Below are positions 1 to 64,000 of a stretch of 64,000 bases of DNA, piece after piece. Under the pieces are notes generated by a model. The model made no database searches and had not been told where the DNA came from. It saw only the letters and a list, made by a program, of their open reading frames with translations. Every line of letters starts with the position of its first letter. Within the stretch, counting starts at the first letter, position 1. The position numbers were made by a program, and so were the translations under genes. This stretch comes from Myxococcales bacterium. GTDB lineage: Bacteria; Myxococcota; Myxococcia; Myxococcales; Myxococcaceae. Location: positions 1 through 64,000 of the forward strand of contig JACPVI010000079.1 in the NCBI GenBank assembly GCA_016191815.1, in the 5' to 3' direction.

Positions 1-72
1 CTGCGCATCTGCAGCGGTCCAACGATCGCGACGGGCCAGCTCGGAAATGACCGGCGAGGGGAGGTTCGGCAT
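1..72 (-). CDS. Partial N-terminus, IS66 accessory (TnpA)-like protein
   Basis: Only the first 24 codons lie in the window; the gene runs off the left edge. The visible protein starts MPNLPSPVISELARRDRW and continues with TAADAQ. An R..W-(T/S)-A-(E/A)-(D/E)-A-(R/Q) opening is what I associate with the helix-turn-helix accessory proteins of IS66-type elements, but 24 residues are too few to be sure. The ATG is preceded by a strong purine-rich Shine-Dalgarno (GGGGAGG), which is itself buried in an inverted repeat (see 54-87). No transposon end is visible to its right. Confidence 0.4.
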   Translation of the reverse strand, partial: MPNLPSPVISELARRDRWTAADAQ

Positions 73-87
73 GACGCCTCCCCTCGC
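54..87 (-). promoter_or_regulatory. Hairpin enclosing the ribosome binding site and start codon
   Basis: Positions 54-64 (GCGAGGGGAGG) and 77-87 (CCTCCCCTCGC) form a perfect 11-bp inverted repeat with a 12-nt loop. On the minus-strand mRNA the Shine-Dalgarno of the partial gene lies in one arm, the ATG (72-70) in the loop and codons 3-7 in the other arm. Such a structure would mask the ribosome binding site, a control known for transposase genes. The function is inferred; the symmetry is seen directly. Confidence 0.55.
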
Positions 88-140
88 ACGATCCCGACCG
101 AGGAGAAATCACGCAGTTACGCCCCTCGTGGACGGGTTAC

Positions 141-296
141 ATGGTTGTCTACCTGGTTAACGGCTCGTTTTGGAGCATCATAGAAGAGCGCTGGGAGGGG
201 GAGACACCGAACGGGGAACTACTCATCTACAAGCGCGAAACTCACGTCCCCGAGGAATCGCACCGGAACGGAATCTACGCCGTCATCCTCCCCTGA
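141..296 (+). CDS. Small ORF, 51 aa, hypothetical
   Basis: An ATG at 141 opens a 51-codon frame ending TGA at 294-296. The product starts MVVYLVNGSFWSIIEERW and is rich in aromatic and charged residues. Codon use (GTT, TTT, ATA, CTA, ACT) is much less GC-biased than in the neighbours, which fits transferred DNA beside the partial IS-like gene. There is no convincing Shine-Dalgarno and I recognise no family. It could be chance; the evidence is the clean frame and odd composition only. Confidence 0.25.
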   Translation: MVVYLVNGSFWSIIEERWEGETPNGELLIYKRETHVPEESHRNGIYAVILP

Positions 297-331
297 GCCT
301 CGGCGCGGCTCTCCGGTGCCGAGGACGGCGG

Positions 332-1084
332 CTACGAGCTCGATGGAGCCGGCAGCCATCCTTCGCTGCCGAGGATCTCCCGGGCTCGACGGAGGAACGC
401 CTCCGAGTCGCTCAGCACGCGCTCCGCCGTCGCCCGGCTGACCTGCGCCTCCGCACCGTAATCACCGTAGAGCCGCAGCCGCTCCGCGTCGCTCAGCCTC
501 GCTGCCTGGTCGTGCTCCAGAATCCCCGGGTCGACCAGGTGCTGATGCACCATCGCGATGAGCCCCCCATGGGTCTTCGGCTCGACATGCCGCGGGAGCG
601 CCAGCGCCCGCGCCGAATGGAACATCGCGTAGTACGCCCTGGATACCGCGTCGTCGCAGAATCCACCGGCAAGCGCGTGCCGAGCACCGCGGAGCTTCTC
701 CTCGGCTTCACGCATGTGACTTTCCACTCGCTCCCGAACGGCTGCTTCCATCTTCCCTCCTGCCAAAGCGACGGCCCCAGGCACGAGCCTCAGGCCCTCG
801 CTCCGGATCGCAGTGGCCAGATCCGATCTCGCGACCTCGGACGGTGTCAGCACCAGGGCCGACACGTACACCCCCGACGATCGCAGCGCATCGGGAACCG
901 CGTCGTGGAGCGCTCGCTGCGCCGACTCGCGGTCCTCGGTCACGATCAAAAGGTCCGCATCCGATTCCTGGTGCCAGTCCCCACGCGCGCGTGAGCCGAA
1001 CAAGTACGCCGCATCCAGCCGGTCGCCCAGGCGAGCGGCCACTCGCTCAACCACAAGCCGCGCGGCGTCGATGCCCGTACCCAT
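332..1084 (-). CDS. Fused MNT-HEPN nucleotidyltransferase (toxin-antitoxin-like)
   Basis: This 250-aa protein joins a minimal nucleotidyltransferase to a HEPN domain. The N-terminal half has an intact GS-x10-D-x-D active site (G30, S31, D42, D44). The C-terminal half has the HEPN helix pair with SRAYYAMFH, giving R149-x6-H156, which matches the R-x4-6-H ribonuclease motif. In type VII systems HepT (HEPN ribonuclease) and MntA (which AMPylates and silences it) are separate genes; here both are one chain, as in kanamycin-nucleotidyltransferase-like folds. The ATG at 1084 was chosen because the domain begins there; a longer frame upstream has no family similarity. No separate partner gene is adjacent. 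Role as a self-contained toxin-antitoxin or as another nucleotidyltransferase is open. Confidence 0.82.
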   Translation of the reverse strand: MGTGIDAARLVVERVAARLGDRLDAAYLFGSRARGDWHQESDADLLIVTEDRESAQRALHDAVPDALRSSGVYVSALVLTPSEVARSDLATAIRSEGLRLVPGAVALAGGKMEAAVRERVESHMREAEEKLRGARHALAGGFCDDAVSRAYYAMFHSARALALPRHVEPKTHGGLIAMVHQHLVDPGILEHDQAARLSDAERLRLYGDYGAEAQVSRATAERVLSDSEAFLRRAREILGSEGWLPAPSSS

Positions 1085-1203
1085 CACCGGGAGTCTAACG
1101 AATGCAGCGCGTCCAGGGCACCGCGGGGCCCGCCGGCTGGAAACTCTTGGCGGATTGCGGCGAGAATGCCTGCCCGCCCACATACCTGCCTGTCGGACAC
1201 GCC

Positions 1204-5847
<4,644 letters not shown>

Positions 5848-5986
5848 CCGCCTGCGCTTGACCACCCGATCGACGCCGCCCTCGCCGGTCGCCCCGGCTC
5901 TCGCGCACTGCCTTGACCGGTAGGGACGCCTGTGCAACACCGCGTCCGGTGAGACACGGCCCTCGCGCGAGCGCGCGCCCGGACAG

Positions 5987-8461
5987 ATGAGCGCCGAAAC
6001 CAGGTGGCTGGCCCGCCTCGAGCGCGGCCTGGGGGCCTTGGCGGTGCGGGCGTTCCGGCGGCCCGCTGCGGCGCTGGCGATCGGCGTCGTGCTCACCGCC
6101 GGGGCGGGGATGCTGGCGTACGACCTGCCTTTGGCCGCGGACCTGGAAAAGCTCTTGCCGTCGAGCTTTCCGTCGGTGCGGGATCTCGAGCCGGTGAAGC
6201 AGCGCTTCGGGGGCATTGGCTACATCGTGGTGGTGGGGATGGGCGCCGAGCCGGAGAAGCTGAGGCAGTTCGCCGACGACTACGCGCCCAAGCTTTCGAA
6301 GCTCGAGGGCATCCGGCACGTGGAGTACAAGCGGGCGGCGCGCTTCCTCCAGGACCGGGCGCTCTACTACCTCGAGCTTCAAGACGTGGAGGAGATCGCC
6401 CGGCGGATCAAGGAGTACGAGAAGTACGAGCGGCGGAAGCTGAACCCGCTCTTCGTCAAGCTCGAGGACGAGGAGCCGCCCTCGCTGGACTTCTCGGACA
6501 TCGAGGCCAAGTACGGCAAGCGCTCGGATCAGCGGCTGGCCGGCGGCGGTGAGGAGTACTTCCTCGACCCCGACAAGCGGATGGTGGTGCTGCTCGCCAA
6601 GCCGAACAAGATCGCCACCGACCTCGGCTTCTCCGAGAAGCTGGTGGTGACGGTGGAGAACTACTTCGCGAAGGAGGACCTCTCCAAGTACGGCAAGGAC
6701 TTCCGCGTCGATTACACCGGCACCTTCAAGTACAAGGTGGAGCAGCAGCGGCAGATCCGGAGGGACATCAACACCGCCTCGGCGATCGCCTTCGTGGTGC
6801 TGCTGCTCTATCTGGCCTTCCACTTCCGGAGCGCGCTGGCGGTGGTGCTGGTCCTGGCGCCGGTGGCGTGCGGGCTCTGCTGGACGTACGGCATCGCCGC
6901 CTTGGTGTTTGGTTCGCTGAACATCCTCACCGGCTTCCTCGGCGCCATCCTGGGAGGGCTGGGCATCGAGCACGGCATCCACCTGTTGGGGCGCTACGAG
7001 GTTTTGAGGCTGGAGGGGAAGAGCGCCGAGGAGGCGACCCGGGAGACCTTCCTGCACACGGGAGGCTCGGCGCTGGTCTCGTCCTTGGTGGCCGCGGTCA
7101 CCTTCGTGGCCATCGCGTTCTCCGAGTTCCGCGCCTTCCGCGAGTTCGGAGTGATCGCCGCGATGGGCATGGTGGTGGTGCTGGCGGCCTACTTCCTCGT
7201 CCTCCCGGCGATGCTGGGGCTGGCCGATCGGCGCGGGTGGAAACCGGGCAAGCGGTCGGTGGCGGTGTCCGGCGCGGGCTCGGAGCTGTCGCGGCTGATT
7301 CCCAAGCACGCCGGGACGATCGCGGCGAGCGTGGGGCTGGCGCTCGGAGCGCTCATCTTCCTGATGCCCCGCATCAGCTTCAACTACGACTTCCACTCCC
7401 TGGAGGACTCGTCGCTGCCGACCTTCATCCTGGATCTGGAGACCAACCGCATCCTCGGCTACTCGATGGAGCCGGTGGTCATCCTCACCCCCGACGCGGA
7501 CAGCGAGCGGGCGCTGGTGAAGGAGCTGAAGAAGCGCAAGGCGGAGGAGGGGGCAAAGTCCACCATCGACTTCATCGGCGCGCTCGGCGAGCTGGTGCCG
7601 ACCTTCCAGGAGGAGAAGAAGAAGGCCTTCGACGCCATCGCCTCCACCCTTGCCAAGGTGAAGCGCGAGAATCTGGGCGAAGAGCGGCGCGAGGGGTTCG
7701 ACCGCCTGTCCCGACTGGTGAAGGTGGAGCCCTTCACCCGCGAGGACGTGCCGATGTCGCTCCGGCGCCAGTTCGAGGGCTATACGGGCTCGGAGGACAA
7801 GACCGGCTTCGTTCTCATCTTCCCCAACTTCAAGCTCACGGATGGAGAGGCCGTCCGCGACTTCGCCCACACCGTGCGCGGCGTCACCCTGCCCGGGGGA
7901 AAGACCTTCGCCGCCGCCGGCGAGGCGATGGTGCTGGCCGACGTGCTGGAGCTCATCATCCGGGAGTCCCCTCCCATTCTGATCGCCGCGATAGTGCTGG
8001 TGATCGCCGCGATGTGGGCGACCCTGGGGAGCCTGCGGCTTGCGCTGCTCTGCTTCTCGCCCACGCTGGTGTCGCTGCTCGGGCTGATCGGCCTGATGAC
8101 GGTCGTGGGACTTCGGTTCAACTACCTCAACATCATGATCGTGCCGGTGCTGATCGGCACCACGGTGGACGCCGGGGTGCACCTGGTGCAGCGGCTCTCC
8201 GAGGTGCGCGGTCAGTTCGGCCCGGTGTACGCGGAGACCGGTCGGGCGATCGTCGGAGGCCTGCTCACCAGCGCGGTGGGCTTCGGAGCTCTGCTGTGGG
8301 CGGACCACCCGGGGCTCAACTCCATCGGCCAGCTCGCCAACCTGGGGTTCGCGATGAACCTGGTGGTGATGCTGCTCGGCTTCCCGGCGGTGATCCTCCT
8401 CTTGCAGCGGAGCAGGGTGGGCCGGGTGATCGAGGAGGCCGAGCCGGTCGCAGATAAATGA
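5987..8461 (+). CDS. RND/MMPL-family transporter
   Basis: An 824-aa inner-membrane protein with the two-fold RND plan: a first membrane helix (residues about 27-47), a large periplasmic domain (50-250), five helices, then a second helix-domain-five-helix half. Its single-chain form, motifs such as GGLGIEHGIHLLGRYE and the repeated F.E.R.FREFG-type loop place it in the MMPL/HpnN-like 'exporter of the RND superfamily' group, which moves lipids rather than drugs. The downstream MlaC-like and TolC-like genes follow at 43 nt and with overlap, so the three probably form one operon for proton-driven movement of a lipid or hydrophobic molecule across the periplasm. Substrate unknown; hopanoid or phospholipid are possibilities only. 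Confidence 0.85.
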   Translation: MSAETRWLARLERGLGALAVRAFRRPAAALAIGVVLTAGAGMLAYDLPLAADLEKLLPSSFPSVRDLEPVKQRFGGIGYIVVVGMGAEPEKLRQFADDYAPKLSKLEGIRHVEYKRAARFLQDRALYYLELQDVEEIARRIKEYEKYERRKLNPLFVKLEDEEPPSLDFSDIEAKYGKRSDQRLAGGGEEYFLDPDKRMVVLLAKPNKIATDLGFSEKLVVTVENYFAKEDLSKYGKDFRVDYTGTFKYKVEQQRQIRRDINTASAIAFVVLLLYLAFHFRSALAVVLVLAPVACGLCWTYGIAALVFGSLNILTGFLGAILGGLGIEHGIHLLGRYEVLRLEGKSAEEATRETFLHTGGSALVSSLVAAVTFVAIAFSEFRAFREFGVIAAMGMVVVLAAYFLVLPAMLGLADRRGWKPGKRSVAVSGAGSELSRLIPKHAGTIAASVGLALGALIFLMPRISFNYDFHSLEDSSLPTFILDLETNRILGYSMEPVVILTPDADSERALVKELKKRKAEEGAKSTIDFIGALGELVPTFQEEKKKAFDAIASTLAKVKRENLGEERREGFDRLSRLVKVEPFTREDVPMSLRRQFEGYTGSEDKTGFVLIFPNFKLTDGEAVRDFAHTVRGVTLPGGKTFAAAGEAMVLADVLELIIRESPPILIAAIVLVIAAMWATLGSLRLALLCFSPTLVSLLGLIGLMTVVGLRFNYLNIMIVPVLIGTTVDAGVHLVQRLSEVRGQFGPVYAETGRAIVGGLLTSAVGFGALLWADHPGLNSIGQLANLGFAMNLVVMLLGFPAVILLLQRSRVGRVIEEAEPVADK

Positions 8462-8504
8462 CCCGAGGGCGTCGCCGTCGAAGCCCTCCGCAAACGAGGA
8501 CGAC

Positions 8505-9110
8505 ATGATCAGACGAATCCTGTTCTTCGCGACCCTGGTCCCCCATTTGGCGATAGCCAAGCACCCGGCGGTGGAACGGAGCGAGGGCTTCATCGCCTCG
8601 CTGCTCAAGGTGAAGCCGGACGACGGGAAGCTCTCCGCGGCCGACAAGGCCGCCAACGAGAAGGTGTTCACCCAGCTCGACGGCTACTTCGACTTCGACA
8701 GGCTCACCGCGGAGCCCATCTCCCCGCGGGCGGACAAGTTCACCCCGGCGGAGAAGGCGGAGTTCCAGAAGAAGTTCCGCGAGCTGATCCGGCTGGTGGC
8801 CTACCCGGACTCCGGGGGCTTCTTCAGGCGGGCCAAGTACACCCTGGCCGACCCGAAGGAGGAGGGAGAGGTGGTGACGGTGCAGCTGGACGCCAAGGTG
8901 GTGAAGGACGACCTGGAGACCAAGGTGGACCTCCACTGGAAGAAGATGGGGGACGTCCTCAAGCTGGTGGACGTGTCCTTCGACGGGGACTCCTTGGTGA
9001 AGGACTACACCAACCAGTTCGTGCGGATCATCGACAAGGAGGGCGCCAAGGGGCTCATCGCCAAGGTGGACAAGCGAAGGGCCGAGCTGGACGCGCCGAA
9101 GGCGAAGTGA
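8505..9110 (+). CDS. MlaC/Ttg2D-like periplasmic lipid-binding protein
   Basis: A 201-aa exported protein with a short N-terminal signal (MIRRILFFATLVPHLAIA). The pattern FDFDRLT, then F..KFRELIRLVAYP, then LKLVDVSFDGDSLVKDYTNQF near the C-terminus, matches the MlaC/Ttg2D/HpnM fold, which carries a lipid between membranes. The usual MlaFEDB ABC partner genes are absent; instead it sits between an RND transporter and a TolC-like channel. Its TGA (9108-9110) overlaps an ATG at 9110, so it is likely co-translated with the next gene. The family call is based on the C-terminal motif and context and is fairly secure. Confidence 0.75.
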   Translation: MIRRILFFATLVPHLAIAKHPAVERSEGFIASLLKVKPDDGKLSAADKAANEKVFTQLDGYFDFDRLTAEPISPRADKFTPAEKAEFQKKFRELIRLVAYPDSGGFFRRAKYTLADPKEEGEVVTVQLDAKVVKDDLETKVDLHWKKMGDVLKLVDVSFDGDSLVKDYTNQFVRIIDKEGAKGLIAKVDKRRAELDAPKAK

Positions 9111-9131
9111 TGCGGGGGACTGAAGGTCCTG

Positions 9132-9168
9132 CCCTCTCCCGCTGGCGGGAGAAGGAAAGGGTGAGGGT
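9132..9168. repeat. REP-like palindrome (CCCTCTCCC/GGGAGA type), copy 1
   Basis: TCTCCCGC (9135-9142) and GCGGGAGA (9145-9152) pair across two bases, followed by an AAGGAAAGGGTGAGGG tail. The same arm-and-tail sequence occurs at 23265-23393 and 45393-45420, and a related hairpin at 59639-59669. Here it lies at the start of the TolC-like gene and its AGAAGG can serve as that gene's ribosome binding site. Confidence 0.6.
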
Positions 9169-10555
9169 GGTCGCTGCAGGGCTGCTCGCGGCGCTATTGG
9201 GTTTTCCTGCCGCGGCCGAGGAGCTCGCCGAGAGCAAGGTCGAGGCATCTTCCGAGCGCAAGAAGCTGGACGCGGACGGGTGCGTGGAGATCGCGCTCCG
9301 GGAGAGCGGGATCTTGGGCGAGGCGCGCGGCAAGGTGACGGAGTGGGAAGGGCGGCTGGCCGAGGTGCAGTCGGTGTTCTTCCCCAAGCTGGTGGGGATC
9401 ACCTACCTGGCGCCGCTCTACCGGGTGACCGGGGACGCGCTCTCGCAGGACGTGGTGCGGGACTACGCCTCCTGGGGGCCGTACTACCACCTCAAGGCGG
9501 TGCTGGCGCAGCCCATCTACACCTTCGGGCGCGCGGCCGCAGGGGAGAAGGCGGCGAGCGAGCGGCTGGAGGTGGAGCGGGCCCGGCTCGCGCAGGCGAG
9601 GAACGTCTTGGCGCTGGAGGTGCGGCGCTTCTACCTGCTGCACTTGTACGCGAAGAGCTTCAAGCCGGCCTTGGACAGCGCCAAGCGCACCTTGGACGAG
9701 GCGGAGACCAAGGCGAAGGAGATGTACGCGGAGGGCTCGGGGAAGGTCACCAACGTGGACCTGATGAAGCTCCGCTACGGCTCGAACGAGCTGGAGAAGT
9801 ACCGCATCCAGGCGGACATCGGGGCGGAGCTGGCGCTCGCGGCGCTCAAGCACACCATGGGGCTTCCGCAGAACGCGGAGCTGGATCTCTTGGACGAGAC
9901 CTTGCCCGATCCTCCGTCGGAGAAGCTGCCGCCCTTGGCGGAGCTGATCCAGGCGGCGTGGAAGGACCGGCCGGAGGTGGCGCAGCTCCGGCACGGGGCG
10001 GCGGCGGCGATGTCCTTCGAGGAGGCGGAGCGGCTCTCCAGCATGCCGGTGGCGTTCGTCGCGGGGCAGCTCGAGGTGAGCTGGACGCCGATGTGGCCGG
10101 ACCTGCCGAACCCGTTCCACTGGGACCGGTACAACGACATCACCCCGGGGCTGGCGGTGGGGATGCAGTTCGACGTGGACCTGGCGAAGTCGAGAGCGAA
10201 GGCGCAGGCGGCGCACGGGATGGTGGAGCAGGTGGCGGGGCTGCACAAGTTCGCCTCCACGGGGATCCCGATGGAGGTGCGAAAGGCCCACGACGACGCG
10301 GTGCAGGCGGAGAAGCTGCTCAAGCTCTCGGAGGAGTCATCGGTGGCGGGGAGGAAGTGGATGATCTTCGCCGGCAGCGCCTACGTGGCCGGGACGGGGG
10401 AGGCGAGGGACCTGCTCGAGGGACTCGCGGCGTACCTCCAGGCAAAGAAGGGCTACTACGACAACCTGCAGGCGCTGCACCTCGCGCGGGCGACGATCGC
10501 CTACGCCACCGGCGGCACAGGCCTTCGCGAGGAAGCGGCGGCATCGCCTCGTTGA
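9161..10555 (+). CDS. TolC-family outer-membrane efflux channel
   Basis: A 464-aa protein from the GTG at 9161, which gives a good signal peptide (MRVVAAGLLAALLGFPAAA). A start at the overlapping ATG 9110 would add 17 residues encoded by a repetitive palindrome ahead of the signal, so it is less likely. The body is rich in long alternating helices with A/E/K/R heptads (for example around residues 130-240 and 330-430), typical of outer-membrane efflux proteins (OEP domain) that trimerise into a periplasmic tunnel. It is the last gene of the RND-MlaC-like-TolC set and probably supplies the outer-membrane exit. The identity is from fold pattern and context; no substrate can be read. Confidence 0.75.
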   Translation: MRVVAAGLLAALLGFPAAAEELAESKVEASSERKKLDADGCVEIALRESGILGEARGKVTEWEGRLAEVQSVFFPKLVGITYLAPLYRVTGDALSQDVVRDYASWGPYYHLKAVLAQPIYTFGRAAAGEKAASERLEVERARLAQARNVLALEVRRFYLLHLYAKSFKPALDSAKRTLDEAETKAKEMYAEGSGKVTNVDLMKLRYGSNELEKYRIQADIGAELALAALKHTMGLPQNAELDLLDETLPDPPSEKLPPLAELIQAAWKDRPEVAQLRHGAAAAMSFEEAERLSSMPVAFVAGQLEVSWTPMWPDLPNPFHWDRYNDITPGLAVGMQFDVDLAKSRAKAQAAHGMVEQVAGLHKFASTGIPMEVRKAHDDAVQAEKLLKLSEESSVAGRKWMIFAGSAYVAGTGEARDLLEGLAAYLQAKKGYYDNLQALHLARATIAYATGGTGLREEAAASPR

Positions 10556-10632
10556 TCTTGGGCTAGGTTTCCACAACCCGGCGCCGCGAGCCGACCGAGG
10601 CTCGATGGAGCGAGCCTCGCCGCGCCAGCTGC

Positions 10633-12822
10633 TCAGGGCCCTCGCGCTGCCTCGCCGCCCGACTCGGCCAGCTCCAGCTCGATCGAGCCGGAGTTGTCCT
10701 CCACCGAGTCGTCCGGGAAAAAGAAGCTGATCCGCTCCGCGCCGCTCACCGTGTAGCGCTTGCCCACCTCGAACACCGCGAAGCCGAGCCGCGCCCCGCC
10801 CTCCCAGCTCGCCGCCACCTTCCCCACTGCTCCGCCGCGCCCGTGCAGCCGCGCCGCCTCCGCCCCGCCCCGCACCACGAGCTGATAGGTGTCGAGCCCG
10901 TCCAACCTGGTCACCGTGAAACGCTGCCGCGGACCGAACGCAACCGCGTGCTCCCGCGGATCCACCAGCAAGGTCGACACCGCCCCGCCTTTTTCCTGGA
11001 TCCGCAGCTTCACCGCCCCGCTCCGCTCTCCCCGCACGTCCGCCACCACGAAGGCGTAGAGCGCGCTCGACCTGCGCACCGAAACCGGCTTCTGCCCCAA
11101 CAGCCCGAACGCCTCCCGGGCCGGCACCGCCGAGCCCTCCAGGAAATAGAAAACTTCCGCGAGCTCCGAGCCCGCGATGCTCAGCGACTCCTCCGCCCAT
11201 ACCCGGTAGCTCTTCGATGGCTCGAGCCGCATCCTCGCCGCGCCGCTGGCCGGCACCGACACCGCATGCCGTGAGGCCACCACCTGGACGCCCCGCACCG
11301 GCCAGCGCACCGACTCCGCCAGATCCTCCGCCGATGGCGCCGGCGGCTCCACCCGAGCTGGCTCCGCGGTTAGATCCAGAGGCGGGCGATCGGGATCCAG
11401 CACCACGTGCAGCTCCACGCTGCCGCCCCGCTGCGGAGGCACCTCCCTCGACCAGGGCTTCATCCCCGGCGCCGTCACCTCGAGCCGGTGCGGCTGCCGC
11501 GAGGAGAGCCCCTTGATCGCCAGCGGAGTCGCCGCCGTCGCCGGCTGCCCGTCCACCTTCACCGCCGCCCCCGCCGGGTCCGAGGTGAGCTGCACCTCGA
11601 AGGTGGAAAGCCGGTCGATCGCCACCACCGACGCCAGGCCGATCAGCATCGCCGCCAGCGGCACGGCTCCGTACATCAGCGTCTGCCGCCGCCGCCACCA
11701 GCGCGGATCCGGGTTCTCGTCGGTGTGCGTCTCGTCGTCCGGCTTCTCCGGCGGCGGCCTGAGCTTCGGCCTCGAAATCTTCGTCGGCTGCAGCGCGCTC
11801 GCGTGCGGGCTGGGCAGCACCTTCTTCCACAGCGGCACCTGCTCCAGAAACTCCCGGGGCAGCTGCACCGGCTGGCCGTCCGCCAAGAGCTCCTGCTCGA
11901 AGAGGTGCGTCATCAGGTACCCCAGCGAGTTGGAGGAGAAGGTCGGCGCGTGGGTGTAGAGGTAGGCGGCGAGCGCCTCGCGGAAGGCCTCCGCGTTCGG
12001 GTAGCGGTCGTTCCGCTCGTGCGCCATCGCGGTGAGGAGGATCCGCTCCAGCGCCGGAGTGATGTCCGGGTTCAGCGCTCTGGGCTTGGGGAACTCCCCG
12101 CGGACGATCTTCGAGAGGACCTCGATCATCTTCCCCTCGAAGGGCAGCCGCCCGCACAGCATCTCGTAGAGCACGATGCCGGTGGCGAAGATGTCGCAGC
12201 GGGCGTCGAGATCCTTCCCCCGCGCCTGCTCGGGAGAGAAGTACACGTACTTGCCCTTCACCGCGCCGGCCTGGGTCTCCTGGAGGCTGGCGATGCGCGC
12301 CTTGGCGATCCCGAAGTCGACGATCTTCACCTGCCCCTCGTAGGCGAGCAGCAGGTTCTGCGGCGAGATGTCGCGATGGATGATGTTCAGCGCGCGCCCC
12401 TGCTCGTCCAGCCGGGTGTGCGCGTAGTGCAGGCCCTTCGAGACTTCGATCGCGACCAGCACCGCGAACGGAGTGGGAATCACCGGGATGCCCATTCCCC
12501 GCGCGCGCTTGAGCACCTTGGAGAGCGGCTGGCCGTGCACCCACTCCATCGCCAGGTAATACTCGCCGTCGATCTCCCCGAAGTCGAACACCTGGGCGAT
12601 GTTCCCGTGCGAGAGCCCGACGGTGATCTTCGCCTCGTTGATGAACATCGAGATGAAGGCCCGGTTGCCCGCGTAGTGGGGGAGGATCTTCTTGATCACC
12701 ACCGGCTTGGTCACCCCGGCGGCGGCGGTGTACTTGGCGCGGTAGATCTCCGCCATGCCGCCCGCGGCCAGGCGCTCGAGGAGCTGATACTTGCCGAATT
12801 GCTGATCGGCCCGCGCCGACAA
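10633..12822 (-). CDS. Membrane-anchored Ser/Thr protein kinase with PEGA domain
   Basis: Residues about 10-280 form a Hanks-type kinase: glycine loop LAAGGMAEIY, lysine in VVIKK, catalytic HRDISPQN, magnesium-binding DFGIAK and the SPEQ segment. After a charged linker, one membrane helix (about residue 395-415) leads to an extracytoplasmic PEGA domain (FEVQLTSDPAGAAVKVDG) and a beta-rich tail to residue 729. This layout is very common in myxobacteria. The TTG at 12822 has GAGG six bases upstream and gives SARADQQFGKYQLL. In-frame ATGs at 12882 and 12894 are possible but would run over the leader and start of the divergent gene at 12881. Substrates are unknown. Confidence 0.87.
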   Translation of the reverse strand: MSARADQQFGKYQLLERLAAGGMAEIYRAKYTAAAGVTKPVVIKKILPHYAGNRAFISMFINEAKITVGLSHGNIAQVFDFGEIDGEYYLAMEWVHGQPLSKVLKRARGMGIPVIPTPFAVLVAIEVSKGLHYAHTRLDEQGRALNIIHRDISPQNLLLAYEGQVKIVDFGIAKARIASLQETQAGAVKGKYVYFSPEQARGKDLDARCDIFATGIVLYEMLCGRLPFEGKMIEVLSKIVRGEFPKPRALNPDITPALERILLTAMAHERNDRYPNAEAFREALAAYLYTHAPTFSSNSLGYLMTHLFEQELLADGQPVQLPREFLEQVPLWKKVLPSPHASALQPTKISRPKLRPPPEKPDDETHTDENPDPRWWRRRQTLMYGAVPLAAMLIGLASVVAIDRLSTFEVQLTSDPAGAAVKVDGQPATAATPLAIKGLSSRQPHRLEVTAPGMKPWSREVPPQRGGSVELHVVLDPDRPPLDLTAEPARVEPPAPSAEDLAESVRWPVRGVQVVASRHAVSVPASGAARMRLEPSKSYRVWAEESLSIAGSELAEVFYFLEGSAVPAREAFGLLGQKPVSVRRSSALYAFVVADVRGERSGAVKLRIQEKGGAVSTLLVDPREHAVAFGPRQRFTVTRLDGLDTYQLVVRGGAEAARLHGRGGAVGKVAASWEGGARLGFAVFEVGKRYTVSGAERISFFFPDDSVEDNSGSIELELAESGGEAARGP

Positions 12823-12880
12823 GCGAAACCTCGTCCGCCAGAACCTGGCAGTGGAATACCGGTGCGAGAGGGAGGGTAAC

Positions 12881-13852
12881 ATGTCGAGCGCCATGAGCCG
12901 GGGACCCTTTTCAGCCCGCGCGGCCCTCGCCGCCGCCTTGCTCCTCGCCTCCTCCGCCAGCGCGGAGGCGGCGATCATCCTCCTGCCTTCGCTCGGCACC
13001 CAGAGTGAGGTGACCATCTGTGGCCGGGTGCTGAAGGATGCGCCTCGCGGCAGCACCCGCCTGTCGAGAAACCTCCGCCGGCTGCTCGTCTCCAACTGGG
13101 AGGGCGCTCCTCTCGAGATCGCCGCCCTCGGGCAGAAGGCCATCGCCACCTCCGGGCACGATGGCGAGTTCGAGGTGACCCTCTCGGCGCCGAAGGACCG
13201 GCCCTTCAAGCCCGGAGTGCACGTGGTCGAGGCGCGCGTGAGGGGCGCTGGCGCGAGGAGCTTCGTGGAGGTGGTCTCCGACCGCGCCCCGTTCTTCGTC
13301 ATCTCCGACTTCGACGACACCCTGGCGGTGAGCAACGTCACCGACTCTGCCAAGCTGGCGGAGGCCGCCCTGCTCGAGGACTCCGACAGCCAGCCGGTGG
13401 TGAAGGGGATGGCCGCCTTCTACCGGTGCCTCAAGGAGGGGAAAGCGGGTCCGCCATCGTTCGCGCTGGTGAGCGGCTCTCCGGTGCAGTACGGGCCGAG
13501 GGTGGGCGCCTTCCTCCAGAAGCACGGCTTCCCCCAGTTCGGCCTGTACCTGCGAAACCTCGGACCATCCACCCTCTCCGGGTACAAGCAGCCGATCATC
13601 CGCCGGCTGCTCGAGCGGCTGCCTCACAAGGTGGTGCTGGTGGGGGACTCTGGCGAAAAGGACCCGGAGGTCTACGCCGAGATGCGGGCCGCGTTCCCCG
13701 ACCGGGTGCTGCGCATCTACATCCGCGACGTGGGCAAGAGCGAGGATTCGAAGCGCTTCGAGGGGATGGTGCTGTTCAAGGATCCCAAGGCCGCCGCCGA
13801 GGACGCACTGGCTCAGGGACTGTTGGCCAAGGAGTGCCTGGAGAAGTGGTGA
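12881..13852 (+). CDS. App1-type phosphatase (DUF2183), exported
   Basis: A 323-aa protein with an N-terminal signal (ALAAALLLASSASAEA), a beta-rich domain (about 45-140), and a HAD-like phosphatase domain from about 145. It has ISDFDDTL with the catalytic Asp pair, ALVSGSP as motif II, and VLVGDSGEKDPE as the metal-binding DSG-x-x-D motif typical of App1 phosphatidate phosphatases. The ATG at 12881 is preceded by GGGAGGG at good spacing. Its start lies only 58 bp from that of the divergent kinase. Its stop overlaps the GTG of the next gene, suggesting a two-gene operon. An outer-surface lipid or phosphate ester substrate is inferred. Confidence 0.82.
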   Translation: MSSAMSRGPFSARAALAAALLLASSASAEAAIILLPSLGTQSEVTICGRVLKDAPRGSTRLSRNLRRLLVSNWEGAPLEIAALGQKAIATSGHDGEFEVTLSAPKDRPFKPGVHVVEARVRGAGARSFVEVVSDRAPFFVISDFDDTLAVSNVTDSAKLAEAALLEDSDSQPVVKGMAAFYRCLKEGKAGPPSFALVSGSPVQYGPRVGAFLQKHGFPQFGLYLRNLGPSTLSGYKQPIIRRLLERLPHKVVLVGDSGEKDPEVYAEMRAAFPDRVLRIYIRDVGKSEDSKRFEGMVLFKDPKAAAEDALAQGLLAKECLEKW

Positions 13853-14631
13853 AACTGTCGCGAGCGCTGGCGCTGGCGCTTTTGGCCGGCTGCACCGAGA
13901 AGAAGGCGGAGCCGCTCTCGTCGCTCGCGCCCAAGCCCTTGCCCACGCTCGAGGTCGCCGGCTCCGACGCCAGGGACGCCGACCGCGAAGCGCTCCACCG
14001 GGTGGAGGCGGCACCGGTCTACGGAGAAAAGGTGCCGCGGGCGACTCGGCTCGAGCTTTCTGAGGACTCGCTGCGGGTGGGGAGCGAAGCAATGCCGATC
14101 GATGGTCTGGACGCAGCCAGGCTCGCCGGCGCGCTGGGGAAAGAGGCGGTGGTCCTCATCGCTCCCGATTCCGAATTTTACCTCGCCAGGGCCGCTCCGC
14201 TCCTCGCCGCGCTGGAGGACGCGAGGGCCGAGGTTCAGCTCCTCCATCCTGGCGGAGAGGTCGCCTATCCGGTCGCTCTCTTCGATGAGCCACGTTTCCA
14301 GGCGTGGCTGGACGAGGTGAAGGCGGGGAAGATCCGCGTCATCCAGCGCGCCGATGGGTTCGAGCTGCAGACCGGCATGGGGAAGCTGGCCGGCCCGGAT
14401 CCCAACGGCCCCTCGGTGCCCCTGCGCGGGGGCAAGCTTGACATCGCCACGCTTCGGCGCGGGCTGCAGAAGCTCAAGGGCCGCTTCGACACCGCCGAGG
14501 ACATGTGCTTCGTGCCCTCCTTCGGCACCGAGCTGGCGAAGGTGGCGGAGGCGATGAGCGCCAACTACCAGGCGATGGGCCAGCCGATCTTCGAGCAGAC
14601 CTGCCTGGTGTACCCGCGGCCGCGAGGGTAG
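13849..14631 (+). CDS. Hypothetical lipoprotein
   Basis: A 260-aa protein that begins at a GTG overlapping the phosphatase stop (GTGA). MKLSRALALALLAGC is a clear lipoprotein signal with LAGC lipobox. The body shows two similar alpha/beta stretches, each with a VPL/PID-x-LD-x-A-x-L start, loosely reminiscent of the ExbD/TolR periplasmic fold (VPLRGGKLDIATLRRGLQKL), but the likeness is weak. It may work with the App1-type phosphatase at the envelope. No family is claimed. Confidence 0.7.
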   Translation: MKLSRALALALLAGCTEKKAEPLSSLAPKPLPTLEVAGSDARDADREALHRVEAAPVYGEKVPRATRLELSEDSLRVGSEAMPIDGLDAARLAGALGKEAVVLIAPDSEFYLARAAPLLAALEDARAEVQLLHPGGEVAYPVALFDEPRFQAWLDEVKAGKIRVIQRADGFELQTGMGKLAGPDPNGPSVPLRGGKLDIATLRRGLQKLKGRFDTAEDMCFVPSFGTELAKVAEAMSANYQAMGQPIFEQTCLVYPRPRG

Positions 14632-14657
14632 GCGGCATGGCCCGAGCGGGCCGGCAA

Positions 14658-14987
14658 TCAGATGCCGCTCGGCCCCACGCACACCGGCTGAGGGTTGTCC
14701 TTCACCGACTTGCACACGTAGCCCAGCCGGCAGTCGGCCTGGCTGCGGCAGAGCCGGAAGCACGCCGGGTTGTCCTTCGCCAGCCCGTCCTTGACGCAGG
14801 TGCTGCCGGAGGGGCAGCTGCGCTCGTCGGCCAGCGTGCATTGCCGGCTGCAGTAGCCGCCCGGGGTGTAGTCCTGGTTGACGCACACCTGGTTGCCGCA
14901 CTCGGCCGCGGTGGTGCAGGGATCTCCGATGGTCGGCCCGCACGCCGAGAAGGCCGCCAGCCCCGCGGCCGCCAAGAGAATTCGCAT
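14658..14987 (-). CDS. Small Cys-rich lipoprotein
   Basis: A 109-aa protein from the ATG at 14987, preceded by GGAGGAGG at ideal spacing. MRILLAAAGLAAFSAC is a lipoprotein signal. The mature part has about a dozen Cys in C..AAEC.NQVCV and C.SQADC.LGYVC patterns, a scaffold shared with many small myxobacterial surface lipoproteins and with the C-terminal modules of the giant lipoprotein at 1204-5847. It sits alone between two genes on the other strand. Function unknown. Confidence 0.75.
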   Translation of the reverse strand: MRILLAAAGLAAFSACGPTIGDPCTTAAECGNQVCVNQDYTPGGYCSRQCTLADERSCPSGSTCVKDGLAKDNPACFRLCRSQADCRLGYVCKSVKDNPQPVCVGPSGI

Positions 14988-15094
14988 CGCGTCCTCCTCC
15001 CTCGAAAACGCCGCTACCGGTTTGATGCGGCGCGGCATATCTTCGGGGCCGGCGACCGGGCAGTCCAACCTTTTCACCACGTGCGGGAGGTCCC

Positions 15095-16900
<1,806 letters not shown>

Positions 16901-16943
16901 ATAGAGCGCCAGGGCCCTCGTCGGTGCAGGGCTCGATGGGGCT

Positions 16944-19370
16944 TCAGTGCCTCGTGGCCGGAGCGATCTCCTCCGGGACGCCGGCGTAGAGCGGGTGCAG
17001 GCCCAGCGCGTCGGCCAGCGCCTCGTCGATCGAGTCCACGAAGACGAACCTGAGCGCCCGCTTCACTTCTTCCGGCACGTCCTCCAGCGAGCCCTCGTTC
17101 CGCCGCGGCAGGATCACCCTCCGCAGCCCCGCCCGGTGCGCCGCCAGCACCTTCTCCTTGATGCCACCCACCGGCAACACCTTGCCTCGCAGGGTGATCT
17201 CCCCGGTCATCGCCGCGGCGCTGTCCACGATCCTCCGCGTCACCAGCGAGGTCAGCGCCACCACCATCGGCAGCCCTGCCGACGGCCCGTCCTTCGGAAT
17301 CGCACCCGCCGGCACGTGCAGGTGCACCGACTTCCGCCGGAAGTACCTGGCGTCGATGCCGAACCTCGGTGCCGACGAGCGCAGATACGAGAGCGCCGCG
17401 CGCGCGGACTCGCGCATCACGTCCCCCAGCATGCCGGTGAGGATCAGCTCCTCCTCCCGCCCCTCCATCATCGCCGCCTCGATGAACAGCACCTCGCCCC
17501 CCGCCGGCGTCCAGGCCAACCCGGTCGACACCCCGGGCCGGTCGATGCGCTCCGACACCTCGTCGAAGAAACGCGGCGGCCCCAGGTACTGCCGGAGCGC
17601 CTCCGCCCTCGCCTCCAAAGGAGGCCGCGCCCCCTCGCTCACCTGCTTCGCCACCTTGCGGATGACGTCCGCCAGCGCCCGCTCGAGGTTCCGCACCCCC
17701 GCCTCGCGCGTGTAGTCGCGGATCATCTGCCGGAGGGCCGGATCCCCGACCACCACCTCGCCATCCTCGAGCCCGTGCGCCGCAAGGAGATTCGGCAAGA
17801 CGTACTTGCGCGCGATGTGCAGCTTCTCTTCGTCAGTGTAGCCGGGCAGCCGGATCACCTCCATGCGGTCAAGGAGCGCCGCCGGGATGGACTCCATGTT
17901 GTTCGCGGTGCAGATGAAGAGCACCCGCGAGAGATCGAACGGCACCCCCAGATAGGTGTCCACGAAGGCGTGGTTCTGGGCCGGATCCAGCACTTCGAGC
18001 AGCGCTGCCGACGGATCTCCGTGGAAGCCCACTTGGAGCTTGTCCACCTCGTCGAGCATGAAGATGGGGTCGCTCGTCTCCACGCGCCGAAGCGCCTGGA
18101 GGATCCGCCCAGGCATCGCGCCGATGTAGGTCCGCCGGTGGCCGCGGATCTCCGCCTCGTCATGGATTCCGCCCAGGCTCATCCGGGTGAACTTCCGCTC
18201 CAGCGCCCGCGCGATCGACTGGCCCAAGGACGTCTTGCCCACCCCCGGCGGCCCCACCAGGCAGAGGATCGGCTCGCCCCGCACCTCCCCTCGCCTCGGC
18301 GGCAGCGGCGTCTCCCCTATCCGCACTCCGCGCTCGTCCCGCAGCTTCTTCACCGCCAGGTACTCCAGGATCCGCTCCTTCACCCGCTCCAGGTCGTGGT
18401 GGTCCGCGTCCAAGACCTCCCGCGCGCGGCCCACGTCGATCCTCGCCCCGGTGGGCCGGTTCCAGGGCAGATCGCGCAGCCACTCCAGGTAGCTCCGGAT
18501 GACCCCGTGCTCCGGCGACGCCGGCGGCACCCGCCTCAGCCGTTCCAGCTCGCGGTCCGCCTCCTTCTTCGCCTCCTCCGGAAGCCCCGCCTTGGAGAGC
18601 TGCTCGGAAAGCTCCCGGAGGTCCCCCTCCTCGGACTCCAGCTCGCCCAATTCCTTGCGAATGGCCTGGAGCTGCTCCCGCAAGATGTACTCGCGCTGCC
18701 CTTTGGTCAGCTTCTCCCGGGTCTGGGTGGCAAGCCGCTCCTTGATCTCGCTCACCGCCGACTCGTGCTGCAAGAGCCCATGCAGCCGTCTGAGCATCCC
18801 CAGCTCGCTGGGCTCCTCGATCACCGCCTGCCGCTCGCCGGTCGCAAACGGGTAGCTCGAGGCAATGAGGTAGATGAGCTGCAGGCCGGTTCCCGCAGAC
18901 TGGGCGGTGGCCGCCAGCTCCGGAGAGGTCCGCTCCAGCACCTGGGCAAACAGCTCACGCACCGCGCGCTGCAGCGCCTCGGCCTCGAGCCCGAAGGCCC
19001 GCTCCTCGGGGTAGCGCTCCACGCGCGCTACCAGGTATGGCTCCTGCCGAACCACCTCTCCCAGGCGGATCCGCTCCAGCCCCTGGACGATCACCCGCAG
19101 GACCCCATCCGGCCCGCGGAGCGAGTGCTGCACCACCGCCGCCGTCCCCACCCGGTGCAAGTCCATGGGCCCGGCGGGGATCTTCTCCGCCTCCTTCTGC
19201 GCCAAAAGCGCCAAGAGCCGGTTGGTCCGCTGCACGTCTTCGACGAGCTGCAACGACCTCGGCTGGCCCACAGCGATCGAGGTCACCGTCAGCGGGAAGA
19301 TGACCGTGTCCCGGAGCGGCAGCACCGGAAGGAGCGGCGGGATCTCTCGCGGAAGATCGTCCCTGTCCAT
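16944..19370 (-). CDS. lon: ATP-dependent Lon protease
   Basis: An 808-aa AAA+ serine protease. The N-terminal substrate domain starts PLLPVLPLRDTVIFP (residues 12-200), followed by a coiled-coil stretch, the ATPase with Walker A GPPGVGKTS (about residue 378) and Walker B IFMLDEVDK, and the protease domain with the Ser-Lys dyad: Ser in PKDGPSAG (about 695) and Lys about 43 residues later in KEKVLAAHRAG. ATG 19370 has GGAGGAG at good spacing. Myxococcus has two Lon proteases, one needed for development (BsgA/LonD) and one for growth (LonV); sequence alone does not tell which this is. Confidence 0.95.
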   Translation of the reverse strand: MDRDDLPREIPPLLPVLPLRDTVIFPLTVTSIAVGQPRSLQLVEDVQRTNRLLALLAQKEAEKIPAGPMDLHRVGTAAVVQHSLRGPDGVLRVIVQGLERIRLGEVVRQEPYLVARVERYPEERAFGLEAEALQRAVRELFAQVLERTSPELAATAQSAGTGLQLIYLIASSYPFATGERQAVIEEPSELGMLRRLHGLLQHESAVSEIKERLATQTREKLTKGQREYILREQLQAIRKELGELESEEGDLRELSEQLSKAGLPEEAKKEADRELERLRRVPPASPEHGVIRSYLEWLRDLPWNRPTGARIDVGRAREVLDADHHDLERVKERILEYLAVKKLRDERGVRIGETPLPPRRGEVRGEPILCLVGPPGVGKTSLGQSIARALERKFTRMSLGGIHDEAEIRGHRRTYIGAMPGRILQALRRVETSDPIFMLDEVDKLQVGFHGDPSAALLEVLDPAQNHAFVDTYLGVPFDLSRVLFICTANNMESIPAALLDRMEVIRLPGYTDEEKLHIARKYVLPNLLAAHGLEDGEVVVGDPALRQMIRDYTREAGVRNLERALADVIRKVAKQVSEGARPPLEARAEALRQYLGPPRFFDEVSERIDRPGVSTGLAWTPAGGEVLFIEAAMMEGREEELILTGMLGDVMRESARAALSYLRSSAPRFGIDARYFRRKSVHLHVPAGAIPKDGPSAGLPMVVALTSLVTRRIVDSAAAMTGEITLRGKVLPVGGIKEKVLAAHRAGLRRVILPRRNEGSLEDVPEEVKRALRFVFVDSIDEALADALGLHPLYAGVPEEIAPATRH

Positions 19371-19495
19371 CGCTCCTCCGGGCGTTCGCCTCGAGCTCGA
19401 CGGCCGACGAAGCCGCGGTCGCAAGAGCAATCGACTCGGCGTGGCCCGGGCCTAATCTGGGCACTCGCACGCGGAAGGGCCGCCCGATCGACCTC

Positions 19496-20239
19496 TCAGG
19501 GCATCCGCGAGACCGCGTCCATCCCGAAGCTCACCTGCGCGCGCCACGGGGGAGGCGGCAGCCCCTTGAGGGCGAGGATCTTCCCCAGCCGCTCCTGGGT
19601 GTCGGGCCTGAGCTTTCCGAAGCCCACCCCGAAGCTCGGCCGGAGCCACTTCGCACGTTCCGGCGGCGGGGAGCTGGCCCACACCACCTCGCCGTGCAGC
19701 GCCAGCTTGCCGATCGACAGCGTCACCTCGAGCAAGAAGGGCGAGCCCACCCTCACCTGCCTGGGCAACGAGGAGCCCTCCAGCTCGACCCCCACCCCGC
19801 CCTGGGAGATGTCCCGGATGACATAGGAAGGCGAGCCCGGCGAGTCTTCCTGAGCGTGGAGCCGAATGGGGATGCGCGGGTGCTTGCGCACCTTCTCGTA
19901 GCGGTGCGAGTCGAAGATGCACTGCAAGACCGCGTCGAGCCCGTTGCGGTCGCCACCCTGGTCGTAGCGGATGCCGAGGCGGTACTTCCCCCCTCCGAGC
20001 TGGGTGACTGACACCACCTCGCCCAAGACCTCCACCGGCGCCGCCATTCCCTCAGCGCGCATCTCGAACTGGAAGCGGGTGCCGACCGGGAGACGCTTGC
20101 GGCTCTCCAGCTCCACGCCCCCGGCGCCCACCGAGCGGGTGAACTCGCCCAGAAGCGCCTGGGGCGTCTTGTAGGAAACCGTCAGGCGCACCGGGACGGT
20201 CGGCCGCGCCGGTTCGGCGGCTTGCAGCTTTGCGCTCAA
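19496..20239 (-). CDS. Tandem PilZ-domain protein
   Basis: A 247-aa soluble protein with two PilZ-like barrels. The second (residues about 120-215) has RKHPRIPIRL and, 25 residues on, DISQGGVGVEL, which together form the R-x3-R and D-x-S-x2-G cyclic-di-GMP binding motifs. The first (about 10-115) keeps the fold (PVRLTVSYK, SVGAGGVELES) but lacks the R-x3-R pair, so it probably does not bind the dinucleotide. Paralogous PilZ proteins of this type are abundant in myxobacteria. No operon partner: the flanking genes are separated by 40 bp or more. Confidence 0.85.
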   Translation of the reverse strand: MSAKLQAAEPARPTVPVRLTVSYKTPQALLGEFTRSVGAGGVELESRKRLPVGTRFQFEMRAEGMAAPVEVLGEVVSVTQLGGGKYRLGIRYDQGGDRNGLDAVLQCIFDSHRYEKVRKHPRIPIRLHAQEDSPGSPSYVIRDISQGGVGVELEGSSLPRQVRVGSPFLLEVTLSIGKLALHGEVVWASSPPPERAKWLRPSFGVGFGKLRPDTQERLGKILALKGLPPPPWRAQVSFGMDAVSRMP

Positions 20240-20279
20240 GGCGGCCGAAGGATGCGTCAGGCTCCCCGAAAAGGGAAGG

Positions 20280-20927
20280 TCAGGCCTTCTCGGCGGCGAC
20301 CAACACCCCTGCCGTGATGTTCACGCTCTCGTTGGCGTAGGTGTAGTTCGAGGTGGAGGTCTTGATGTATCCGTCCAGGGTGATCGTCAGGCTGCCGCTG
20401 TTGGCATTCAGCTTGGCCCAGGCCACCGTCTGGGTGATGTCCGCCTCGATGTAGTCGTCGAAGGCGCCGCCGAAGCTGACCTTCCCCTTGAGCTTCTGCA
20501 CCACGTTGGCGCTGGCCTGGGTGAGGTTGACCGTCTGGGTCACCGTCCACGAGCCGTTCAGCACCACCTTCTCGGTCTCCACCGCGGGCGTCTTCGGGTC
20601 GTCGTAGTTGTTGCTGGCGCAGTCGGCGAAGGAGAGGGTGAAAGTCTGCTGGACGTTTCCGACCTGGTTCTGGAAGTTGGTCGCCACCTGGAAGCCGTCG
20701 ATGGTGGCAGTGCCGCCGTAGGGGCACTTCACCGTCACCTTGCCCGAGATGTCCACCTTCTGGGCGAGCAGATCCATCAGCGAGCCCGCCTCCTTCGCCT
20801 GGCCGCTCGAGGAGAACAGCGCCGAGGCGGCGCCTTCCTTGCCCCCACCGATCTTCGCGCCCCTGCCACACGCGGCCAGCGCCGCAGCCATCACCGCCAA
20901 AACGGAAAGACGAAGTGCCTTGCCCAT
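20280..20927 (-). CDS. Hypothetical lipoprotein
   Basis: A 215-aa protein starting at ATG 20927 with GGAGGG four bases upstream. MGKALRLSVLAVMAAALAAC is a lipoprotein signal with a LAAC lipobox. The mature part is rich in Thr, Val and Asn in alternating beta-strand patterns (for example SLTITLDGYIKTSTSNYTY) with two Cys, suggesting a beta-sandwich or small barrel. No family recognised. It diverges from the dcw cluster and has its own candidate promoter at 21015-21044. Confidence 0.75.
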   Translation of the reverse strand: MGKALRLSVLAVMAAALAACGRGAKIGGGKEGAASALFSSSGQAKEAGSLMDLLAQKVDISGKVTVKCPYGGTATIDGFQVATNFQNQVGNVQQTFTLSFADCASNNYDDPKTPAVETEKVVLNGSWTVTQTVNLTQASANVVQKLKGKVSFGGAFDDYIEADITQTVAWAKLNANSGSLTITLDGYIKTSTSNYTYANESVNITAGVLVAAEKA

Positions 20928-21014
20928 GAAACCCTCCGTTGATTCCAAGCGGGCGCCCGGCCCCTAGCGCCCTCGATCGACGACGAGCGGCTGCCCGCCC
21001 GTGCGGGAAGCAAC

Positions 21015-21044
21015 CGTCTAGCAAGCAAGCCAGGCCATCGTCAA
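21015..21044 (-). promoter_or_regulatory. Candidate sigma-70 promoter for the lipoprotein gene
   Basis: On the minus strand TTGACG (21044-21039) is followed after 18 bp by TAGACG (21020-21015). A start near 21008 would give an 80-nt leader for the gene starting at 20927. Its -35 lies 16 bp from the -35 of the mraZ promoter, so the two are back to back. Confidence 0.4.
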
Positions 21045-21059
21045 ACCGCCCCCCTTTTC

Positions 21060-21088
21060 TTGACCACCCCCGCCGGCAACCCTATTTT
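21060..21088 (+). promoter_or_regulatory. dcw (mraZ) promoter
   Basis: TTGACC (21060-21065) and TATTTT (21083-21088) are separated by exactly 17 bp, a good sigma-70 promoter. The predicted transcript begins near 21094-21096, right at the first MraZ operator repeat, and about 60 nt before the chosen mraZ start. Confidence 0.7.
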
Positions 21089-21092
21089 CGCC

Positions 21093-21130
21093 GAGTGGCA
21101 AGGAGTGGTAATGAGTGGCGAGAAGTGCCT
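21093..21130 (+). promoter_or_regulatory. MraZ operator: four 10-bp-phased repeats
   Basis: GAGTGGCAAG, GAGTGGTAAT, GAGTGGCGAG and AAGTGCCT follow one another with exact 10-bp phase. Known MraZ boxes are short TGGG-like repeats separated by five bases just upstream of mraZ, bound by the ring-shaped MraZ repressor. Here the core is TGG(C/T)(A/G), with a weaker fourth copy. The position directly after the -10 element would let MraZ block its own promoter and so the whole cluster. Confidence 0.75.
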
Positions 21131-21156
21131 TGCCCGCCCCAAGGCGTGGGAGCAGC

Positions 21157-21609
21157 GTGTTTCGCGGCGTCTACGAGCACCAGATCGATGGGAAGGGAAG
21201 GACCTCCTTCCCCGCGAGGCTTCGCGAGACGCTGCTTGGGGCGTACGACGAGCGGCTGATCCTCACCACCGCGCTGGACAGCTGCCTGCACGCTTACCCG
21301 GTCCGGGAGTGGGAGCAGCTCGAGTCGGCGCTGGCCAAGCGCAACCCGATGGAGCCGGGGGTGAAGACGCTGATGCGCCTGTACGTGGCGAGCGCGCAGG
21401 AGTGCCAGATCGACAAGCTGGGGCGAGTGCTCATCCCTCCGGCGCTTCGGGCCCACGCCCAGCTGGAGAAGGAAGTGGTGTGGGCGGGGATGGTGAGGGT
21501 GATCGAGCTTTGGTCCAAGCAGGGCTGGGCGGTCGCGCGCGAGGAGGCCAAGCGGGGGGCCGACTCGTCGGAGGTGATGCGCGTCTTGACGGAGCTTCGC
21601 CAGCAGTAG
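21157..21609 (+). CDS. mraZ: Transcriptional regulator MraZ
   Basis: A 150-aa DNA-binding protein of the AbrB/SpoVT double-psi-barrel type, with the two family repeats: [22 protein letters not shown] (first) and [17 protein letters not shown] (second). It represses the division and cell wall cluster in other bacteria. The GTG at 21157 gives the canonical MFRG start and has GGGAG just upstream. The upstream in-frame GTG at 21115 would put coding sequence inside the operator repeats and add residues not found in the family. First gene of the dcw cluster. Confidence 0.92.
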
Positions 21610-21640
21610 TGGTTTTTCGACTCGAGGGAGGAACGAGGGG

Positions 21641-22006
21641 ATGACGACTGCGAGCCCGGAGCTGATGCCGGCTTTGAGAGAGCGGGTGGCCACCATCGCG
21701 ATCGAGGGGGAAGTCGGCGCGCGAGAGCTCTCCGAGGTGTTCGAGATGCTCTTCCGCACCGTCAACCGGGGCGTCACCAGAGTGGTCTTGGACCTGGGGG
21801 GAGTGGCGCACTTCCACTACCGCGGGGTGCGGCCCCTGCTCGCGCGAGCGGAGGTGATGAGGAGGGCGGGCGGGGACATCAAGCTGGCGGGGCTGTCGCC
21901 GTACCTGCACGCGATCTTCCGCTCCGCCGGGGCCCACCAGGCCTTCGAGTACTACGCCGCCACCGAGGAGGCCCGCGCCGCCTTCGGCCCGGCGGCGTTC
22001 GGTTAG
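21641..22006 (+). CDS. STAS-domain protein (anti-sigma antagonist-like)
   Basis: A 121-aa single-domain protein. The strand-helix order (VATIAIEGEVGARELSEV, then RVVLDLGGVAHFHYRGVRPLL) matches the STAS fold of SpoIIAA-like antagonists. In active antagonists a Ser or Thr phosphorylated by the partner kinase follows the LDL strand; here the corresponding loop reads GGVAHFHYRG with no Ser/Thr, so phospho-switching is doubtful. It lies 31 nt after mraZ and 4 nt before rsmH, an unusual place, as mraZ and rsmH are normally adjacent. A STAS protein here may tie cluster function to a partner-switching pathway. Confidence 0.85.
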   Translation: MTTASPELMPALRERVATIAIEGEVGARELSEVFEMLFRTVNRGVTRVVLDLGGVAHFHYRGVRPLLARAEVMRRAGGDIKLAGLSPYLHAIFRSAGAHQAFEYYAATEEARAAFGPAAFG

Positions 22007-22010
22007 GGAC

Positions 22011-22925
22011 TTGGAGTACGCGCACCGGAGCGTCCTCCTCGACGAGGCGGTCTCGCTCCTCAGACCGGGAGCCGGCAAGGTGATGGTCGATGGCACTTTG
22101 GGCGGAGGAGGCCACGCAATGGCGCTCCTCGCCCGCGGCGCCACCGTGGTGGGAGTCGATCGGGATCCCTCCGCCATCGAGGCTTCGACGGAGCGGCTGT
22201 CGCGCTTCGGCGAGCGATTCTTTGCCATCGAGGGCAACTTCGGCGAGCTGGAGCGGCTGTTGGGGGAGCGCGGGCTCTTGCCGGTGGATGGCGTCCTGTT
22301 GGACCTCGGCGTCTCCTCGGCGCAGCTCTCGGCCAAAGGGCGCGGCTTCTCTTTCCAGGTCGACGGCCCGCTCGACATGCGAATGGGACGGGAGGGCCCC
22401 ACCGCCGCCGAATGGATCGATCGAGCGAGCGAGCGCGAGCTGGCGGACGCCATCTTCCGTTTCGGCGAGGAGCGGTTCTCCCGTCAGATCGCCCGTGAGC
22501 TCAAGCGAGCCCGCCCCGCCACCACCCTGGAGGCGGTGCGGGCGGTGGAGCGGGCGGTGCCCAGGAGGGCCTGGCCCAAGGGCATCCACGTCGCCACGCG
22601 GACCTTCCAGGCGCTTCGCATCGCGGTGAACCGCGAGCTGGAGGCGCTCTCGGCGGCGCTCTCCTCGCTCCAAAAGGTGCTCCGGAAGGACGGGGTGGCG
22701 GCGATCATCTCCTTCCACTCGCTCGAGGACCGGATGGTGAAGGAGGCGTTCCGCGAGCTTTCCGGCCGCTGCCGCTGCCCTCCCGGGCTGCCGGTGTGCG
22801 CGTGCGGGGCAATAGGCGACTTCGAGCTGCTCACCAAAAAGGCGCTGGTGCCCTCGGAGGCCGAGGTGGCCGAAAACCCGCGGGCCCGGAGCGCCAAGCT
22901 TCGAGCGGTGAGGAGGGTGCGATGA
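22011..22925 (+). CDS. rsmH: 16S rRNA m4C1402 methyltransferase RsmH (MraW)
   Basis: A 304-aa S-adenosylmethionine-dependent methyltransferase that N4-methylates C1402 of 16S rRNA. It shows YAHRSVLLDEAV at the N-terminus, VDGTLGGGGHA as SAM-binding motif I, VLLDLGVSSAQL and the ISFHSLEDRMVK signature. Initiation is at a TTG (22011) with AGGG just upstream; no ATG or GTG fits the conserved N-terminus. Its stop overlaps the ftsL ATG (ATGA). Confidence 0.96.
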   Translation: MEYAHRSVLLDEAVSLLRPGAGKVMVDGTLGGGGHAMALLARGATVVGVDRDPSAIEASTERLSRFGERFFAIEGNFGELERLLGERGLLPVDGVLLDLGVSSAQLSAKGRGFSFQVDGPLDMRMGREGPTAAEWIDRASERELADAIFRFGEERFSRQIARELKRARPATTLEAVRAVERAVPRRAWPKGIHVATRTFQALRIAVNRELEALSAALSSLQKVLRKDGVAAIISFHSLEDRMVKEAFRELSGRCRCPPGLPVCACGAIGDFELLTKKALVPSEAEVAENPRARSAKLRAVRRVR

Positions 22926-23416
22926 AGGGACGCTCCCGCTCCCGCGGCAAGGGCCCCTCCTTCGGGTCGGTGGTCCTCGAGCTGCTCCCGGCGGCGCTGC
23001 TCTGCGTGCTGTTCGCCGCGGTGGGCCTTTTGCACGTCACCTCTCGGGTGATGGTGGTGCAGATGGGCTACCGGCTCTCCGAGCTGGAGCAGGAGGGCAG
23101 AGCGATCTCGCGCGAGCGCGACACCCTGGAGCTGGAGCTGGCCACCTTGCGGAGCCCCGCGAGGCTGGAGCGCGCCGCAAAGGAGCTGCTCGGCATGGCG
23201 CCTCCCGCTCCGGCGGCGGTAATCACGGTCCGTGACACCGAGGGGAAGGCGGCCGTCCCCGTATCCCTTTCCCGCGGGCGGGAGAAGGAAAGGGCGGATC
23301 CGTCTGACCCAGCACCCCGCTTCCGCGGGCGGCAGAGGGAAAGGGTGAGGGTGGATCCCCGTTCACCGCCTCCTCTCCCCACCGGGGAGAGGGCATTCAC
23401 CGGAGCGGGACGGTGA
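22922..23416 (+). CDS. ftsL: Cell division protein FtsL, with repeat-derived tail
   Basis: A 164-aa bitopic membrane protein: basic N-terminus, one membrane helix (about residues 17-38) and a coiled coil with LERAAKELLGM (to about residue 83), the FtsL/DivIC layout that bridges FtsB and FtsQ. Residues about 115-158 are translated from REP-like palindromes (see 23265-23393), giving an Arg/Pro-rich tail (RGREKERADP, RQRERVRVDP) unlike FtsL. A typical FtsL is near 100 aa. The start is the ATG overlapping the rsmH stop and the stop overlaps the ftsI GTG, so the tail is in frame and ends at the coupling site. Confidence 0.85.
   Translation: MKGRSRSRGKGPSFGSVVLELLPAALLCVLFAAVGLLHVTSRVMVVQMGYRLSELEQEGRAISRERDTLELELATLRSPARLERAAKELLGMAPPAPAAVITVRDTEGKAAVPVSLSRGREKERADPSDPAPRFRGRQRERVRVDPRSPPPLPTGERAFTGAGR
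23265..23393. repeat. REP-like palindromes inside ftsL, copies 2-3
   Basis: 23265-23294 holds CCCTTTCCCGC then GGCGGGAGAAGGAAAGGG. A second unit runs from about 23317 and ends in a perfect 9-bp hairpin, CCTCTCCCC (23372-23380) with GGGGAGAGG (23384-23392) and loop ACC. Both units and the AAAGGGTGAGGG tail are shared with the copy at 9132-9168. All of it is in frame within ftsL. Confidence 0.65.
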
Positions 23417-25443
23417 GGGACCTTGGGCGCCAAGGCGACGAGGAAGGCCCCTCGGGCTGGATGAAGCTCCGGGTGCGGCTCGTGGGCGCCGCCTTTCTGT
23501 TCTGCCTCCTCGGGGTGCTCGCCCGCGCCGTCTCGCTCCAGGTGTTCGAACGGGACCGGCTCCGGGAGCTGGCCGAGGACCAGTACGTCCGCCAGGTGGA
23601 GATCCCCGCGCGGAGGGGAGACATCTTCGATCGCCGCGGGGTGCCGCTCGCCCAGAGCGTGGAGGTGGATTCCATCTGGGTGGACCCCTCGCTCCTCGGC
23701 GATCTCGGCCAGGCTGCGAAGAAGCTCGCTCCCGAGCTGGCCCTCGAGCCTTCGGAGCTGGAGGCCCGGCTGTCCAAGGCCAAGCGCTTCGCCTGGGTGA
23801 AGCGGCGGGTTCGCCCGGAGGAGGCGGAGGCGGTGCGCGCGCTCGGCCTTCCCGGCGTCGGCCTCACCAAGGAGCCGCGGCGCTTCTATCCGCAGCGGGA
23901 GCTGGCCGGGCAGCTCATCGGCTTCGTGGGCGCCGACGGCCGCGGGCTCGACGGCCTGGAGCTGGCCTTCGAGGACGAGCTGTCGGGCGAGTCGATGCGG
24001 GTGAGCGGCTACCGCGACGCGCGCGGGCGCAAGCTGCTCACCGACGGGCTCGCCGACTCCATCGAGCGGCGGGGCGCCTCGGTGACGTTGACCATCGACC
24101 GCCACCTCCAGTTCTTCGCCGAGAAGGCCCTCTCCCGGGCCGCCGAGGAGTCCAAGGCCGCCGCCGCCTCCGCGGTGGTGCTCGACCCGCGCACCGGCGA
24201 GCTCCTGGCCATCGCCAACCACCCGCGCTTCAACCCCAACACCCCGGAGAAGAGCCCTCCCGAAGGGCGGCGGAACCGCGCCGCCCTGGACACCTTCGAG
24301 CCCGGCTCCACCTTCAAGTCCTTCGTGGTGGCCGCCGCCCTGGAGGAGGGGCGGGTGAAGCCCCAGGACGGCATCCATTGCGAGAACGGCGCCTGGGACA
24401 TCGGCCGCCACACCGTGCACGACACCCATTCCTACGGCTGGCTCTCGGTGGGCAAGGTGCTCCAGGTCTCCTCCAACATCTGCGCGGCGAAGATCGCCCA
24501 GGCGCTCGGCCGTGACGCGCTGGTCGACTACTCCGCGCGATTCGGCTTCGGAGAGAGGGCTGGGCTCTCGCTTCCGGGCGAGGGCAAAGGCGTCGTCCCC
24601 TACCCGAAGGCGGAGATTGCCGTCGCCACCCAAGCCTTCGGCCAAGGCCTGACCGCCACCGCGGTACAGCTAGCCGCCGCCTACGGCGCCTTGGCGAACG
24701 GCGGCGTGCTGATGCGGCCCTACCTGGTGTCGCGGGTGGTGGATCCCGACGGCCTGGCGCTGCTCGAGGGCCGTCCGGTAGAAGTGCGAAGGGTGGTCTC
24801 CGCGGAGACCGCCCGCACGGTGGTGAAGATGCTCGAGGCGGTGGTGGAGAAGGAGGGCACCGCTCCGCGCGCCCGCCTCGACGAGTACAAGGTGGCCGGA
24901 AAGACCGGCACCGCCCAGAAGGCCGACCTGGTGGCGGGAGGCTACTCGGACAAGCGGATCGCCTCGTTCGTGGGGCTGGTCCCCTCCGACGGACCGAGGC
25001 TCGTCATCCTGGTCGTGGTTGACGAACCCAAGACGGACGTCTACGGCGGGCTGGTGGCCGCCCCGGTGTTCAAGGAGATCGCCTCTGCGGCGATGCCCTA
25101 CCTCGGAGTCGCACCCTCCTCCGCGGCGCCGGTCGCCCAGGAGAGGCCGAAGCCCAAGCCGGCCGACCGCTCGGCCTCCCGACCGCTTTCCGACGCCTTC
25201 TTGAAGGTTCAGGCACAGGATCCGGTGACCGAGCAGGTGGAGAAGGGTACGGTGCGGGTTCCCGACCTGTCCGGGGAGGTCGGCCGGGTGGCGGTATCCC
25301 GGCTCTTGGCCGCGGCACTTACGCCGCGCCTCACCGGCACGGGAAGGGTGGTAAAGCAGGAGCCCCCAGCGGGCAGCCTCGTGGAAAAAGGGGCGCGGGT
25401 GACAGTTCAGTTGGCAGGGGGCTTGCCCCCTCTGAGGCAGTGA
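23413..25443 (+). CDS. ftsI: Septal peptidoglycan transpeptidase FtsI (PBP3), PASTA-tailed
   Basis: A 676-aa class B penicillin-binding protein. After one membrane helix (about 22-42) and the pedestal domain (EIPARRGDIFDRRG), the transpeptidase has STFK with catalytic Ser299, SSN at 353-355 and KTGT from K497. The C-terminal 65 residues form a PASTA domain (VRVPDLSGE ... VVKQEPPAGSLVEKGARVTV), seen in Gram-positive and some delta-proteobacterial homologues and absent from E. coli FtsI. The GTG at 23413 overlaps the ftsL stop; an ATG at 23461 is a plausible alternative start. Confidence 0.95.
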   Translation: MRDLGRQGDEEGPSGWMKLRVRLVGAAFLFCLLGVLARAVSLQVFERDRLRELAEDQYVRQVEIPARRGDIFDRRGVPLAQSVEVDSIWVDPSLLGDLGQAAKKLAPELALEPSELEARLSKAKRFAWVKRRVRPEEAEAVRALGLPGVGLTKEPRRFYPQRELAGQLIGFVGADGRGLDGLELAFEDELSGESMRVSGYRDARGRKLLTDGLADSIERRGASVTLTIDRHLQFFAEKALSRAAEESKAAAASAVVLDPRTGELLAIANHPRFNPNTPEKSPPEGRRNRAALDTFEPGSTFKSFVVAAALEEGRVKPQDGIHCENGAWDIGRHTVHDTHSYGWLSVGKVLQVSSNICAAKIAQALGRDALVDYSARFGFGERAGLSLPGEGKGVVPYPKAEIAVATQAFGQGLTATAVQLAAAYGALANGGVLMRPYLVSRVVDPDGLALLEGRPVEVRRVVSAETARTVVKMLEAVVEKEGTAPRARLDEYKVAGKTGTAQKADLVAGGYSDKRIASFVGLVPSDGPRLVILVVVDEPKTDVYGGLVAAPVFKEIASAAMPYLGVAPSSAAPVAQERPKPKPADRSASRPLSDAFLKVQAQDPVTEQVEKGTVRVPDLSGEVGRVAVSRLLAAALTPRLTGTGRVVKQEPPAGSLVEKGARVTVQLAGGLPPLRQ

Positions 25444-25485
25444 GCTCCGGCGGGTGCGGCCGGCCGGACACAGGGCGAGAGGACG

Positions 25486-26976
25486 ATGAAGCTAGGCGAG
25501 CTGTTGGCAGGCTGTGGCGCGGAGCCGGTCGGGGGCAAGGGCGACGTCACCGGGGTGACGGCGGATTCCCGTCAGGTGAAGGCAGGCGACCTTTTCGTGG
25601 CGGTGCCCGGGACGGCCGCGGATGGAATCCAGTTCATCGGCGAGGCGGTGAACCGCGGGGCGGTGGCGGTGATGGCCGAGAAGGAGGTGCGGGCCCCGGT
25701 GCCGGTGTTCCGGGTGGCCTCGGCGCGAAAAGCGCTCGCCTTGGTGGCGGCCAACTTCTACCGGCGGCCGGCCGGCGAGCTCAAGCTGCTCGGCATCACC
25801 GGCACCAACGGGAAGACCACCACCGCGTTCCTGCTCGAGTCCATCTGCGCCTCGGGCGGCGCCTCGGTGGGGCTGGTCGGCACCATCGAGTACCGCTTCG
25901 CGGGCAAGTCCTTCCCCGCCTCGCACACCACTCCCGACCCCCTCGAGCTGCACCGGATGTTCCGCGAGATGGTGGATGAAGGGGTGGACACGGTGGTGAT
26001 GGAGGTCAGCTCCCACGCGCTCGCCCAGGAGCGCGTCCACGGGCTCACCTTCAGCGCCGCGGCGCTCCTCAACCTCTCGAGGGATCACCTCGACTACCAC
26101 CGGGATCTGGAGGAGTACTTCCAGGCCAAGCGGAAGCTCTTCGCCGAGTACCTCTCGCCGGGCGGGGTGGCGGTGGTGAACGGCGACGACACCTACGCCA
26201 ACCGCGTCTACAACGAGCTGCGCAACCAGCGGCGCATCGCCTGGAAGTTCTCCCGGCTGGGCAGCGGGGAGATCTCCGCGGTGGGAGTGGAGCTGGGCAC
26301 CTCGGGCATCAAGGCCACCCTCAAGACGCCCGCGGGCGACATCCCGGTGAAGAGCGCGCTGGTGGGCCAGCACAACCTGGAGAACATCCTCGCCGCCGCG
26401 GGGATGGCGCTCTCCGCCGGCTACTCCCGGCGCGACGTGCAGGAGGGCATCGAGCGGGTGCGCCGCGTCCCCGGGCGCATGGAGCACATCGAGGGGAAGG
26501 GCATCGTGGCGCTGGTGGACTACGCCCACACCGACGATGCGCTTCGCCGCTCCTTGGAGTCGGTGCGCGCCCTCACCAAGGGCCGGGTGATCGTGGTGTT
26601 CGGCTGCGGCGGCGACCGGGACCAGGGCAAGCGCCCGCTGATGGGCGAGGCGGCCGGGCAGGGCGCCGACCTGCCGGTGGTGACCTCGGACAACCCTCGC
26701 TCGGAGGACCCGGACGAGATCATCGCGCAGATCCTCCCCGGGCTGGAGAAGGCAGGCCTGCGCCGGATGTCGGCCGGGAAGGCCCGCTCGGGTGAGAAGG
26801 GCTACCTGGTCGAGCCCGACCGCTCCCAGGCCATCCGGCTGGCAGTGGGGTTGGCCAAGCCCGGCGACGTGGTGCTCATCGCCGGCAAGGGGCACGAGGC
26901 CTACCAGCAGGTCGACGACGAGAGGCACCCCTTCGACGACCGCGAGGAGGCGCGCAAGGCGCTGCAAGGCGAGTGA
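25486..26976 (+). CDS. murE: UDP-MurNAc-L-Ala-D-Glu:meso-DAP ligase MurE
   Basis: A 496-aa Mur ligase adding the third stem residue in the cytoplasm. It has the N-terminal TADSRQVKAGDLFVAV uridine-binding motif, GITGTNGKTTTAF as P-loop, LSRDHLDYH, and the C-terminal TSDNPRSEDP. The DNPR motif marks meso-diaminopimelate as the added amino acid, in line with a Gram-negative wall. It starts 42 nt after ftsI. Confidence 0.96.
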   Translation: MKLGELLAGCGAEPVGGKGDVTGVTADSRQVKAGDLFVAVPGTAADGIQFIGEAVNRGAVAVMAEKEVRAPVPVFRVASARKALALVAANFYRRPAGELKLLGITGTNGKTTTAFLLESICASGGASVGLVGTIEYRFAGKSFPASHTTPDPLELHRMFREMVDEGVDTVVMEVSSHALAQERVHGLTFSAAALLNLSRDHLDYHRDLEEYFQAKRKLFAEYLSPGGVAVVNGDDTYANRVYNELRNQRRIAWKFSRLGSGEISAVGVELGTSGIKATLKTPAGDIPVKSALVGQHNLENILAAAGMALSAGYSRRDVQEGIERVRRVPGRMEHIEGKGIVALVDYAHTDDALRRSLESVRALTKGRVIVVFGCGGDRDQGKRPLMGEAAGQGADLPVVTSDNPRSEDPDEIIAQILPGLEKAGLRRMSAGKARSGEKGYLVEPDRSQAIRLAVGLAKPGDVVLIAGKGHEAYQQVDDERHPFDDREEARKALQGE

Positions 26977-26989
26977 CGCCCCCAAAAGC

Positions 26990-28384
26990 ATGGCAGTCCG
27001 CTTCTCAGACGACCAGGTGACGAAGGCGACCGGCGGGAAGAAGCTGCGCCCCGGCTCGCGCGCCTGCTACGAGGCGGTGTGCACCGACAGCCGCAGGCTC
27101 GTCCCCGGATGCCTGTTCTTGCCCCTGGAAGGAGAGAAGTTCGACGGCCACGACTTCCTCGCGGCGGCGGCGGCAGGTGGGGCAAAAGCGGTGCTCGTCA
27201 AGAAGGGGCGGCAGCTGCCGGAGCTTCCCCAGGACGTGGCGGTGTTCGAGGTGGAAGACACCTTGCGGGCGCTCGGAGGGCTGGGCCAGTTCCACCGCCT
27301 GCGCTTCTCCATCCCGGTGGGAGCGGTCACTGGCTCCAACGGGAAGACCACCACCAAGGAGATGGCCGCCTCCATCTTGCGCACCCGGGGTCGGGCCCAC
27401 GCCACCGAGGGCAACCTGAACAACGAGGTGGGCGTGCCGCTGACGCTCTTCGGCTTGTCGCACGGGCACGTGGCCGCGGTGGTGGAGCTGGGCATGAACC
27501 ACCCCGGGGAGATCGCCCGCCTGGCGAACATCGTCCAGCCGGACGCGGGGCTGATCACCGCGGTGCAGCCCGCCCACCTGCACGGGCTCAGCTCGCTCGA
27601 AGGAGTCGCCGAGGCGAAGGGAGAGCTCTTCTTGGCCCTGAGGAGCAAGGCCACCGCGGTGGTGAACCTGGACGACCCGCTGGTTTTGGAGCAGGCCATA
27701 AAGAGCGGGGCGCCCTCGCTCGGCTTCGGCCGAGCCCAGAGCGCCGAGGTCCGCCTCTCCCAGGTGGAAGGGCGCGGGCGGGAAGGGATGCTCGCGGTGA
27801 TCGTCCATACCGGGAAGGAGCACCCGGTGCGCCTTTCCTTCCTCGGAGCGCACAACGCCCTGAACGCCACCGGGGCCTTCGCCTTGGGGCTGGCGCTGGG
27901 CTACTCGCCCGAGGAGTGCGTCCGAGGGCTCGAGGCGGCCCGGCCATACGAGCGGAGGCTGCGGCTCATCGAGGCGCCCGGCGGCTACAGCGTGCTCGAC
28001 GACTGCTACAACGCCAACCCGGCCTCGGTGCGGGCCGCGATAGAGACGCTCTCTTCGCTCGCGGGAAGCGGGCGGGCGTTGGCGGTGCTGGGCGACATGC
28101 TCGAGCTGGGCCCAAGCGAGGCGGAGCAGCATCGTTCCCTGGGCGAAGAGGTCTCCCGCGCGGCGAAGCTGGTGGCCTTCTTCGGCCCGAGGTCGGCCGG
28201 CGGGCACCAGGCGGCGGGGATGGGCGAGCGGGCGGCGCACTTCACCGAGATCCAGCCGCTGCTCGACTGGCTCTCGCCCAAGCTTTGCAAGGGGGACGTG
28301 GTGCTGGTGAAGGGCAGCCGCGGCATGCGGCTGGAGCGGGTGGTGGAGGCGCTCTGTGGCCAGGCCTCTTCGGGGGCGCCCTGA
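26990..28384 (+). CDS. murF: UDP-MurNAc-tripeptide:D-Ala-D-Ala ligase MurF
   Basis: A 464-aa Mur ligase that adds the D-alanyl-D-alanine made by Ddl. Evidence: CTDSRRLVPGCLFLPL, the P-loop VTGSNGKTTTKEM, ELGMNHPGEI and the C-terminal VLDDCYNANPASVRAA stretch diagnostic of MurF. Start ATG 26990 lies 13 nt after murE. The stop TGA overlaps the mraY start (TGATG). Confidence 0.96.
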   Translation: MAVRFSDDQVTKATGGKKLRPGSRACYEAVCTDSRRLVPGCLFLPLEGEKFDGHDFLAAAAAGGAKAVLVKKGRQLPELPQDVAVFEVEDTLRALGGLGQFHRLRFSIPVGAVTGSNGKTTTKEMAASILRTRGRAHATEGNLNNEVGVPLTLFGLSHGHVAAVVELGMNHPGEIARLANIVQPDAGLITAVQPAHLHGLSSLEGVAEAKGELFLALRSKATAVVNLDDPLVLEQAIKSGAPSLGFGRAQSAEVRLSQVEGRGREGMLAVIVHTGKEHPVRLSFLGAHNALNATGAFALGLALGYSPEECVRGLEAARPYERRLRLIEAPGGYSVLDDCYNANPASVRAAIETLSSLAGSGRALAVLGDMLELGPSEAEQHRSLGEEVSRAAKLVAFFGPRSAGGHQAAGMGERAAHFTEIQPLLDWLSPKLCKGDVVLVKGSRGMRLERVVEALCGQASSGAP

Positions 28385-29550
28385 TGTTCTTCCTTCTCTA
28401 CGAGGCGCTGAGGGACACGGAGATCGGGAGGCTCATCAACTTCCTCCGCTACCCGAGCTTCCGCATCGTGGCCGCCGGAGTCTCCTCGCTCCTCTTGGGG
28501 GTGGCGATCGGCCCCCGGCTGATCGACCGGCTGCGCTTCCACCAGCACGGCCAATCCAACGTCCGCGAAGACGTGCCCGACACCCACCAGAAGAAGAAGG
28601 GCACCCCCACCATGGGAGGGGCGCTCATCCTCTTGTGCATCGCGGCCGGCACGCTGCTCTTCGCCGACCTCAAGTCGCGGGTGGTGTGGGTGGCCATCGC
28701 CCTCACCTTGGGCTACGGGCTGATCGGCTTCTTGGACGATTGGCTCAAGCTCTCCAAGCGGAGCTCCAAGGGCCTGGCGGGGAAGAAGAAGATCCTCCTC
28801 CAGACGCTGTTCTACGCCCTGGCGGTGGGGCTGCTCCTGACCGAGTGGCGGCAGCCGGACGGCTCGATCTGGCCGCGGCTGCTCATCGACACCCGGCTGA
28901 CGCTGCCCTTCGTGCCCACCCACCGGTTCAACCCGGACCTCGGCTGGCTGTACGTCTTCTTCGGCTGGGTGGTGGTGGTGGGCACCTCCAACGCGGTGAA
29001 CCTCACCGACGGGCTGGACGGGCTGGCCATCGGACCCACGGTGGTGGCCTCGTTCATCTTCGCGGTGCTCTGCTACGTGGCCGGCACCCGGCTGGCGGTG
29101 GCGGACGTGGTGGCAGGGAAGCTGGTGGGCGTGCCGCTGCACGAGTACCTGGGGATTCCAGCGGTGCAGGGCGGCGCGGAGCTGGCCGTCTTCTGCGCGG
29201 CGATGGTCGGCGCCGGCATCTCGTTCCTCTGGTTCAACTCCTACCCGGCTTCGGTCTTCATGGGGGACATCGGCTCGCTCGCGCTCGGCGGCGCCCTGGG
29301 CGGGCTGGCGATGCTCTCCAAGAACGAGGTGGTCTCCGGCCTCATCCACGGCGTCTTCCTCTACGAGGCGCTGACGGTGATGATCCAGGTGGCCTCCTTC
29401 CGGATGACCGGGAGGCGCGTCTTCAAGATGGCGCCCGTGCACCACCACTTCGAGCTGGCCGGCTGGGCGGAGCCGAAGATCATCGTCCGGTTCTGGATCA
29501 TCTCCGTCCTCTGCGGTGGCCTGGCCCTGGCGGCCATGAAGCTGAGGTGA
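28384..29550 (+). CDS. mraY: Phospho-MurNAc-pentapeptide transferase MraY
   Basis: A 388-aa integral membrane enzyme with about ten helices that makes lipid I. Diagnostic stretches: DTHQKKKGTPTMGG, FLDDWLK with the Asp pair, NAVNLTDGLDGLA, MGDIGSLALGG and MAPVHHHFELAGW. Length and motifs are standard. The start overlaps the murF stop and the stop overlaps the murD GTG. Confidence 0.97.
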   Translation: MFFLLYEALRDTEIGRLINFLRYPSFRIVAAGVSSLLLGVAIGPRLIDRLRFHQHGQSNVREDVPDTHQKKKGTPTMGGALILLCIAAGTLLFADLKSRVVWVAIALTLGYGLIGFLDDWLKLSKRSSKGLAGKKKILLQTLFYALAVGLLLTEWRQPDGSIWPRLLIDTRLTLPFVPTHRFNPDLGWLYVFFGWVVVVGTSNAVNLTDGLDGLAIGPTVVASFIFAVLCYVAGTRLAVADVVAGKLVGVPLHEYLGIPAVQGGAELAVFCAAMVGAGISFLWFNSYPASVFMGDIGSLALGGALGGLAMLSKNEVVSGLIHGVFLYEALTVMIQVASFRMTGRRVFKMAPVHHHFELAGWAEPKIIVRFWIISVLCGGLALAAMKLR

Positions 29551-30926
29551 CGCGGGTGGGCGGGAGCGACGACAGCCTTAAAGGGCGCCAGGTGGCGGTG
29601 GTCGGGCTCGGCAAGAGCGGGCTCTCCGCGATCGAGCTGTGCCTTTCGCATGGCGCCAGGGTGCGGGCGGTGGACGACAAGAAGGAGGCGCAGGTTTCAC
29701 AGGCCGCGTCGCTTCGGGCGAGGGGAGTGCGGCTGGAGCTGGGAGGGATTCCCGAGGACCTGGCCGCGGGCGCCGAGCTGGTGGTGGTGAGCCCGGGAGT
29801 GCCGCTCTCCCTGCCGCGGCTCCGCCTCGCCGCCTCGCAGGTGCCGGTGATCGGCGAGGTGGAGCTGGCCTACCGCTTCCTCGAGCGATCGGCGCCGTCG
29901 GTGCTGGGCGTCACCGGCACCAACGGCAAGAGCACCACCACCGCGCTGGCCGGCGAGCTGTGCGCGCGAGGGGGCCGCCGCGTCTTCGTGGGCGGAAACC
30001 TCGGCCGCCCCTGGTCCTCCGCGGCGCTGGAGAAGGAGCCCTACGACGCTCACGTGGTGGAGCTGTCCAGCTTCCAGCTCGAAGGAGTCGAGCGCGCGCG
30101 CTTCACCCACGCCGCCATCCTCAACCTCACCCCCGACCATCTGGACCGCTACGAGAGCCACGAAGCGTACGGCGCGGCCAAGGCCCGCATCTTCATGAAC
30201 CAGCGCGAGTCGGACGTGGCGGTGGTGAACGCGGACGACGCCCACGTGATGCGGCTGGCCGAGCTCACGCGGGCCAAGCTGTACGGCTTCAGCCTGCGGA
30301 ACGCCTCCCCCGGGCGCCTGCGTGGTCTCGCCCTGGCCGACGGGGAGGGGTTCCGGCTCGAGCTTTCCTCGACCGAGCGCTACGTCTTGCGGAACCGGGC
30401 GCTCCGGGGCGCGCACAACCTGGCGAACGCGATGGCGGCGTCGCTCTTGGCGCGGCTTTGGGGCGCCGCGCCCGAAGAGGTGCAGACTGGCCTGGACGGC
30501 TTCGGCGGCCTTCCCCACCGGCTGGAGTCGGTGCGCACGCTGGAGGGCGTGGAGTGGGTGAACGACTCGAAGGCGACCAACGTGGACTCCGCGCTGGTGG
30601 CGCTGCGCGCCTTCAGAGGCCGGCTGTGGCTCATCGCCGGAGGGAAGGGGAAGGGTGCTCCCTACTCCCCGATGGTGGAGGAATCGCGCGGGAAGGTGCT
30701 CGGCGTCCTCACCGTCGGCCAGGACGCCCCGGCCATCGAGGCGGCCTACCGGGGCGTGGCGCCATGCCACGGGTGTGGGACGATCGACTCCGCGGTCCGG
30801 CGCGCTCGCGAGCTGGCCCGGGCCGGGGACGTGGTGCTGCTCTCCCCGGCCTGCGCCTCCTACGACCAGTTCCGCAACTTCGAGCACCGCGGAGATACCT
30901 TCAAGCGCCTGGTGATGGAGCTGTGA
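29547..30926 (+). CDS. murD: UDP-MurNAc-L-Ala:D-Glu ligase MurD
   Basis: A 459-aa Mur ligase adding D-glutamate. It shows VAVVGLGKSGLSA at the N-terminus, the P-loop GVTGTNGKSTTTAL, LNLTPDHLDRY and WVNDSKATN, all MurD features. Initiation at GTG 29547 gives GTGA coupling with mraY; a second in-frame GTG at 29556 could also serve. A 52-nt gap follows before ftsW. Confidence 0.96.
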   Translation: MTRVGGSDDSLKGRQVAVVGLGKSGLSAIELCLSHGARVRAVDDKKEAQVSQAASLRARGVRLELGGIPEDLAAGAELVVVSPGVPLSLPRLRLAASQVPVIGEVELAYRFLERSAPSVLGVTGTNGKSTTTALAGELCARGGRRVFVGGNLGRPWSSAALEKEPYDAHVVELSSFQLEGVERARFTHAAILNLTPDHLDRYESHEAYGAAKARIFMNQRESDVAVVNADDAHVMRLAELTRAKLYGFSLRNASPGRLRGLALADGEGFRLELSSTERYVLRNRALRGAHNLANAMAASLLARLWGAAPEEVQTGLDGFGGLPHRLESVRTLEGVEWVNDSKATNVDSALVALRAFRGRLWLIAGGKGKGAPYSPMVEESRGKVLGVLTVGQDAPAIEAAYRGVAPCHGCGTIDSAVRRARELARAGDVVLLSPACASYDQFRNFEHRGDTFKRLVMEL

Positions 30927-30978
30927 CCGCAGGACCAAAAGTTGCGTCCTCCCGCATCTGGGGGGCAAGGTGGGCGGT

Positions 30979-32157
30979 ATGAGCGGAGAGGTGGAGATCT
31001 CCATCCGCGACGAGCGCTCGCGTGCGCCGGTGGTGTACGACCCCTGGCTCTTGGCGGCGGTGCTGGCGCTTTTGACGCTCGGGCTGGTGATGGTCTACTC
31101 CTCCAGCGCCATCTGTGCGCACGAGAAGACCGGCGATGGGTTCCACTACGTCATCCGACAGCTCGTGGCGGCGGGGGTCGGGCTCTTGGCGATGGCGCTC
31201 GCGATGCGGATCGGCTACCGCAAGCTCGCCCGGCTGGCCTATCCGCTGCTGGTCTTCGCGGTAGGGCTCATGGTGGCAGTGGTCCTCCCCGGCGTGGGCA
31301 GCACCGCGGGAGGGGCCACCCGGTGGATTCGCCTCGGGGGCTTCTCGGTGCAGCCGGCCGAGGTGGCCAAGGTGGCCTGGGTGCTCTACCTCGCGTACTC
31401 CCTGGCCAAGAAGCGCGAGAAGGTGGCCACCTTCTCGGTGGGCTTCCTTCCCCACGTGGCCATCGCCGGGATGCTGGCGTTCTTGTGCATGCTGCAGCCG
31501 GACTTCGGCAGCGCGGTGGGACTGGTCTTTTTGCTCTTCGTGATGCTGTTCGCCGCCGGCGCGAAGATGAGCTACCTCGTGGGCTCGGTGCTGGTGGCGC
31601 TGCCGTTCGCCTTTCACGCGGTGGCCTCTTCGCCGTATCGGATGAAGCGGATCCTGGCGTTCCTCGATCCGTGGCACCACCGCCAGGGCTCCGGGTACCA
31701 GGTGGCGGAGTCGTTGATGTCCATCGGCTCCGGCGGGCTGTTCGGCCTGGGGCTCGGCGACGGCAGGCAGAAGCTCTACTTCCTCCCCGAGGCCCACACC
31801 GACTTCATCTTCTCCATCGTCGGAGAGGAGCTGGGGCTCCTCGGCGTGGCCACCGTCATCGCGCTCTACGCGGTGATCGTCTGGAGGGGCGTGCGCGCCT
31901 CGCTCGCCGCCACCGAGCCCTTCGGCACCTACCTGGGCCTGGGGCTCACCGCGCTGATCGCCTTCCAAGCCGTGGTCAACATGGCGGTCGCCATGGGCCT
32001 GCTCCCCACCAAAGGCCTCACCCTGCCCTTCGTGTCCTACGGCGGCTCGTCGCTGGTGGTGATGATGGGCGCCGCCGGGGTGCTGCTCTCGGTGAGCGGG
32101 GCCTCCGCCAGAGTGGCTGGCGTCTTTCGCCGCGCGCTCCTCGAGGCCTCCGGGTGA
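30979..32157 (+). CDS. ftsW: Septal peptidoglycan glycosyltransferase FtsW
   Basis: A 392-aa SEDS-family polymerase with about ten helices that works with FtsI at the septum. It has [24 protein letters not shown] as the first helix, [22 protein letters not shown]-type ([13 protein letters not shown]) and [13 protein letters not shown] motifs. ATG 30979 has an AAGGTGG nearby; an in-frame GTG at 30970 is an alternative. Its stop overlaps the murG GTG. Confidence 0.95.
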
Positions 32158-33301
32158 GGGTGCTCATCGCAGGAGGCGGCACCGGAGGCCACGTCTTCCC
32201 GGGCATCGCCCTGGCGGAGGAGGTCTCCACTCGCCACCCGAAGAACGACGTCATCTTCGTCGGCACCGAGCGGGGACTCGAGGCCAAGCTGGTGCCGAGT
32301 GCCGGCTACAAGCTGGAGGCGATCAGGGTCCGCGGCCTCAAGCGGGTCGGCTTCCTCAGGATGCTGGTGGCCCTCTTCGCGTTGCCGTTGGCCTTCGTGG
32401 AGTCCTGGCGGATCCTCCGGAGGCATCGGCCCGACGTGGTGGTGGGAGTGGGCGGCTATTCTTCGGGCCCGGTGGTGCTCGCCGCCTGGATGCAGGGCGT
32501 GCCCACCGCAGTGCAGGAGCAGAACGCCCTCCCCGGGCTCACCAACCGCATCCTCGGCCGCTTCGTGCGCGCGGTGTTCATCGCCTTCGAGGAGGCCCGC
32601 CGCTTCTTCCCCGAGCGGAAGGTCCACCTCATCGGCAACCCGGTGCGGCGCAAGCTGCTCGACAACTACCTCCGTTCCTCGATGCCGCACGAGCGCTTCA
32701 CCGTGCTGGTGTTCGGCGGCTCCCAGGGCGCCAAGGCGATCAACGCGCTGGTCCTCCAGGCGATCGAGCACCTGTGCGATCTCAAGGGCGAGCTTCACTT
32801 CGTGCACCAGACGGGCAAGAGCAACGTGGAGGCGGTGCGCCAGGGCTACCAGGAGCGGGGCTACTCGGCCGAGGTGCTGGAGTTCATCGAGGACATGTCC
32901 GCGGCCTATGCCCGCGCGGAGCTGGTGGTGTGCCGCGCCGGGGCCACCACCTTGGCCGAGGTGACGGTCTGCAAGAAGGCCTGCATCCTCATCCCCTTCC
33001 CGCACGCCACCGACGATCACCAGGCAGTGAACGCCTCGGCGCTGGTGTCCGCCGGCGCGGCGCTGATGTTCCGGGAGCACGAGGTGGACGGGAAGACGCT
33101 CGCCGAGCAGATCCGCCAGCTCAAGGTCGATCCGGGGCGGCTGCGGCGAATGGAGAAGATGTCAGGGATGCTCGGCCGCCCGGAGGCCGCCAAGGAGCTG
33201 GCCGACGTCTGCGTGCAGATGATGATCAAGTCCTGGGGCCCGCACGGACGGGACCGCCCCGACAAGAAGAAGAAGCTCGAGCCGCAGGGGTCGGCGAAGT
33301 C

Positions 33302-33305
<4 letters not shown>
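32154..33305 (+). CDS. murG: Lipid II synthase MurG
   Basis: A 383-aa GT28 glycosyltransferase that adds GlcNAc to lipid I on the inner face of the membrane. [23 protein letters not shown] is the acceptor-binding N-terminus; FGGSQGA and FVHQTG, then [13 protein letters not shown] with HATDDHQ, form the UDP-GlcNAc site. The GTG overlaps the ftsW stop and the stop overlaps murC ATG. The last 35 residues are a charged Lys-rich tail ([13 protein letters not shown]) beyond the usual end. Confidence 0.96.
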
Positions 33306-34719
<1,414 letters not shown>

Positions 34720-34723
<4 letters not shown>

Positions 34724-35640
34724 GGCCTTCATCGCTCGCCGAGCGGTTGGCGAGCGAGGTCGCCGGGGAGGTGCGGGCCGATGAGCCCCTGGCGCCGAAG
34801 ACGAGCGTGAAGGTTGGCGGGCGAGCGGAGGCCTATGTGCGGCCCTCCGAGGTGGAGGCCTTGGTGGCCCTGCTCAGGCGGGCAAGGGAGCACCGCATTC
34901 CCCTCGCAGTCCTCGGAGGAGGCGCGAACACCCTGGTGGGCGACGGGGGGGTGCCCGGGGTGACGCTCAGGCTCCCCGCGGAGTTGTTCGCCGAGCAGGT
35001 GGAAGCGCGCCCGGGAGGGTTGGCGGTGACGCTCTCCGCCGGGGCGCCGATCGCCAGGCTCATCCAGCTCATGAAGACTCACCGGCTGGTGGGGGCGGAG
35101 TTTCTGGCCGGAATCCCGGGGACGATCGGCGGGGCGTGCGCGATGAACGCGGGCACCAAGGCAGGCGAGTGCATGTCGGTGGTGGAGGCGCTGGAGCTGG
35201 CGACGGCCGACGGGGTGGGCTGGGTGCCCCGGGAGGAGCTGGCGGCGCGCTACCGCGCCACCGCACTGCCCGAGGCAGCGGTGGTGACGCGGGCCCGCTT
35301 CCTCTTGCCCGAAGGGGACACCGAGAGCTCGCAGCGAAAGATGGAGGAGGACCTCGCGCACCGGAGGCGCACCCAGCCGCTCACCCTCCCCAGCTTCGGG
35401 AGCGTCTTCACCAACCCGCCGGGGAGCTACGCGGGAAAGCTCATCGAGGGTGTTGGCCTGAAAGGGCACACCATCGGCCGGGCGCAGATCTCTTCGCTGC
35501 ACGCCAATTTCATCGTCAATCTCGGCGGAGCCACCGCGCACGACATCGTGGCGCTGATGGAGCTGGCGCAGGCCCGGGTGAAGGAGGAGACGGGCGTGCT
35601 CCTCGAGCCGGAAGTGAAGCGGGTGGGGGTTTTCGTGTGA
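34720..35640 (+). CDS. murB: UDP-N-acetylenolpyruvoylglucosamine reductase MurB
   Basis: A 306-aa FAD enzyme reducing enolpyruvyl-UDP-GlcNAc to UDP-MurNAc. [18 protein letters not shown] and [20 protein letters not shown] form the FAD site; [10 protein letters not shown] and [25 protein letters not shown] mark the type II (short) MurB without the extra loop. The GTG overlaps the murC stop. Confidence 0.95.
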
Positions 35641-36596
35641 CGGAGGAGAGCTTGGCGGGTTTTTCGAAGGAACAGCTCGAGCGGAGGCGGATCGGGGTCG
35701 TTCAGGGCGGGCTCTCGGTGGAGCGCGAGGTGTCGCTCCGCACCGGAGCGGCGGTGTCGAAGGCCCTGCGCGAGCGCGGGTACGACCTCAGGGAGATCGA
35801 CGCGCAGAAGGATCTCGCCGCGCGGCTGGCAGAGGAGCGCATCGAGGTCGCCTTCATCGCGCTGCACGGTCGATTCGGCGAGGACGGCTGCGTCCAGGGG
35901 CTCTTGGAGTCGATGTTCATCCCCTACACCGGCTCGGGGGTCTTGGCCTCGGCGCTGGGAATGGAGAAGGTCTTCTCGAAGCAGGTGTTTGTCGCCCACG
36001 GCATTCCCACTCCGCCGTACCAGGCGTTCCGGACCGCGAAGGAGGCGCTGGGCGCGGCCGATGCTCTTCTCTTGCCGTTCCCGGTGGTGGTGAAGCCCTC
36101 GCGGGAGGGCTCCTCGGTGGGCGTGCACATCTGCCGGAGCAGGGAGGAGTACCATCTGGCGGTGGAGGACGCGGACCGCTACGCGGGGAGCCTGCTGGTG
36201 GAGCAGTACATCAAGGGGCGCGAGGTGCAGGGGGCGGTGCTGGAGGAAGAGCCTTTGGGGGCGATCGAGATCGTGCCCGCGAGGGAGTTCTACGACTACC
36301 AGGCGAAGTACCAGGCCGGGAGCGGGACGAAGTACCTCTTCCCGGCTCCGCTGGACCCGCCGGTGTACGCGCGGGTGAACGAGGTGTGCCTGGCGGCGCA
36401 CAAGGCGTTGGGCTGCAGCGGGGCGACGCGGTCGGACGCCATCGTGACCGAGAAGGGCGAGGTGTTCGTCCTCGAGGTGAACACGCTCCCCGGGATGACC
36501 GCGACCTCGCTGTTGCCGAAGATCGCCGCCGGGAGAGGCATCGAGTTCGGAGAGCTGTGCGAGCGGCTGCTCTTGGGCGCCTCGCTCAAGGCGTGA
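35637..36596 (+). CDS. ddl: D-alanine--D-alanine ligase
   Basis: A 319-aa ATP-grasp ligase making the dipeptide used by MurF. Features: VVQGGLSVEREVSLRTG, ALHGRFGEDGCVQGLLE, PYTGSGVLASALGMEK, VVVKPSREGSSVGV and VLEVNTLPGMTATSLLPK. The GTG at 35637 overlaps the murB stop. The last 100 codons have a long antisense frame continuous with the antitoxin remnant at 36296-36802. Confidence 0.95.
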   Translation: MTEESLAGFSKEQLERRRIGVVQGGLSVEREVSLRTGAAVSKALRERGYDLREIDAQKDLAARLAEERIEVAFIALHGRFGEDGCVQGLLESMFIPYTGSGVLASALGMEKVFSKQVFVAHGIPTPPYQAFRTAKEALGAADALLLPFPVVVKPSREGSSVGVHICRSREEYHLAVEDADRYAGSLLVEQYIKGREVQGAVLEEEPLGAIEIVPAREFYDYQAKYQAGSGTKYLFPAPLDPPVYARVNEVCLAAHKALGCSGATRSDAIVTEKGEVFVLEVNTLPGMTATSLLPKIAAGRGIEFGELCERLLLGASLKA

Positions 36597-36802
36597 CCGG
36601 GCTCCAGGATGCGTTCCGCTTCGGTTGCATGGTCGAGGTTCGACTCCCACTTTCCAGCGAGCTTCCGCCACGCGGCGACTTGGGCTTCGACCTCGAGGAG
36701 ATGGATAATCTCCTGGGTCAGGCTGCGGCGGTCCCGCTCGGCTGCCTCGCGGAGCGCACCGAGCAGGCCATCAGGGAGGTTCTTCAGTGTGAGCGAGGCC
36801 AT
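36296..36802 (-). pseudogene. Orphan FitA-like antitoxin remnant, antisense to ddl
   Basis: The first 66 residues of this minus-strand frame form a ribbon-helix-helix antitoxin: MASLTLKNLPDGLLGALREA, then a second helix with SLTQEIIHLLEVEA. This matches the FitA/VapB family. From about residue 69 (36598 downwards) the frame runs antisense through the ddl 3' end, where it looks nothing like an antitoxin, until a stop at 36296. The expected PIN toxin gene downstream is absent. It is best seen as a remnant whose natural end was lost, joined to ddl. Upstream, TTGACG (36860-36855, minus) may be a leftover -35. Confidence 0.5.
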
Positions 36803-36964
36803 CGCCACCCCCAGGAAACCATCATGCAACTATTGCGGTTCCCGGACGGTTGCACGTCAACCCGAGGCCGCGTGCAGTGGTTGCGCGACGCCGACGCCGC
36901 GACGGCGGTCCGGAGATCGGCGATGATCGCCGTCCGACGTCGTACGGAAGGCGCCCGTTAGCCG

Positions 36965-38623
36965 ATGCGCGTCGCGCTGCTCGTCACCGACCTCGAGGGT
37001 GTCGCCGGAGTGGATGGAGTGGAGCCGCTGCTCGCCGGGAGCCCCTCCTACCCGCGCGCGAAGGAGTTTTTGACCGGCGAGGTGAACGCCGCGGTCGAAG
37101 GCCTCCGGAGGGGCGGCTTCGAGATCGTCAGGGTGAGCGACAGCCACCGGGCCGCGGGAGGGCCGAACCTGAGGCGGGGCGAGCTGCATCCTGCGGCGCG
37201 CCTGGTCCAGGCGGAGGATGCCTACGCCCCCGAGCTGTTCGATGGGGTGTCGGCGGTGGCCTGCCTCGGCATGCACGCTCCGGCGGGGAGCCTAGGCTTC
37301 GCCGCCCACACCGTGGCGGTGCACTGCGCTTGGTCGGCCGGCCGCCGCGCGCTCAGCGAGCTGGACCTGATCCTCGCCCTCGCCGCCGAGCGCCGCTTGC
37401 CGGCGGTGTTCGCTTCGGGGGACGACGCGCTCGAGCGGCACGCGCGCGGCGTGCGCTTCGTCCGCACCAAGCGGGCACTGTCGATCGCCGAAGCGAGGTC
37501 GATGGAACCCGAGCAGGCGCGAGTCGAGCTGATGGCGGCGGCCGGACGGCCTCCGCTGGCCTTGCCCCCTCCGCCCCGCGGGCCGCTGCGCTTGAGCTTC
37601 AAGAGTCGGTGGCAGGCGGACCTGGCCCAGCAAGCGGGCGGCGAGCGCGTCGGGGAGTGCTCGGTGAGAATCTCCGGCGCGAGCTTCGGCGAACGATACC
37701 GGCGCGCGCTCGAAGTGCTCGCCCCCAGCGAAGAGGTGCTGGGCGGCTGCCTTCGGGGTAGCGCCGGGGACCCGGACTTCTGCGAAGACGTCCTCGGCCT
37801 GCTGTCGCGAGAGTTCGAGCGGAAGCCGACCCGAAGGGCGCCCGGCGCGGCGCGTGCAGCGCTCCGGGCGTTCCTCGGATGCACCGACGGCGCCGCGGAC
37901 TGGCAGCGGGCGCTCCGGGCGCTGGTGCTTCACATGCTGGAGGCCCACGCTCCAGGCTTTTTCCGTGCCCAGCGCCTCCGTTCCTCTCTGGAGAGCGCGC
38001 TCTCGGCCCTGGCGGAGGTTCCGCAGTCGTTTCCGCCAGAGCTCGAGCCCTCGGACGTGATGGCCAGGCTCGATGCGCTCTACCTGTTGGGTGAGCGGAG
38101 CTCGCTTTCTGATGCCGGGGCCGGCGAGCTGCGGCGCTACCTTCGGGCGCTGCTCTCCGAGGGAGAGGTGCTGTACGCCTGGCTGCTCGCGCAGCTCGCC
38201 CGCGAGGTGGGGCTCGGGAGGGCAGCCCCGCGAGTCGCGGAGAGAGTGCTCCGCAAGCTCCCGCGCGACCGGAGGGCCTACTGGCTCACCCATCGGTTCT
38301 TCCTCGCGACGGGGTATCTGCGAGCTCCGCTCGAACGGAGCGAGTGGGGCGCCGCCATCGAGGAGGCGCTGCTCGCCGCCAGCTGGGCGGTGGAGCACGC
38401 GCAGGTGGATCTCGCGGCCGAGCTGGCGCTGTGCCTCCAGGCGGCCGGCGAGTCGCGGAGCGCGGAGCACCGCGCGCTGCTCGAGCTGCTCCGCCGCCAC
38501 CAGAGGCCGGACGGGTGGGTGGAGGACCCGACCTCGAGGGAGGAAGCGCGCGACGAGGCGGATCTCGCAGAGATGGACGCGCACACCACCGCGGTGGCGC
38601 TGCTCGCCTTCGCCGGCCTCTAA
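36965..38623 (+). CDS. M55 D-aminopeptidase fused to a helical C-terminal domain
   Basis: A 552-aa two-part protein. Residues 1-235 match the DppA family of zinc D-aminopeptidases: D9 and E11 (TDLEGVAGV), H61 (SDSHRAAGGPN), H104 (GMHAPAG) and E132 align almost number for number with the five metal ligands of Bacillus DppA, followed by the AVFASGDD strand. DppA releases D-Ala from D-Ala-D-Ala and similar peptides. Residues 240-552 are all-helical, with a DAHTTAVALLAFAGL end like the DUF6895-type helical repeat domains; its role is unknown. It sits between ddl and ftsQ, where it could recycle or trim D-Ala peptides. Start is the ATG at 36965; a remnant antitoxin precedes it on the other strand. 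Confidence 0.8.
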   Translation: MRVALLVTDLEGVAGVDGVEPLLAGSPSYPRAKEFLTGEVNAAVEGLRRGGFEIVRVSDSHRAAGGPNLRRGELHPAARLVQAEDAYAPELFDGVSAVACLGMHAPAGSLGFAAHTVAVHCAWSAGRRALSELDLILALAAERRLPAVFASGDDALERHARGVRFVRTKRALSIAEARSMEPEQARVELMAAAGRPPLALPPPPRGPLRLSFKSRWQADLAQQAGGERVGECSVRISGASFGERYRRALEVLAPSEEVLGGCLRGSAGDPDFCEDVLGLLSREFERKPTRRAPGAARAALRAFLGCTDGAADWQRALRALVLHMLEAHAPGFFRAQRLRSSLESALSALAEVPQSFPPELEPSDVMARLDALYLLGERSSLSDAGAGELRRYLRALLSEGEVLYAWLLAQLAREVGLGRAAPRVAERVLRKLPRDRRAYWLTHRFFLATGYLRAPLERSEWGAAIEEALLAASWAVEHAQVDLAAELALCLQAAGESRSAEHRALLELLRRHQRPDGWVEDPTSREEARDEADLAEMDAHTTAVALLAFAGL

Positions 38624-38809
38624 AGCGCGCCTCAGGGCAGCACGGCGATGGTGTCCCGCGTTCCGATGGTGCCGCACGGGCGCCGATAGGCCAAACTCGC
38701 TGCCCGAGTCAACTCGGCGCTTCCGCCAGCTACATTCCTGTGGCAAAAAATTTGCGGGGGGATCCAACCAGCCTGACGATGCGGGCTGGGCTCCCTTGGG
38801 CCCGAATTC

Positions 38810-39661
38810 ATGCGACTTTTCAGGCCCCGGAACCGCCGCAGGACTGACGCCGAGAGGTCGTCCGGCGAGCTGCGTTCAGCGGCCCGGCAGGTCGGCGTCG
38901 CGGCCTGGCGTTTTTCCGCTGCGCTCGCTTTTTCTGCGGCGGTCGCCCTCGGCGGCTACTTCGGGCGGGGCTGGGCTCGCTCCTCGCCGACCTTCGCCCT
39001 CGAGCGCATCACCTTCACCGGCGCGGCCCGGGCTCCACAGGTCGAGCTGCTCCGCCTCGCCGCTCTGGCGCCAGGGCAGAACCTCTTCTCGATCGACACC
39101 GCCGCCGCCGCCCGCGCCCTCGAAGCGCACCCGTGGGTCAAGTCCGCAGCGCTTACTCGGCACTGGCCGCGCGCGCTTTCGGTGGAGATCGTCGAGCACG
39201 AGCCCGCAGCGCTGGTCTCACTGGGCGAGCTGTACTTGCTCGACCGCGACGGCGAGCCCTTCAAGAAGCTGCAGGCGGCCGACCCGCTCGACCTGCCGCT
39301 GGTGACCGGTATCGGCCGCGAGGACTACGCCGCCCGCCCCGCGCAGAGCGCCGCCCGCTTCACCCGCGCGCTCGAGGTGGCGGGCGCCTACGCGTCCACG
39401 CCCAGCTCGCGCGAAGAGCGGCTGTCGGAGGTCCGGCTGGAAGGCGACGAGGTGACGCTCGTGGTGGGCGACGGACAGGAAGTGCGCCTGGGCGCGTCGG
39501 GCTGGCCCTTGAAGCTCGAGCGGCTGGGGCAGGTGCGCCGCGAGCTTGCCCGGCGCGGGCTCGCGGCCTCGGCCATCCACCTCGACAACCGCGCCCGGCC
39601 CGGCTGGGTGACCGTTCAGGTTTCGGCCCGTCTTTCCGAGAGGAGCGGGCCGGTGCAGTAG
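38810..39661 (+). CDS. ftsQ: Cell division protein FtsQ
   Basis: A 283-aa bitopic protein: basic N-terminus, one membrane helix (about residues 38-52), a POTRA domain starting FALERITFTGAARAP with HPWVKSAALTRHWPRALSVEIVEHEP, and the FtsQ beta domain ending RPGWVTVQVS. The POTRA domain recruits FtsL/FtsB. A 186-bp gap lies upstream and contains AT-rich GCAAAAAATTTGC and the dyad CCGAGTCAACTCGG, so ftsQAZ probably has its own promoter. Confidence 0.88.
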   Translation: MRLFRPRNRRRTDAERSSGELRSAARQVGVAAWRFSAALAFSAAVALGGYFGRGWARSSPTFALERITFTGAARAPQVELLRLAALAPGQNLFSIDTAAAARALEAHPWVKSAALTRHWPRALSVEIVEHEPAALVSLGELYLLDRDGEPFKKLQAADPLDLPLVTGIGREDYAARPAQSAARFTRALEVAGAYASTPSSREERLSEVRLEGDEVTLVVGDGQEVRLGASGWPLKLERLGQVRRELARRGLAASAIHLDNRARPGWVTVQVSARLSERSGPVQ

Positions 39662-39701
39662 GAGCGCTCCTTCGCGAGAGTGGGGAGCTGGAGGAAGACA
39701 C

Positions 39702-40934
39702 ATGGCAAGCAAGAAGGGCGGCGAGGTCGTCGTCGGGCTGGACATCGGCACGACGAAGATCTGCGCCATCGTCGGCGAGTTGACCGACACCGGCATCGAC
39801 ATCATCGGAATCGGAACCCACCCCTCCAAGGGCCTGCGCAAGGGAGTGGTGGTGAACATCGAGGCGACGGTGGCCTCGATCCGGCGGGCGATCGAGGAGG
39901 CCGAGCTGATGGCCGGCGCCGAGATCAGCCACGTCTACACCGGCATCGCCGGCGGACACATCAAGGGCTTCAACAGCCAGGGCATCGTGGCGGTCAAGGA
40001 CAAGGAGGTCCGCGACGCCGACATCGCCCGGGTGATCGACGCCGCAAAGGCGGTCGCCATCCCGCTGGACCGGGAGGTCATTCACGTCCTGCCGCAGGAG
40101 TTCGTGATCGACGACCAAGGTGGCATCAAGGAGCCGCTGGGAATGGCGGGGGTCCGCCTGGAGGCCAAGGTGCACATCGTCACCGGAGCGGTGTCGTCGG
40201 CGCAGAACATCGTGAAGTGCGCCAACCGCACTGGCCTGAACGTGTCGGACATCGTGCTGCAGCCGCTCGCCTCCAGCGAGGCAGTCCTGTCGGAGGACGA
40301 GAAGGAGCTGGGCGTGTGCCTGGTGGACATCGGCGGAGGGACGACCGACATCGCGATCTTCTCCGGCGGCTCCATCGTCCACACCGCGGTGATCGCCCTG
40401 GGTGGGAACAATCTCACCTCCGACATCGCCATCGGCCTGAGGACCCCGGCGCACGAGGCGGAGCGCATCAAGCAGCGGTACGGCTGCGCGCTCACCGCGA
40501 TGGTGAACAAGGACGAGACGATCGAGGTGCCGAGCGTGGGCGGTCGGCAGCCGCGCGTGCTCAGCCGGCAGATCCTCTGCGAGATCCTCGAGCCGAGGGT
40601 GGAGGAGATCTTCCAGCTCGTCCAGCGGGAGGTGCAGAAGTGCGGCTACGAGGACCTCTTGGCATCGGGGGTGGTGATCACCGGCGGGTCGACGCTCCTG
40701 GCGGGGATGCCGGAGCTGGCCGAGGAGGTGATGGGCCTCCCGGTGCGCCGGGGGATGCCGCGGGGCATCGGCGGCCTGGTGGACGTGGTGAAGAGCCCGA
40801 TGTACGCGACCGGGGTGGGGCTGGTGGTCTACGGGGCAAAGCACCAGGACCGGCGAATGTTCCGCATCCGAGAAGAGAACGTCTACAAGAAGGTCAAGGG
40901 GCGAATGCGGGAATGGTTGGAGGAAATCTTCTGA
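39702..40934 (+). CDS. ftsA: Cell division protein FtsA
   Basis: A 410-aa actin-like ATPase that tethers FtsZ to the membrane. VVGLDIGTTKICAIVGE is the phosphate 1 motif, CLVDIGGGTTDIAIF phosphate 2 and GVVITGGSTLLAGMPELAEE the adenosine motif. The C-terminus KGRMREWLEEIF is an amphipathic membrane-targeting helix. ATG 39702 follows AGGAAG. Confidence 0.96.
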   Translation: MASKKGGEVVVGLDIGTTKICAIVGELTDTGIDIIGIGTHPSKGLRKGVVVNIEATVASIRRAIEEAELMAGAEISHVYTGIAGGHIKGFNSQGIVAVKDKEVRDADIARVIDAAKAVAIPLDREVIHVLPQEFVIDDQGGIKEPLGMAGVRLEAKVHIVTGAVSSAQNIVKCANRTGLNVSDIVLQPLASSEAVLSEDEKELGVCLVDIGGGTTDIAIFSGGSIVHTAVIALGGNNLTSDIAIGLRTPAHEAERIKQRYGCALTAMVNKDETIEVPSVGGRQPRVLSRQILCEILEPRVEEIFQLVQREVQKCGYEDLLASGVVITGGSTLLAGMPELAEEVMGLPVRRGMPRGIGGLVDVVKSPMYATGVGLVVYGAKHQDRRMFRIREENVYKKVKGRMREWLEEIF

Positions 40935-41012
40935 GCCGAGGCCGCTACATCCACGTAGCTGAAAACTTGCGGTATCGACAGGGCGCCCGATGATGGTGCC
41001 TGCGAGGAAAAC

Positions 41013-42236
41013 ATGGACAACTTCGAGCCGAGCAAGCAGGCCGCGAGGATCCGCGTGGTGGGGGTGGGCGGAGGCGGCTGCAACGCCGTCAACACCATGA
41101 TCGCCAGCAACCTGGATCGGGTGGACTTCATCGCCGCCAACACCGACATCCAGGCTCTGGCGGCGAACAAGGCGCCGGTGAAGATTCAGATCGGCGCCAG
41201 CCTCACCAAGGGTCTCGGCGCAGGGGCCAACCCGGAGATGGGGCGGGAGGCGGCGGTGGAGTCGAAGGAGGCGATCGCCGCGGCGCTGGACGGGGCGGAC
41301 ATGGTCTTCGTCACCGCCGGCATGGGGGGCGGCACCGGGACCGGGGCGGCGCCGGTGATCGCCGACATCGCCAAGACCCTGGGGTGCCTCACGGTGGCAG
41401 TCGTGACCAAGCCCTTCCTCTTCGAGGGCAACAAGCGCCGCAAGCAGGCCGAGCAGGGGATCGTGGAGCTGAAGGCGGCGGTGGACACGCTCATCACCAT
41501 CCCCAATCAGCGCCTGCTGTCCTTGTCGGACGAGCCGATGCCGCTGCTCGAGACCTTCAAGCGGGCGGACGAGGTGCTGCTCAACGCGGTGCAGGGGATC
41601 TCGGACCTCATCCAGTACCACGGCTACATCAACGTCGACTTCGCCGACGTGAAGACGATCATGAGCGACAAGGGGCTGGCGCTGATGGGCACCGGGAGGG
41701 GCAGCGGCGAGAAGCGGGCGGTGACCGCGATGCATCAGGCGATCGCCAGCCCGCTGCTCGAGGAGGTGACCATCGACGGGGCGACCGGGCTGCTCATCAA
41801 CATCACCGGCGGGCGCGACATGACGCTGCAGGAGGTGCACGAGGCGCTCAGCCTGGTGCACGCCGCCGCCGACCCGGAGGCGGAGATCATCTTCGGCTCG
41901 CTGATCGACGAGAACGCCCGCGAAGAGGTGAAGATCACCCTCATCGCCACCGGCTTCGTGCACCGGGAAGCGAAGGTGCGGCCGGTGCAGGTGCAGCCGC
42001 AGCCGGTGCAGGTGCCGCTGATCGCGCGGCCGGCGGCGCCGCCGCCCCCTGCGCGCGAGGAGGTGGCGACGCTGGTGCCCGCCAAGGTGGGGGCGCGCAC
42101 CATTTCCGGCGAGCACCGGGTGCCGGCGCCCAGCCCGCGCGCGGCCGGAGGGCGGGAGGGCAGCCTGCCGGTCGACGAAGACCAGTTCGACATCCCCACC
42201 TTCCTCAGGCGCCAGGGACACACCGAGATGCCGTAG
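41013..42236 (+). CDS. ftsZ: Cell division GTPase FtsZ
   Basis: A 407-aa tubulin homologue forming the Z ring. The signature [11 protein letters not shown] is at residues 105-115, with the T7 loop FADVKTIM and NADFADI-like synergy region conserved. A Pro/Ala-rich linker (about 320-385) ends in the conserved C-terminal peptide [10 protein letters not shown] that binds FtsA, followed by ten extra residues. ATG 41013 has GAGG at five bases. Last gene of the dcw cluster; a GC-rich 138-bp gap follows. Confidence 0.97.
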
Positions 42237-42339
42237 GTCCGCCGGTGCCGGGGCGCCGATTTTCGGCCCTGGGCGGGCGTGCCCCTGGCCGGCTGGGCGC
42301 CCGCCGCGATGGCTCTCCTCGGGGGCCGCGCAAGTCGGA

Positions 42340-42368
42340 TTGACCGGCGAAGGCCTCCGGCTTAATCA
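42340..42368 (+). promoter_or_regulatory. Promoter of the M50 protease gene
   Basis: TTGACC (42340-42345), 17-bp spacer, TAATCA (42363-42368). The next six bases are followed directly by the GTG at 42375, where transcription should start. The mRNA would then be leaderless. Confidence 0.55.
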
Positions 42369-42374
42369 GCGGGC

Positions 42375-43019
42375 GTGCCGCGCGAACTCATCCTCCAGCG
42401 ACTGATGCTGCTGGTGCCGCTGTTGCTCTCCCTCACCGTCCACGAGTGGGCCCACGCCTGGAGCGCCTACCGCCTCGGCGACGACACCGCCTCCCGGTTG
42501 GGCCGCCTCACTCTGAACCCGCTCGCCCACATGGACCCCATCGGCACCTTCCTGCTGCCGCTCCTCGGAGTCCCCTTCGGCTGGGCCAAACCGGTGCCGG
42601 TGAACCCCGCCCGTTTCCGGCGCGACGTCTCCATGACTACCGGCATGGCCATCACCGCCGCCGCCGGCCCCATTTCCAACGTGGTCCTCGCGGTCCTCTC
42701 CACGGTCGTGTACGGGCTAATGTTCCGCTTTTCCCGGGGCCTGGCGACCGAGGGCGGGGCGGCGCTGCTGCTCACCGCGCTCATCCAGGTGAACGTCGTG
42801 CTCGCCCTCTTCAACCTTCTCCCCGTTCCGCCGCTGGACGGGAGCCGGGTGGTCGAGGCCTTTCTCCCGCTCCGGCTCCGCGAGGGGTGGGCCCAGGTTT
42901 CGCGCTACGCCCCGTTCGCGCTCCTCGCGGTCATGCTGTACGGAGGAGTGATCCTCGACGCGCCGCTCAGGCTGGCAAGCGGCCTCCTGCAGCAACTGCT
43001 CGTGGCGGTGGCGACCTAG
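42375..43019 (+). CDS. Site-2-type M50 zinc metalloprotease
   Basis: A 214-aa membrane protease with HEWAH zinc motif in the first helix region, TLNPLAHMDPIGTFLLPLL after it, and NLLPVPPLDGSRV, the second zinc ligand motif (N-x2-P-x-PPLDG). This is the short YwhC-like group without PDZ domains, which cuts within membranes. Initiation at GTG 42375 has no Shine-Dalgarno; promoter spacing suggests a leaderless transcript. The stop overlaps the convergent gene end by 4 bp. Confidence 0.9.
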   Translation: MPRELILQRLMLLVPLLLSLTVHEWAHAWSAYRLGDDTASRLGRLTLNPLAHMDPIGTFLLPLLGVPFGWAKPVPVNPARFRRDVSMTTGMAITAAAGPISNVVLAVLSTVVYGLMFRFSRGLATEGGAALLLTALIQVNVVLALFNLLPVPPLDGSRVVEAFLPLRLREGWAQVSRYAPFALLAVMLYGGVILDAPLRLASGLLQQLLVAVAT

Positions 43020-43396
43020 TCGCCCCTCAGCCGGGCCCAGTACTCGCCGGTCCGGGTGGTGAGCTCCGAGGTGCGATCCAGCAACTGATCCAGCTCGGAG
43101 AAGAGCGCCCCCACCTGCGTAGGCCTTCGCGGCGCCGGCACATCGCCCCGGTTGGACAGCCGCTCGAGCAGCGCCACCACCCTCAAGAGGTGCTGGTGCG
43201 CGAGCAGCAAGTCCCGGCCGACCCGGGTGCCCTCGGCGGTGAACAGCGCTCCGATCGAGCACAGGCGCCCGATGGCCCTCCGGTTCGAGTCCAGCGCCTG
43301 GCCCATCTTCTCCCGGTAGGTCGCCAGGCGCCTGAGCGCCCGGGCCTCCGCCAGGTCCACCACCTCGGCGAGCTTGCTTCGCTTTCTCCGCGGCAC
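43016..43396 (-). CDS. Hypothetical protein, 126 aa
   Basis: An all-helical, Arg/Leu-rich soluble protein. GTG 43396 is preceded by TAGGG and gives MPRRKRSKLAEVV; a longer frame to 43432 adds residues with no clear start signal. Leu heptads (LLLAHQHLLRVVALLERLSN) suggest a coiled coil. No family recognised. It converges on the M50 protease gene, overlapping it by 4 bp. Confidence 0.55.
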   Translation of the reverse strand: MPRRKRSKLAEVVDLAEARALRRLATYREKMGQALDSNRRAIGRLCSIGALFTAEGTRVGRDLLLAHQHLLRVVALLERLSNRGDVPAPRRPTQVGALFSELDQLLDRTSELTTRTGEYWARLRGD

Positions 43397-43509
43397 GGCG
43401 GAAACCCTACCGGCTGACCCGGTGCGGCGCAACCTCCGCCGAGCCGAAAAATCGGCCGTGGATCAATCGCGCGCGGAGGGCCCGCAGCGCTCGGCCGCCC
43501 CGGAGTGGG

Positions 43510-43680
43510 CTACTTCACGGCGGTCCTGATCTTCGCCACCACGTCCGGCGAGTAGTACTTGCAAGGGCCCTTGGTCGCCGCAGGGGAGATCTTCAGCTCG
43601 CTCAAGGCCTTCTTCACTTGAGCGTCCTTGAGCTTGAGCTGCTGGGCGATCTTCGAGGCGGTGAGAAGGTCGTTGGCCAT
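43510..43680 (-). CDS. Small HTH-like protein, 56 aa
   Basis: The ATG at 43680 has AAGGAG seven bases upstream, one of the best ribosome binding sites in the window. The product starts MANDLLTASKIAQQLKLKD and continues with a Lys-rich second helix and KGPCKYYSPDVVAKIRTAVK. The LTASKIAQQL...VKKAL pattern resembles an excisionase/MerR-type winged helix-turn-helix that ends early; the DNA-binding role is inferred. It diverges from the biotin carboxylase gene. Confidence 0.65.
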   Translation of the reverse strand: MANDLLTASKIAQQLKLKDAQVKKALSELKISPAATKGPCKYYSPDVVAKIRTAVK

Positions 43681-43756
43681 GTGCATTCTCCTTCCCGGGA
43701 TCGGGAGGCGAAACCTAGTGCGACCGCACGCTCCGCGCCAGGGCCACAGCTCGCGC

Positions 43757-43786
43757 TTGTCACTCCCTCCCCGCGGCGGCTAGCTT
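43757..43786 (+). promoter_or_regulatory. Candidate promoter of the biotin carboxylase gene
   Basis: TTGTCA (43757-43762), 18-bp spacer, TAGCTT (43781-43786). A start near A43793 would leave only about 3 nt before the GTG at 43796. No Shine-Dalgarno is present, so the transcript is probably leaderless or nearly so. Confidence 0.45.
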
Positions 43787-43795
43787 GCGCGCACC

Positions 43796-45145
43796 GTGTT
43801 CTCCAAGCTGCTCATCGCCAACCGCGGAGAGATTGCCCGGCGCATCAACGCGGTCGCCCGCGGGATGGGCCTCGCCACCGTGGCGGTGTACTCCGACGCA
43901 GACCAGAAGCTGCCCTTCGTCCGCGAGGCGAGCGAGTCGGTGCGCATCGGCCCGCCCCCGGCCAAGGAGAGCTACCTCAACGCGGCCGCCATCCTCGAGG
44001 CCGCCAAGCGGACCGGCGCAGAGGCCATCCACCCCGGCTACGGCTTCCTCTCCGAGAGCGCCGAGTTCGCTCGCGCCTGCGCCGAGGCCGGCCTGCGCTT
44101 CGTGGGCCCGCCCCCGGAGGCGATGGCCCGCATGAAGGACAAGAGTCAGGCCCGAAGGCTGGTGCAGGCCGCCGGCGTGCCGGTGGTCCCCGGCTCGGCG
44201 GACGTCCTCCCGGACGCGGCGGCGGCAGTGGCCGAAGCCGAGCGAGTGGGTTACCCGATCCTGTGCAAGGCCGCCGGAGGAGGCGGGGGCATCGGCATGG
44301 CGGTGGCCAAGGACGCCGCCGAGCTGGAGAAGGCTTTCCGGCAGTGCGCCGACCGCGCCCGCGCCGCCTTCGGTCGCGAAGGCGTCTACCTCGAGCGCTA
44401 CTTCCCCGCTCCCCGGCACATCGAGGTCCAGGTGCTCGGAGATCACCACGGCCGGCTCATCCACTGCCTCGAGCGGGAGTGCTCCATCCAGCGGCGTCAC
44501 CAGAAAGTGGTGGAGGAGGCCGGCTCGCCGCTCTTCTTGGGCGGCGCGCACGAACAGACCAGGCAGCGAATGTTCCAGGCCGCGCTCGCCGCCGCGCGCG
44601 CCTTCGGCTACGCCAACGCGGGGACGGTGGAGTTCCTCTACTCCGACGGGGAGTTCTACTTCATCGAGATGAACGCCCGGCTCCAGGTCGAGCACCCGGT
44701 GACCGAGCTGACCACCGGCGTGGATCTCGTCGGGTGGCAGCTTCGCGTCGCCGCGGGCGAGCCGATCTCCATCCGCCAGGAGGACGTCCGAAGGACTGGC
44801 GCGGCGATCGAGCACCGCATCTACGCCGAGGACCCGGTGAAGTTCTTCCCCTCGCCCGGCACCATCACCGCCTTCCGCGCGCCCTCCCTGGAAGGCGTGC
44901 GGCTGGATGCAGGGTACGAGGAGGGCTCTGCGGTCACTCCCTACTACGATCCCTTGGTGGCGAAGCTGATCGTCTTCGGCGCGAGCCGGGATCAGGCGAT
45001 CGACCGCTCGAGGGCGGCGCTCGAAAAGCTCGTGATCGAAGGCATCAAGACCAACATCCCGCTCCACCGGCGCGTCGTCTCCGACCCGGCGTTCCGGGCG
45101 GGCCTTTTGAACACCCATTTCCTCGAGGAACACGCGAGGGCCTGA
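43796..45145 (+). CDS. Biotin carboxylase (AccC/PccA N-terminal type)
   Basis: A 449-aa ATP-grasp enzyme that carboxylates the biotin of a carrier protein. FSKLLIANRGEIARRI, IHPGYGFLSESAEFA, KAAGGGGGIGM (ATP loop), ERECSIQRRHQKVVEEAP-like (ERECSIQRRHQKVVEEA) and EMNARLQVEHPVTE are all conserved. Length equals AccC of acetyl-CoA carboxylase. The carrier follows 14 nt downstream, and no carboxyltransferase subunit is in the window, so acetyl- versus propionyl-CoA use is undecided. Confidence 0.92.
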   Translation: MFSKLLIANRGEIARRINAVARGMGLATVAVYSDADQKLPFVREASESVRIGPPPAKESYLNAAAILEAAKRTGAEAIHPGYGFLSESAEFARACAEAGLRFVGPPPEAMARMKDKSQARRLVQAAGVPVVPGSADVLPDAAAAVAEAERVGYPILCKAAGGGGGIGMAVAKDAAELEKAFRQCADRARAAFGREGVYLERYFPAPRHIEVQVLGDHHGRLIHCLERECSIQRRHQKVVEEAGSPLFLGGAHEQTRQRMFQAALAAARAFGYANAGTVEFLYSDGEFYFIEMNARLQVEHPVTELTTGVDLVGWQLRVAAGEPISIRQEDVRRTGAAIEHRIYAEDPVKFFPSPGTITAFRAPSLEGVRLDAGYEEGSAVTPYYDPLVAKLIVFGASRDQAIDRSRAALEKLVIEGIKTNIPLHRRVVSDPAFRAGLLNTHFLEEHARA

Positions 45146-45159
45146 GGGGGTCGACACGC

Positions 45160-45372
45160 ATGGCAGACGTCGCGGCGCACATCACCGGAACGGTGTGGAA
45201 GATCGAGTGCAAGGTGGGACAGCCCGTCTCGGCGGGTGACACCCTGGTCATCCTCGAGTCGATGAAGATGGAGATGCCGGTCGAGGCGCCATCGGGCGGG
45301 ACGGTGAAGGAGATTCGCTGCAAGGAGGCGCAAGCGGTCAGCGAGGGCGACGTCCTGGTCGTGCTCGGCTGA
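45160..45372 (+). CDS. Minimal biotinyl carrier protein, 70 aa
   Basis: A single biotinyl/lipoyl domain from end to end. ESMKMEM has the biotinylation Lys at K36, flanked by two hammerhead halves starting MADVAAHITGTVWKI and GGTVKEIRCK. It lacks the N-terminal region and thumb of AccB, like the 70-75-aa carriers of propionyl- or methylcrotonyl-CoA carboxylases. It must be the partner of the carboxylase 14 nt upstream. Confidence 0.92.
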   Translation: MADVAAHITGTVWKIECKVGQPVSAGDTLVILESMKMEMPVEAPSGGTVKEIRCKEAQAVSEGDVLVVLG

Positions 45373-45392
45373 TTCTCGGCCGCCCTCACCCT

Positions 45393-45420
45393 TTCCCTCT
45401 CCCGCCGGCGGGAGAGGGAA
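45393..45420. repeat. 28-bp perfect palindrome, REP-like copy 4
   Basis: TTCCCTCTCCCGCC (45393-45406) is followed at once by its exact reverse complement (45407-45420). With CCCTCACC before it, it is the clearest copy of the REP-like family. It lies between the convergent ends at 45372 and 45429 and could act as a two-way terminator, though there is no T-tract. Confidence 0.7.
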
Positions 45421-45428
45421 GACCTTCG

Positions 45429-46022
45429 CTACTCGCCGCCGAACAGCTCGCTCATCCGCAGCTTGAGCGCGGTGGCGATCTTGTACAGCGAGGAGATCGA
45501 CGCCGAGCTCTCCGCCCGCTCGATCTGCGAGAGGAGCGACACCGACAGCCCGGTCCTCCGCGCGAGCTGCTTGAGCGTCAGGTCCTGCGTCTTGCGCTGC
45601 TCGCGGATGGTGCGCCCGATCGCCCGGTGGAGATCCGCCTCGGGATCGGTGGAGAGGCCCTTCTTCGAGAGCGCCGATCGCACCGTCTGCAGAAAGGCCT
45701 GCGGCTCGATCGGCTTCTTCACGTAGTCCGACGCCTGCGCCTTGAGGCTGGCCACCGCGGTGTCCACGTTCGGGTAGGCGGTGGAGACGATCACCGAGAT
45801 GTCGCTGTCCACCTTGCGGATCTGCTCCAAAACCTCGGTGCCGCTCATCTGCGGCATCATCATGTCCAGCACCACCAGGTGGTAGTCCGCCTTGCGAAGC
45901 TCCTCCACGGTGTGCGTCGGGTCGGTGAGGGTGTCGACCTCGTAGCCCTCCTTCGACAACAGGAGCTTGAGGTAGTCGCAGTTGTCCCGCTCGTCGTCCA
46001 CTACCAGGATCCGAATCTGCAC
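45429..46022 (-). CDS. Response regulator: receiver plus XRE-type HTH
   Basis: A 197-aa regulator. The receiver (1-120) has the acidic pair D9/D10, phospho-acceptor D53 in VVLDMMMPQMSG, T81 and K103. The C-terminal domain (about 133-193) is a Cro/C1-type helix-turn-helix (LTLKQLARRTGLSVSLLSQIERAESSASISSL), not the usual winged helix or LuxR output. GTG 46022 has GGGAGG at good spacing. No cognate kinase gene is adjacent. Confidence 0.87.
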   Translation of the reverse strand: MQIRILVVDDERDNCDYLKLLLSKEGYEVDTLTDPTHTVEELRKADYHLVVLDMMMPQMSGTEVLEQIRKVDSDISVIVSTAYPNVDTAVASLKAQASDYVKKPIEPQAFLQTVRSALSKKGLSTDPEADLHRAIGRTIREQRKTQDLTLKQLARRTGLSVSLLSQIERAESSASISSLYKIATALKLRMSELFGGE

Positions 46023-46136
46023 AGGTCGCCTCCCACCTCGGCGACAGCGGGCCCGGCCGAGCCACTGCACCCGCCTCTGAGACCGCGCGTGAACTAGCAC
46101 ATCTCGAAGGCGAGGGAGTGGATTTCTGCTGCGGTC

Positions 46137-47945
46137 CTACTTCTTGGTCGCTTCGTAGGCCTCGAGCACGTTCCGCACCCGGTCGGCGTCCTTGTCATTC
46201 GGAGCGAGCTGGAGGAAACGCTTGTAGTGGTAGGCGCCCTTCTCGGCCTCGCCGAGCTTGGCGTACACCCCCCCGAGCGCCTTGTGGCAGGCCGCGAAGG
46301 TGGGATCGACCTTGACGCACTTCTCCAAGACCGCCCTCGCCTCGCGCAGCTGCTTCTTCCCGTGCAGGGCCACGCCCTCCTCGTAGAGCGCCTTGGCTTC
46401 GGCGGCCCTCGCCTCTGCCTGCGCGGCCTTCGGGGACTCCGGCGCCTTCGCCACCGCCACCTTGGGCTCGGCCGGCTCCACCTTGGGTGGCGGCTTCACC
46501 GCCACGGCGCTCTTGCTGGCGAGCTTGGCTTGCACCGCCGCGGCCAGCCCCGCTCGCAGCTCGCGATGAACCGCCGCCAGGAGCTTGGTGTGCTCGGACT
46601 CGTCGAGCAGCCGCTTGGCCTCCTCGAGCCGGCCCTGGCCCAGCGCCTGCTCGGCCCGATCGATGTTCCGCTTGAGCTCGGCCTCCGCCTTGAGCGCCGC
46701 GAGCAGCGCCTTGGCCTCGGGGTGCAAGGAGCCGTCGGCCATGGTGCAGCTCGCCAGTTTTTCCGAGGCCCGCTCCCACTCGCGCGCCTCCACCACCAGC
46801 CTGGCCTCCGCCAGCTTCTCCGTCACCGAAGACGAAGGTGGCTCGGGGGTCTTCGGGGCCTCCGCGGGCGGGCTCTCCTCCGGGAGAGGAGCCTCGACCG
46901 CCGGGGAGGGCTGCACCGGAGGCTCCGACGGGGGCTTGGGCCTCATCACGGTGAAGTAGTAGGCCGCTGTGCCACCGGACAACGCCAACCCCAGCACCAG
47001 GGCCAGCGCCGGGAGCTTGCTCCGCGCCTTCTTTTCCTCGGGGACGAAGCGGAACTCATCTCCCGGCGCGAGGAACTTGAGCTTGACGTGCCCCAGCTCG
47101 ATGACGTCTCCCCAGCGCAGGGTGGCCTGGGCGTAGGACTCGCCGTTCACCGACACGCCGTTGGCGGACTGCATGTCGATGACACGCCACTCCCCGCTCT
47201 CCTCGCGGACGATCTTGGCGTGGGTGCGGGAGAGCGAGCGATGGTCGATGGCGATGTCGTTGTCGTCGGCGCGCCCCAGTCTCAGCTCGGTCCGGATGCA
47301 GGCGAACTCCCGGCCTGCAAGCTCGGTGTTCAGCACCACCAGGCGGGGCGCCACCTCTGCTTCGAGGTCCACCAGCTTGCGGGGCCGGTCGGTCTCGAGG
47401 TCGTCGACGTGGATGATGGCGGTGGACTGCCGCCGGGCCGCCGCGGCGTCGGTCGAAGCGGCTGGCGCGTCCTCGCGCGGCTTTTGGGCCTCCTCGGCCT
47501 GGAGGGCCTCGACGGCCTCCAAGAGCGCCGGGTGCTCGGGCTTGGTGGAGCCTTCCTCTTCGGCCTTCCGGGCCAGCTTGTCGCGTTCGGCCGAGGGCGC
47601 GGTGGTCTCCTCGCCGTCCTGGGAGGGAGGCGCCGGCGGAGTGGCGGTCGGCGCCACGTCTTGCTGGATGGCCAGATCGTAGTCGCCGATCTGGATGAGG
47701 TCCCCGTCGTGGACGGCCACCTGCCCGTTGATCCGCTCGCCGTTGATCCGGATGCCGTTGTAGCTGCCCAGGTCCTCCACCACCACCGCGCCGTTGCTCC
47801 GGACCAAGCGCGCGTGCCGGCGCGAGACGTTCCGCTCGGTCAGCCGGATGGTGTTTCCCTCCTGGCGCCCGATCGTGATTTCGTCTCTGACGAAAGGCAC
47901 TACGGTCTTGCGACCTTCGTCGTCCTCGATGATCAGCTTCAGCAC
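46137..47945 (-). CDS. Double-FHA, membrane-anchored, TPR protein
   Basis: A 602-aa protein. FHA domain 1 (residues about 5-95: ITIGRQEGNTIRL, NVSRRHARL, DLGSYNGIRING) and FHA 2 (about 205-300: LRLGRADDNDIAI, SLSRTHAKI, NGVSVNG) both keep the Arg, Ser and His/Asn residues that bind phosphothreonine. A Pro/Glu-rich linker, one membrane helix (about residue 315-335) and a helical tail ending in TPR-like repeats follow. GTG 47945 gives the family-typical start directly before FHA 1; TATAGA ten bases upstream hints at a near-leaderless mRNA. ATG 47990 is the alternative. It probably reads Ser/Thr kinase output. Confidence 0.86.
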   Translation of the reverse strand: MLKLIIEDDEGRKTVVPFVRDEITIGRQEGNTIRLTERNVSRRHARLVRSNGAVVVEDLGSYNGIRINGERINGQVAVHDGDLIQIGDYDLAIQQDVAPTATPPAPPSQDGEETTAPSAERDKLARKAEEEGSTKPEHPALLEAVEALQAEEAQKPREDAPAASTDAAAARRQSTAIIHVDDLETDRPRKLVDLEAEVAPRLVVLNTELAGREFACIRTELRLGRADDNDIAIDHRSLSRTHAKIVREESGEWRVIDMQSANGVSVNGESYAQATLRWGDVIELGHVKLKFLAPGDEFRFVPEEKKARSKLPALALVLGLALSGGTAAYYFTVMRPKPPSEPPVQPSPAVEAPLPEESPPAEAPKTPEPPSSSVTEKLAEARLVVEAREWERASEKLASCTMADGSLHPEAKALLAALKAEAELKRNIDRAEQALGQGRLEEAKRLLDESEHTKLLAAVHRELRAGLAAAVQAKLASKSAVAVKPPPKVEPAEPKVAVAKAPESPKAAQAEARAAEAKALYEEGVALHGKKQLREARAVLEKCVKVDPTFAACHKALGGVYAKLGEAEKGAYHYKRFLQLAPNDKDADRVRNVLEAYEATKK

Positions 47946-48055
47946 GCGCGAGAAGTCTATAGCATCTCCAAGCCGGAAGGGAGAACCCATCCTCCCTGAA
48001 TGACACAGGATTTTGGCGCCTGGGGAATGGGCGCCGGCCGCTGTCCATCGGACGA

Positions 48056-49852
48056 GTGGACGCGGCGTTGCCGGAAAGGGCGTGTGCGGCAGTGAGCCAA
48101 CCTCTCACCTTGAGGACCGAGACGGGCGACGAGGACCTCGATCTGCCCGAGCTCGAGTTGCGCATCCGCAAGGGAGAGGTGAGTCCTCAGAGCCTGGTGC
48201 GCTTCCCGGCGGTGACCGGCGAGAGCTTCGTTCCGGCCTGCGAGCTGGAGATCTTCCGCGCCCTTCAGGAGCCGAAACGCGCCCACTTCGCCCGGGCCTT
48301 CAGCCTGGGCCGGTTCCCCTGGATCACCTCCGCGCTCATCTTCGCCAACCTCGCCGCCTACCTCCTGTCGATAAGGGGCGGCCCGCTGGACATCGATGGG
48401 ATGGTGCGATTCGGAGGAAAGGCCGGCCCACTGGTGACGGACCTCGGAGAGGTCTGGCGGCTTTTGACGGCGAACTTCCTCCACCGCGACGCCCTTCACG
48501 TCGGGCTGAATATGTTCGTCTTCCTCATCGTTGGCGGAGCGCTGGAGAACGCGTACCGGGCGCTGGACTACGTCTTTCTGCTGCTCTTCTCCGGGCTGGC
48601 GACGATGACGGTGTCCTTGTTCCTCTCCGACGCGGTGAGCGTGGGCGCCTCCGGGATGGTCTACGGGTGCCTGGGCGGAGTGGTGGTATTCGGGCTCAAG
48701 TACCGCTCGATCCTCCCCTCCCGCTACCGGAGGGTGATGGGGGAGGCGGCCATCCCGACGGTGCTGGGGCTGCTGCTCATCGGGGTCACCTCGCCGGGGG
48801 TGGACAACTGGGCGCACCTGGGGGGCCTTTGGGCCGGCATCTTCTGCGCGCTCTTCCTGCGTCCCAAGCTCCTGGCCGACGCGCCGCGGGCCTGGTGGTC
48901 TCCGGCCTTGAGGGCGCTTCCCTCTTTGGCCGCCGTCTTCTGCGTCGCCTTCGGCGATGGGGTGTTCGCCGGCTGGCTTCCCCTGATGCGCGAGGTGCGC
49001 GATGACGGCTTCGGGATTTCGATGCCGGTCCCCCGCGACTGGCAGCGGCGGGCGAACCGGCTGGGTCAGCTGGCCTACTCCAACGGGCTACCCGGAGTGG
49101 GCCGGGCCAGCTTCTACGCCGCGGCGGTGGAGGCCGGCGAGCCCGCGGACGTCGCCTCGCAGGCCGCCCGCTTCATCGAGGAGGGCCTCTTGCCGACCGC
49201 GCTCGGCCCGGAGGTGCTGCAGGTGACCGCCTCGCCGCTCGAGCCGACCCGGGTCGCCGAGCGCGACGCGCTCTTGGTGCAGGCGCGCTTGCAGGAGCCC
49301 TTCGGCGCCACGCGGCTCTTGGCCTACTTCGTCCCGCGGGGGCAGCTCGTCTACCAGCTGGTGTTCCGGTATCCGGAGGACTTTCCCCGCTACGCGCGGG
49401 TAGTGGATCAGATGGTGGCGGGGGCCCGCTTCGTCGAGCCGAGGGCGGTGCGGCAGGCGCGGGCGAGGGCGCTCTTGTTCCCCAACGCGTCCTGGTCGAT
49501 GGGGCAGCTCGGAGAGGTGCTCCGGCGCCAGGGTGAGCCCTTCGCCGCGGCGGAGGCGCTCCGGCCGGCGGTGCGGGCCGACCCCTCGAACCCGGCGCTG
49601 CGGAGGGAGCTCGCCCTCGCGCTCTTGCAGTCCGGAGAAACCGACGAGGCGTGCGCGGCGGCCCGGGCGGCGGTGCTCTACGCTCCGGGCGACCCCTCGT
49701 CGCTGGAGGTGGAGGCGCGGTGTGAGCTGCAGCGCGGAAACTTGCGCGCGGCCCTCTCGATCGTCTTGCGGGCCCGCCAGCTGGCTCCCGCCGACCGCCG
49801 GCTCCAGGAGGCGGAGGCGAAGCTCAGGGCGGCGCTCGGCGCGGAACGGTGA
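48056..49852 (+). CDS. Rhomboid intramembrane protease with TPR tail
   Basis: A 598-aa protein. Residues about 80-290 form the six-helix rhomboid core with HVGLNM, catalytic Ser in VSVGASGMVYG and His in NWAHLGG. A 65-residue N-terminal cytoplasmic domain precedes it. The C-terminal 300 residues end in TPR repeats (QGEPFAAAEALRPAVRADPSNPALRRELALALLQSG). GTG 48056 is taken as start; GTG 48092 is possible. It is divergent from the FHA-TPR gene with 110 bp between. Confidence 0.86.
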   Translation: MDAALPERACAAVSQPLTLRTETGDEDLDLPELELRIRKGEVSPQSLVRFPAVTGESFVPACELEIFRALQEPKRAHFARAFSLGRFPWITSALIFANLAAYLLSIRGGPLDIDGMVRFGGKAGPLVTDLGEVWRLLTANFLHRDALHVGLNMFVFLIVGGALENAYRALDYVFLLLFSGLATMTVSLFLSDAVSVGASGMVYGCLGGVVVFGLKYRSILPSRYRRVMGEAAIPTVLGLLLIGVTSPGVDNWAHLGGLWAGIFCALFLRPKLLADAPRAWWSPALRALPSLAAVFCVAFGDGVFAGWLPLMREVRDDGFGISMPVPRDWQRRANRLGQLAYSNGLPGVGRASFYAAAVEAGEPADVASQAARFIEEGLLPTALGPEVLQVTASPLEPTRVAERDALLVQARLQEPFGATRLLAYFVPRGQLVYQLVFRYPEDFPRYARVVDQMVAGARFVEPRAVRQARARALLFPNASWSMGQLGEVLRRQGEPFAAAEALRPAVRADPSNPALRRELALALLQSGETDEACAAARAAVLYAPGDPSSLEVEARCELQRGNLRAALSIVLRARQLAPADRRLQEAEAKLRAALGAER

Positions 49853-50037
49853 GCCGCGGCCACAGCGGGCTCACTTGCCTCCCGCGGCGCGGACCGGCGG
49901 CGGCTCGGCGAGCAGGTGGGTCCACAAGATGGGGTCGCCCGAGCAAAACGGCCGCGTCCCATACCACAGCCGGCGGAGCGATTTTCGTTGAAGCCCCTCG
50001 CGGCGCGTGGAGGAATCCGCGGGCGGAGGTGCCAGCG

Positions 50038-50808
50038 ATGCGTCCTGACATCGTGTGGGTCGGCGCGTTGGCGATGGCGTTGGCCGCGGGCGGTTCCCTG
50101 GCGGGCGAGTCGGCGGCCGAGATCTCCCAGAAGGCGCGCGACCGCGGCGCGCTGAACCTCCTGGACCTGACCGCGGAGCTCAAGCTGATCACGGTCGCCA
50201 AGGACGGGAAGGCCAAGGAGCAAGTCGTCAGCTCCTCGTCGCGGAAGATCGGCGGAAGGGCGCACTCGCTCTCGCGTTTCCTTCAGCCGGCCGGGGTGGC
50301 CGGAGTGGCGGTGCTCACCGTGGAGGGGAGCGGGGGAGAGGGCGACGAGATCTCGCTCTACCTCCCCAAGCTCCGCCGAGTGCGGAAGGTGGCGAAGAAC
50401 GAGCGCGGCAAGGCCTTCATGGACACCGACTTCAGCTATGCCGACCTCGCCGGGACCGGCACCAAGGACTCCGAGCTCGAGCGGCTGGCGGATCAGAAGC
50501 TGGACGGCCGCGATGCCTATGTGATCTCCGGCCCCGGAGGCGCCGACTCCCCCTATGGAAAGGTGACCGTGTTCGTGGACCGCGAAACCTACGTCCCGCT
50601 CAAGGTCGAATACCAGGACAAGGAGGGAAAGCCCTTCAAGGCGTACCGGACGGTGAAGCTCAAGCGGTTCAAGGACCGCACCTTGGCGGTCGAGTCGACG
50701 ATGGAGAATCTCCAGTCCGGCTCGAAGACGACGATGCAAATCCTCCGGCTCGAGGAGTCGAAGCTCGGCGAGGAAGCGTTCAGCGAGCGGGCATTGGAGC
50801 GTGGGTGA
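50038..50808 (+). CDS. Outer-membrane lipoprotein-sorting (LolA-like) protein
   Basis: A 256-aa periplasmic protein with signal peptide (ALAMALAAGGSLA). The half-open barrel pattern GKAKEQVVSSSSRKIG, LYLPKLRRVRKVAKNERGKAFMDTDFSYADL and VFVDRETYVPLKVEYQDKEGKPFK is that of the COG2834-type LolA/RseB-like proteins often linked to RND transporters. ATG 50038 has GGAGGT nine bases upstream. It overlaps the barrel gene (GTGA), so both probably act together on an outer-membrane lipid or lipoprotein. Confidence 0.78.
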   Translation: MRPDIVWVGALAMALAAGGSLAGESAAEISQKARDRGALNLLDLTAELKLITVAKDGKAKEQVVSSSSRKIGGRAHSLSRFLQPAGVAGVAVLTVEGSGGEGDEISLYLPKLRRVRKVAKNERGKAFMDTDFSYADLAGTGTKDSELERLADQKLDGRDAYVISGPGGADSPYGKVTVFVDRETYVPLKVEYQDKEGKPFKAYRTVKLKRFKDRTLAVESTMENLQSGSKTTMQILRLEESKLGEEAFSERALERG

Positions 50809-52463
50809 GCGGAGCGGGCGCCGCGCTTCTGCTGCTCGTCGCCTCCGCCGCTGGCGCGAAGGATGCCGGCGAGCCCGGCGCAAGCGAAGGAGAAACCCCC
50901 TCCGATGCGGGGACCGGCTCTCGCCCGGCCCAGGTGGGCATCTCGAGCGAGGTCGATGGCGGCCTCGTCGAGTCGGACGGTGGCGCGGGCACCTCGGCGC
51001 CCGGCGCGCCTGTTCTCGCGATCGAGGAGTTCGAGCCCGCCGGAGCGGCTTCGACTCCGCCGCAAGCGGTGGAGTCCTTCGAGGCGCCGCCTTCGCAGGC
51101 TAGGGTGCAGGTGTTCGGCTCGGCTCGGGCGCAGCTGGGCGTGGACACCCGCCTCGAGTCCGCGCCGACCGACGAGCTTCGCGAAAACGTCTTCGACCTC
51201 CGCGGCCGCGCGCGGCTGGGGGCGGACGTGAAGCTGTCGAGCGCGCTCCGGCTCTTGCTGGAGGGGAGGGCGCTCTGGCGCGGCACCGCGGAGCGCGCCC
51301 TCCGACGCGCCAAGGCGAGCTTCGAGCCCACGCTCGGAGACGCCTTCGTGGACATCTACGCCGAGAAGGTGGATCTCCGGGTGGGCCACCAGATCGTGGC
51401 GTTCGGGGCCAACGCCGCCTTTGCGCCGTCGGATTCGCTGAACCCGCGCGACTTGCGCGAGGGGCTCTTGGCGGAGCCCGAGGACGGAAAGCTTCCGGCC
51501 CTCGCGCTCCGCGCACTCGGAGAGATCGGGCGGGTTCAGTGGACCGCCGCCTACTTCCCCTTCTTCACCCCGTCGCGCTACTCGGTCTTCGGCCAGGACG
51601 AGGCGATGGTCCAGCCTTCGCTCGGTGCGGCGATTCCTGCCCGGTTCCACGAATCCATCGAGGACGGCCTGCAGCCGCACCTGCTCGAGACGGAGCGGCC
51701 GAAGGCTTTCCCTTACCTCGGCGACCTCGGCTTGCGGGCGGTGGTGCCCACCGGGAAGGTGAAGCTCGGCGGCTCCTGGGTGTGGATGTACGAGAAGGTT
51801 CCGCAGGTTCGGCTCGATCCCGAGCTGTCGGCGCTGCTCTCGCAGCAGGCGAAGAAGGGAGAGGTGGACTCGGCGCTGGCGCTCTCGGTGCAGAACCGGC
51901 TCGCCGCAGGCGAGGAGCTGTTCACCGGAATCTACGCGCGGCAGCACATCCTCTCGATCGAGGCATCGGCGCTCTTGGGCTCTGCGCAGCTCGACCTGGA
52001 CCTCGCCTACTCGCCGCGGCAGACCTTCTTCGACGCGAGCCTGGAGCCGCTCCGGAAGGCTTCGTACACCTGGGTTTTCGGAGTTAGCCAGGCAGCGGAC
52101 TCGCCGCTCATCTATTCGCTCACCTACCTGGGGCTGGCGGTTCCCGACGTGGGGGCGAGGGAGCTGTTGATCCTCCTCGAGCCGACCACCGCGGAGGGCG
52201 CGCCGCGAACGGCGTGGCTCCACCTGTTGGTGGGCGAGGTGGGCTACCGGCTCTTCGACGACAAGCTCGAGCTTTCGCTCCGGGGGGCGTTCGAGCCCAT
52301 TCAGCGCTCGTTCGCGCTGGCGCCGAGGGTTTCATACAAGGGACTCGAGCGGACGGCGCTCTGGCTGGGAGCGGAGCTGTACGAGGGCGGCGCCTACAGC
52401 CCGATGGGCTACTTCGACCGGAACGATCAGATCGCCGCCGGCGCAGCGATGGAGCTTTGGTAG
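50805..52463 (+). CDS. Predicted outer-membrane beta-barrel protein
   Basis: A 552-aa protein with a signal peptide (ALLLLVASAAGA), a low-complexity Ala/Gly/Pro/Ser linker to about residue 100, then alternating amphipathic strands typical of a porin-sized barrel (RAQLGVDTRLES..., KVDLRVGHQIVAFG, VKLGGSWVWMYEKVPQV). It resembles DUF1302-type proteins in layout, and those often occur with LolA-like partners, but the match is by pattern only. The final residue is Trp, near the aromatic end expected of an outer-membrane barrel. Confidence 0.62.
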   Translation: MSGAGAALLLLVASAAGAKDAGEPGASEGETPSDAGTGSRPAQVGISSEVDGGLVESDGGAGTSAPGAPVLAIEEFEPAGAASTPPQAVESFEAPPSQARVQVFGSARAQLGVDTRLESAPTDELRENVFDLRGRARLGADVKLSSALRLLLEGRALWRGTAERALRRAKASFEPTLGDAFVDIYAEKVDLRVGHQIVAFGANAAFAPSDSLNPRDLREGLLAEPEDGKLPALALRALGEIGRVQWTAAYFPFFTPSRYSVFGQDEAMVQPSLGAAIPARFHESIEDGLQPHLLETERPKAFPYLGDLGLRAVVPTGKVKLGGSWVWMYEKVPQVRLDPELSALLSQQAKKGEVDSALALSVQNRLAAGEELFTGIYARQHILSIEASALLGSAQLDLDLAYSPRQTFFDASLEPLRKASYTWVFGVSQAADSPLIYSLTYLGLAVPDVGARELLILLEPTTAEGAPRTAWLHLLVGEVGYRLFDDKLELSLRGAFEPIQRSFALAPRVSYKGLERTALWLGAELYEGGAYSPMGYFDRNDQIAAGAAMELW

Positions 52464-52479
52464 CCGGCAGGCGGCGCCG

Positions 52480-53040
52480 TCACTCGAACAACTCTCCGAC
52501 GCGACAGGCGAAGCCCGGGAGGAGGTCGCCGCCATCGAGGGTGTCGTCCTGCCCCAGTACGCGGACGTGGTCCGGAGGGGTGAAGAGCATGAGCCGCATC
52601 GCCTCCGGGTCGAGCACCCAGACCATCCTCGCGCCTGCTGTCAGGTACTCGAGAGCCCTCCGGGTCAGTTCTGCCGCGGACTGCTCGTCGCCGAGCACTT
52701 CGACCGCCAGGTCGGGCGCGCCCTCGAGCCAACCGCGGGCTCCTTTCCCGGCTGGCTTCCGTTCAGTCCGGACCATCCCCACGTCCGGTCCACGGAGCAC
52801 GTCCGGGTCGTGGGCCAGCTTGGTGCCTGGATCACCCACGGAGAGACTCCAGCCGGGGTTCTTACGAGCGTACTCCCGAAGCGCGGCGTAGACGTTCCCG
52901 GCGATCTCTCCATGTCGCCAAGTGCTCTTGGTCACCGGCACCCACCTCCCGCGATCGATCTCGCCGGGCTGCCGGTCAGGGTCGAGCCGGGCGGCTTCAT
53001 CGAAGGTCATCGGTCGCTGCCCGAGAGTCGTCTCCGCCAT
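52480..53040 (-). CDS. Uma2-family PD-(D/E)XK endonuclease-like protein
   Basis: A 186-aa protein of the Uma2 (DUF820) family. MTFDEAARLDPDRQPGEIDRG, the DVLRGPDVGMV strand, APDLAVEVLGDEQSA (core acidic residues) and YLTAGARMVWVLDPE are typical. The family has a restriction-endonuclease-like fold and is common in cyanobacteria and myxobacteria, often in many copies; its biological role is unclear. ATG 53040 begins the conserved region. It diverges from the corrinoid-linked genes with 72 bp between. Confidence 0.86.
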   Translation of the reverse strand: MAETTLGQRPMTFDEAARLDPDRQPGEIDRGRWVPVTKSTWRHGEIAGNVYAALREYARKNPGWSLSVGDPGTKLAHDPDVLRGPDVGMVRTERKPAGKGARGWLEGAPDLAVEVLGDEQSAAELTRRALEYLTAGARMVWVLDPEAMRLMLFTPPDHVRVLGQDDTLDGGDLLPGFACRVGELFE

Positions 53041-53112
53041 CCGCGCACCTCGAACGAAGCATGGCGGTGTTTTGCCTCCGCAGCTTATCCTCGGCGCCCG
53101 GAGGTACCCGTC

Positions 53113-53454
53113 ATGGGGCGTGCGAAGGCCGTGGTGGCTTGGAGCTCGGGAAAGGACAGCGCCTATGCGCTGCATGTCGTCCGCTCGAAGGGCGAGCTGG
53201 AGGTGGTGGGCTTGCTCACCACCGTGACCAGGCGGTTTGCCCGCGTCTCGATGCACGGCGTACGGGAAGAGCTGCTCGATCGCCAGGCCCAGGAGACTGG
53301 CCTTCATTGTCACAAGGTGGAGATCCCGCACCCCTGTCCGAACGAGTTGTACGAACGCGAGATGTCGCGCGCGCTCGCCGCTCTCCGGGCCTCCGGAGTG
53401 GAGTCGGTGGTTTTCGGGGACCTCTTCCCCGCCGCGGCGGCCACCGGTTCATGA
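53113..53454 (+). CDS. Truncated Dph6-like PP-loop ATPase
   Basis: A 113-aa protein with the N-type ATP pyrophosphatase motif VAWSSGKDSAYAL and VSMHGVREELLDRQAQ, HKVEIPHPC, VVFGDLF, as in the Dph6/MJ0570 adenine nucleotide alpha-hydrolase family. Family members are about 220 aa; here everything after FGDLF is missing and the frame ends with PAAAATGS. No C-terminal half is visible in other frames. GGAGGT precedes ATG 53113, so it is expressed but probably inactive, or serves as a leader cistron. Its stop overlaps an ATG at 53451. Homologues commonly lie next to B12 uptake genes. Confidence 0.7.
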   Translation: MGRAKAVVAWSSGKDSAYALHVVRSKGELEVVGLLTTVTRRFARVSMHGVREELLDRQAQETGLHCHKVEIPHPCPNELYEREMSRALAALRASGVESVVFGDLFPAAAATGS

Positions 53455-53507
53455 CGCGGGCGACGCCAGGAGCTGTCCCAATCGGCCCTTGCCTTCGCGC
53501 GGGCCGA

Positions 53508-54407
53508 ATGCCGGCCCGCTCGGCTCGAGCGTCGCTCGCCTCCGGCGTCTTTGCGGTCGTGCTCGCCTTCGCGCTGGGCTGCAAGAGCAAGGGGCCCGCA
53601 AACCCGTTCTCCCTCGGCCCCGCCCCGCCCGACCCGGTGCGCCGGGTGGCCACGCTCGCGCCCTCGCTCACGGAGACGGTGGTCGCGCTGGGCGCGGCGG
53701 ACCGGCTGGTGGGAGTCTCGCGCTACGACGAGCTGCCCGAGGTGGCCAAGCTGCCGAGGATCGGCGGGTACCTCGATCCCAGCGCGGAGGGGGTCGCCGC
53801 GCTCGCTCCGGACCTGGTGCTGGTGCATCCCTCGCCCGGAAACCGCAACGCGGTGGAGCGGATCGCCGAGCTCGGAGTGCCGGTGCTGGTGCTTCCGGGA
53901 GACGACATCGCAGGCACGCTCACCGCGATCCGCGAGGTCGGCAGGGCGCTCGGGCTGGCAGACCGCGCCGTCGCGGTCGCCGCGGAGATTGAATCCACCC
54001 GGGCGAGCGTGCGGATGCGGGCCAAGGCGGCAAGGCCCGTGCGTGCGCTCATTGCCTACTCCTTCCAGCCGATGTACGTCGCCGGCCCCGATTCGTTTGC
54101 CCACGAGCTGCTGCTCGACGCGGGCGGGGTCAACGCCGCCGAAGGAACCAAGGGCGCCTACCCGGTTTACCCGGTAGAGGCCGCCATGCGTTCTCCGCCG
54201 GAGGTGATCATCGAGAGCGGGATGGTCACGCTCGGGGCATCCCACGTGCGGTCCCTCCCTGGGCTCCGCGACGCCAAGTGGGTGAGGTTCCCCTCGAAGG
54301 ACCTGAACCACCCCGGGCCGTTCCTCGGGCGCGCGCTCGAGCAGCTCTTCTCGGCCCTTCACGAGGGAGCGGACGCCGGCGGGGCGGCTCCTCCCGGAGC
54401 GAAGTGA
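53508..54407 (+). CDS. BtuF-like periplasmic corrinoid-binding lipoprotein
   Basis: A 299-aa type III solute-binding protein. ATG 53508 gives a signal with an ALGC lipobox; ATG 53451 is an alternative. VRRVATLAPSLTETVVALGAADRLVGVSRYDELP and LAPDLVLVHPS, VPVLVLPGDD are typical of BtuF. In other bacteria BtuF hands cobalamin to the BtuCD ABC transporter, but no btuC or btuD gene is in the window. Its stop overlaps the GTG of the amidase gene, tying it to the tetrapyrrole trio. The ligand could be cobalamin, a precursor, or another metal tetrapyrrole. Confidence 0.8.
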   Translation: MPARSARASLASGVFAVVLAFALGCKSKGPANPFSLGPAPPDPVRRVATLAPSLTETVVALGAADRLVGVSRYDELPEVAKLPRIGGYLDPSAEGVAALAPDLVLVHPSPGNRNAVERIAELGVPVLVLPGDDIAGTLTAIREVGRALGLADRAVAVAAEIESTRASVRMRAKAARPVRALIAYSFQPMYVAGPDSFAHELLLDAGGVNAAEGTKGAYPVYPVEAAMRSPPEVIIESGMVTLGASHVRSLPGLRDAKWVRFPSKDLNHPGPFLGRALEQLFSALHEGADAGGAAPPGAK

Positions 54408-55753
54408 CGGTGCGAACGCTGGTCATCGGCGGCACGCACAGCGGCGTGGGCAAGACCTCGGTCGCCATTGGGCTGATGGCCGCGCTGCGGCGCCGAGGCC
54501 TCGCGGTGCAGCCCTTCAAGGTGGGGCCGGACTTCATCGACCCTTCCCATCACCTGCTCGCCGCCGGCCGGCCGGGGCACAACCTCGACGGCTGGATGCT
54601 CTCCCGCGAAGCGAATCTGGCGCTGTTTTGCGCCGCCGCTCGGGGTGCAGACGTCGCGGTGGTCGAAGGCTGCATGGGGCTCTTCGACGGTTATGACGGG
54701 AGCACCGAGGCCGGGAGCACCGCCCAGATCGCCAAGTGGCTGGGCGCGAAGGTGCTCCTGGTGGTGGACGCCTGGGCAATGTCGCGGAGCGCGGCGGCGA
54801 TGGTGCACGGGTACCGGACTTTCGACTCCTCGCTCGAGGTGGCCGGGGTGGTGTTCAACAAACTGGCCGGGCGCGATCACCTCGAATGGGTGCTCCAGGC
54901 CGTCGGCCCATCAGATGGGCTCTGGGTCGGAGGCCTCTTCCGCGACGAGCGCGCCAGTGTCCCCGAGCGGCACCTCGGCCTCCACATGCCCGAGGGCGAT
55001 CGCCTGGGCGCGTCCCACGTCGAGCGGCTGGCCGAGGCGGTGGAGACCCAGCTCGATCTCGACCGACTTCTGAAGATGTGCGCCGGGCCTGACCTGCCTG
55101 CCCCGCCCGGGGGGCCTCGCCAGGCGCGCCGCTGCCGCCTGGGCGTCGCCCGCGACGAGGCGTTCTGCTTCTACTACCAGGACAACCTCCAGCTCCTCGC
55201 AGAGGCGGGCGCCGAGCTGGTTTTCTACTCTCCGACGCGAGGGCTACTGCCGCCAGGGCTCGATGGGCTGTACCTCGGCGGTGGCTACCCTGAGCTTCAC
55301 GCGCCCGCGCTGGCGGCGAACCAGGCGGCACGCGAGCAGGTGCGGGAGCTGGCGCTGGCCGGCCGGCCGATCTACGCCGAGTGCGGCGGGTTGATGTATC
55401 TCGCGCAGGCCATCGAAGGAGTGGGAGGCGAAAACCACCCGATGTGCGGAGTGCTCCCCTGCCGGGTGCGCATGTCGCCCCGCCTCAAGCTCGGGTACGC
55501 GGAGGTGGAGGTCACCAAAGACTCGCGCCTCTTGCCCGAGGGCACCAGGGCGCGCGGCCATTTCTTCCACCACTCGGAGCTCTTGGGAGACCCCGGCGCG
55601 AAGCGGGCGTACCGGGTCCGCTCCTACGGCGGGGCGGAGGCAGCCGAGGGATACGGCGAGCTGTCGGTGCTCGCGAGCTACGTCCACCTGCATTTCCGGA
55701 GCAACCCGGCGATCGCGCCAGCGATCGTGGAGGCCTGCCGGAGGGGCCGATGA
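54404..55753 (+). CDS. a,c-diamide synthase, CbiA/CobB/CfbB family
   Basis: A 449-aa glutamine-dependent amidoligase. The ATPase half has VIGGTHSGVGKTS, PFKVGPDFIDP and VVEGCMGLFDGYDG; the glutaminase half has LYLGGGYPELH, catalytic Cys in YAECGGLMYL and His in YVHLHFRSNP. The family amidates the a and c acetate chains of cobyrinate, hydrogenobyrinate or, as CfbB, Ni-sirohydrochlorin in coenzyme F430 synthesis. Which substrate applies cannot be told from motifs. It overlaps BtuF-like (GTGA) and the nitrogenase-like fusion (ATGA). The pairing with a nitrogenase-like reductase recalls the Cfb pathway. Confidence 0.88.
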   Translation: MTVRTLVIGGTHSGVGKTSVAIGLMAALRRRGLAVQPFKVGPDFIDPSHHLLAAGRPGHNLDGWMLSREANLALFCAAARGADVAVVEGCMGLFDGYDGSTEAGSTAQIAKWLGAKVLLVVDAWAMSRSAAAMVHGYRTFDSSLEVAGVVFNKLAGRDHLEWVLQAVGPSDGLWVGGLFRDERASVPERHLGLHMPEGDRLGASHVERLAEAVETQLDLDRLLKMCAGPDLPAPPGGPRQARRCRLGVARDEAFCFYYQDNLQLLAEAGAELVFYSPTRGLLPPGLDGLYLGGGYPELHAPALAANQAAREQVRELALAGRPIYAECGGLMYLAQAIEGVGGENHPMCGVLPCRVRMSPRLKLGYAEVEVTKDSRLLPEGTRARGHFFHHSELLGDPGAKRAYRVRSYGGAEAAEGYGELSVLASYVHLHFRSNPAIAPAIVEACRRGR

Positions 55754-58011
55754 AGCAGCTCGCCATCTACGGAAAGGGCGGCATCGGGAAGTCGACCATC
55801 GCCGCCAACCTGAGCGCGGCCTGGGCCGAGCGCGGGCTCAGAGTCTTGCAGGTCGGATGCGACCCCAAGCACGACTCCACGCGGCTGCTCTTGGGAGGCA
55901 CCTCTCAGCGAACGGTGGTCGAGCTGCTCCGAGCGCGCTCGCCCTGGCAGCTCCACAGCTCGGAGGTGGTGCTGCCCGGCTATCGAGGGGTGCACTGCGT
56001 GGAGGCAGGCGGCCCCGAGCCTGGCCTCGGCTGCGCGGGGCGCGGGATCGTGGCGATGGCAAATGCGCTCGAGGGGATCGGGTTGGATCGCTCGGCCTAC
56101 GACGTGGTGCTCTACGACGTGCTGGGCGACGTGGTGTGCGGGGGCTTCGCAGTTCCGATGCGGCAGGGCTACGCCGACTCGGTGCTGATCGTCAGCTCGG
56201 GCGAGAGCATGTCCCTGTACGCGGCCAACAACATCGCCCGCGGCCTCTTGCGGACCGGCTGCAAGCTTCGGGGCATCATCGGAAACGCGAGAGGAGTCAC
56301 CAAGGAAGAGCAGTTGCTACAGGCCTTGGCCGAGAGGTTGGGCACGCGCCTGTTGACGCTCCTGCCGCGCGACGAGCTGTTCCGCGCGGCCGAGCTGGAG
56401 CGAAAGACGATCATCGAGCACCTGCCCTCGAGCCAGTTGGCCGGCCTTTTTCGGAAGCTGGCGGAGGAAGTCGGGCAGGAGGGCGCCGCGGCACTTCCGA
56501 GCCCATTGGAGGACCAGGAACTGGACCAGCTCATATACGAGCAGGCGGGCGGCTCGAGGCCATCTCCCCGCGCCGGTCCTGCCGAGCTCTCCGGCGCTGG
56601 CGGGGGGACCGCCGCCGCTTCTGCCGGTGCCGTTGGCCATTCCGCTCCCCTCGAGCGTGGGGACGGCCGAGCCAGGTACAGGCTCGCCGCGGCTCCGCAC
56701 GATCTTCGCTACGCGAGCAAGGCGGTCCGCTCGCGGGCCCCGCTCCACTCCTGCGCGCTCGCGGGCGCGTTCTCCGTCACCAACCACGTCCTCGACGCCG
56801 TCACCGTGATGCACTCCCCATCGAGCTGCGCCCGGATCAGCCTCTCGGCCACGTTCGCCGCGGGCGAAGCGGCTTCGATGCGCGGGCTCGACCCCGTGCC
56901 GAGCCACGCGCTCCCCAGGCTTCTCTCCACCGAGCTTGGCGAGTCAGACCTGGTCAGCGGTTGCGAGGGAAAGCTCGAAGCGAGCATCCGGCACGTCGCG
57001 CGGAGCCACGCCCCATCGGCGATCTTCGTGCTGTCCTCGTGTCCGAGCGGGATCGCCGGAGAGGACGTCGGTGCGGTCGCGCGGCGGCTCGGCCCGGCCA
57101 TTCCGGTGATCGCGGTCGACACCGAGGGGGCGATGGGGGGTGACTTCGCGCAAGGGGCGATCAACGCGTACCGGGCCCTGGCGGACTCGGTCCTTCCGGC
57201 GCCCGAGGTGCGGCGCGAACCGGAGCTGGTGAACTTGGTCGGCGAAGAGCCGTTCGGTACCGGCGCCGACGAGGACCACCGCCAGCTCGAGCGGTGCGTC
57301 GGGGTGCTCGGGCTCCGCGTCAACACCCGCTTCGTGCGGCGGACCAGCCTCCGTTCGATCAGGGAGCTCCATCGCGCCCCGCTCAACATCCGCGTCTCGG
57401 GCTCCGAGCCGGCCAAGCTTGCCCAGCGGATTCTCGAAGAGCGCGCAGGCGCCCGCTTCGCCGACTGCCCCGCCCCGATCGGGTACGAGAGTACCTTGCG
57501 GTGCATCCAGGCTCTCTCCGAGGCGACCGGCCGGGCTGCCGATTCCGCTCAGCTCGCGATGGCGGAAGCGGAATGGTCGGCGGGCCTTGACAGGCTGAGG
57601 CCAGCGCTCGCGGGCACGCGGGTGCTCCTCGGCGTCTACACCCAGGAGAGCGGGTGGATCGCCGAGCTGGTGAAGTCTTTGGGCATGAGACTCATGGCGG
57701 CCGCGGTGCTCGACTCGTGCATGAACGTCGACTTGGGGCTCGAGGGGGTGCCCAGGGTGCCGGTCCGCGACGCGGCCGAGCTGTGCGAGGTGGTCCGCGA
57801 ACTTGAGCCCGATTTGCTCCTCGCCAACTACCTCGTACGCGACCTTCCGCCGAAATTGCGCGCGGCGCACGTGCCCCTCTTCCCGCCGCTCGGCTTCACC
57901 GGCACCCTCAGGGTGGCGGAGAGATGGGCCAGGGCCGCAGCCCATCGGCCCGAAGGCTGGAGGGCCGACCGGCAGTTGCTGTCCACCGGCAGCGAGGAGG
58001 TGGACCCGTGA
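55750..58011 (+). CDS. NifH-NifD-like fusion (nitrogenase-like reductase)
   Basis: One 753-aa chain holding two enzymes. Residues 1-265 are a NifH/BchL/CfbC-type ATPase: P-loop YGKGGIGKST at 7-16, QVGCDPKHDST, and both [4Fe-4S] ligands, C95 (GLGCAGRG) and C130 (VLGDVVCGG), 35 apart as in NifH. A Gly/Ala/Pro-rich linker spans about 266-325. Residues 326-753 are NifD/BchN-like with three Cys at the cluster positions: C335 (LHSCALAG), C360 (SPSSCARI) and C431 (LSSCPSGI). The FeMo-cofactor Cys is not kept (HRAPLNIRVSG in its place). Normal systems use separate proteins that dissociate each cycle. It overlaps both neighbours (ATGA, GTGA). Expected role: ATP-driven low-potential reduction of a tetrapyrrole. 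Confidence 0.87.
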   Translation: MKQLAIYGKGGIGKSTIAANLSAAWAERGLRVLQVGCDPKHDSTRLLLGGTSQRTVVELLRARSPWQLHSSEVVLPGYRGVHCVEAGGPEPGLGCAGRGIVAMANALEGIGLDRSAYDVVLYDVLGDVVCGGFAVPMRQGYADSVLIVSSGESMSLYAANNIARGLLRTGCKLRGIIGNARGVTKEEQLLQALAERLGTRLLTLLPRDELFRAAELERKTIIEHLPSSQLAGLFRKLAEEVGQEGAAALPSPLEDQELDQLIYEQAGGSRPSPRAGPAELSGAGGGTAAASAGAVGHSAPLERGDGRARYRLAAAPHDLRYASKAVRSRAPLHSCALAGAFSVTNHVLDAVTVMHSPSSCARISLSATFAAGEAASMRGLDPVPSHALPRLLSTELGESDLVSGCEGKLEASIRHVARSHAPSAIFVLSSCPSGIAGEDVGAVARRLGPAIPVIAVDTEGAMGGDFAQGAINAYRALADSVLPAPEVRREPELVNLVGEEPFGTGADEDHRQLERCVGVLGLRVNTRFVRRTSLRSIRELHRAPLNIRVSGSEPAKLAQRILEERAGARFADCPAPIGYESTLRCIQALSEATGRAADSAQLAMAEAEWSAGLDRLRPALAGTRVLLGVYTQESGWIAELVKSLGMRLMAAAVLDSCMNVDLGLEGVPRVPVRDAAELCEVVRELEPDLLLANYLVRDLPPKLRAAHVPLFPPLGFTGTLRVAERWARAAAHRPEGWRADRQLLSTGSEEVDP

Positions 58012-59345
58012 GTGAGCGGACCAGTTCCTACCGGTGGCCGGATTCGCTGTACGGGGCTCTTTTGGCCATCGAGGGCATTCGCGGTGCCGCCGCGGTGCTC
58101 AACGCGCCCACCGGATGCAAGTTCGCCCCCGCCCACCTGGCCGAGCTGCAAGACCCCCGCCACGACGGCGCCGACCCTGCGGAGTACGGGGGCGAATTCT
58201 TCTTCGGCCAGGCTCGCATCCCCTGCACCTATCTCGACGAGCAGGACTACGTGTGCGGCGGCGGCGAGAAGCTGGTGCGGTTGCTGAGGACGGTGGCGGA
58301 GAGAGGCCCCCGGCTGATTGGCGTGGTGAACGGTCCCGGCGCCGCGCTGGTGGGGGAGGATCTCGGCCGCGCGGTGCGCGCCGCGGACCTGCGCGTCCCG
58401 GTCCTTTGCATCGATGCGGGTCTGAACGGCCCGGCGTCGCTCGGCCATGCAGTGGCTCTCGAACGGATGATCGATGGGCTCACCGCTTCCGATCGGCCAG
58501 CGAGGCGCCCTCCGCTTGCGCTCTGCGGCGGCTCGCTCCTCTCGCTCCGCTGGAGGGACGACCTCCGCCAGCTCCGGTCGGAGCTTTCTCTCGCCGGCCT
58601 GGATGACGTATGCAACCTCGGCCCTGGATCCAACACCGAGGAGCTGAGGCGGGCCGCCGCCGCAGAGGTGATCGCGGTGATGCACGAGTCCCATGGAGCG
58701 AGGCTGGCCAGTCGGCTGGCGAAGCGAACGGGGGCGAAGCTCGTCGGGGAGGAGGTCCTTTCGCCCATCGGCATCCAGGCTGCCGAGGCGTGGCTTCTCG
58801 CGGTCGCCGGAGCCTCGGGCGGTGACCTCACGGCGATCCGGAGCCGCACCAGGGACGTCCGGGCCGAGCTGTACGTGGCGCTGTCCCGCTTCGCGGCGCG
58901 GTCGGGCCTGCCCGCGGGCCTGCGCTTCGTGGTCGCCGCCGACGCCGCAGTGGCGGCGCCGCTGGCCCTCTTTCTCACCGATCATCTGGGAATGGTTCCC
59001 GCGGCGGTGCTGCTCCGCGAGCGTGCCCCCGCCGCCGAGAGATTCATCGATGCCTTCGCGCGCGAGCGGAGTTTGGAGCTTATGGTCTTCACCGAAGGGT
59101 CTGTCCTGGACGAGGCGGAGACCTACCGCCGCCTCGAGCCCGACATCCTCTTCGGCTCCTCCCAGGACCGCTCGGTCGCAACCTCCGCGCTCCAACGCGC
59201 GCTCCCGTTCGTCGCGGTGTCTCTGCCGGAAACCGGCAGGGTGCTCCTCACTCCGCGCCCGCTCATGGGGCTCGGCGGCGCGCTGGTGCTCACCGAGGAG
59301 ATTCTCAACGCCGTGGTGCCGCTCTCGCGCTCGGCGCTCTGCTGA
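58008..59345 (+). CDS. NifK-like second catalytic subunit
   Basis: A 445-aa nitrogenase component-1-like protein. The fold marks are GAAAVLNAPTGCKFAP (C37), DEQDYVCGGGEKL (C83, at the D-x-V-x-GG-x-KL motif) with C73 ten before, and VVNGPGAALVGEDL where NifD/K have the third cluster Cys but here only Gly. So only one canonical cluster Cys (C37) remains. Chlorophyllide reductase uses three Cys from BchY and one from BchZ (about residue 35); the pattern here is the same when combined with the fusion protein. GTG 58008 overlaps the previous stop. It ends 60 bp before the riboswitch region. Confidence 0.82.
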   Translation: MSERTSSYRWPDSLYGALLAIEGIRGAAAVLNAPTGCKFAPAHLAELQDPRHDGADPAEYGGEFFFGQARIPCTYLDEQDYVCGGGEKLVRLLRTVAERGPRLIGVVNGPGAALVGEDLGRAVRAADLRVPVLCIDAGLNGPASLGHAVALERMIDGLTASDRPARRPPLALCGGSLLSLRWRDDLRQLRSELSLAGLDDVCNLGPGSNTEELRRAAAAEVIAVMHESHGARLASRLAKRTGAKLVGEEVLSPIGIQAAEAWLLAVAGASGGDLTAIRSRTRDVRAELYVALSRFAARSGLPAGLRFVVAADAAVAAPLALFLTDHLGMVPAAVLLRERAPAAERFIDAFARERSLELMVFTEGSVLDEAETYRRLEPDILFGSSQDRSVATSALQRALPFVAVSLPETGRVLLTPRPLMGLGGALVLTEEILNAVVPLSRSALC

Positions 59346-59404
59346 ACCTCTTGGAAAACTGTTGGCCTCTTGACGAACCCCGGCGAGAGGCGTCACGATA
59401 ATGG

Positions 59405-59612
59405 TGCTATTGGGTCGCCCATCAAGGGCGCGATGAAAAGAGGGAAGCCGGTGGAAAGCCGGCGCGGTCCCGCCACTGTAACCGGGCTGCCCCAAGTGGG
59501 GCTCGGGCCTTCGGAAGTCGCCACTTCGCGATAGCGAGGGAAGGCAGAAGGCCAGACCGGGGATGCGAATGGTACGCATCCTGGACCCGGGAGCCAGGAG
59601 ACCTGCCCAAAG
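59405..59612 (+). promoter_or_regulatory. Cobalamin riboswitch
   Basis: All core elements are visible: GGGAAGCCGGTGGAAAGCCG (from 59436), the GGTCCCGCCACTGTAACCGG stretch, and the B12 box GAGCCAGGAGACCTGCC (59591-59607), with paired arms between. It lies between the NifK-like gene and the TonB receptor, so it controls uptake by adenosylcobalamin or a related corrinoid. The stretch 59346-59404 holds TTGACG (59370) and GATAAT (59397), a poorly spaced (21 bp) promoter candidate. Confidence 0.92.
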
Positions 59613-59616
59613 GCAC

Positions 59617-59669
59617 GGCAGCGAAGCTGCCGAGGAGGCCTTCTCTCTCCGCTGGAGAGAGGGGAAGGC
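59617..59669 (+). promoter_or_regulatory. Riboswitch expression platform: two hairpins at the start site
   Basis: GGCAGC-GAA-GCTGCC (59617-59631) and CTCTCTCC-GCT-GGAGAGAG (59643-59661) follow the B12 box. The second stem runs into the purine stretch GAGGGGAAGG that serves the ATG at 59675, so it can hide the ribosome binding site; there is no U-tract, so control of translation is more likely than termination. The second hairpin resembles the REP-like palindromes elsewhere in the window. Confidence 0.55.
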
Positions 59670-59674
59670 AGGCG

Positions 59675-61597
59675 ATGAGGCGTTCCGCAGCGCTCGGCGC
59701 GGCGCTCTTTGCCGCCGCCGCCCTCGCCCAGGCCCCCGCTTCCGGGGAGCCCGAAGGGGAGCTTCCACCGGTGGTAGTGCCCCTGCCCCCGATGGAGCCG
59801 CAGGTCGAGTCCCCCAGCCGGCGGGATCCGTCCGGGGCGATCACCGTGATCGACGCCTCGGAGCACCGAGGGGAAGCGAAGGAGACCGCCCAGCTTCTCG
59901 CCTCGGCTCCCGGGGTGGCGCTCCAGGACACCGGGGGCCTCGGGCAGGCGAAGATGCTCTCGGTGCGCGGGGCGTCGGCCACCGGCGTGCTCGTCTACCT
60001 CGACGGAATCCCGCTCAACGGCGCCGGTGGGAGCGTGGATCTCTCGCGGGTGCCGGCGGCGATCATCGAGCAGCTGGAGGTCTTGCGCGGCGGCGCCGGC
60101 GCCCGCTACGGGAGCGGCGGCCTCGGCGGCGCGCTGCACATCAGCACCAAGCGGCCGAAGGAAGGCGGTGAGCTCTTCGGCGAAGTCAGCTACGGAAGCT
60201 TCGAGACCGCCCAAGGCCAGCTCTCCGCCTCCGGTTCCCTCCTCGGAGGGCACGGGCTGCTCTTGCTGCACGGCAGCCGCTCCCGCGGCAACTTCCCCTT
60301 CCAGTTCGACGAGCAGCCCAACGTCCCCGACAACCCTCTTTTGGAATTGACCCGGGAGAACAACGACGCGGCCTTCGGCGGCGGCCTCGCCAAGTTCCTC
60401 TGGGCGCCCGCTCCCCGCTGGTTCGCCGAGGCGATGGCCGAGCTGTCGATCGAGCAGAGGGGGCTCGCCGGTCCGGAGCAGAACCCGACTCCGCTCCGGC
60501 AGAAGAGCGGGCGCCTCTCCGCCACCGGCCACGCCCAGCGGCAGTTCGACGACGGCGAGCTCTCGATCCGGGCGTACGCGCGCAGGGAGGAGATCGCGCT
60601 CGGCATCGATTCTTTGAGCGAGCAGCTGGAGCTCTCCACCGGAGGCGAGCTGGAGGGCCGGCTCCTCGTCGGCCGGGCGCACTCGCTGGGGACGCTGTTG
60701 CAGGCGTCGAACGAGTCGATCTTGCCGTTCGGGACGAATCCCTCCTGGCTGCGCGGATCGGCGATGGCGTGGGACGACATCCTGTTGCTCGAGGGGGGGA
60801 TCATCGTTTCGCCTTCGCTTCGCGTCGATCAGACCGGGCCGTTCACCGGGCTCTCGCCCAAGCTGGGGGCGACCGCGCTTCTGCCCGCGGGGTTCGAGCT
60901 GCGCAGCAACGCAGGCCAGGCTCACCGCGCGCCGTCCTTCACCGAGCTGTACATCCAGCAAGCGCGGACGCTGCCCAACAAGGAATTGAGGCCGGAGCGG
61001 AGCCTGTACGCCGACCTCGGCCTCTCGCACCGCACGGCGTCCTCGTACGCGAGCGCGATGGGCTTCTACAGCCTCTACGAGGACCTCATCCTCTACGAGT
61101 ACGCCGGGCCGAACGCGATGCAGCCGAGGAACATCGAGGCGGCGATGGCCTACGGGCTCGAGGCCAAGGGCGAGCTGAGGCCGCACCCGCTCGCCTCACT
61201 GGCGGTCGGGTACACCCTGCTCTTCACGCAGAACCTGAGGGACGATCCCCGCTACTACCTCAAGGAGCTGCCCTACCGGCCGCGGCATAGGCTCCATGCC
61301 CGCCTGTCGGGCGGTCCAAAGATCGCCCGGGGCAGGGTAGAGGTCGATTTCCAGTCGCAGCTGTTCATGAACCGCGCCGAGACTCTCGCCTTGCCCGGGC
61401 GCGCGTTCGTGAATCTGGGCGTCTCCTCCGCTCTTTGGCGATCGCCCGAGGTGGTCGGCTCGCTGGAGGTGAAGAACGTCTTCGACGTGCGCGCGCTCGA
61501 TTGGGACCGGTATCCGCTGCCCGGGCGCGCCGCCTACGTGACGGTGTCGATCGCGATGGATGCGGGAAAGATCAACGAAGTGACTGCCGCGAAGTAA
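59675..61597 (+). CDS. BtuB-like TonB-dependent receptor
   Basis: A 640-aa outer-membrane receptor. Signal peptide MRRSAALGAALFAAAALA, plug domain from about residue 45 (GAITVIDASEH, QLLASAPGVALQDTGG, SVRGASATGVLVYLDGIPLNG, LEVLRGGAGARYGSGGLGGALHI), then a 22-strand barrel with RAPSFTELYI and a C-terminal aromatic-poor strand. Riboswitch control makes a corrinoid the likely cargo. ATG 59675 lies just after the hairpin platform. The lipoprotein gene follows 10 nt later with GGAGGG. Confidence 0.92.
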   Translation: MRRSAALGAALFAAAALAQAPASGEPEGELPPVVVPLPPMEPQVESPSRRDPSGAITVIDASEHRGEAKETAQLLASAPGVALQDTGGLGQAKMLSVRGASATGVLVYLDGIPLNGAGGSVDLSRVPAAIIEQLEVLRGGAGARYGSGGLGGALHISTKRPKEGGELFGEVSYGSFETAQGQLSASGSLLGGHGLLLLHGSRSRGNFPFQFDEQPNVPDNPLLELTRENNDAAFGGGLAKFLWAPAPRWFAEAMAELSIEQRGLAGPEQNPTPLRQKSGRLSATGHAQRQFDDGELSIRAYARREEIALGIDSLSEQLELSTGGELEGRLLVGRAHSLGTLLQASNESILPFGTNPSWLRGSAMAWDDILLLEGGIIVSPSLRVDQTGPFTGLSPKLGATALLPAGFELRSNAGQAHRAPSFTELYIQQARTLPNKELRPERSLYADLGLSHRTASSYASAMGFYSLYEDLILYEYAGPNAMQPRNIEAAMAYGLEAKGELRPHPLASLAVGYTLLFTQNLRDDPRYYLKELPYRPRHRLHARLSGGPKIARGRVEVDFQSQLFMNRAETLALPGRAFVNLGVSSALWRSPEVVGSLEVKNVFDVRALDWDRYPLPGRAAYVTVSIAMDAGKINEVTAAK

Positions 61598-61607
61598 AGG
61601 AGGGAGC

Positions 61608-63488
61608 ATGCAGACGAACGCCGTGTCATCGAGCAACGCCCCGGTGGGCCGGTTGCCCGGGTGGGTGCTGTTGTTGCTGGTCGCCGCCTTGACGCACCTC
61701 ACCGCGTGCCCGCCCACCGGGCCGGTGTGTGGGCAGGGGCAGACAGCTTGCGGAAAGGAGTGCTTCGACCTCTCCAGCGACAAGGCCAACTGCGGCGCCT
61801 GTGGTGTCGCCTGCGGGGGGGGCCAGGTGTGCCAGGACAGCGCCTGCCGCTGCTCGGCCGGCGCCACCTTGTGCAGCGGATCCTGCGTGACAACCTCCAC
61901 GGACCCGGCGAACTGCGGCGCCTGCGGGACTGCCTGCCTCACCGATCAGCTCTGCCAGTCAGGCTCCTGCGTGTGCAAGACCGGGACGACGCTGTGCGCG
62001 GGGAAGTGCGTCTCGACGTCGACCGATCCGCAGAACTGCGGCGGCTGCGCCGGCGCTGGAGGAACTGCCTGCGCGACCGGACAGTTCTGCGAGGCCGGCC
62101 AGTGCAAGACCACCTGTACCATTCCTGGAAACACCGTCTGTGGCCTTTCCTGCGTGAACACCAAGACCGACTCGAACCACTGCGGACAGTGCAACCAGGC
62201 CTGCCCGACCGCGCAGATCTGCGAGAACAGCGCCTGCAAGTGTCCCGGCACCGGGACGCTCTGCGGCCAGGTCTGCGAGGACCTGAGCACCAGCGCCTCC
62301 AACTGCGGGAGCTGCGGCCGCGCCTGCGACACCGCTCAGAGCTGCCACCGCGGCATGTGCACCTATGATGTGATCGCCGCCTGCTTCACCAACGGGCAGG
62401 TGGTGGGCCTGCAGGCGCCGTCCGACTTCAAGGGGCCGAGCAAGGCGCTCGGCACTGGCCCACAAAGCCTGGGGACGGTGCAGGACGTCCTTTTGGCGGC
62501 GGACGGGATCGACAAGCGGCTGTACGAGGCGCGGCTCGGAGATCTGAGTCAGATTCCCGAGAGCGTCAGCACCGGCGCCTCGCCCAACCACATCTTGGTC
62601 GACGATCCGCACATCTACCTGGTGAACTCGATGGACAACACGCTCCAGGTCCTCAAGCGCGGGGCGGTGACTCCGGATGCGGGCACGGACGCGGGCGCGC
62701 TGGGGATCGGCTTGTTGGCCGAGCTGAACTTCGGGGCCAACACCTCGCCCCAGGCGATCGCGAAGATCGGCAACGACCTCTACATCCCGCTCTACGGCGG
62801 GTGGGACACCGCGGCCAGCGCCGGCCAAAAACTGTTGCGGGTGGACGTCACCAACCCGGCCCAGCCGAAGGTGATGGACACCATCGATCTCGGGACCATC
62901 GACTTGAAGCCGTTCGACGGAGGCAGCACCGTGGCCCGGCCATACTCGGTCGTCGCCCGCGGAGCGAAGCTCTACCTCGCGCTCAACAACCTCAACGCCT
63001 CCACCTACGCGCCCGAGGGTCCGGGGATGGTGGCGATCGTCAACTCGGCCTCCAAGGCGGTCTCGGCCATTGACCTGGGCGCAGACGCCTGCCTCAACGC
63101 GAGCTGGGCGGTGTCTACCGACGCGGGGATCTTGGTGAGCTGCGGAGGCAAGGTCACCTACGACTCCAACTGGAAGGCGGTGGCGAGCGAGAAGACCGGG
63201 GTGCTCTTGGTGAGCGAGGCGGGCGCGAGGCTGTCGGTGTGGGCCCCCACCTGTCCTCCCGGCGGGATCGACGCCGGCTGCGAGCCGCCCCAGCTCGGCC
63301 GCTTCGCCATGGTCGGAAACCGCCTCTACGTGGGCGACCAGACCGCCGGGCGGGTGTTCGTGCTGGAGCTGAACGGCACCTCGCTCGCCGAGCGCCGCGG
63401 GTACTCCGACGGCGGCTCACCGGTATTGGCCTGCCCGGTGGGGACGATGGGCTTCTCCAGCGTAAACGATCTGATCGCCGTGCCCTGA
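61608..63488 (+). CDS. Cys-rich lipoprotein with predicted beta-propeller (BtuG-like role?)
   Basis: A 626-aa surface lipoprotein candidate. One N-terminal helix ends in a LTAC lipobox. Residues about 40-250 hold five or more modules of the type C..C....DP.NCG.CG.AC, a disulfide stalk found in myxobacteria. From about residue 255, repeated strands (NHILVDDPHIYLVNSMDNTLQV, AIAKIGNDLYIPLYGG, YSVVARGAKLYLALNN, RFAMVGNRLYVGDQTAGRVFVLEL) look like YncE-type propeller blades. In Bacteroides, the propeller lipoprotein BtuG caps BtuB and binds B12 tightly. Position right after the receptor suggests an analogous role, which is inference. Confidence 0.8.
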   Translation: MQTNAVSSSNAPVGRLPGWVLLLLVAALTHLTACPPTGPVCGQGQTACGKECFDLSSDKANCGACGVACGGGQVCQDSACRCSAGATLCSGSCVTTSTDPANCGACGTACLTDQLCQSGSCVCKTGTTLCAGKCVSTSTDPQNCGGCAGAGGTACATGQFCEAGQCKTTCTIPGNTVCGLSCVNTKTDSNHCGQCNQACPTAQICENSACKCPGTGTLCGQVCEDLSTSASNCGSCGRACDTAQSCHRGMCTYDVIAACFTNGQVVGLQAPSDFKGPSKALGTGPQSLGTVQDVLLAADGIDKRLYEARLGDLSQIPESVSTGASPNHILVDDPHIYLVNSMDNTLQVLKRGAVTPDAGTDAGALGIGLLAELNFGANTSPQAIAKIGNDLYIPLYGGWDTAASAGQKLLRVDVTNPAQPKVMDTIDLGTIDLKPFDGGSTVARPYSVVARGAKLYLALNNLNASTYAPEGPGMVAIVNSASKAVSAIDLGADACLNASWAVSTDAGILVSCGGKVTYDSNWKAVASEKTGVLLVSEAGARLSVWAPTCPPGGIDAGCEPPQLGRFAMVGNRLYVGDQTAGRVFVLELNGTSLAERRGYSDGGSPVLACPVGTMGFSSVNDLIAVP

Positions 63489-63515
63489 GGCGGCGACCGG
63501 CCGCGGCCGGCAGGA

Positions 63516-63554
63516 GAGGCCGAGCGAATTCCTCGCGCTGTCGCGCTCGGCCTC
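63516..63554. terminator. Inverted repeat between convergent genes
   Basis: GAGGCCGAGCG (63516-63526) and CGCTCGGCCTC (63544-63554) form a perfect 11-bp stem with a 17-nt loop, 28 bp after the lipoprotein stop. There is no T-tract on either side. It is followed by GGTACCGGG/CGGGTACGGG low-complexity sequence to about 63650. Confidence 0.45.
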
Positions 63555-63673
63555 GAGTCGACCCGTGACGAAGGTCAACCGCCGGGTGCGGTACCGGGAC
63601 CGGGTGCGGCTTCGGGGCCGGGCCCGGTACGGGTACGGGTAGGGCGGCGGGAACGGGCGGTGCGGGTCCGCGC

Positions 63674-64000
63674 TCAACCCGCGGGCCCTGACGGGAAGGA
63701 GCCCTCCTCGGGGTCCAGCTCGCAGAGGTCGCCCACGCAGGCGAGCGCCCGAGCGCCGGCGGTCTGGTCCTCTCTCTCGTAGAGGACCAGGCGCGAGAAG
63801 TCGATCGGCGGGAGCCTGGAGAGGCGCGAGTGGTACTCCTCGCTCGAGATCTCCTCCAGCGGCGCGAGCTGGTACACCGTGTCCGAACGTGGGAGGAACG
63901 AGAGCCCTCCCAACAGCGCCCAGTTCCGGTAGAGCCAGTCGGCGGTGGCGATCCACTCGCCTTGTCCCACCGAGACGGTGACCGACGGGTTGTGCTCGGT
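63674..64000 (-). CDS. Partial gene, C-terminal 108 aa, hypothetical
   Basis: An open frame enters from the right edge and ends at 63674. The fragment includes WIATADWLYRNWALLGGLSF, LPRSDTVYQLAPLEEISSEEYH and VLYEREDQTAGARALACVGD. No stop occurs between the window edge and 63674, and codon use is typical of the neighbours. An internal GTG at 63970 could be mistaken for a start, but the frame continues upstream to the edge. No family recognised. Confidence 0.45.
   Translation of the reverse strand, partial: TEHNPSVTVSVGQGEWIATADWLYRNWALLGGLSFLPRSDTVYQLAPLEEISSEEYHSRLSRLPPIDFSRLVLYEREDQTAGARALACVGDLCELDPEEGSFPSGPAG

Follow-up and report, generated by a model that had tools for sequence, protein, structure and literature searches.

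The 64,000-nt stretch analyzed here (the window; positions 1–64,000, forward strand, of contig JACPVI010000079.1, assembly GCA_016191815.1, from a Myxococcales bacterium of the family Myxococcaceae) contains, at positions 36,965–38,623 of the plus strand, a complete ORF of 552 aa encoding a fusion of an M55 peptidase domain (residues 6–246; nt 36,980–37,702, plus strand) to an alpha/alpha toroid related to DUF6895 (residues 287–552; nt 37,823–38,620, plus strand). The gene lies among genes of the dcw cluster, with the order murC-murB-ddl upstream and ftsQ, ftsA, and ftsZ downstream. Its immediate neighbors, both on the plus strand, are ddl, for the D-Ala-D-Ala ligase (35,637–36,596, its start being taken from the gene-caller prediction), and ftsQ (38,810–39,661). 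An earlier note on this DNA had already described the open ORF and its position between ddl and ftsQ, and both descriptions hold.

The approximately 370 bp that separate the fusion gene from ddl contain the remnant of a gene for a FitA-like ribbon-helix-helix antitoxin (36,597–36,802, minus strand; PF22513, E = 7.8e-8), whose reading frame extends antisense into ddl and for which no partner toxin was seen. Downstream of the fusion gene, a conserved element of 43 bp preceding ftsQ (38,727–38,769, plus strand; consensus near CAGCnACGTnnCTGTAGCnAAAAACTGGCGnGGnGATCCAACC) matches the ddl-ftsQ spacers of relatives, with 76–79% identity by blastn in 11 of them, indicating that the inserted block follows ddl and precedes the old spacer of ftsQ. 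This element is possibly a promoter or regulatory site for ftsQ; a scan of the region for sigma-70 promoters gave no match.

We inspected the ddl loci of 29 relatives, 25 of which also show ftsQ and constitute the assessable set. The fusion gene was between ddl and ftsQ in none of these 25, about nine of which carry it elsewhere, and their ddl-ftsQ spacer is roughly 100–190 bp in all except one. The exception, G085, has a spacer of ~770 bp with an unrelated ORF, and this different insert indicates that the gap accepts insertions more than once; the insert itself (~600 bp; L050, 859–1482) carries an ORF of ~200 aa that matches no family. Likewise, dcw genes were found at none of the 14 other fusion loci tested and, as judged by conservation of the ddl-ftsQ position, the fusion gene is not a member of the dcw cluster. 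From the antitoxin remnant and the surviving element upstream of ftsQ, the dcw copy is recognized as an insertion specific to this lineage, which looks like a one-off event, and its dcw neighbors are probably a coincidence. Conservation of the position among relatives, proposed in the earlier note as a check, was thus not observed, the location being unique to the window genome, and with it falls the argument for control of the D-Ala-D-Ala pool that had been drawn from the vicinity of ddl. We therefore discarded the position as evidence for a role in D-Ala-D-Ala metabolism: it has no demonstrated functional tie to Ddl and is no basis for conclusions on function. The window genome also contains a second Ddl paralog, 47% identical and located outside of dcw (G000:C2:104927-105820), and many of the relatives have two as well.

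Residues 6–246 pass the Pfam cut-off for Peptidase_M55 (PF04951; 114.9 bits vs. 25, E = 5.5e-33), and the only sequence match of the fusion protein in the PDB was DppA from B. subtilis (MEROPS M55; 1hi9, E = 3.4e-10). In an AlphaFold2 model of the fusion protein built from 14 sequences (mean pLDDT 92.5, pTM 0.90), residues 2–262 superpose on 1hi9 with a Z of 31.3 and 2.1 Å over 258 residues. The five zinc ligands of DppA, which we take to be D8, E10, H60, H104, and E133 in 1hi9, align with D9, E11, H61, H104, and E132, as the earlier note had indicated, and H115 aligns with H115 of DppA, the catalytic His. A signal peptide is not evident. Conversely, the window protein is only 23% identical to DppA and does not reach the DppA equivalog NF058634 (46.1 bits vs. 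a cut-off of 430, with 193 bits for the unfused M55 protein of a related member of the class), DppA lacks the 265-residue C-terminal toroid, and no dpp operon is found near the window gene. Judging from its sequence, the N-terminal region is a divergent M55 D-aminopeptidase domain with a full DppA-type di-zinc site; of the initial reading as a D-Ala peptidase, the D-aminopeptidase-family fold, the intact catalytic residues and the fusion to a helical domain stand. We are highly confident of this anatomy, of the assignment of the domains and of the insertion in the dcw cluster.

The C-terminal helical domain is also real, being well modeled, and spans ~265 residues instead of the 310 first proposed. 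Its kind is also partly known, since the last third, residues 433–549 (38,261–38,611, plus strand), passes the Pfam cut-off for DUF6895 (PF21836; 41.1 bits vs. 23.8, E = 1.8e-10), as do the gammaproteobacterial fusions and a protein from Hyalangium. The alignment is confined to columns 163–288 of the 289 in the profile and, in a comparison of the toroid with remote DUF6895 members using hhalign (probability 95.6, E = 1.2e-8), to the last ~104 columns, so that DUF6895 is recognizable only in the final ~110 residues of the toroid. Among 25 fused and stand-alone toroids, R318, D370, Y439, H443, D482, E486, and H540 are invariant where covered, and T442 and C490 are nearly invariant. The invariant residues sit on helices 312–328, 362–378, 434–448, 481–493, and 531–551, which form the inner ring, as assigned by helix order, whereas, at a threshold of 90%, no polar residue is conserved on the outer-ring helices. 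This concentration of invariant polar residues on the inner ring suggests a second active site, and we favor, with some reserve, a toroid that acts as a second catalytic module in its own right. The positions of H443, D482, and E486, and mostly that of H540, are shared with remote gammaproteobacterial DUF6895 proteins. However, only the C-terminal third to half of the domain aligns with this family and the fusion adds an M55 domain, the function of the fusion branch being only predicted.

The nearest folds of residues 287–552 are those of class II terpene cyclases (Z ~14–15 over 233–245 residues), Z values of 13–15 being near the range that is common for helical folds. The D-x-D-D acid motif of these enzymes is absent from the sequence and, together with the commonness of such Z values, this indicates a match in fold and not in function; we therefore rejected a role as terpene cyclase. 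Additionally, the window protein is 10–18% identical to the cyclases seen among the matches and contains a single toroid, and a sequence search of solved structures with the toroid retrieved nothing beyond a weak match to a stretch of squalene-hopene cyclase (E = 0.0017). A search for plasmid-borne relatives of the toroid found none.

The M55-toroid fusion was present in 20 genes, including a frameshifted one in G043, from 19 genomes: 16 of Myxococcaceae, one of another family of Myxococcota and two of Gammaproteobacteria. The window genome carries two copies. In all seven genomes of genus g26, each domain has a gene of its own and the two genes are on different contigs; in the two neighborhoods read, the toroid gene overlaps the final part of the gene before it, and these two preceding genes belong to one family, the one scanned being an M1 aminopeptidase. 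The pairing is thus real and recurrent, with the domains fused in most genomes and separate but co-present in g26, which is the pattern of a fusion link. Eight genomes or MAGs (five of genus g4, G073, G083, and a Haliea MAG) showed a toroid match without M55. The toroids aligned that are separate from M55, or occur without it, keep D370, Y439, H443, D482, E486, and H540, as well as R318 where covered. The full fusion of G087 is preceded by an M23-peptidase gene and followed by a response-regulator gene, and the g4 toroid gene is flanked by a response-regulator gene and a gene similar to the M23-peptidase gene of the G087 locus; this shared neighborhood suggests that the g4 toroid is probably either a remnant left after loss of M55 or marks the site where both domains were joined. 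Conversely, the fusions from G074 and G075 (L016 and L034) have lost the M55 ligands E11 and H61, the toroid residues being intact in G075, the one checked, which indicates that hydrolysis is not always needed. Together, the toroids without M55 and the fusions with a degenerate M55 argue for an M55-independent role of the toroid and, as far as sequences can tell, the two domains are repeatedly kept together even though the toroid has a role of its own.

The second copy of the window genome, on contig 6, shows the synteny rpsI-rplM-fusion-helicase, as in G089, and groups with the G089 protein in a supported clade, apart from the window copy, to which it is 51% identical. We thus rejected a recent duplication; the shared synteny and clade indicate that the contig 6 copy was inherited, the copy in the window representing either an older paralog or a gene acquired by transfer within the family. 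An unfused M55 gene from a related class member (L141, 4800–5627) is also found near a UvrD-like helicase gene and genes similar to rplM and rpsI. The resemblance of this neighborhood to that of the contig 6 copy (L023) suggests an ancestral M55 locus to which the toroid was later added.

Within Myxococcaceae, the fusion is normally a solitary gene, with neighborhoods of housekeeping or unrelated genes that vary among genera. In one of the gammaproteobacteria (G195), there is an overlap of the fusion gene with the end of an ATP-grasp gene resembling those for maturases of ribosomal peptides (L110, 7003–7998; TIGR04187, E = 2.2e-23; MvdC, E = 1.2e-15), which is preceded by a GNAT gene, a Gly-rich ORF of 82 aa and a further ATP-grasp-like gene. 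The other (G331, L135) shows a similar order, with three tandem Gly-rich ORFs of 83–88 aa, all ending in ASDNTSIGSINVSG, and three GNAT-like genes. The clusters (L110, 4662–9692; L135, 1891–9175) contain two ATP-grasp-type genes, GNAT genes and the fusion, with genes for TolC-like channels nearby. The Gly-rich ORFs from both genomes end in SDNTSIGSINVS(G/S) and, given their tandem copies and common C-terminus, they look like precursors of RiPPs; those scanned matched no family. As in graspetide clusters (MvdC/MvdD, GRASP_SAV_5884), the gammaproteobacterial fusion directly follows an ATP-grasp gene of this type on the same strand, but here the precursors are Gly-rich. Neither a RiPP precursor nor an ATP-grasp maturase was found near the window gene or the other myxobacterial fusions in the stretches searched. 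Separately, Hyalangium versicolor has a stand-alone DUF6895-like gene (L042, 7948–8706) ~5 kb from a microviridin-like graspetide cluster (13,827–16,000) with a precursor containing KPFFARLLEAQ and two ATP-grasp genes, a proximity that may be due to chance.

From these comparisons, the explanation that we prefer, tentatively and at a little less than an even chance, is that the fusion is a cytosolic two-domain enzyme acting on peptides with D-residues, the substrate and an epimerase step being deduced. The DUF6895-like toroid would change or recognize the configuration of a residue near the end of a peptide and the M55 domain would remove or hydrolyze the D-residue, with peptides perhaps passing straight from the first active site to the second. 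The proposal of an epimerase derives from the title of a work on a DUF6895-family epimerase in lasso peptide modification (Shi et al., 2026, ACS Catal. 16, 1757, as cited in PMC13352647), and an epimerase toroid that supplies the M55 site is, by itself, a conjecture that we consider rather unlikely. In its most complete form, which could be summarized as "flip-and-clip," the toroid would epimerize a peptide residue and M55 would hydrolyze the D-residue so produced. Myxobacteria would use the protein on its own, for housekeeping or nutrition, and in Gammaproteobacteria it would tailor or trim Gly-rich RiPPs of a family not described so far; we regard this whole version as unlikely. Counting against the preferred two-domain enzyme, no RiPP cluster adjoins the fusion in Myxococcaceae, the resemblance to DUF6895 is confined to the end of the toroid, and the G074 and G075 fusions have lost two M55 ligands.

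Alternatively, the toroid could be a non-enzymatic cap that gates the M55 chamber or builds the oligomer, the protein being a general scavenger of D-peptides. DppA is a self-compartmentalizing particle, according to the title of entry 1hi9, so that an added domain could restrict access to its chamber, and alpha/alpha toroids also occur in proteins that are not enzymes, among them transcobalamin and complement C3d/C4d. However, the toroid exists without M55 in the eight genomes or MAGs mentioned above and on a separate contig in seven, retaining its invariant residues in those aligned, and two fusions have a degenerate M55 site, with the full toroid set in the one checked. DUF6895 also holds the epimerase reported in the title cited in PMC13352647. 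A non-enzymatic cap seems rather improbable.

A lower probability corresponds to a tailoring enzyme for RiPPs or other natural products in every host, the precursor gene being unlinked in the case of Myxococcaceae. The compact operon that, in two gammaproteobacteria, combines the fusion with an ATP-grasp maturase and Gly-rich precursor-like genes agrees with this possibility, as do the participation of DUF6895 in lasso peptide modification, insofar as PMC13352647 cites it, and the Hyalangium toroid gene. Nevertheless, both gammaproteobacteria are from the same small order and count as a single event, the myxobacterial neighborhoods differ among genera, and the Hyalangium gene is separated from the cluster by a gene on the opposite strand, which makes a universal tailoring role quite unlikely. 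Similarly improbable is a D-Ala-D-Ala hydrolase acting beside ddl in pool control or wall recycling, with a regulatory helical domain, since the complete DppA-type site, the lack of an evident signal peptide and the location immediately after ddl, in the same orientation, are opposed by a position unique among the 25 assessable relatives and 15 fusion loci, by the intervening gap with its antitoxin remnant, by a score far below the DppA equivalog cut-off and by the persistence of the toroid without M55. Nothing in the present data points to wall recycling or to the use of prey-derived D-peptides, the other roles suggested in the earlier note.

Our literature search retrieved no description of an M55 peptidase fused to DUF6895. 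The fusion gives experimental access to two families that are poorly understood, with respect to the cleavage targets of M55 enzymes other than DppA and to DUF6895 toroids outside of lasso peptides, and it draws attention to a RiPP-like cluster, not described so far, whose Gly-rich precursors occur in tandem. If the epimerase step of the preferred two-domain enzyme were true, a single polypeptide would change the chirality of a residue and use that chirality as the signal for cleavage.
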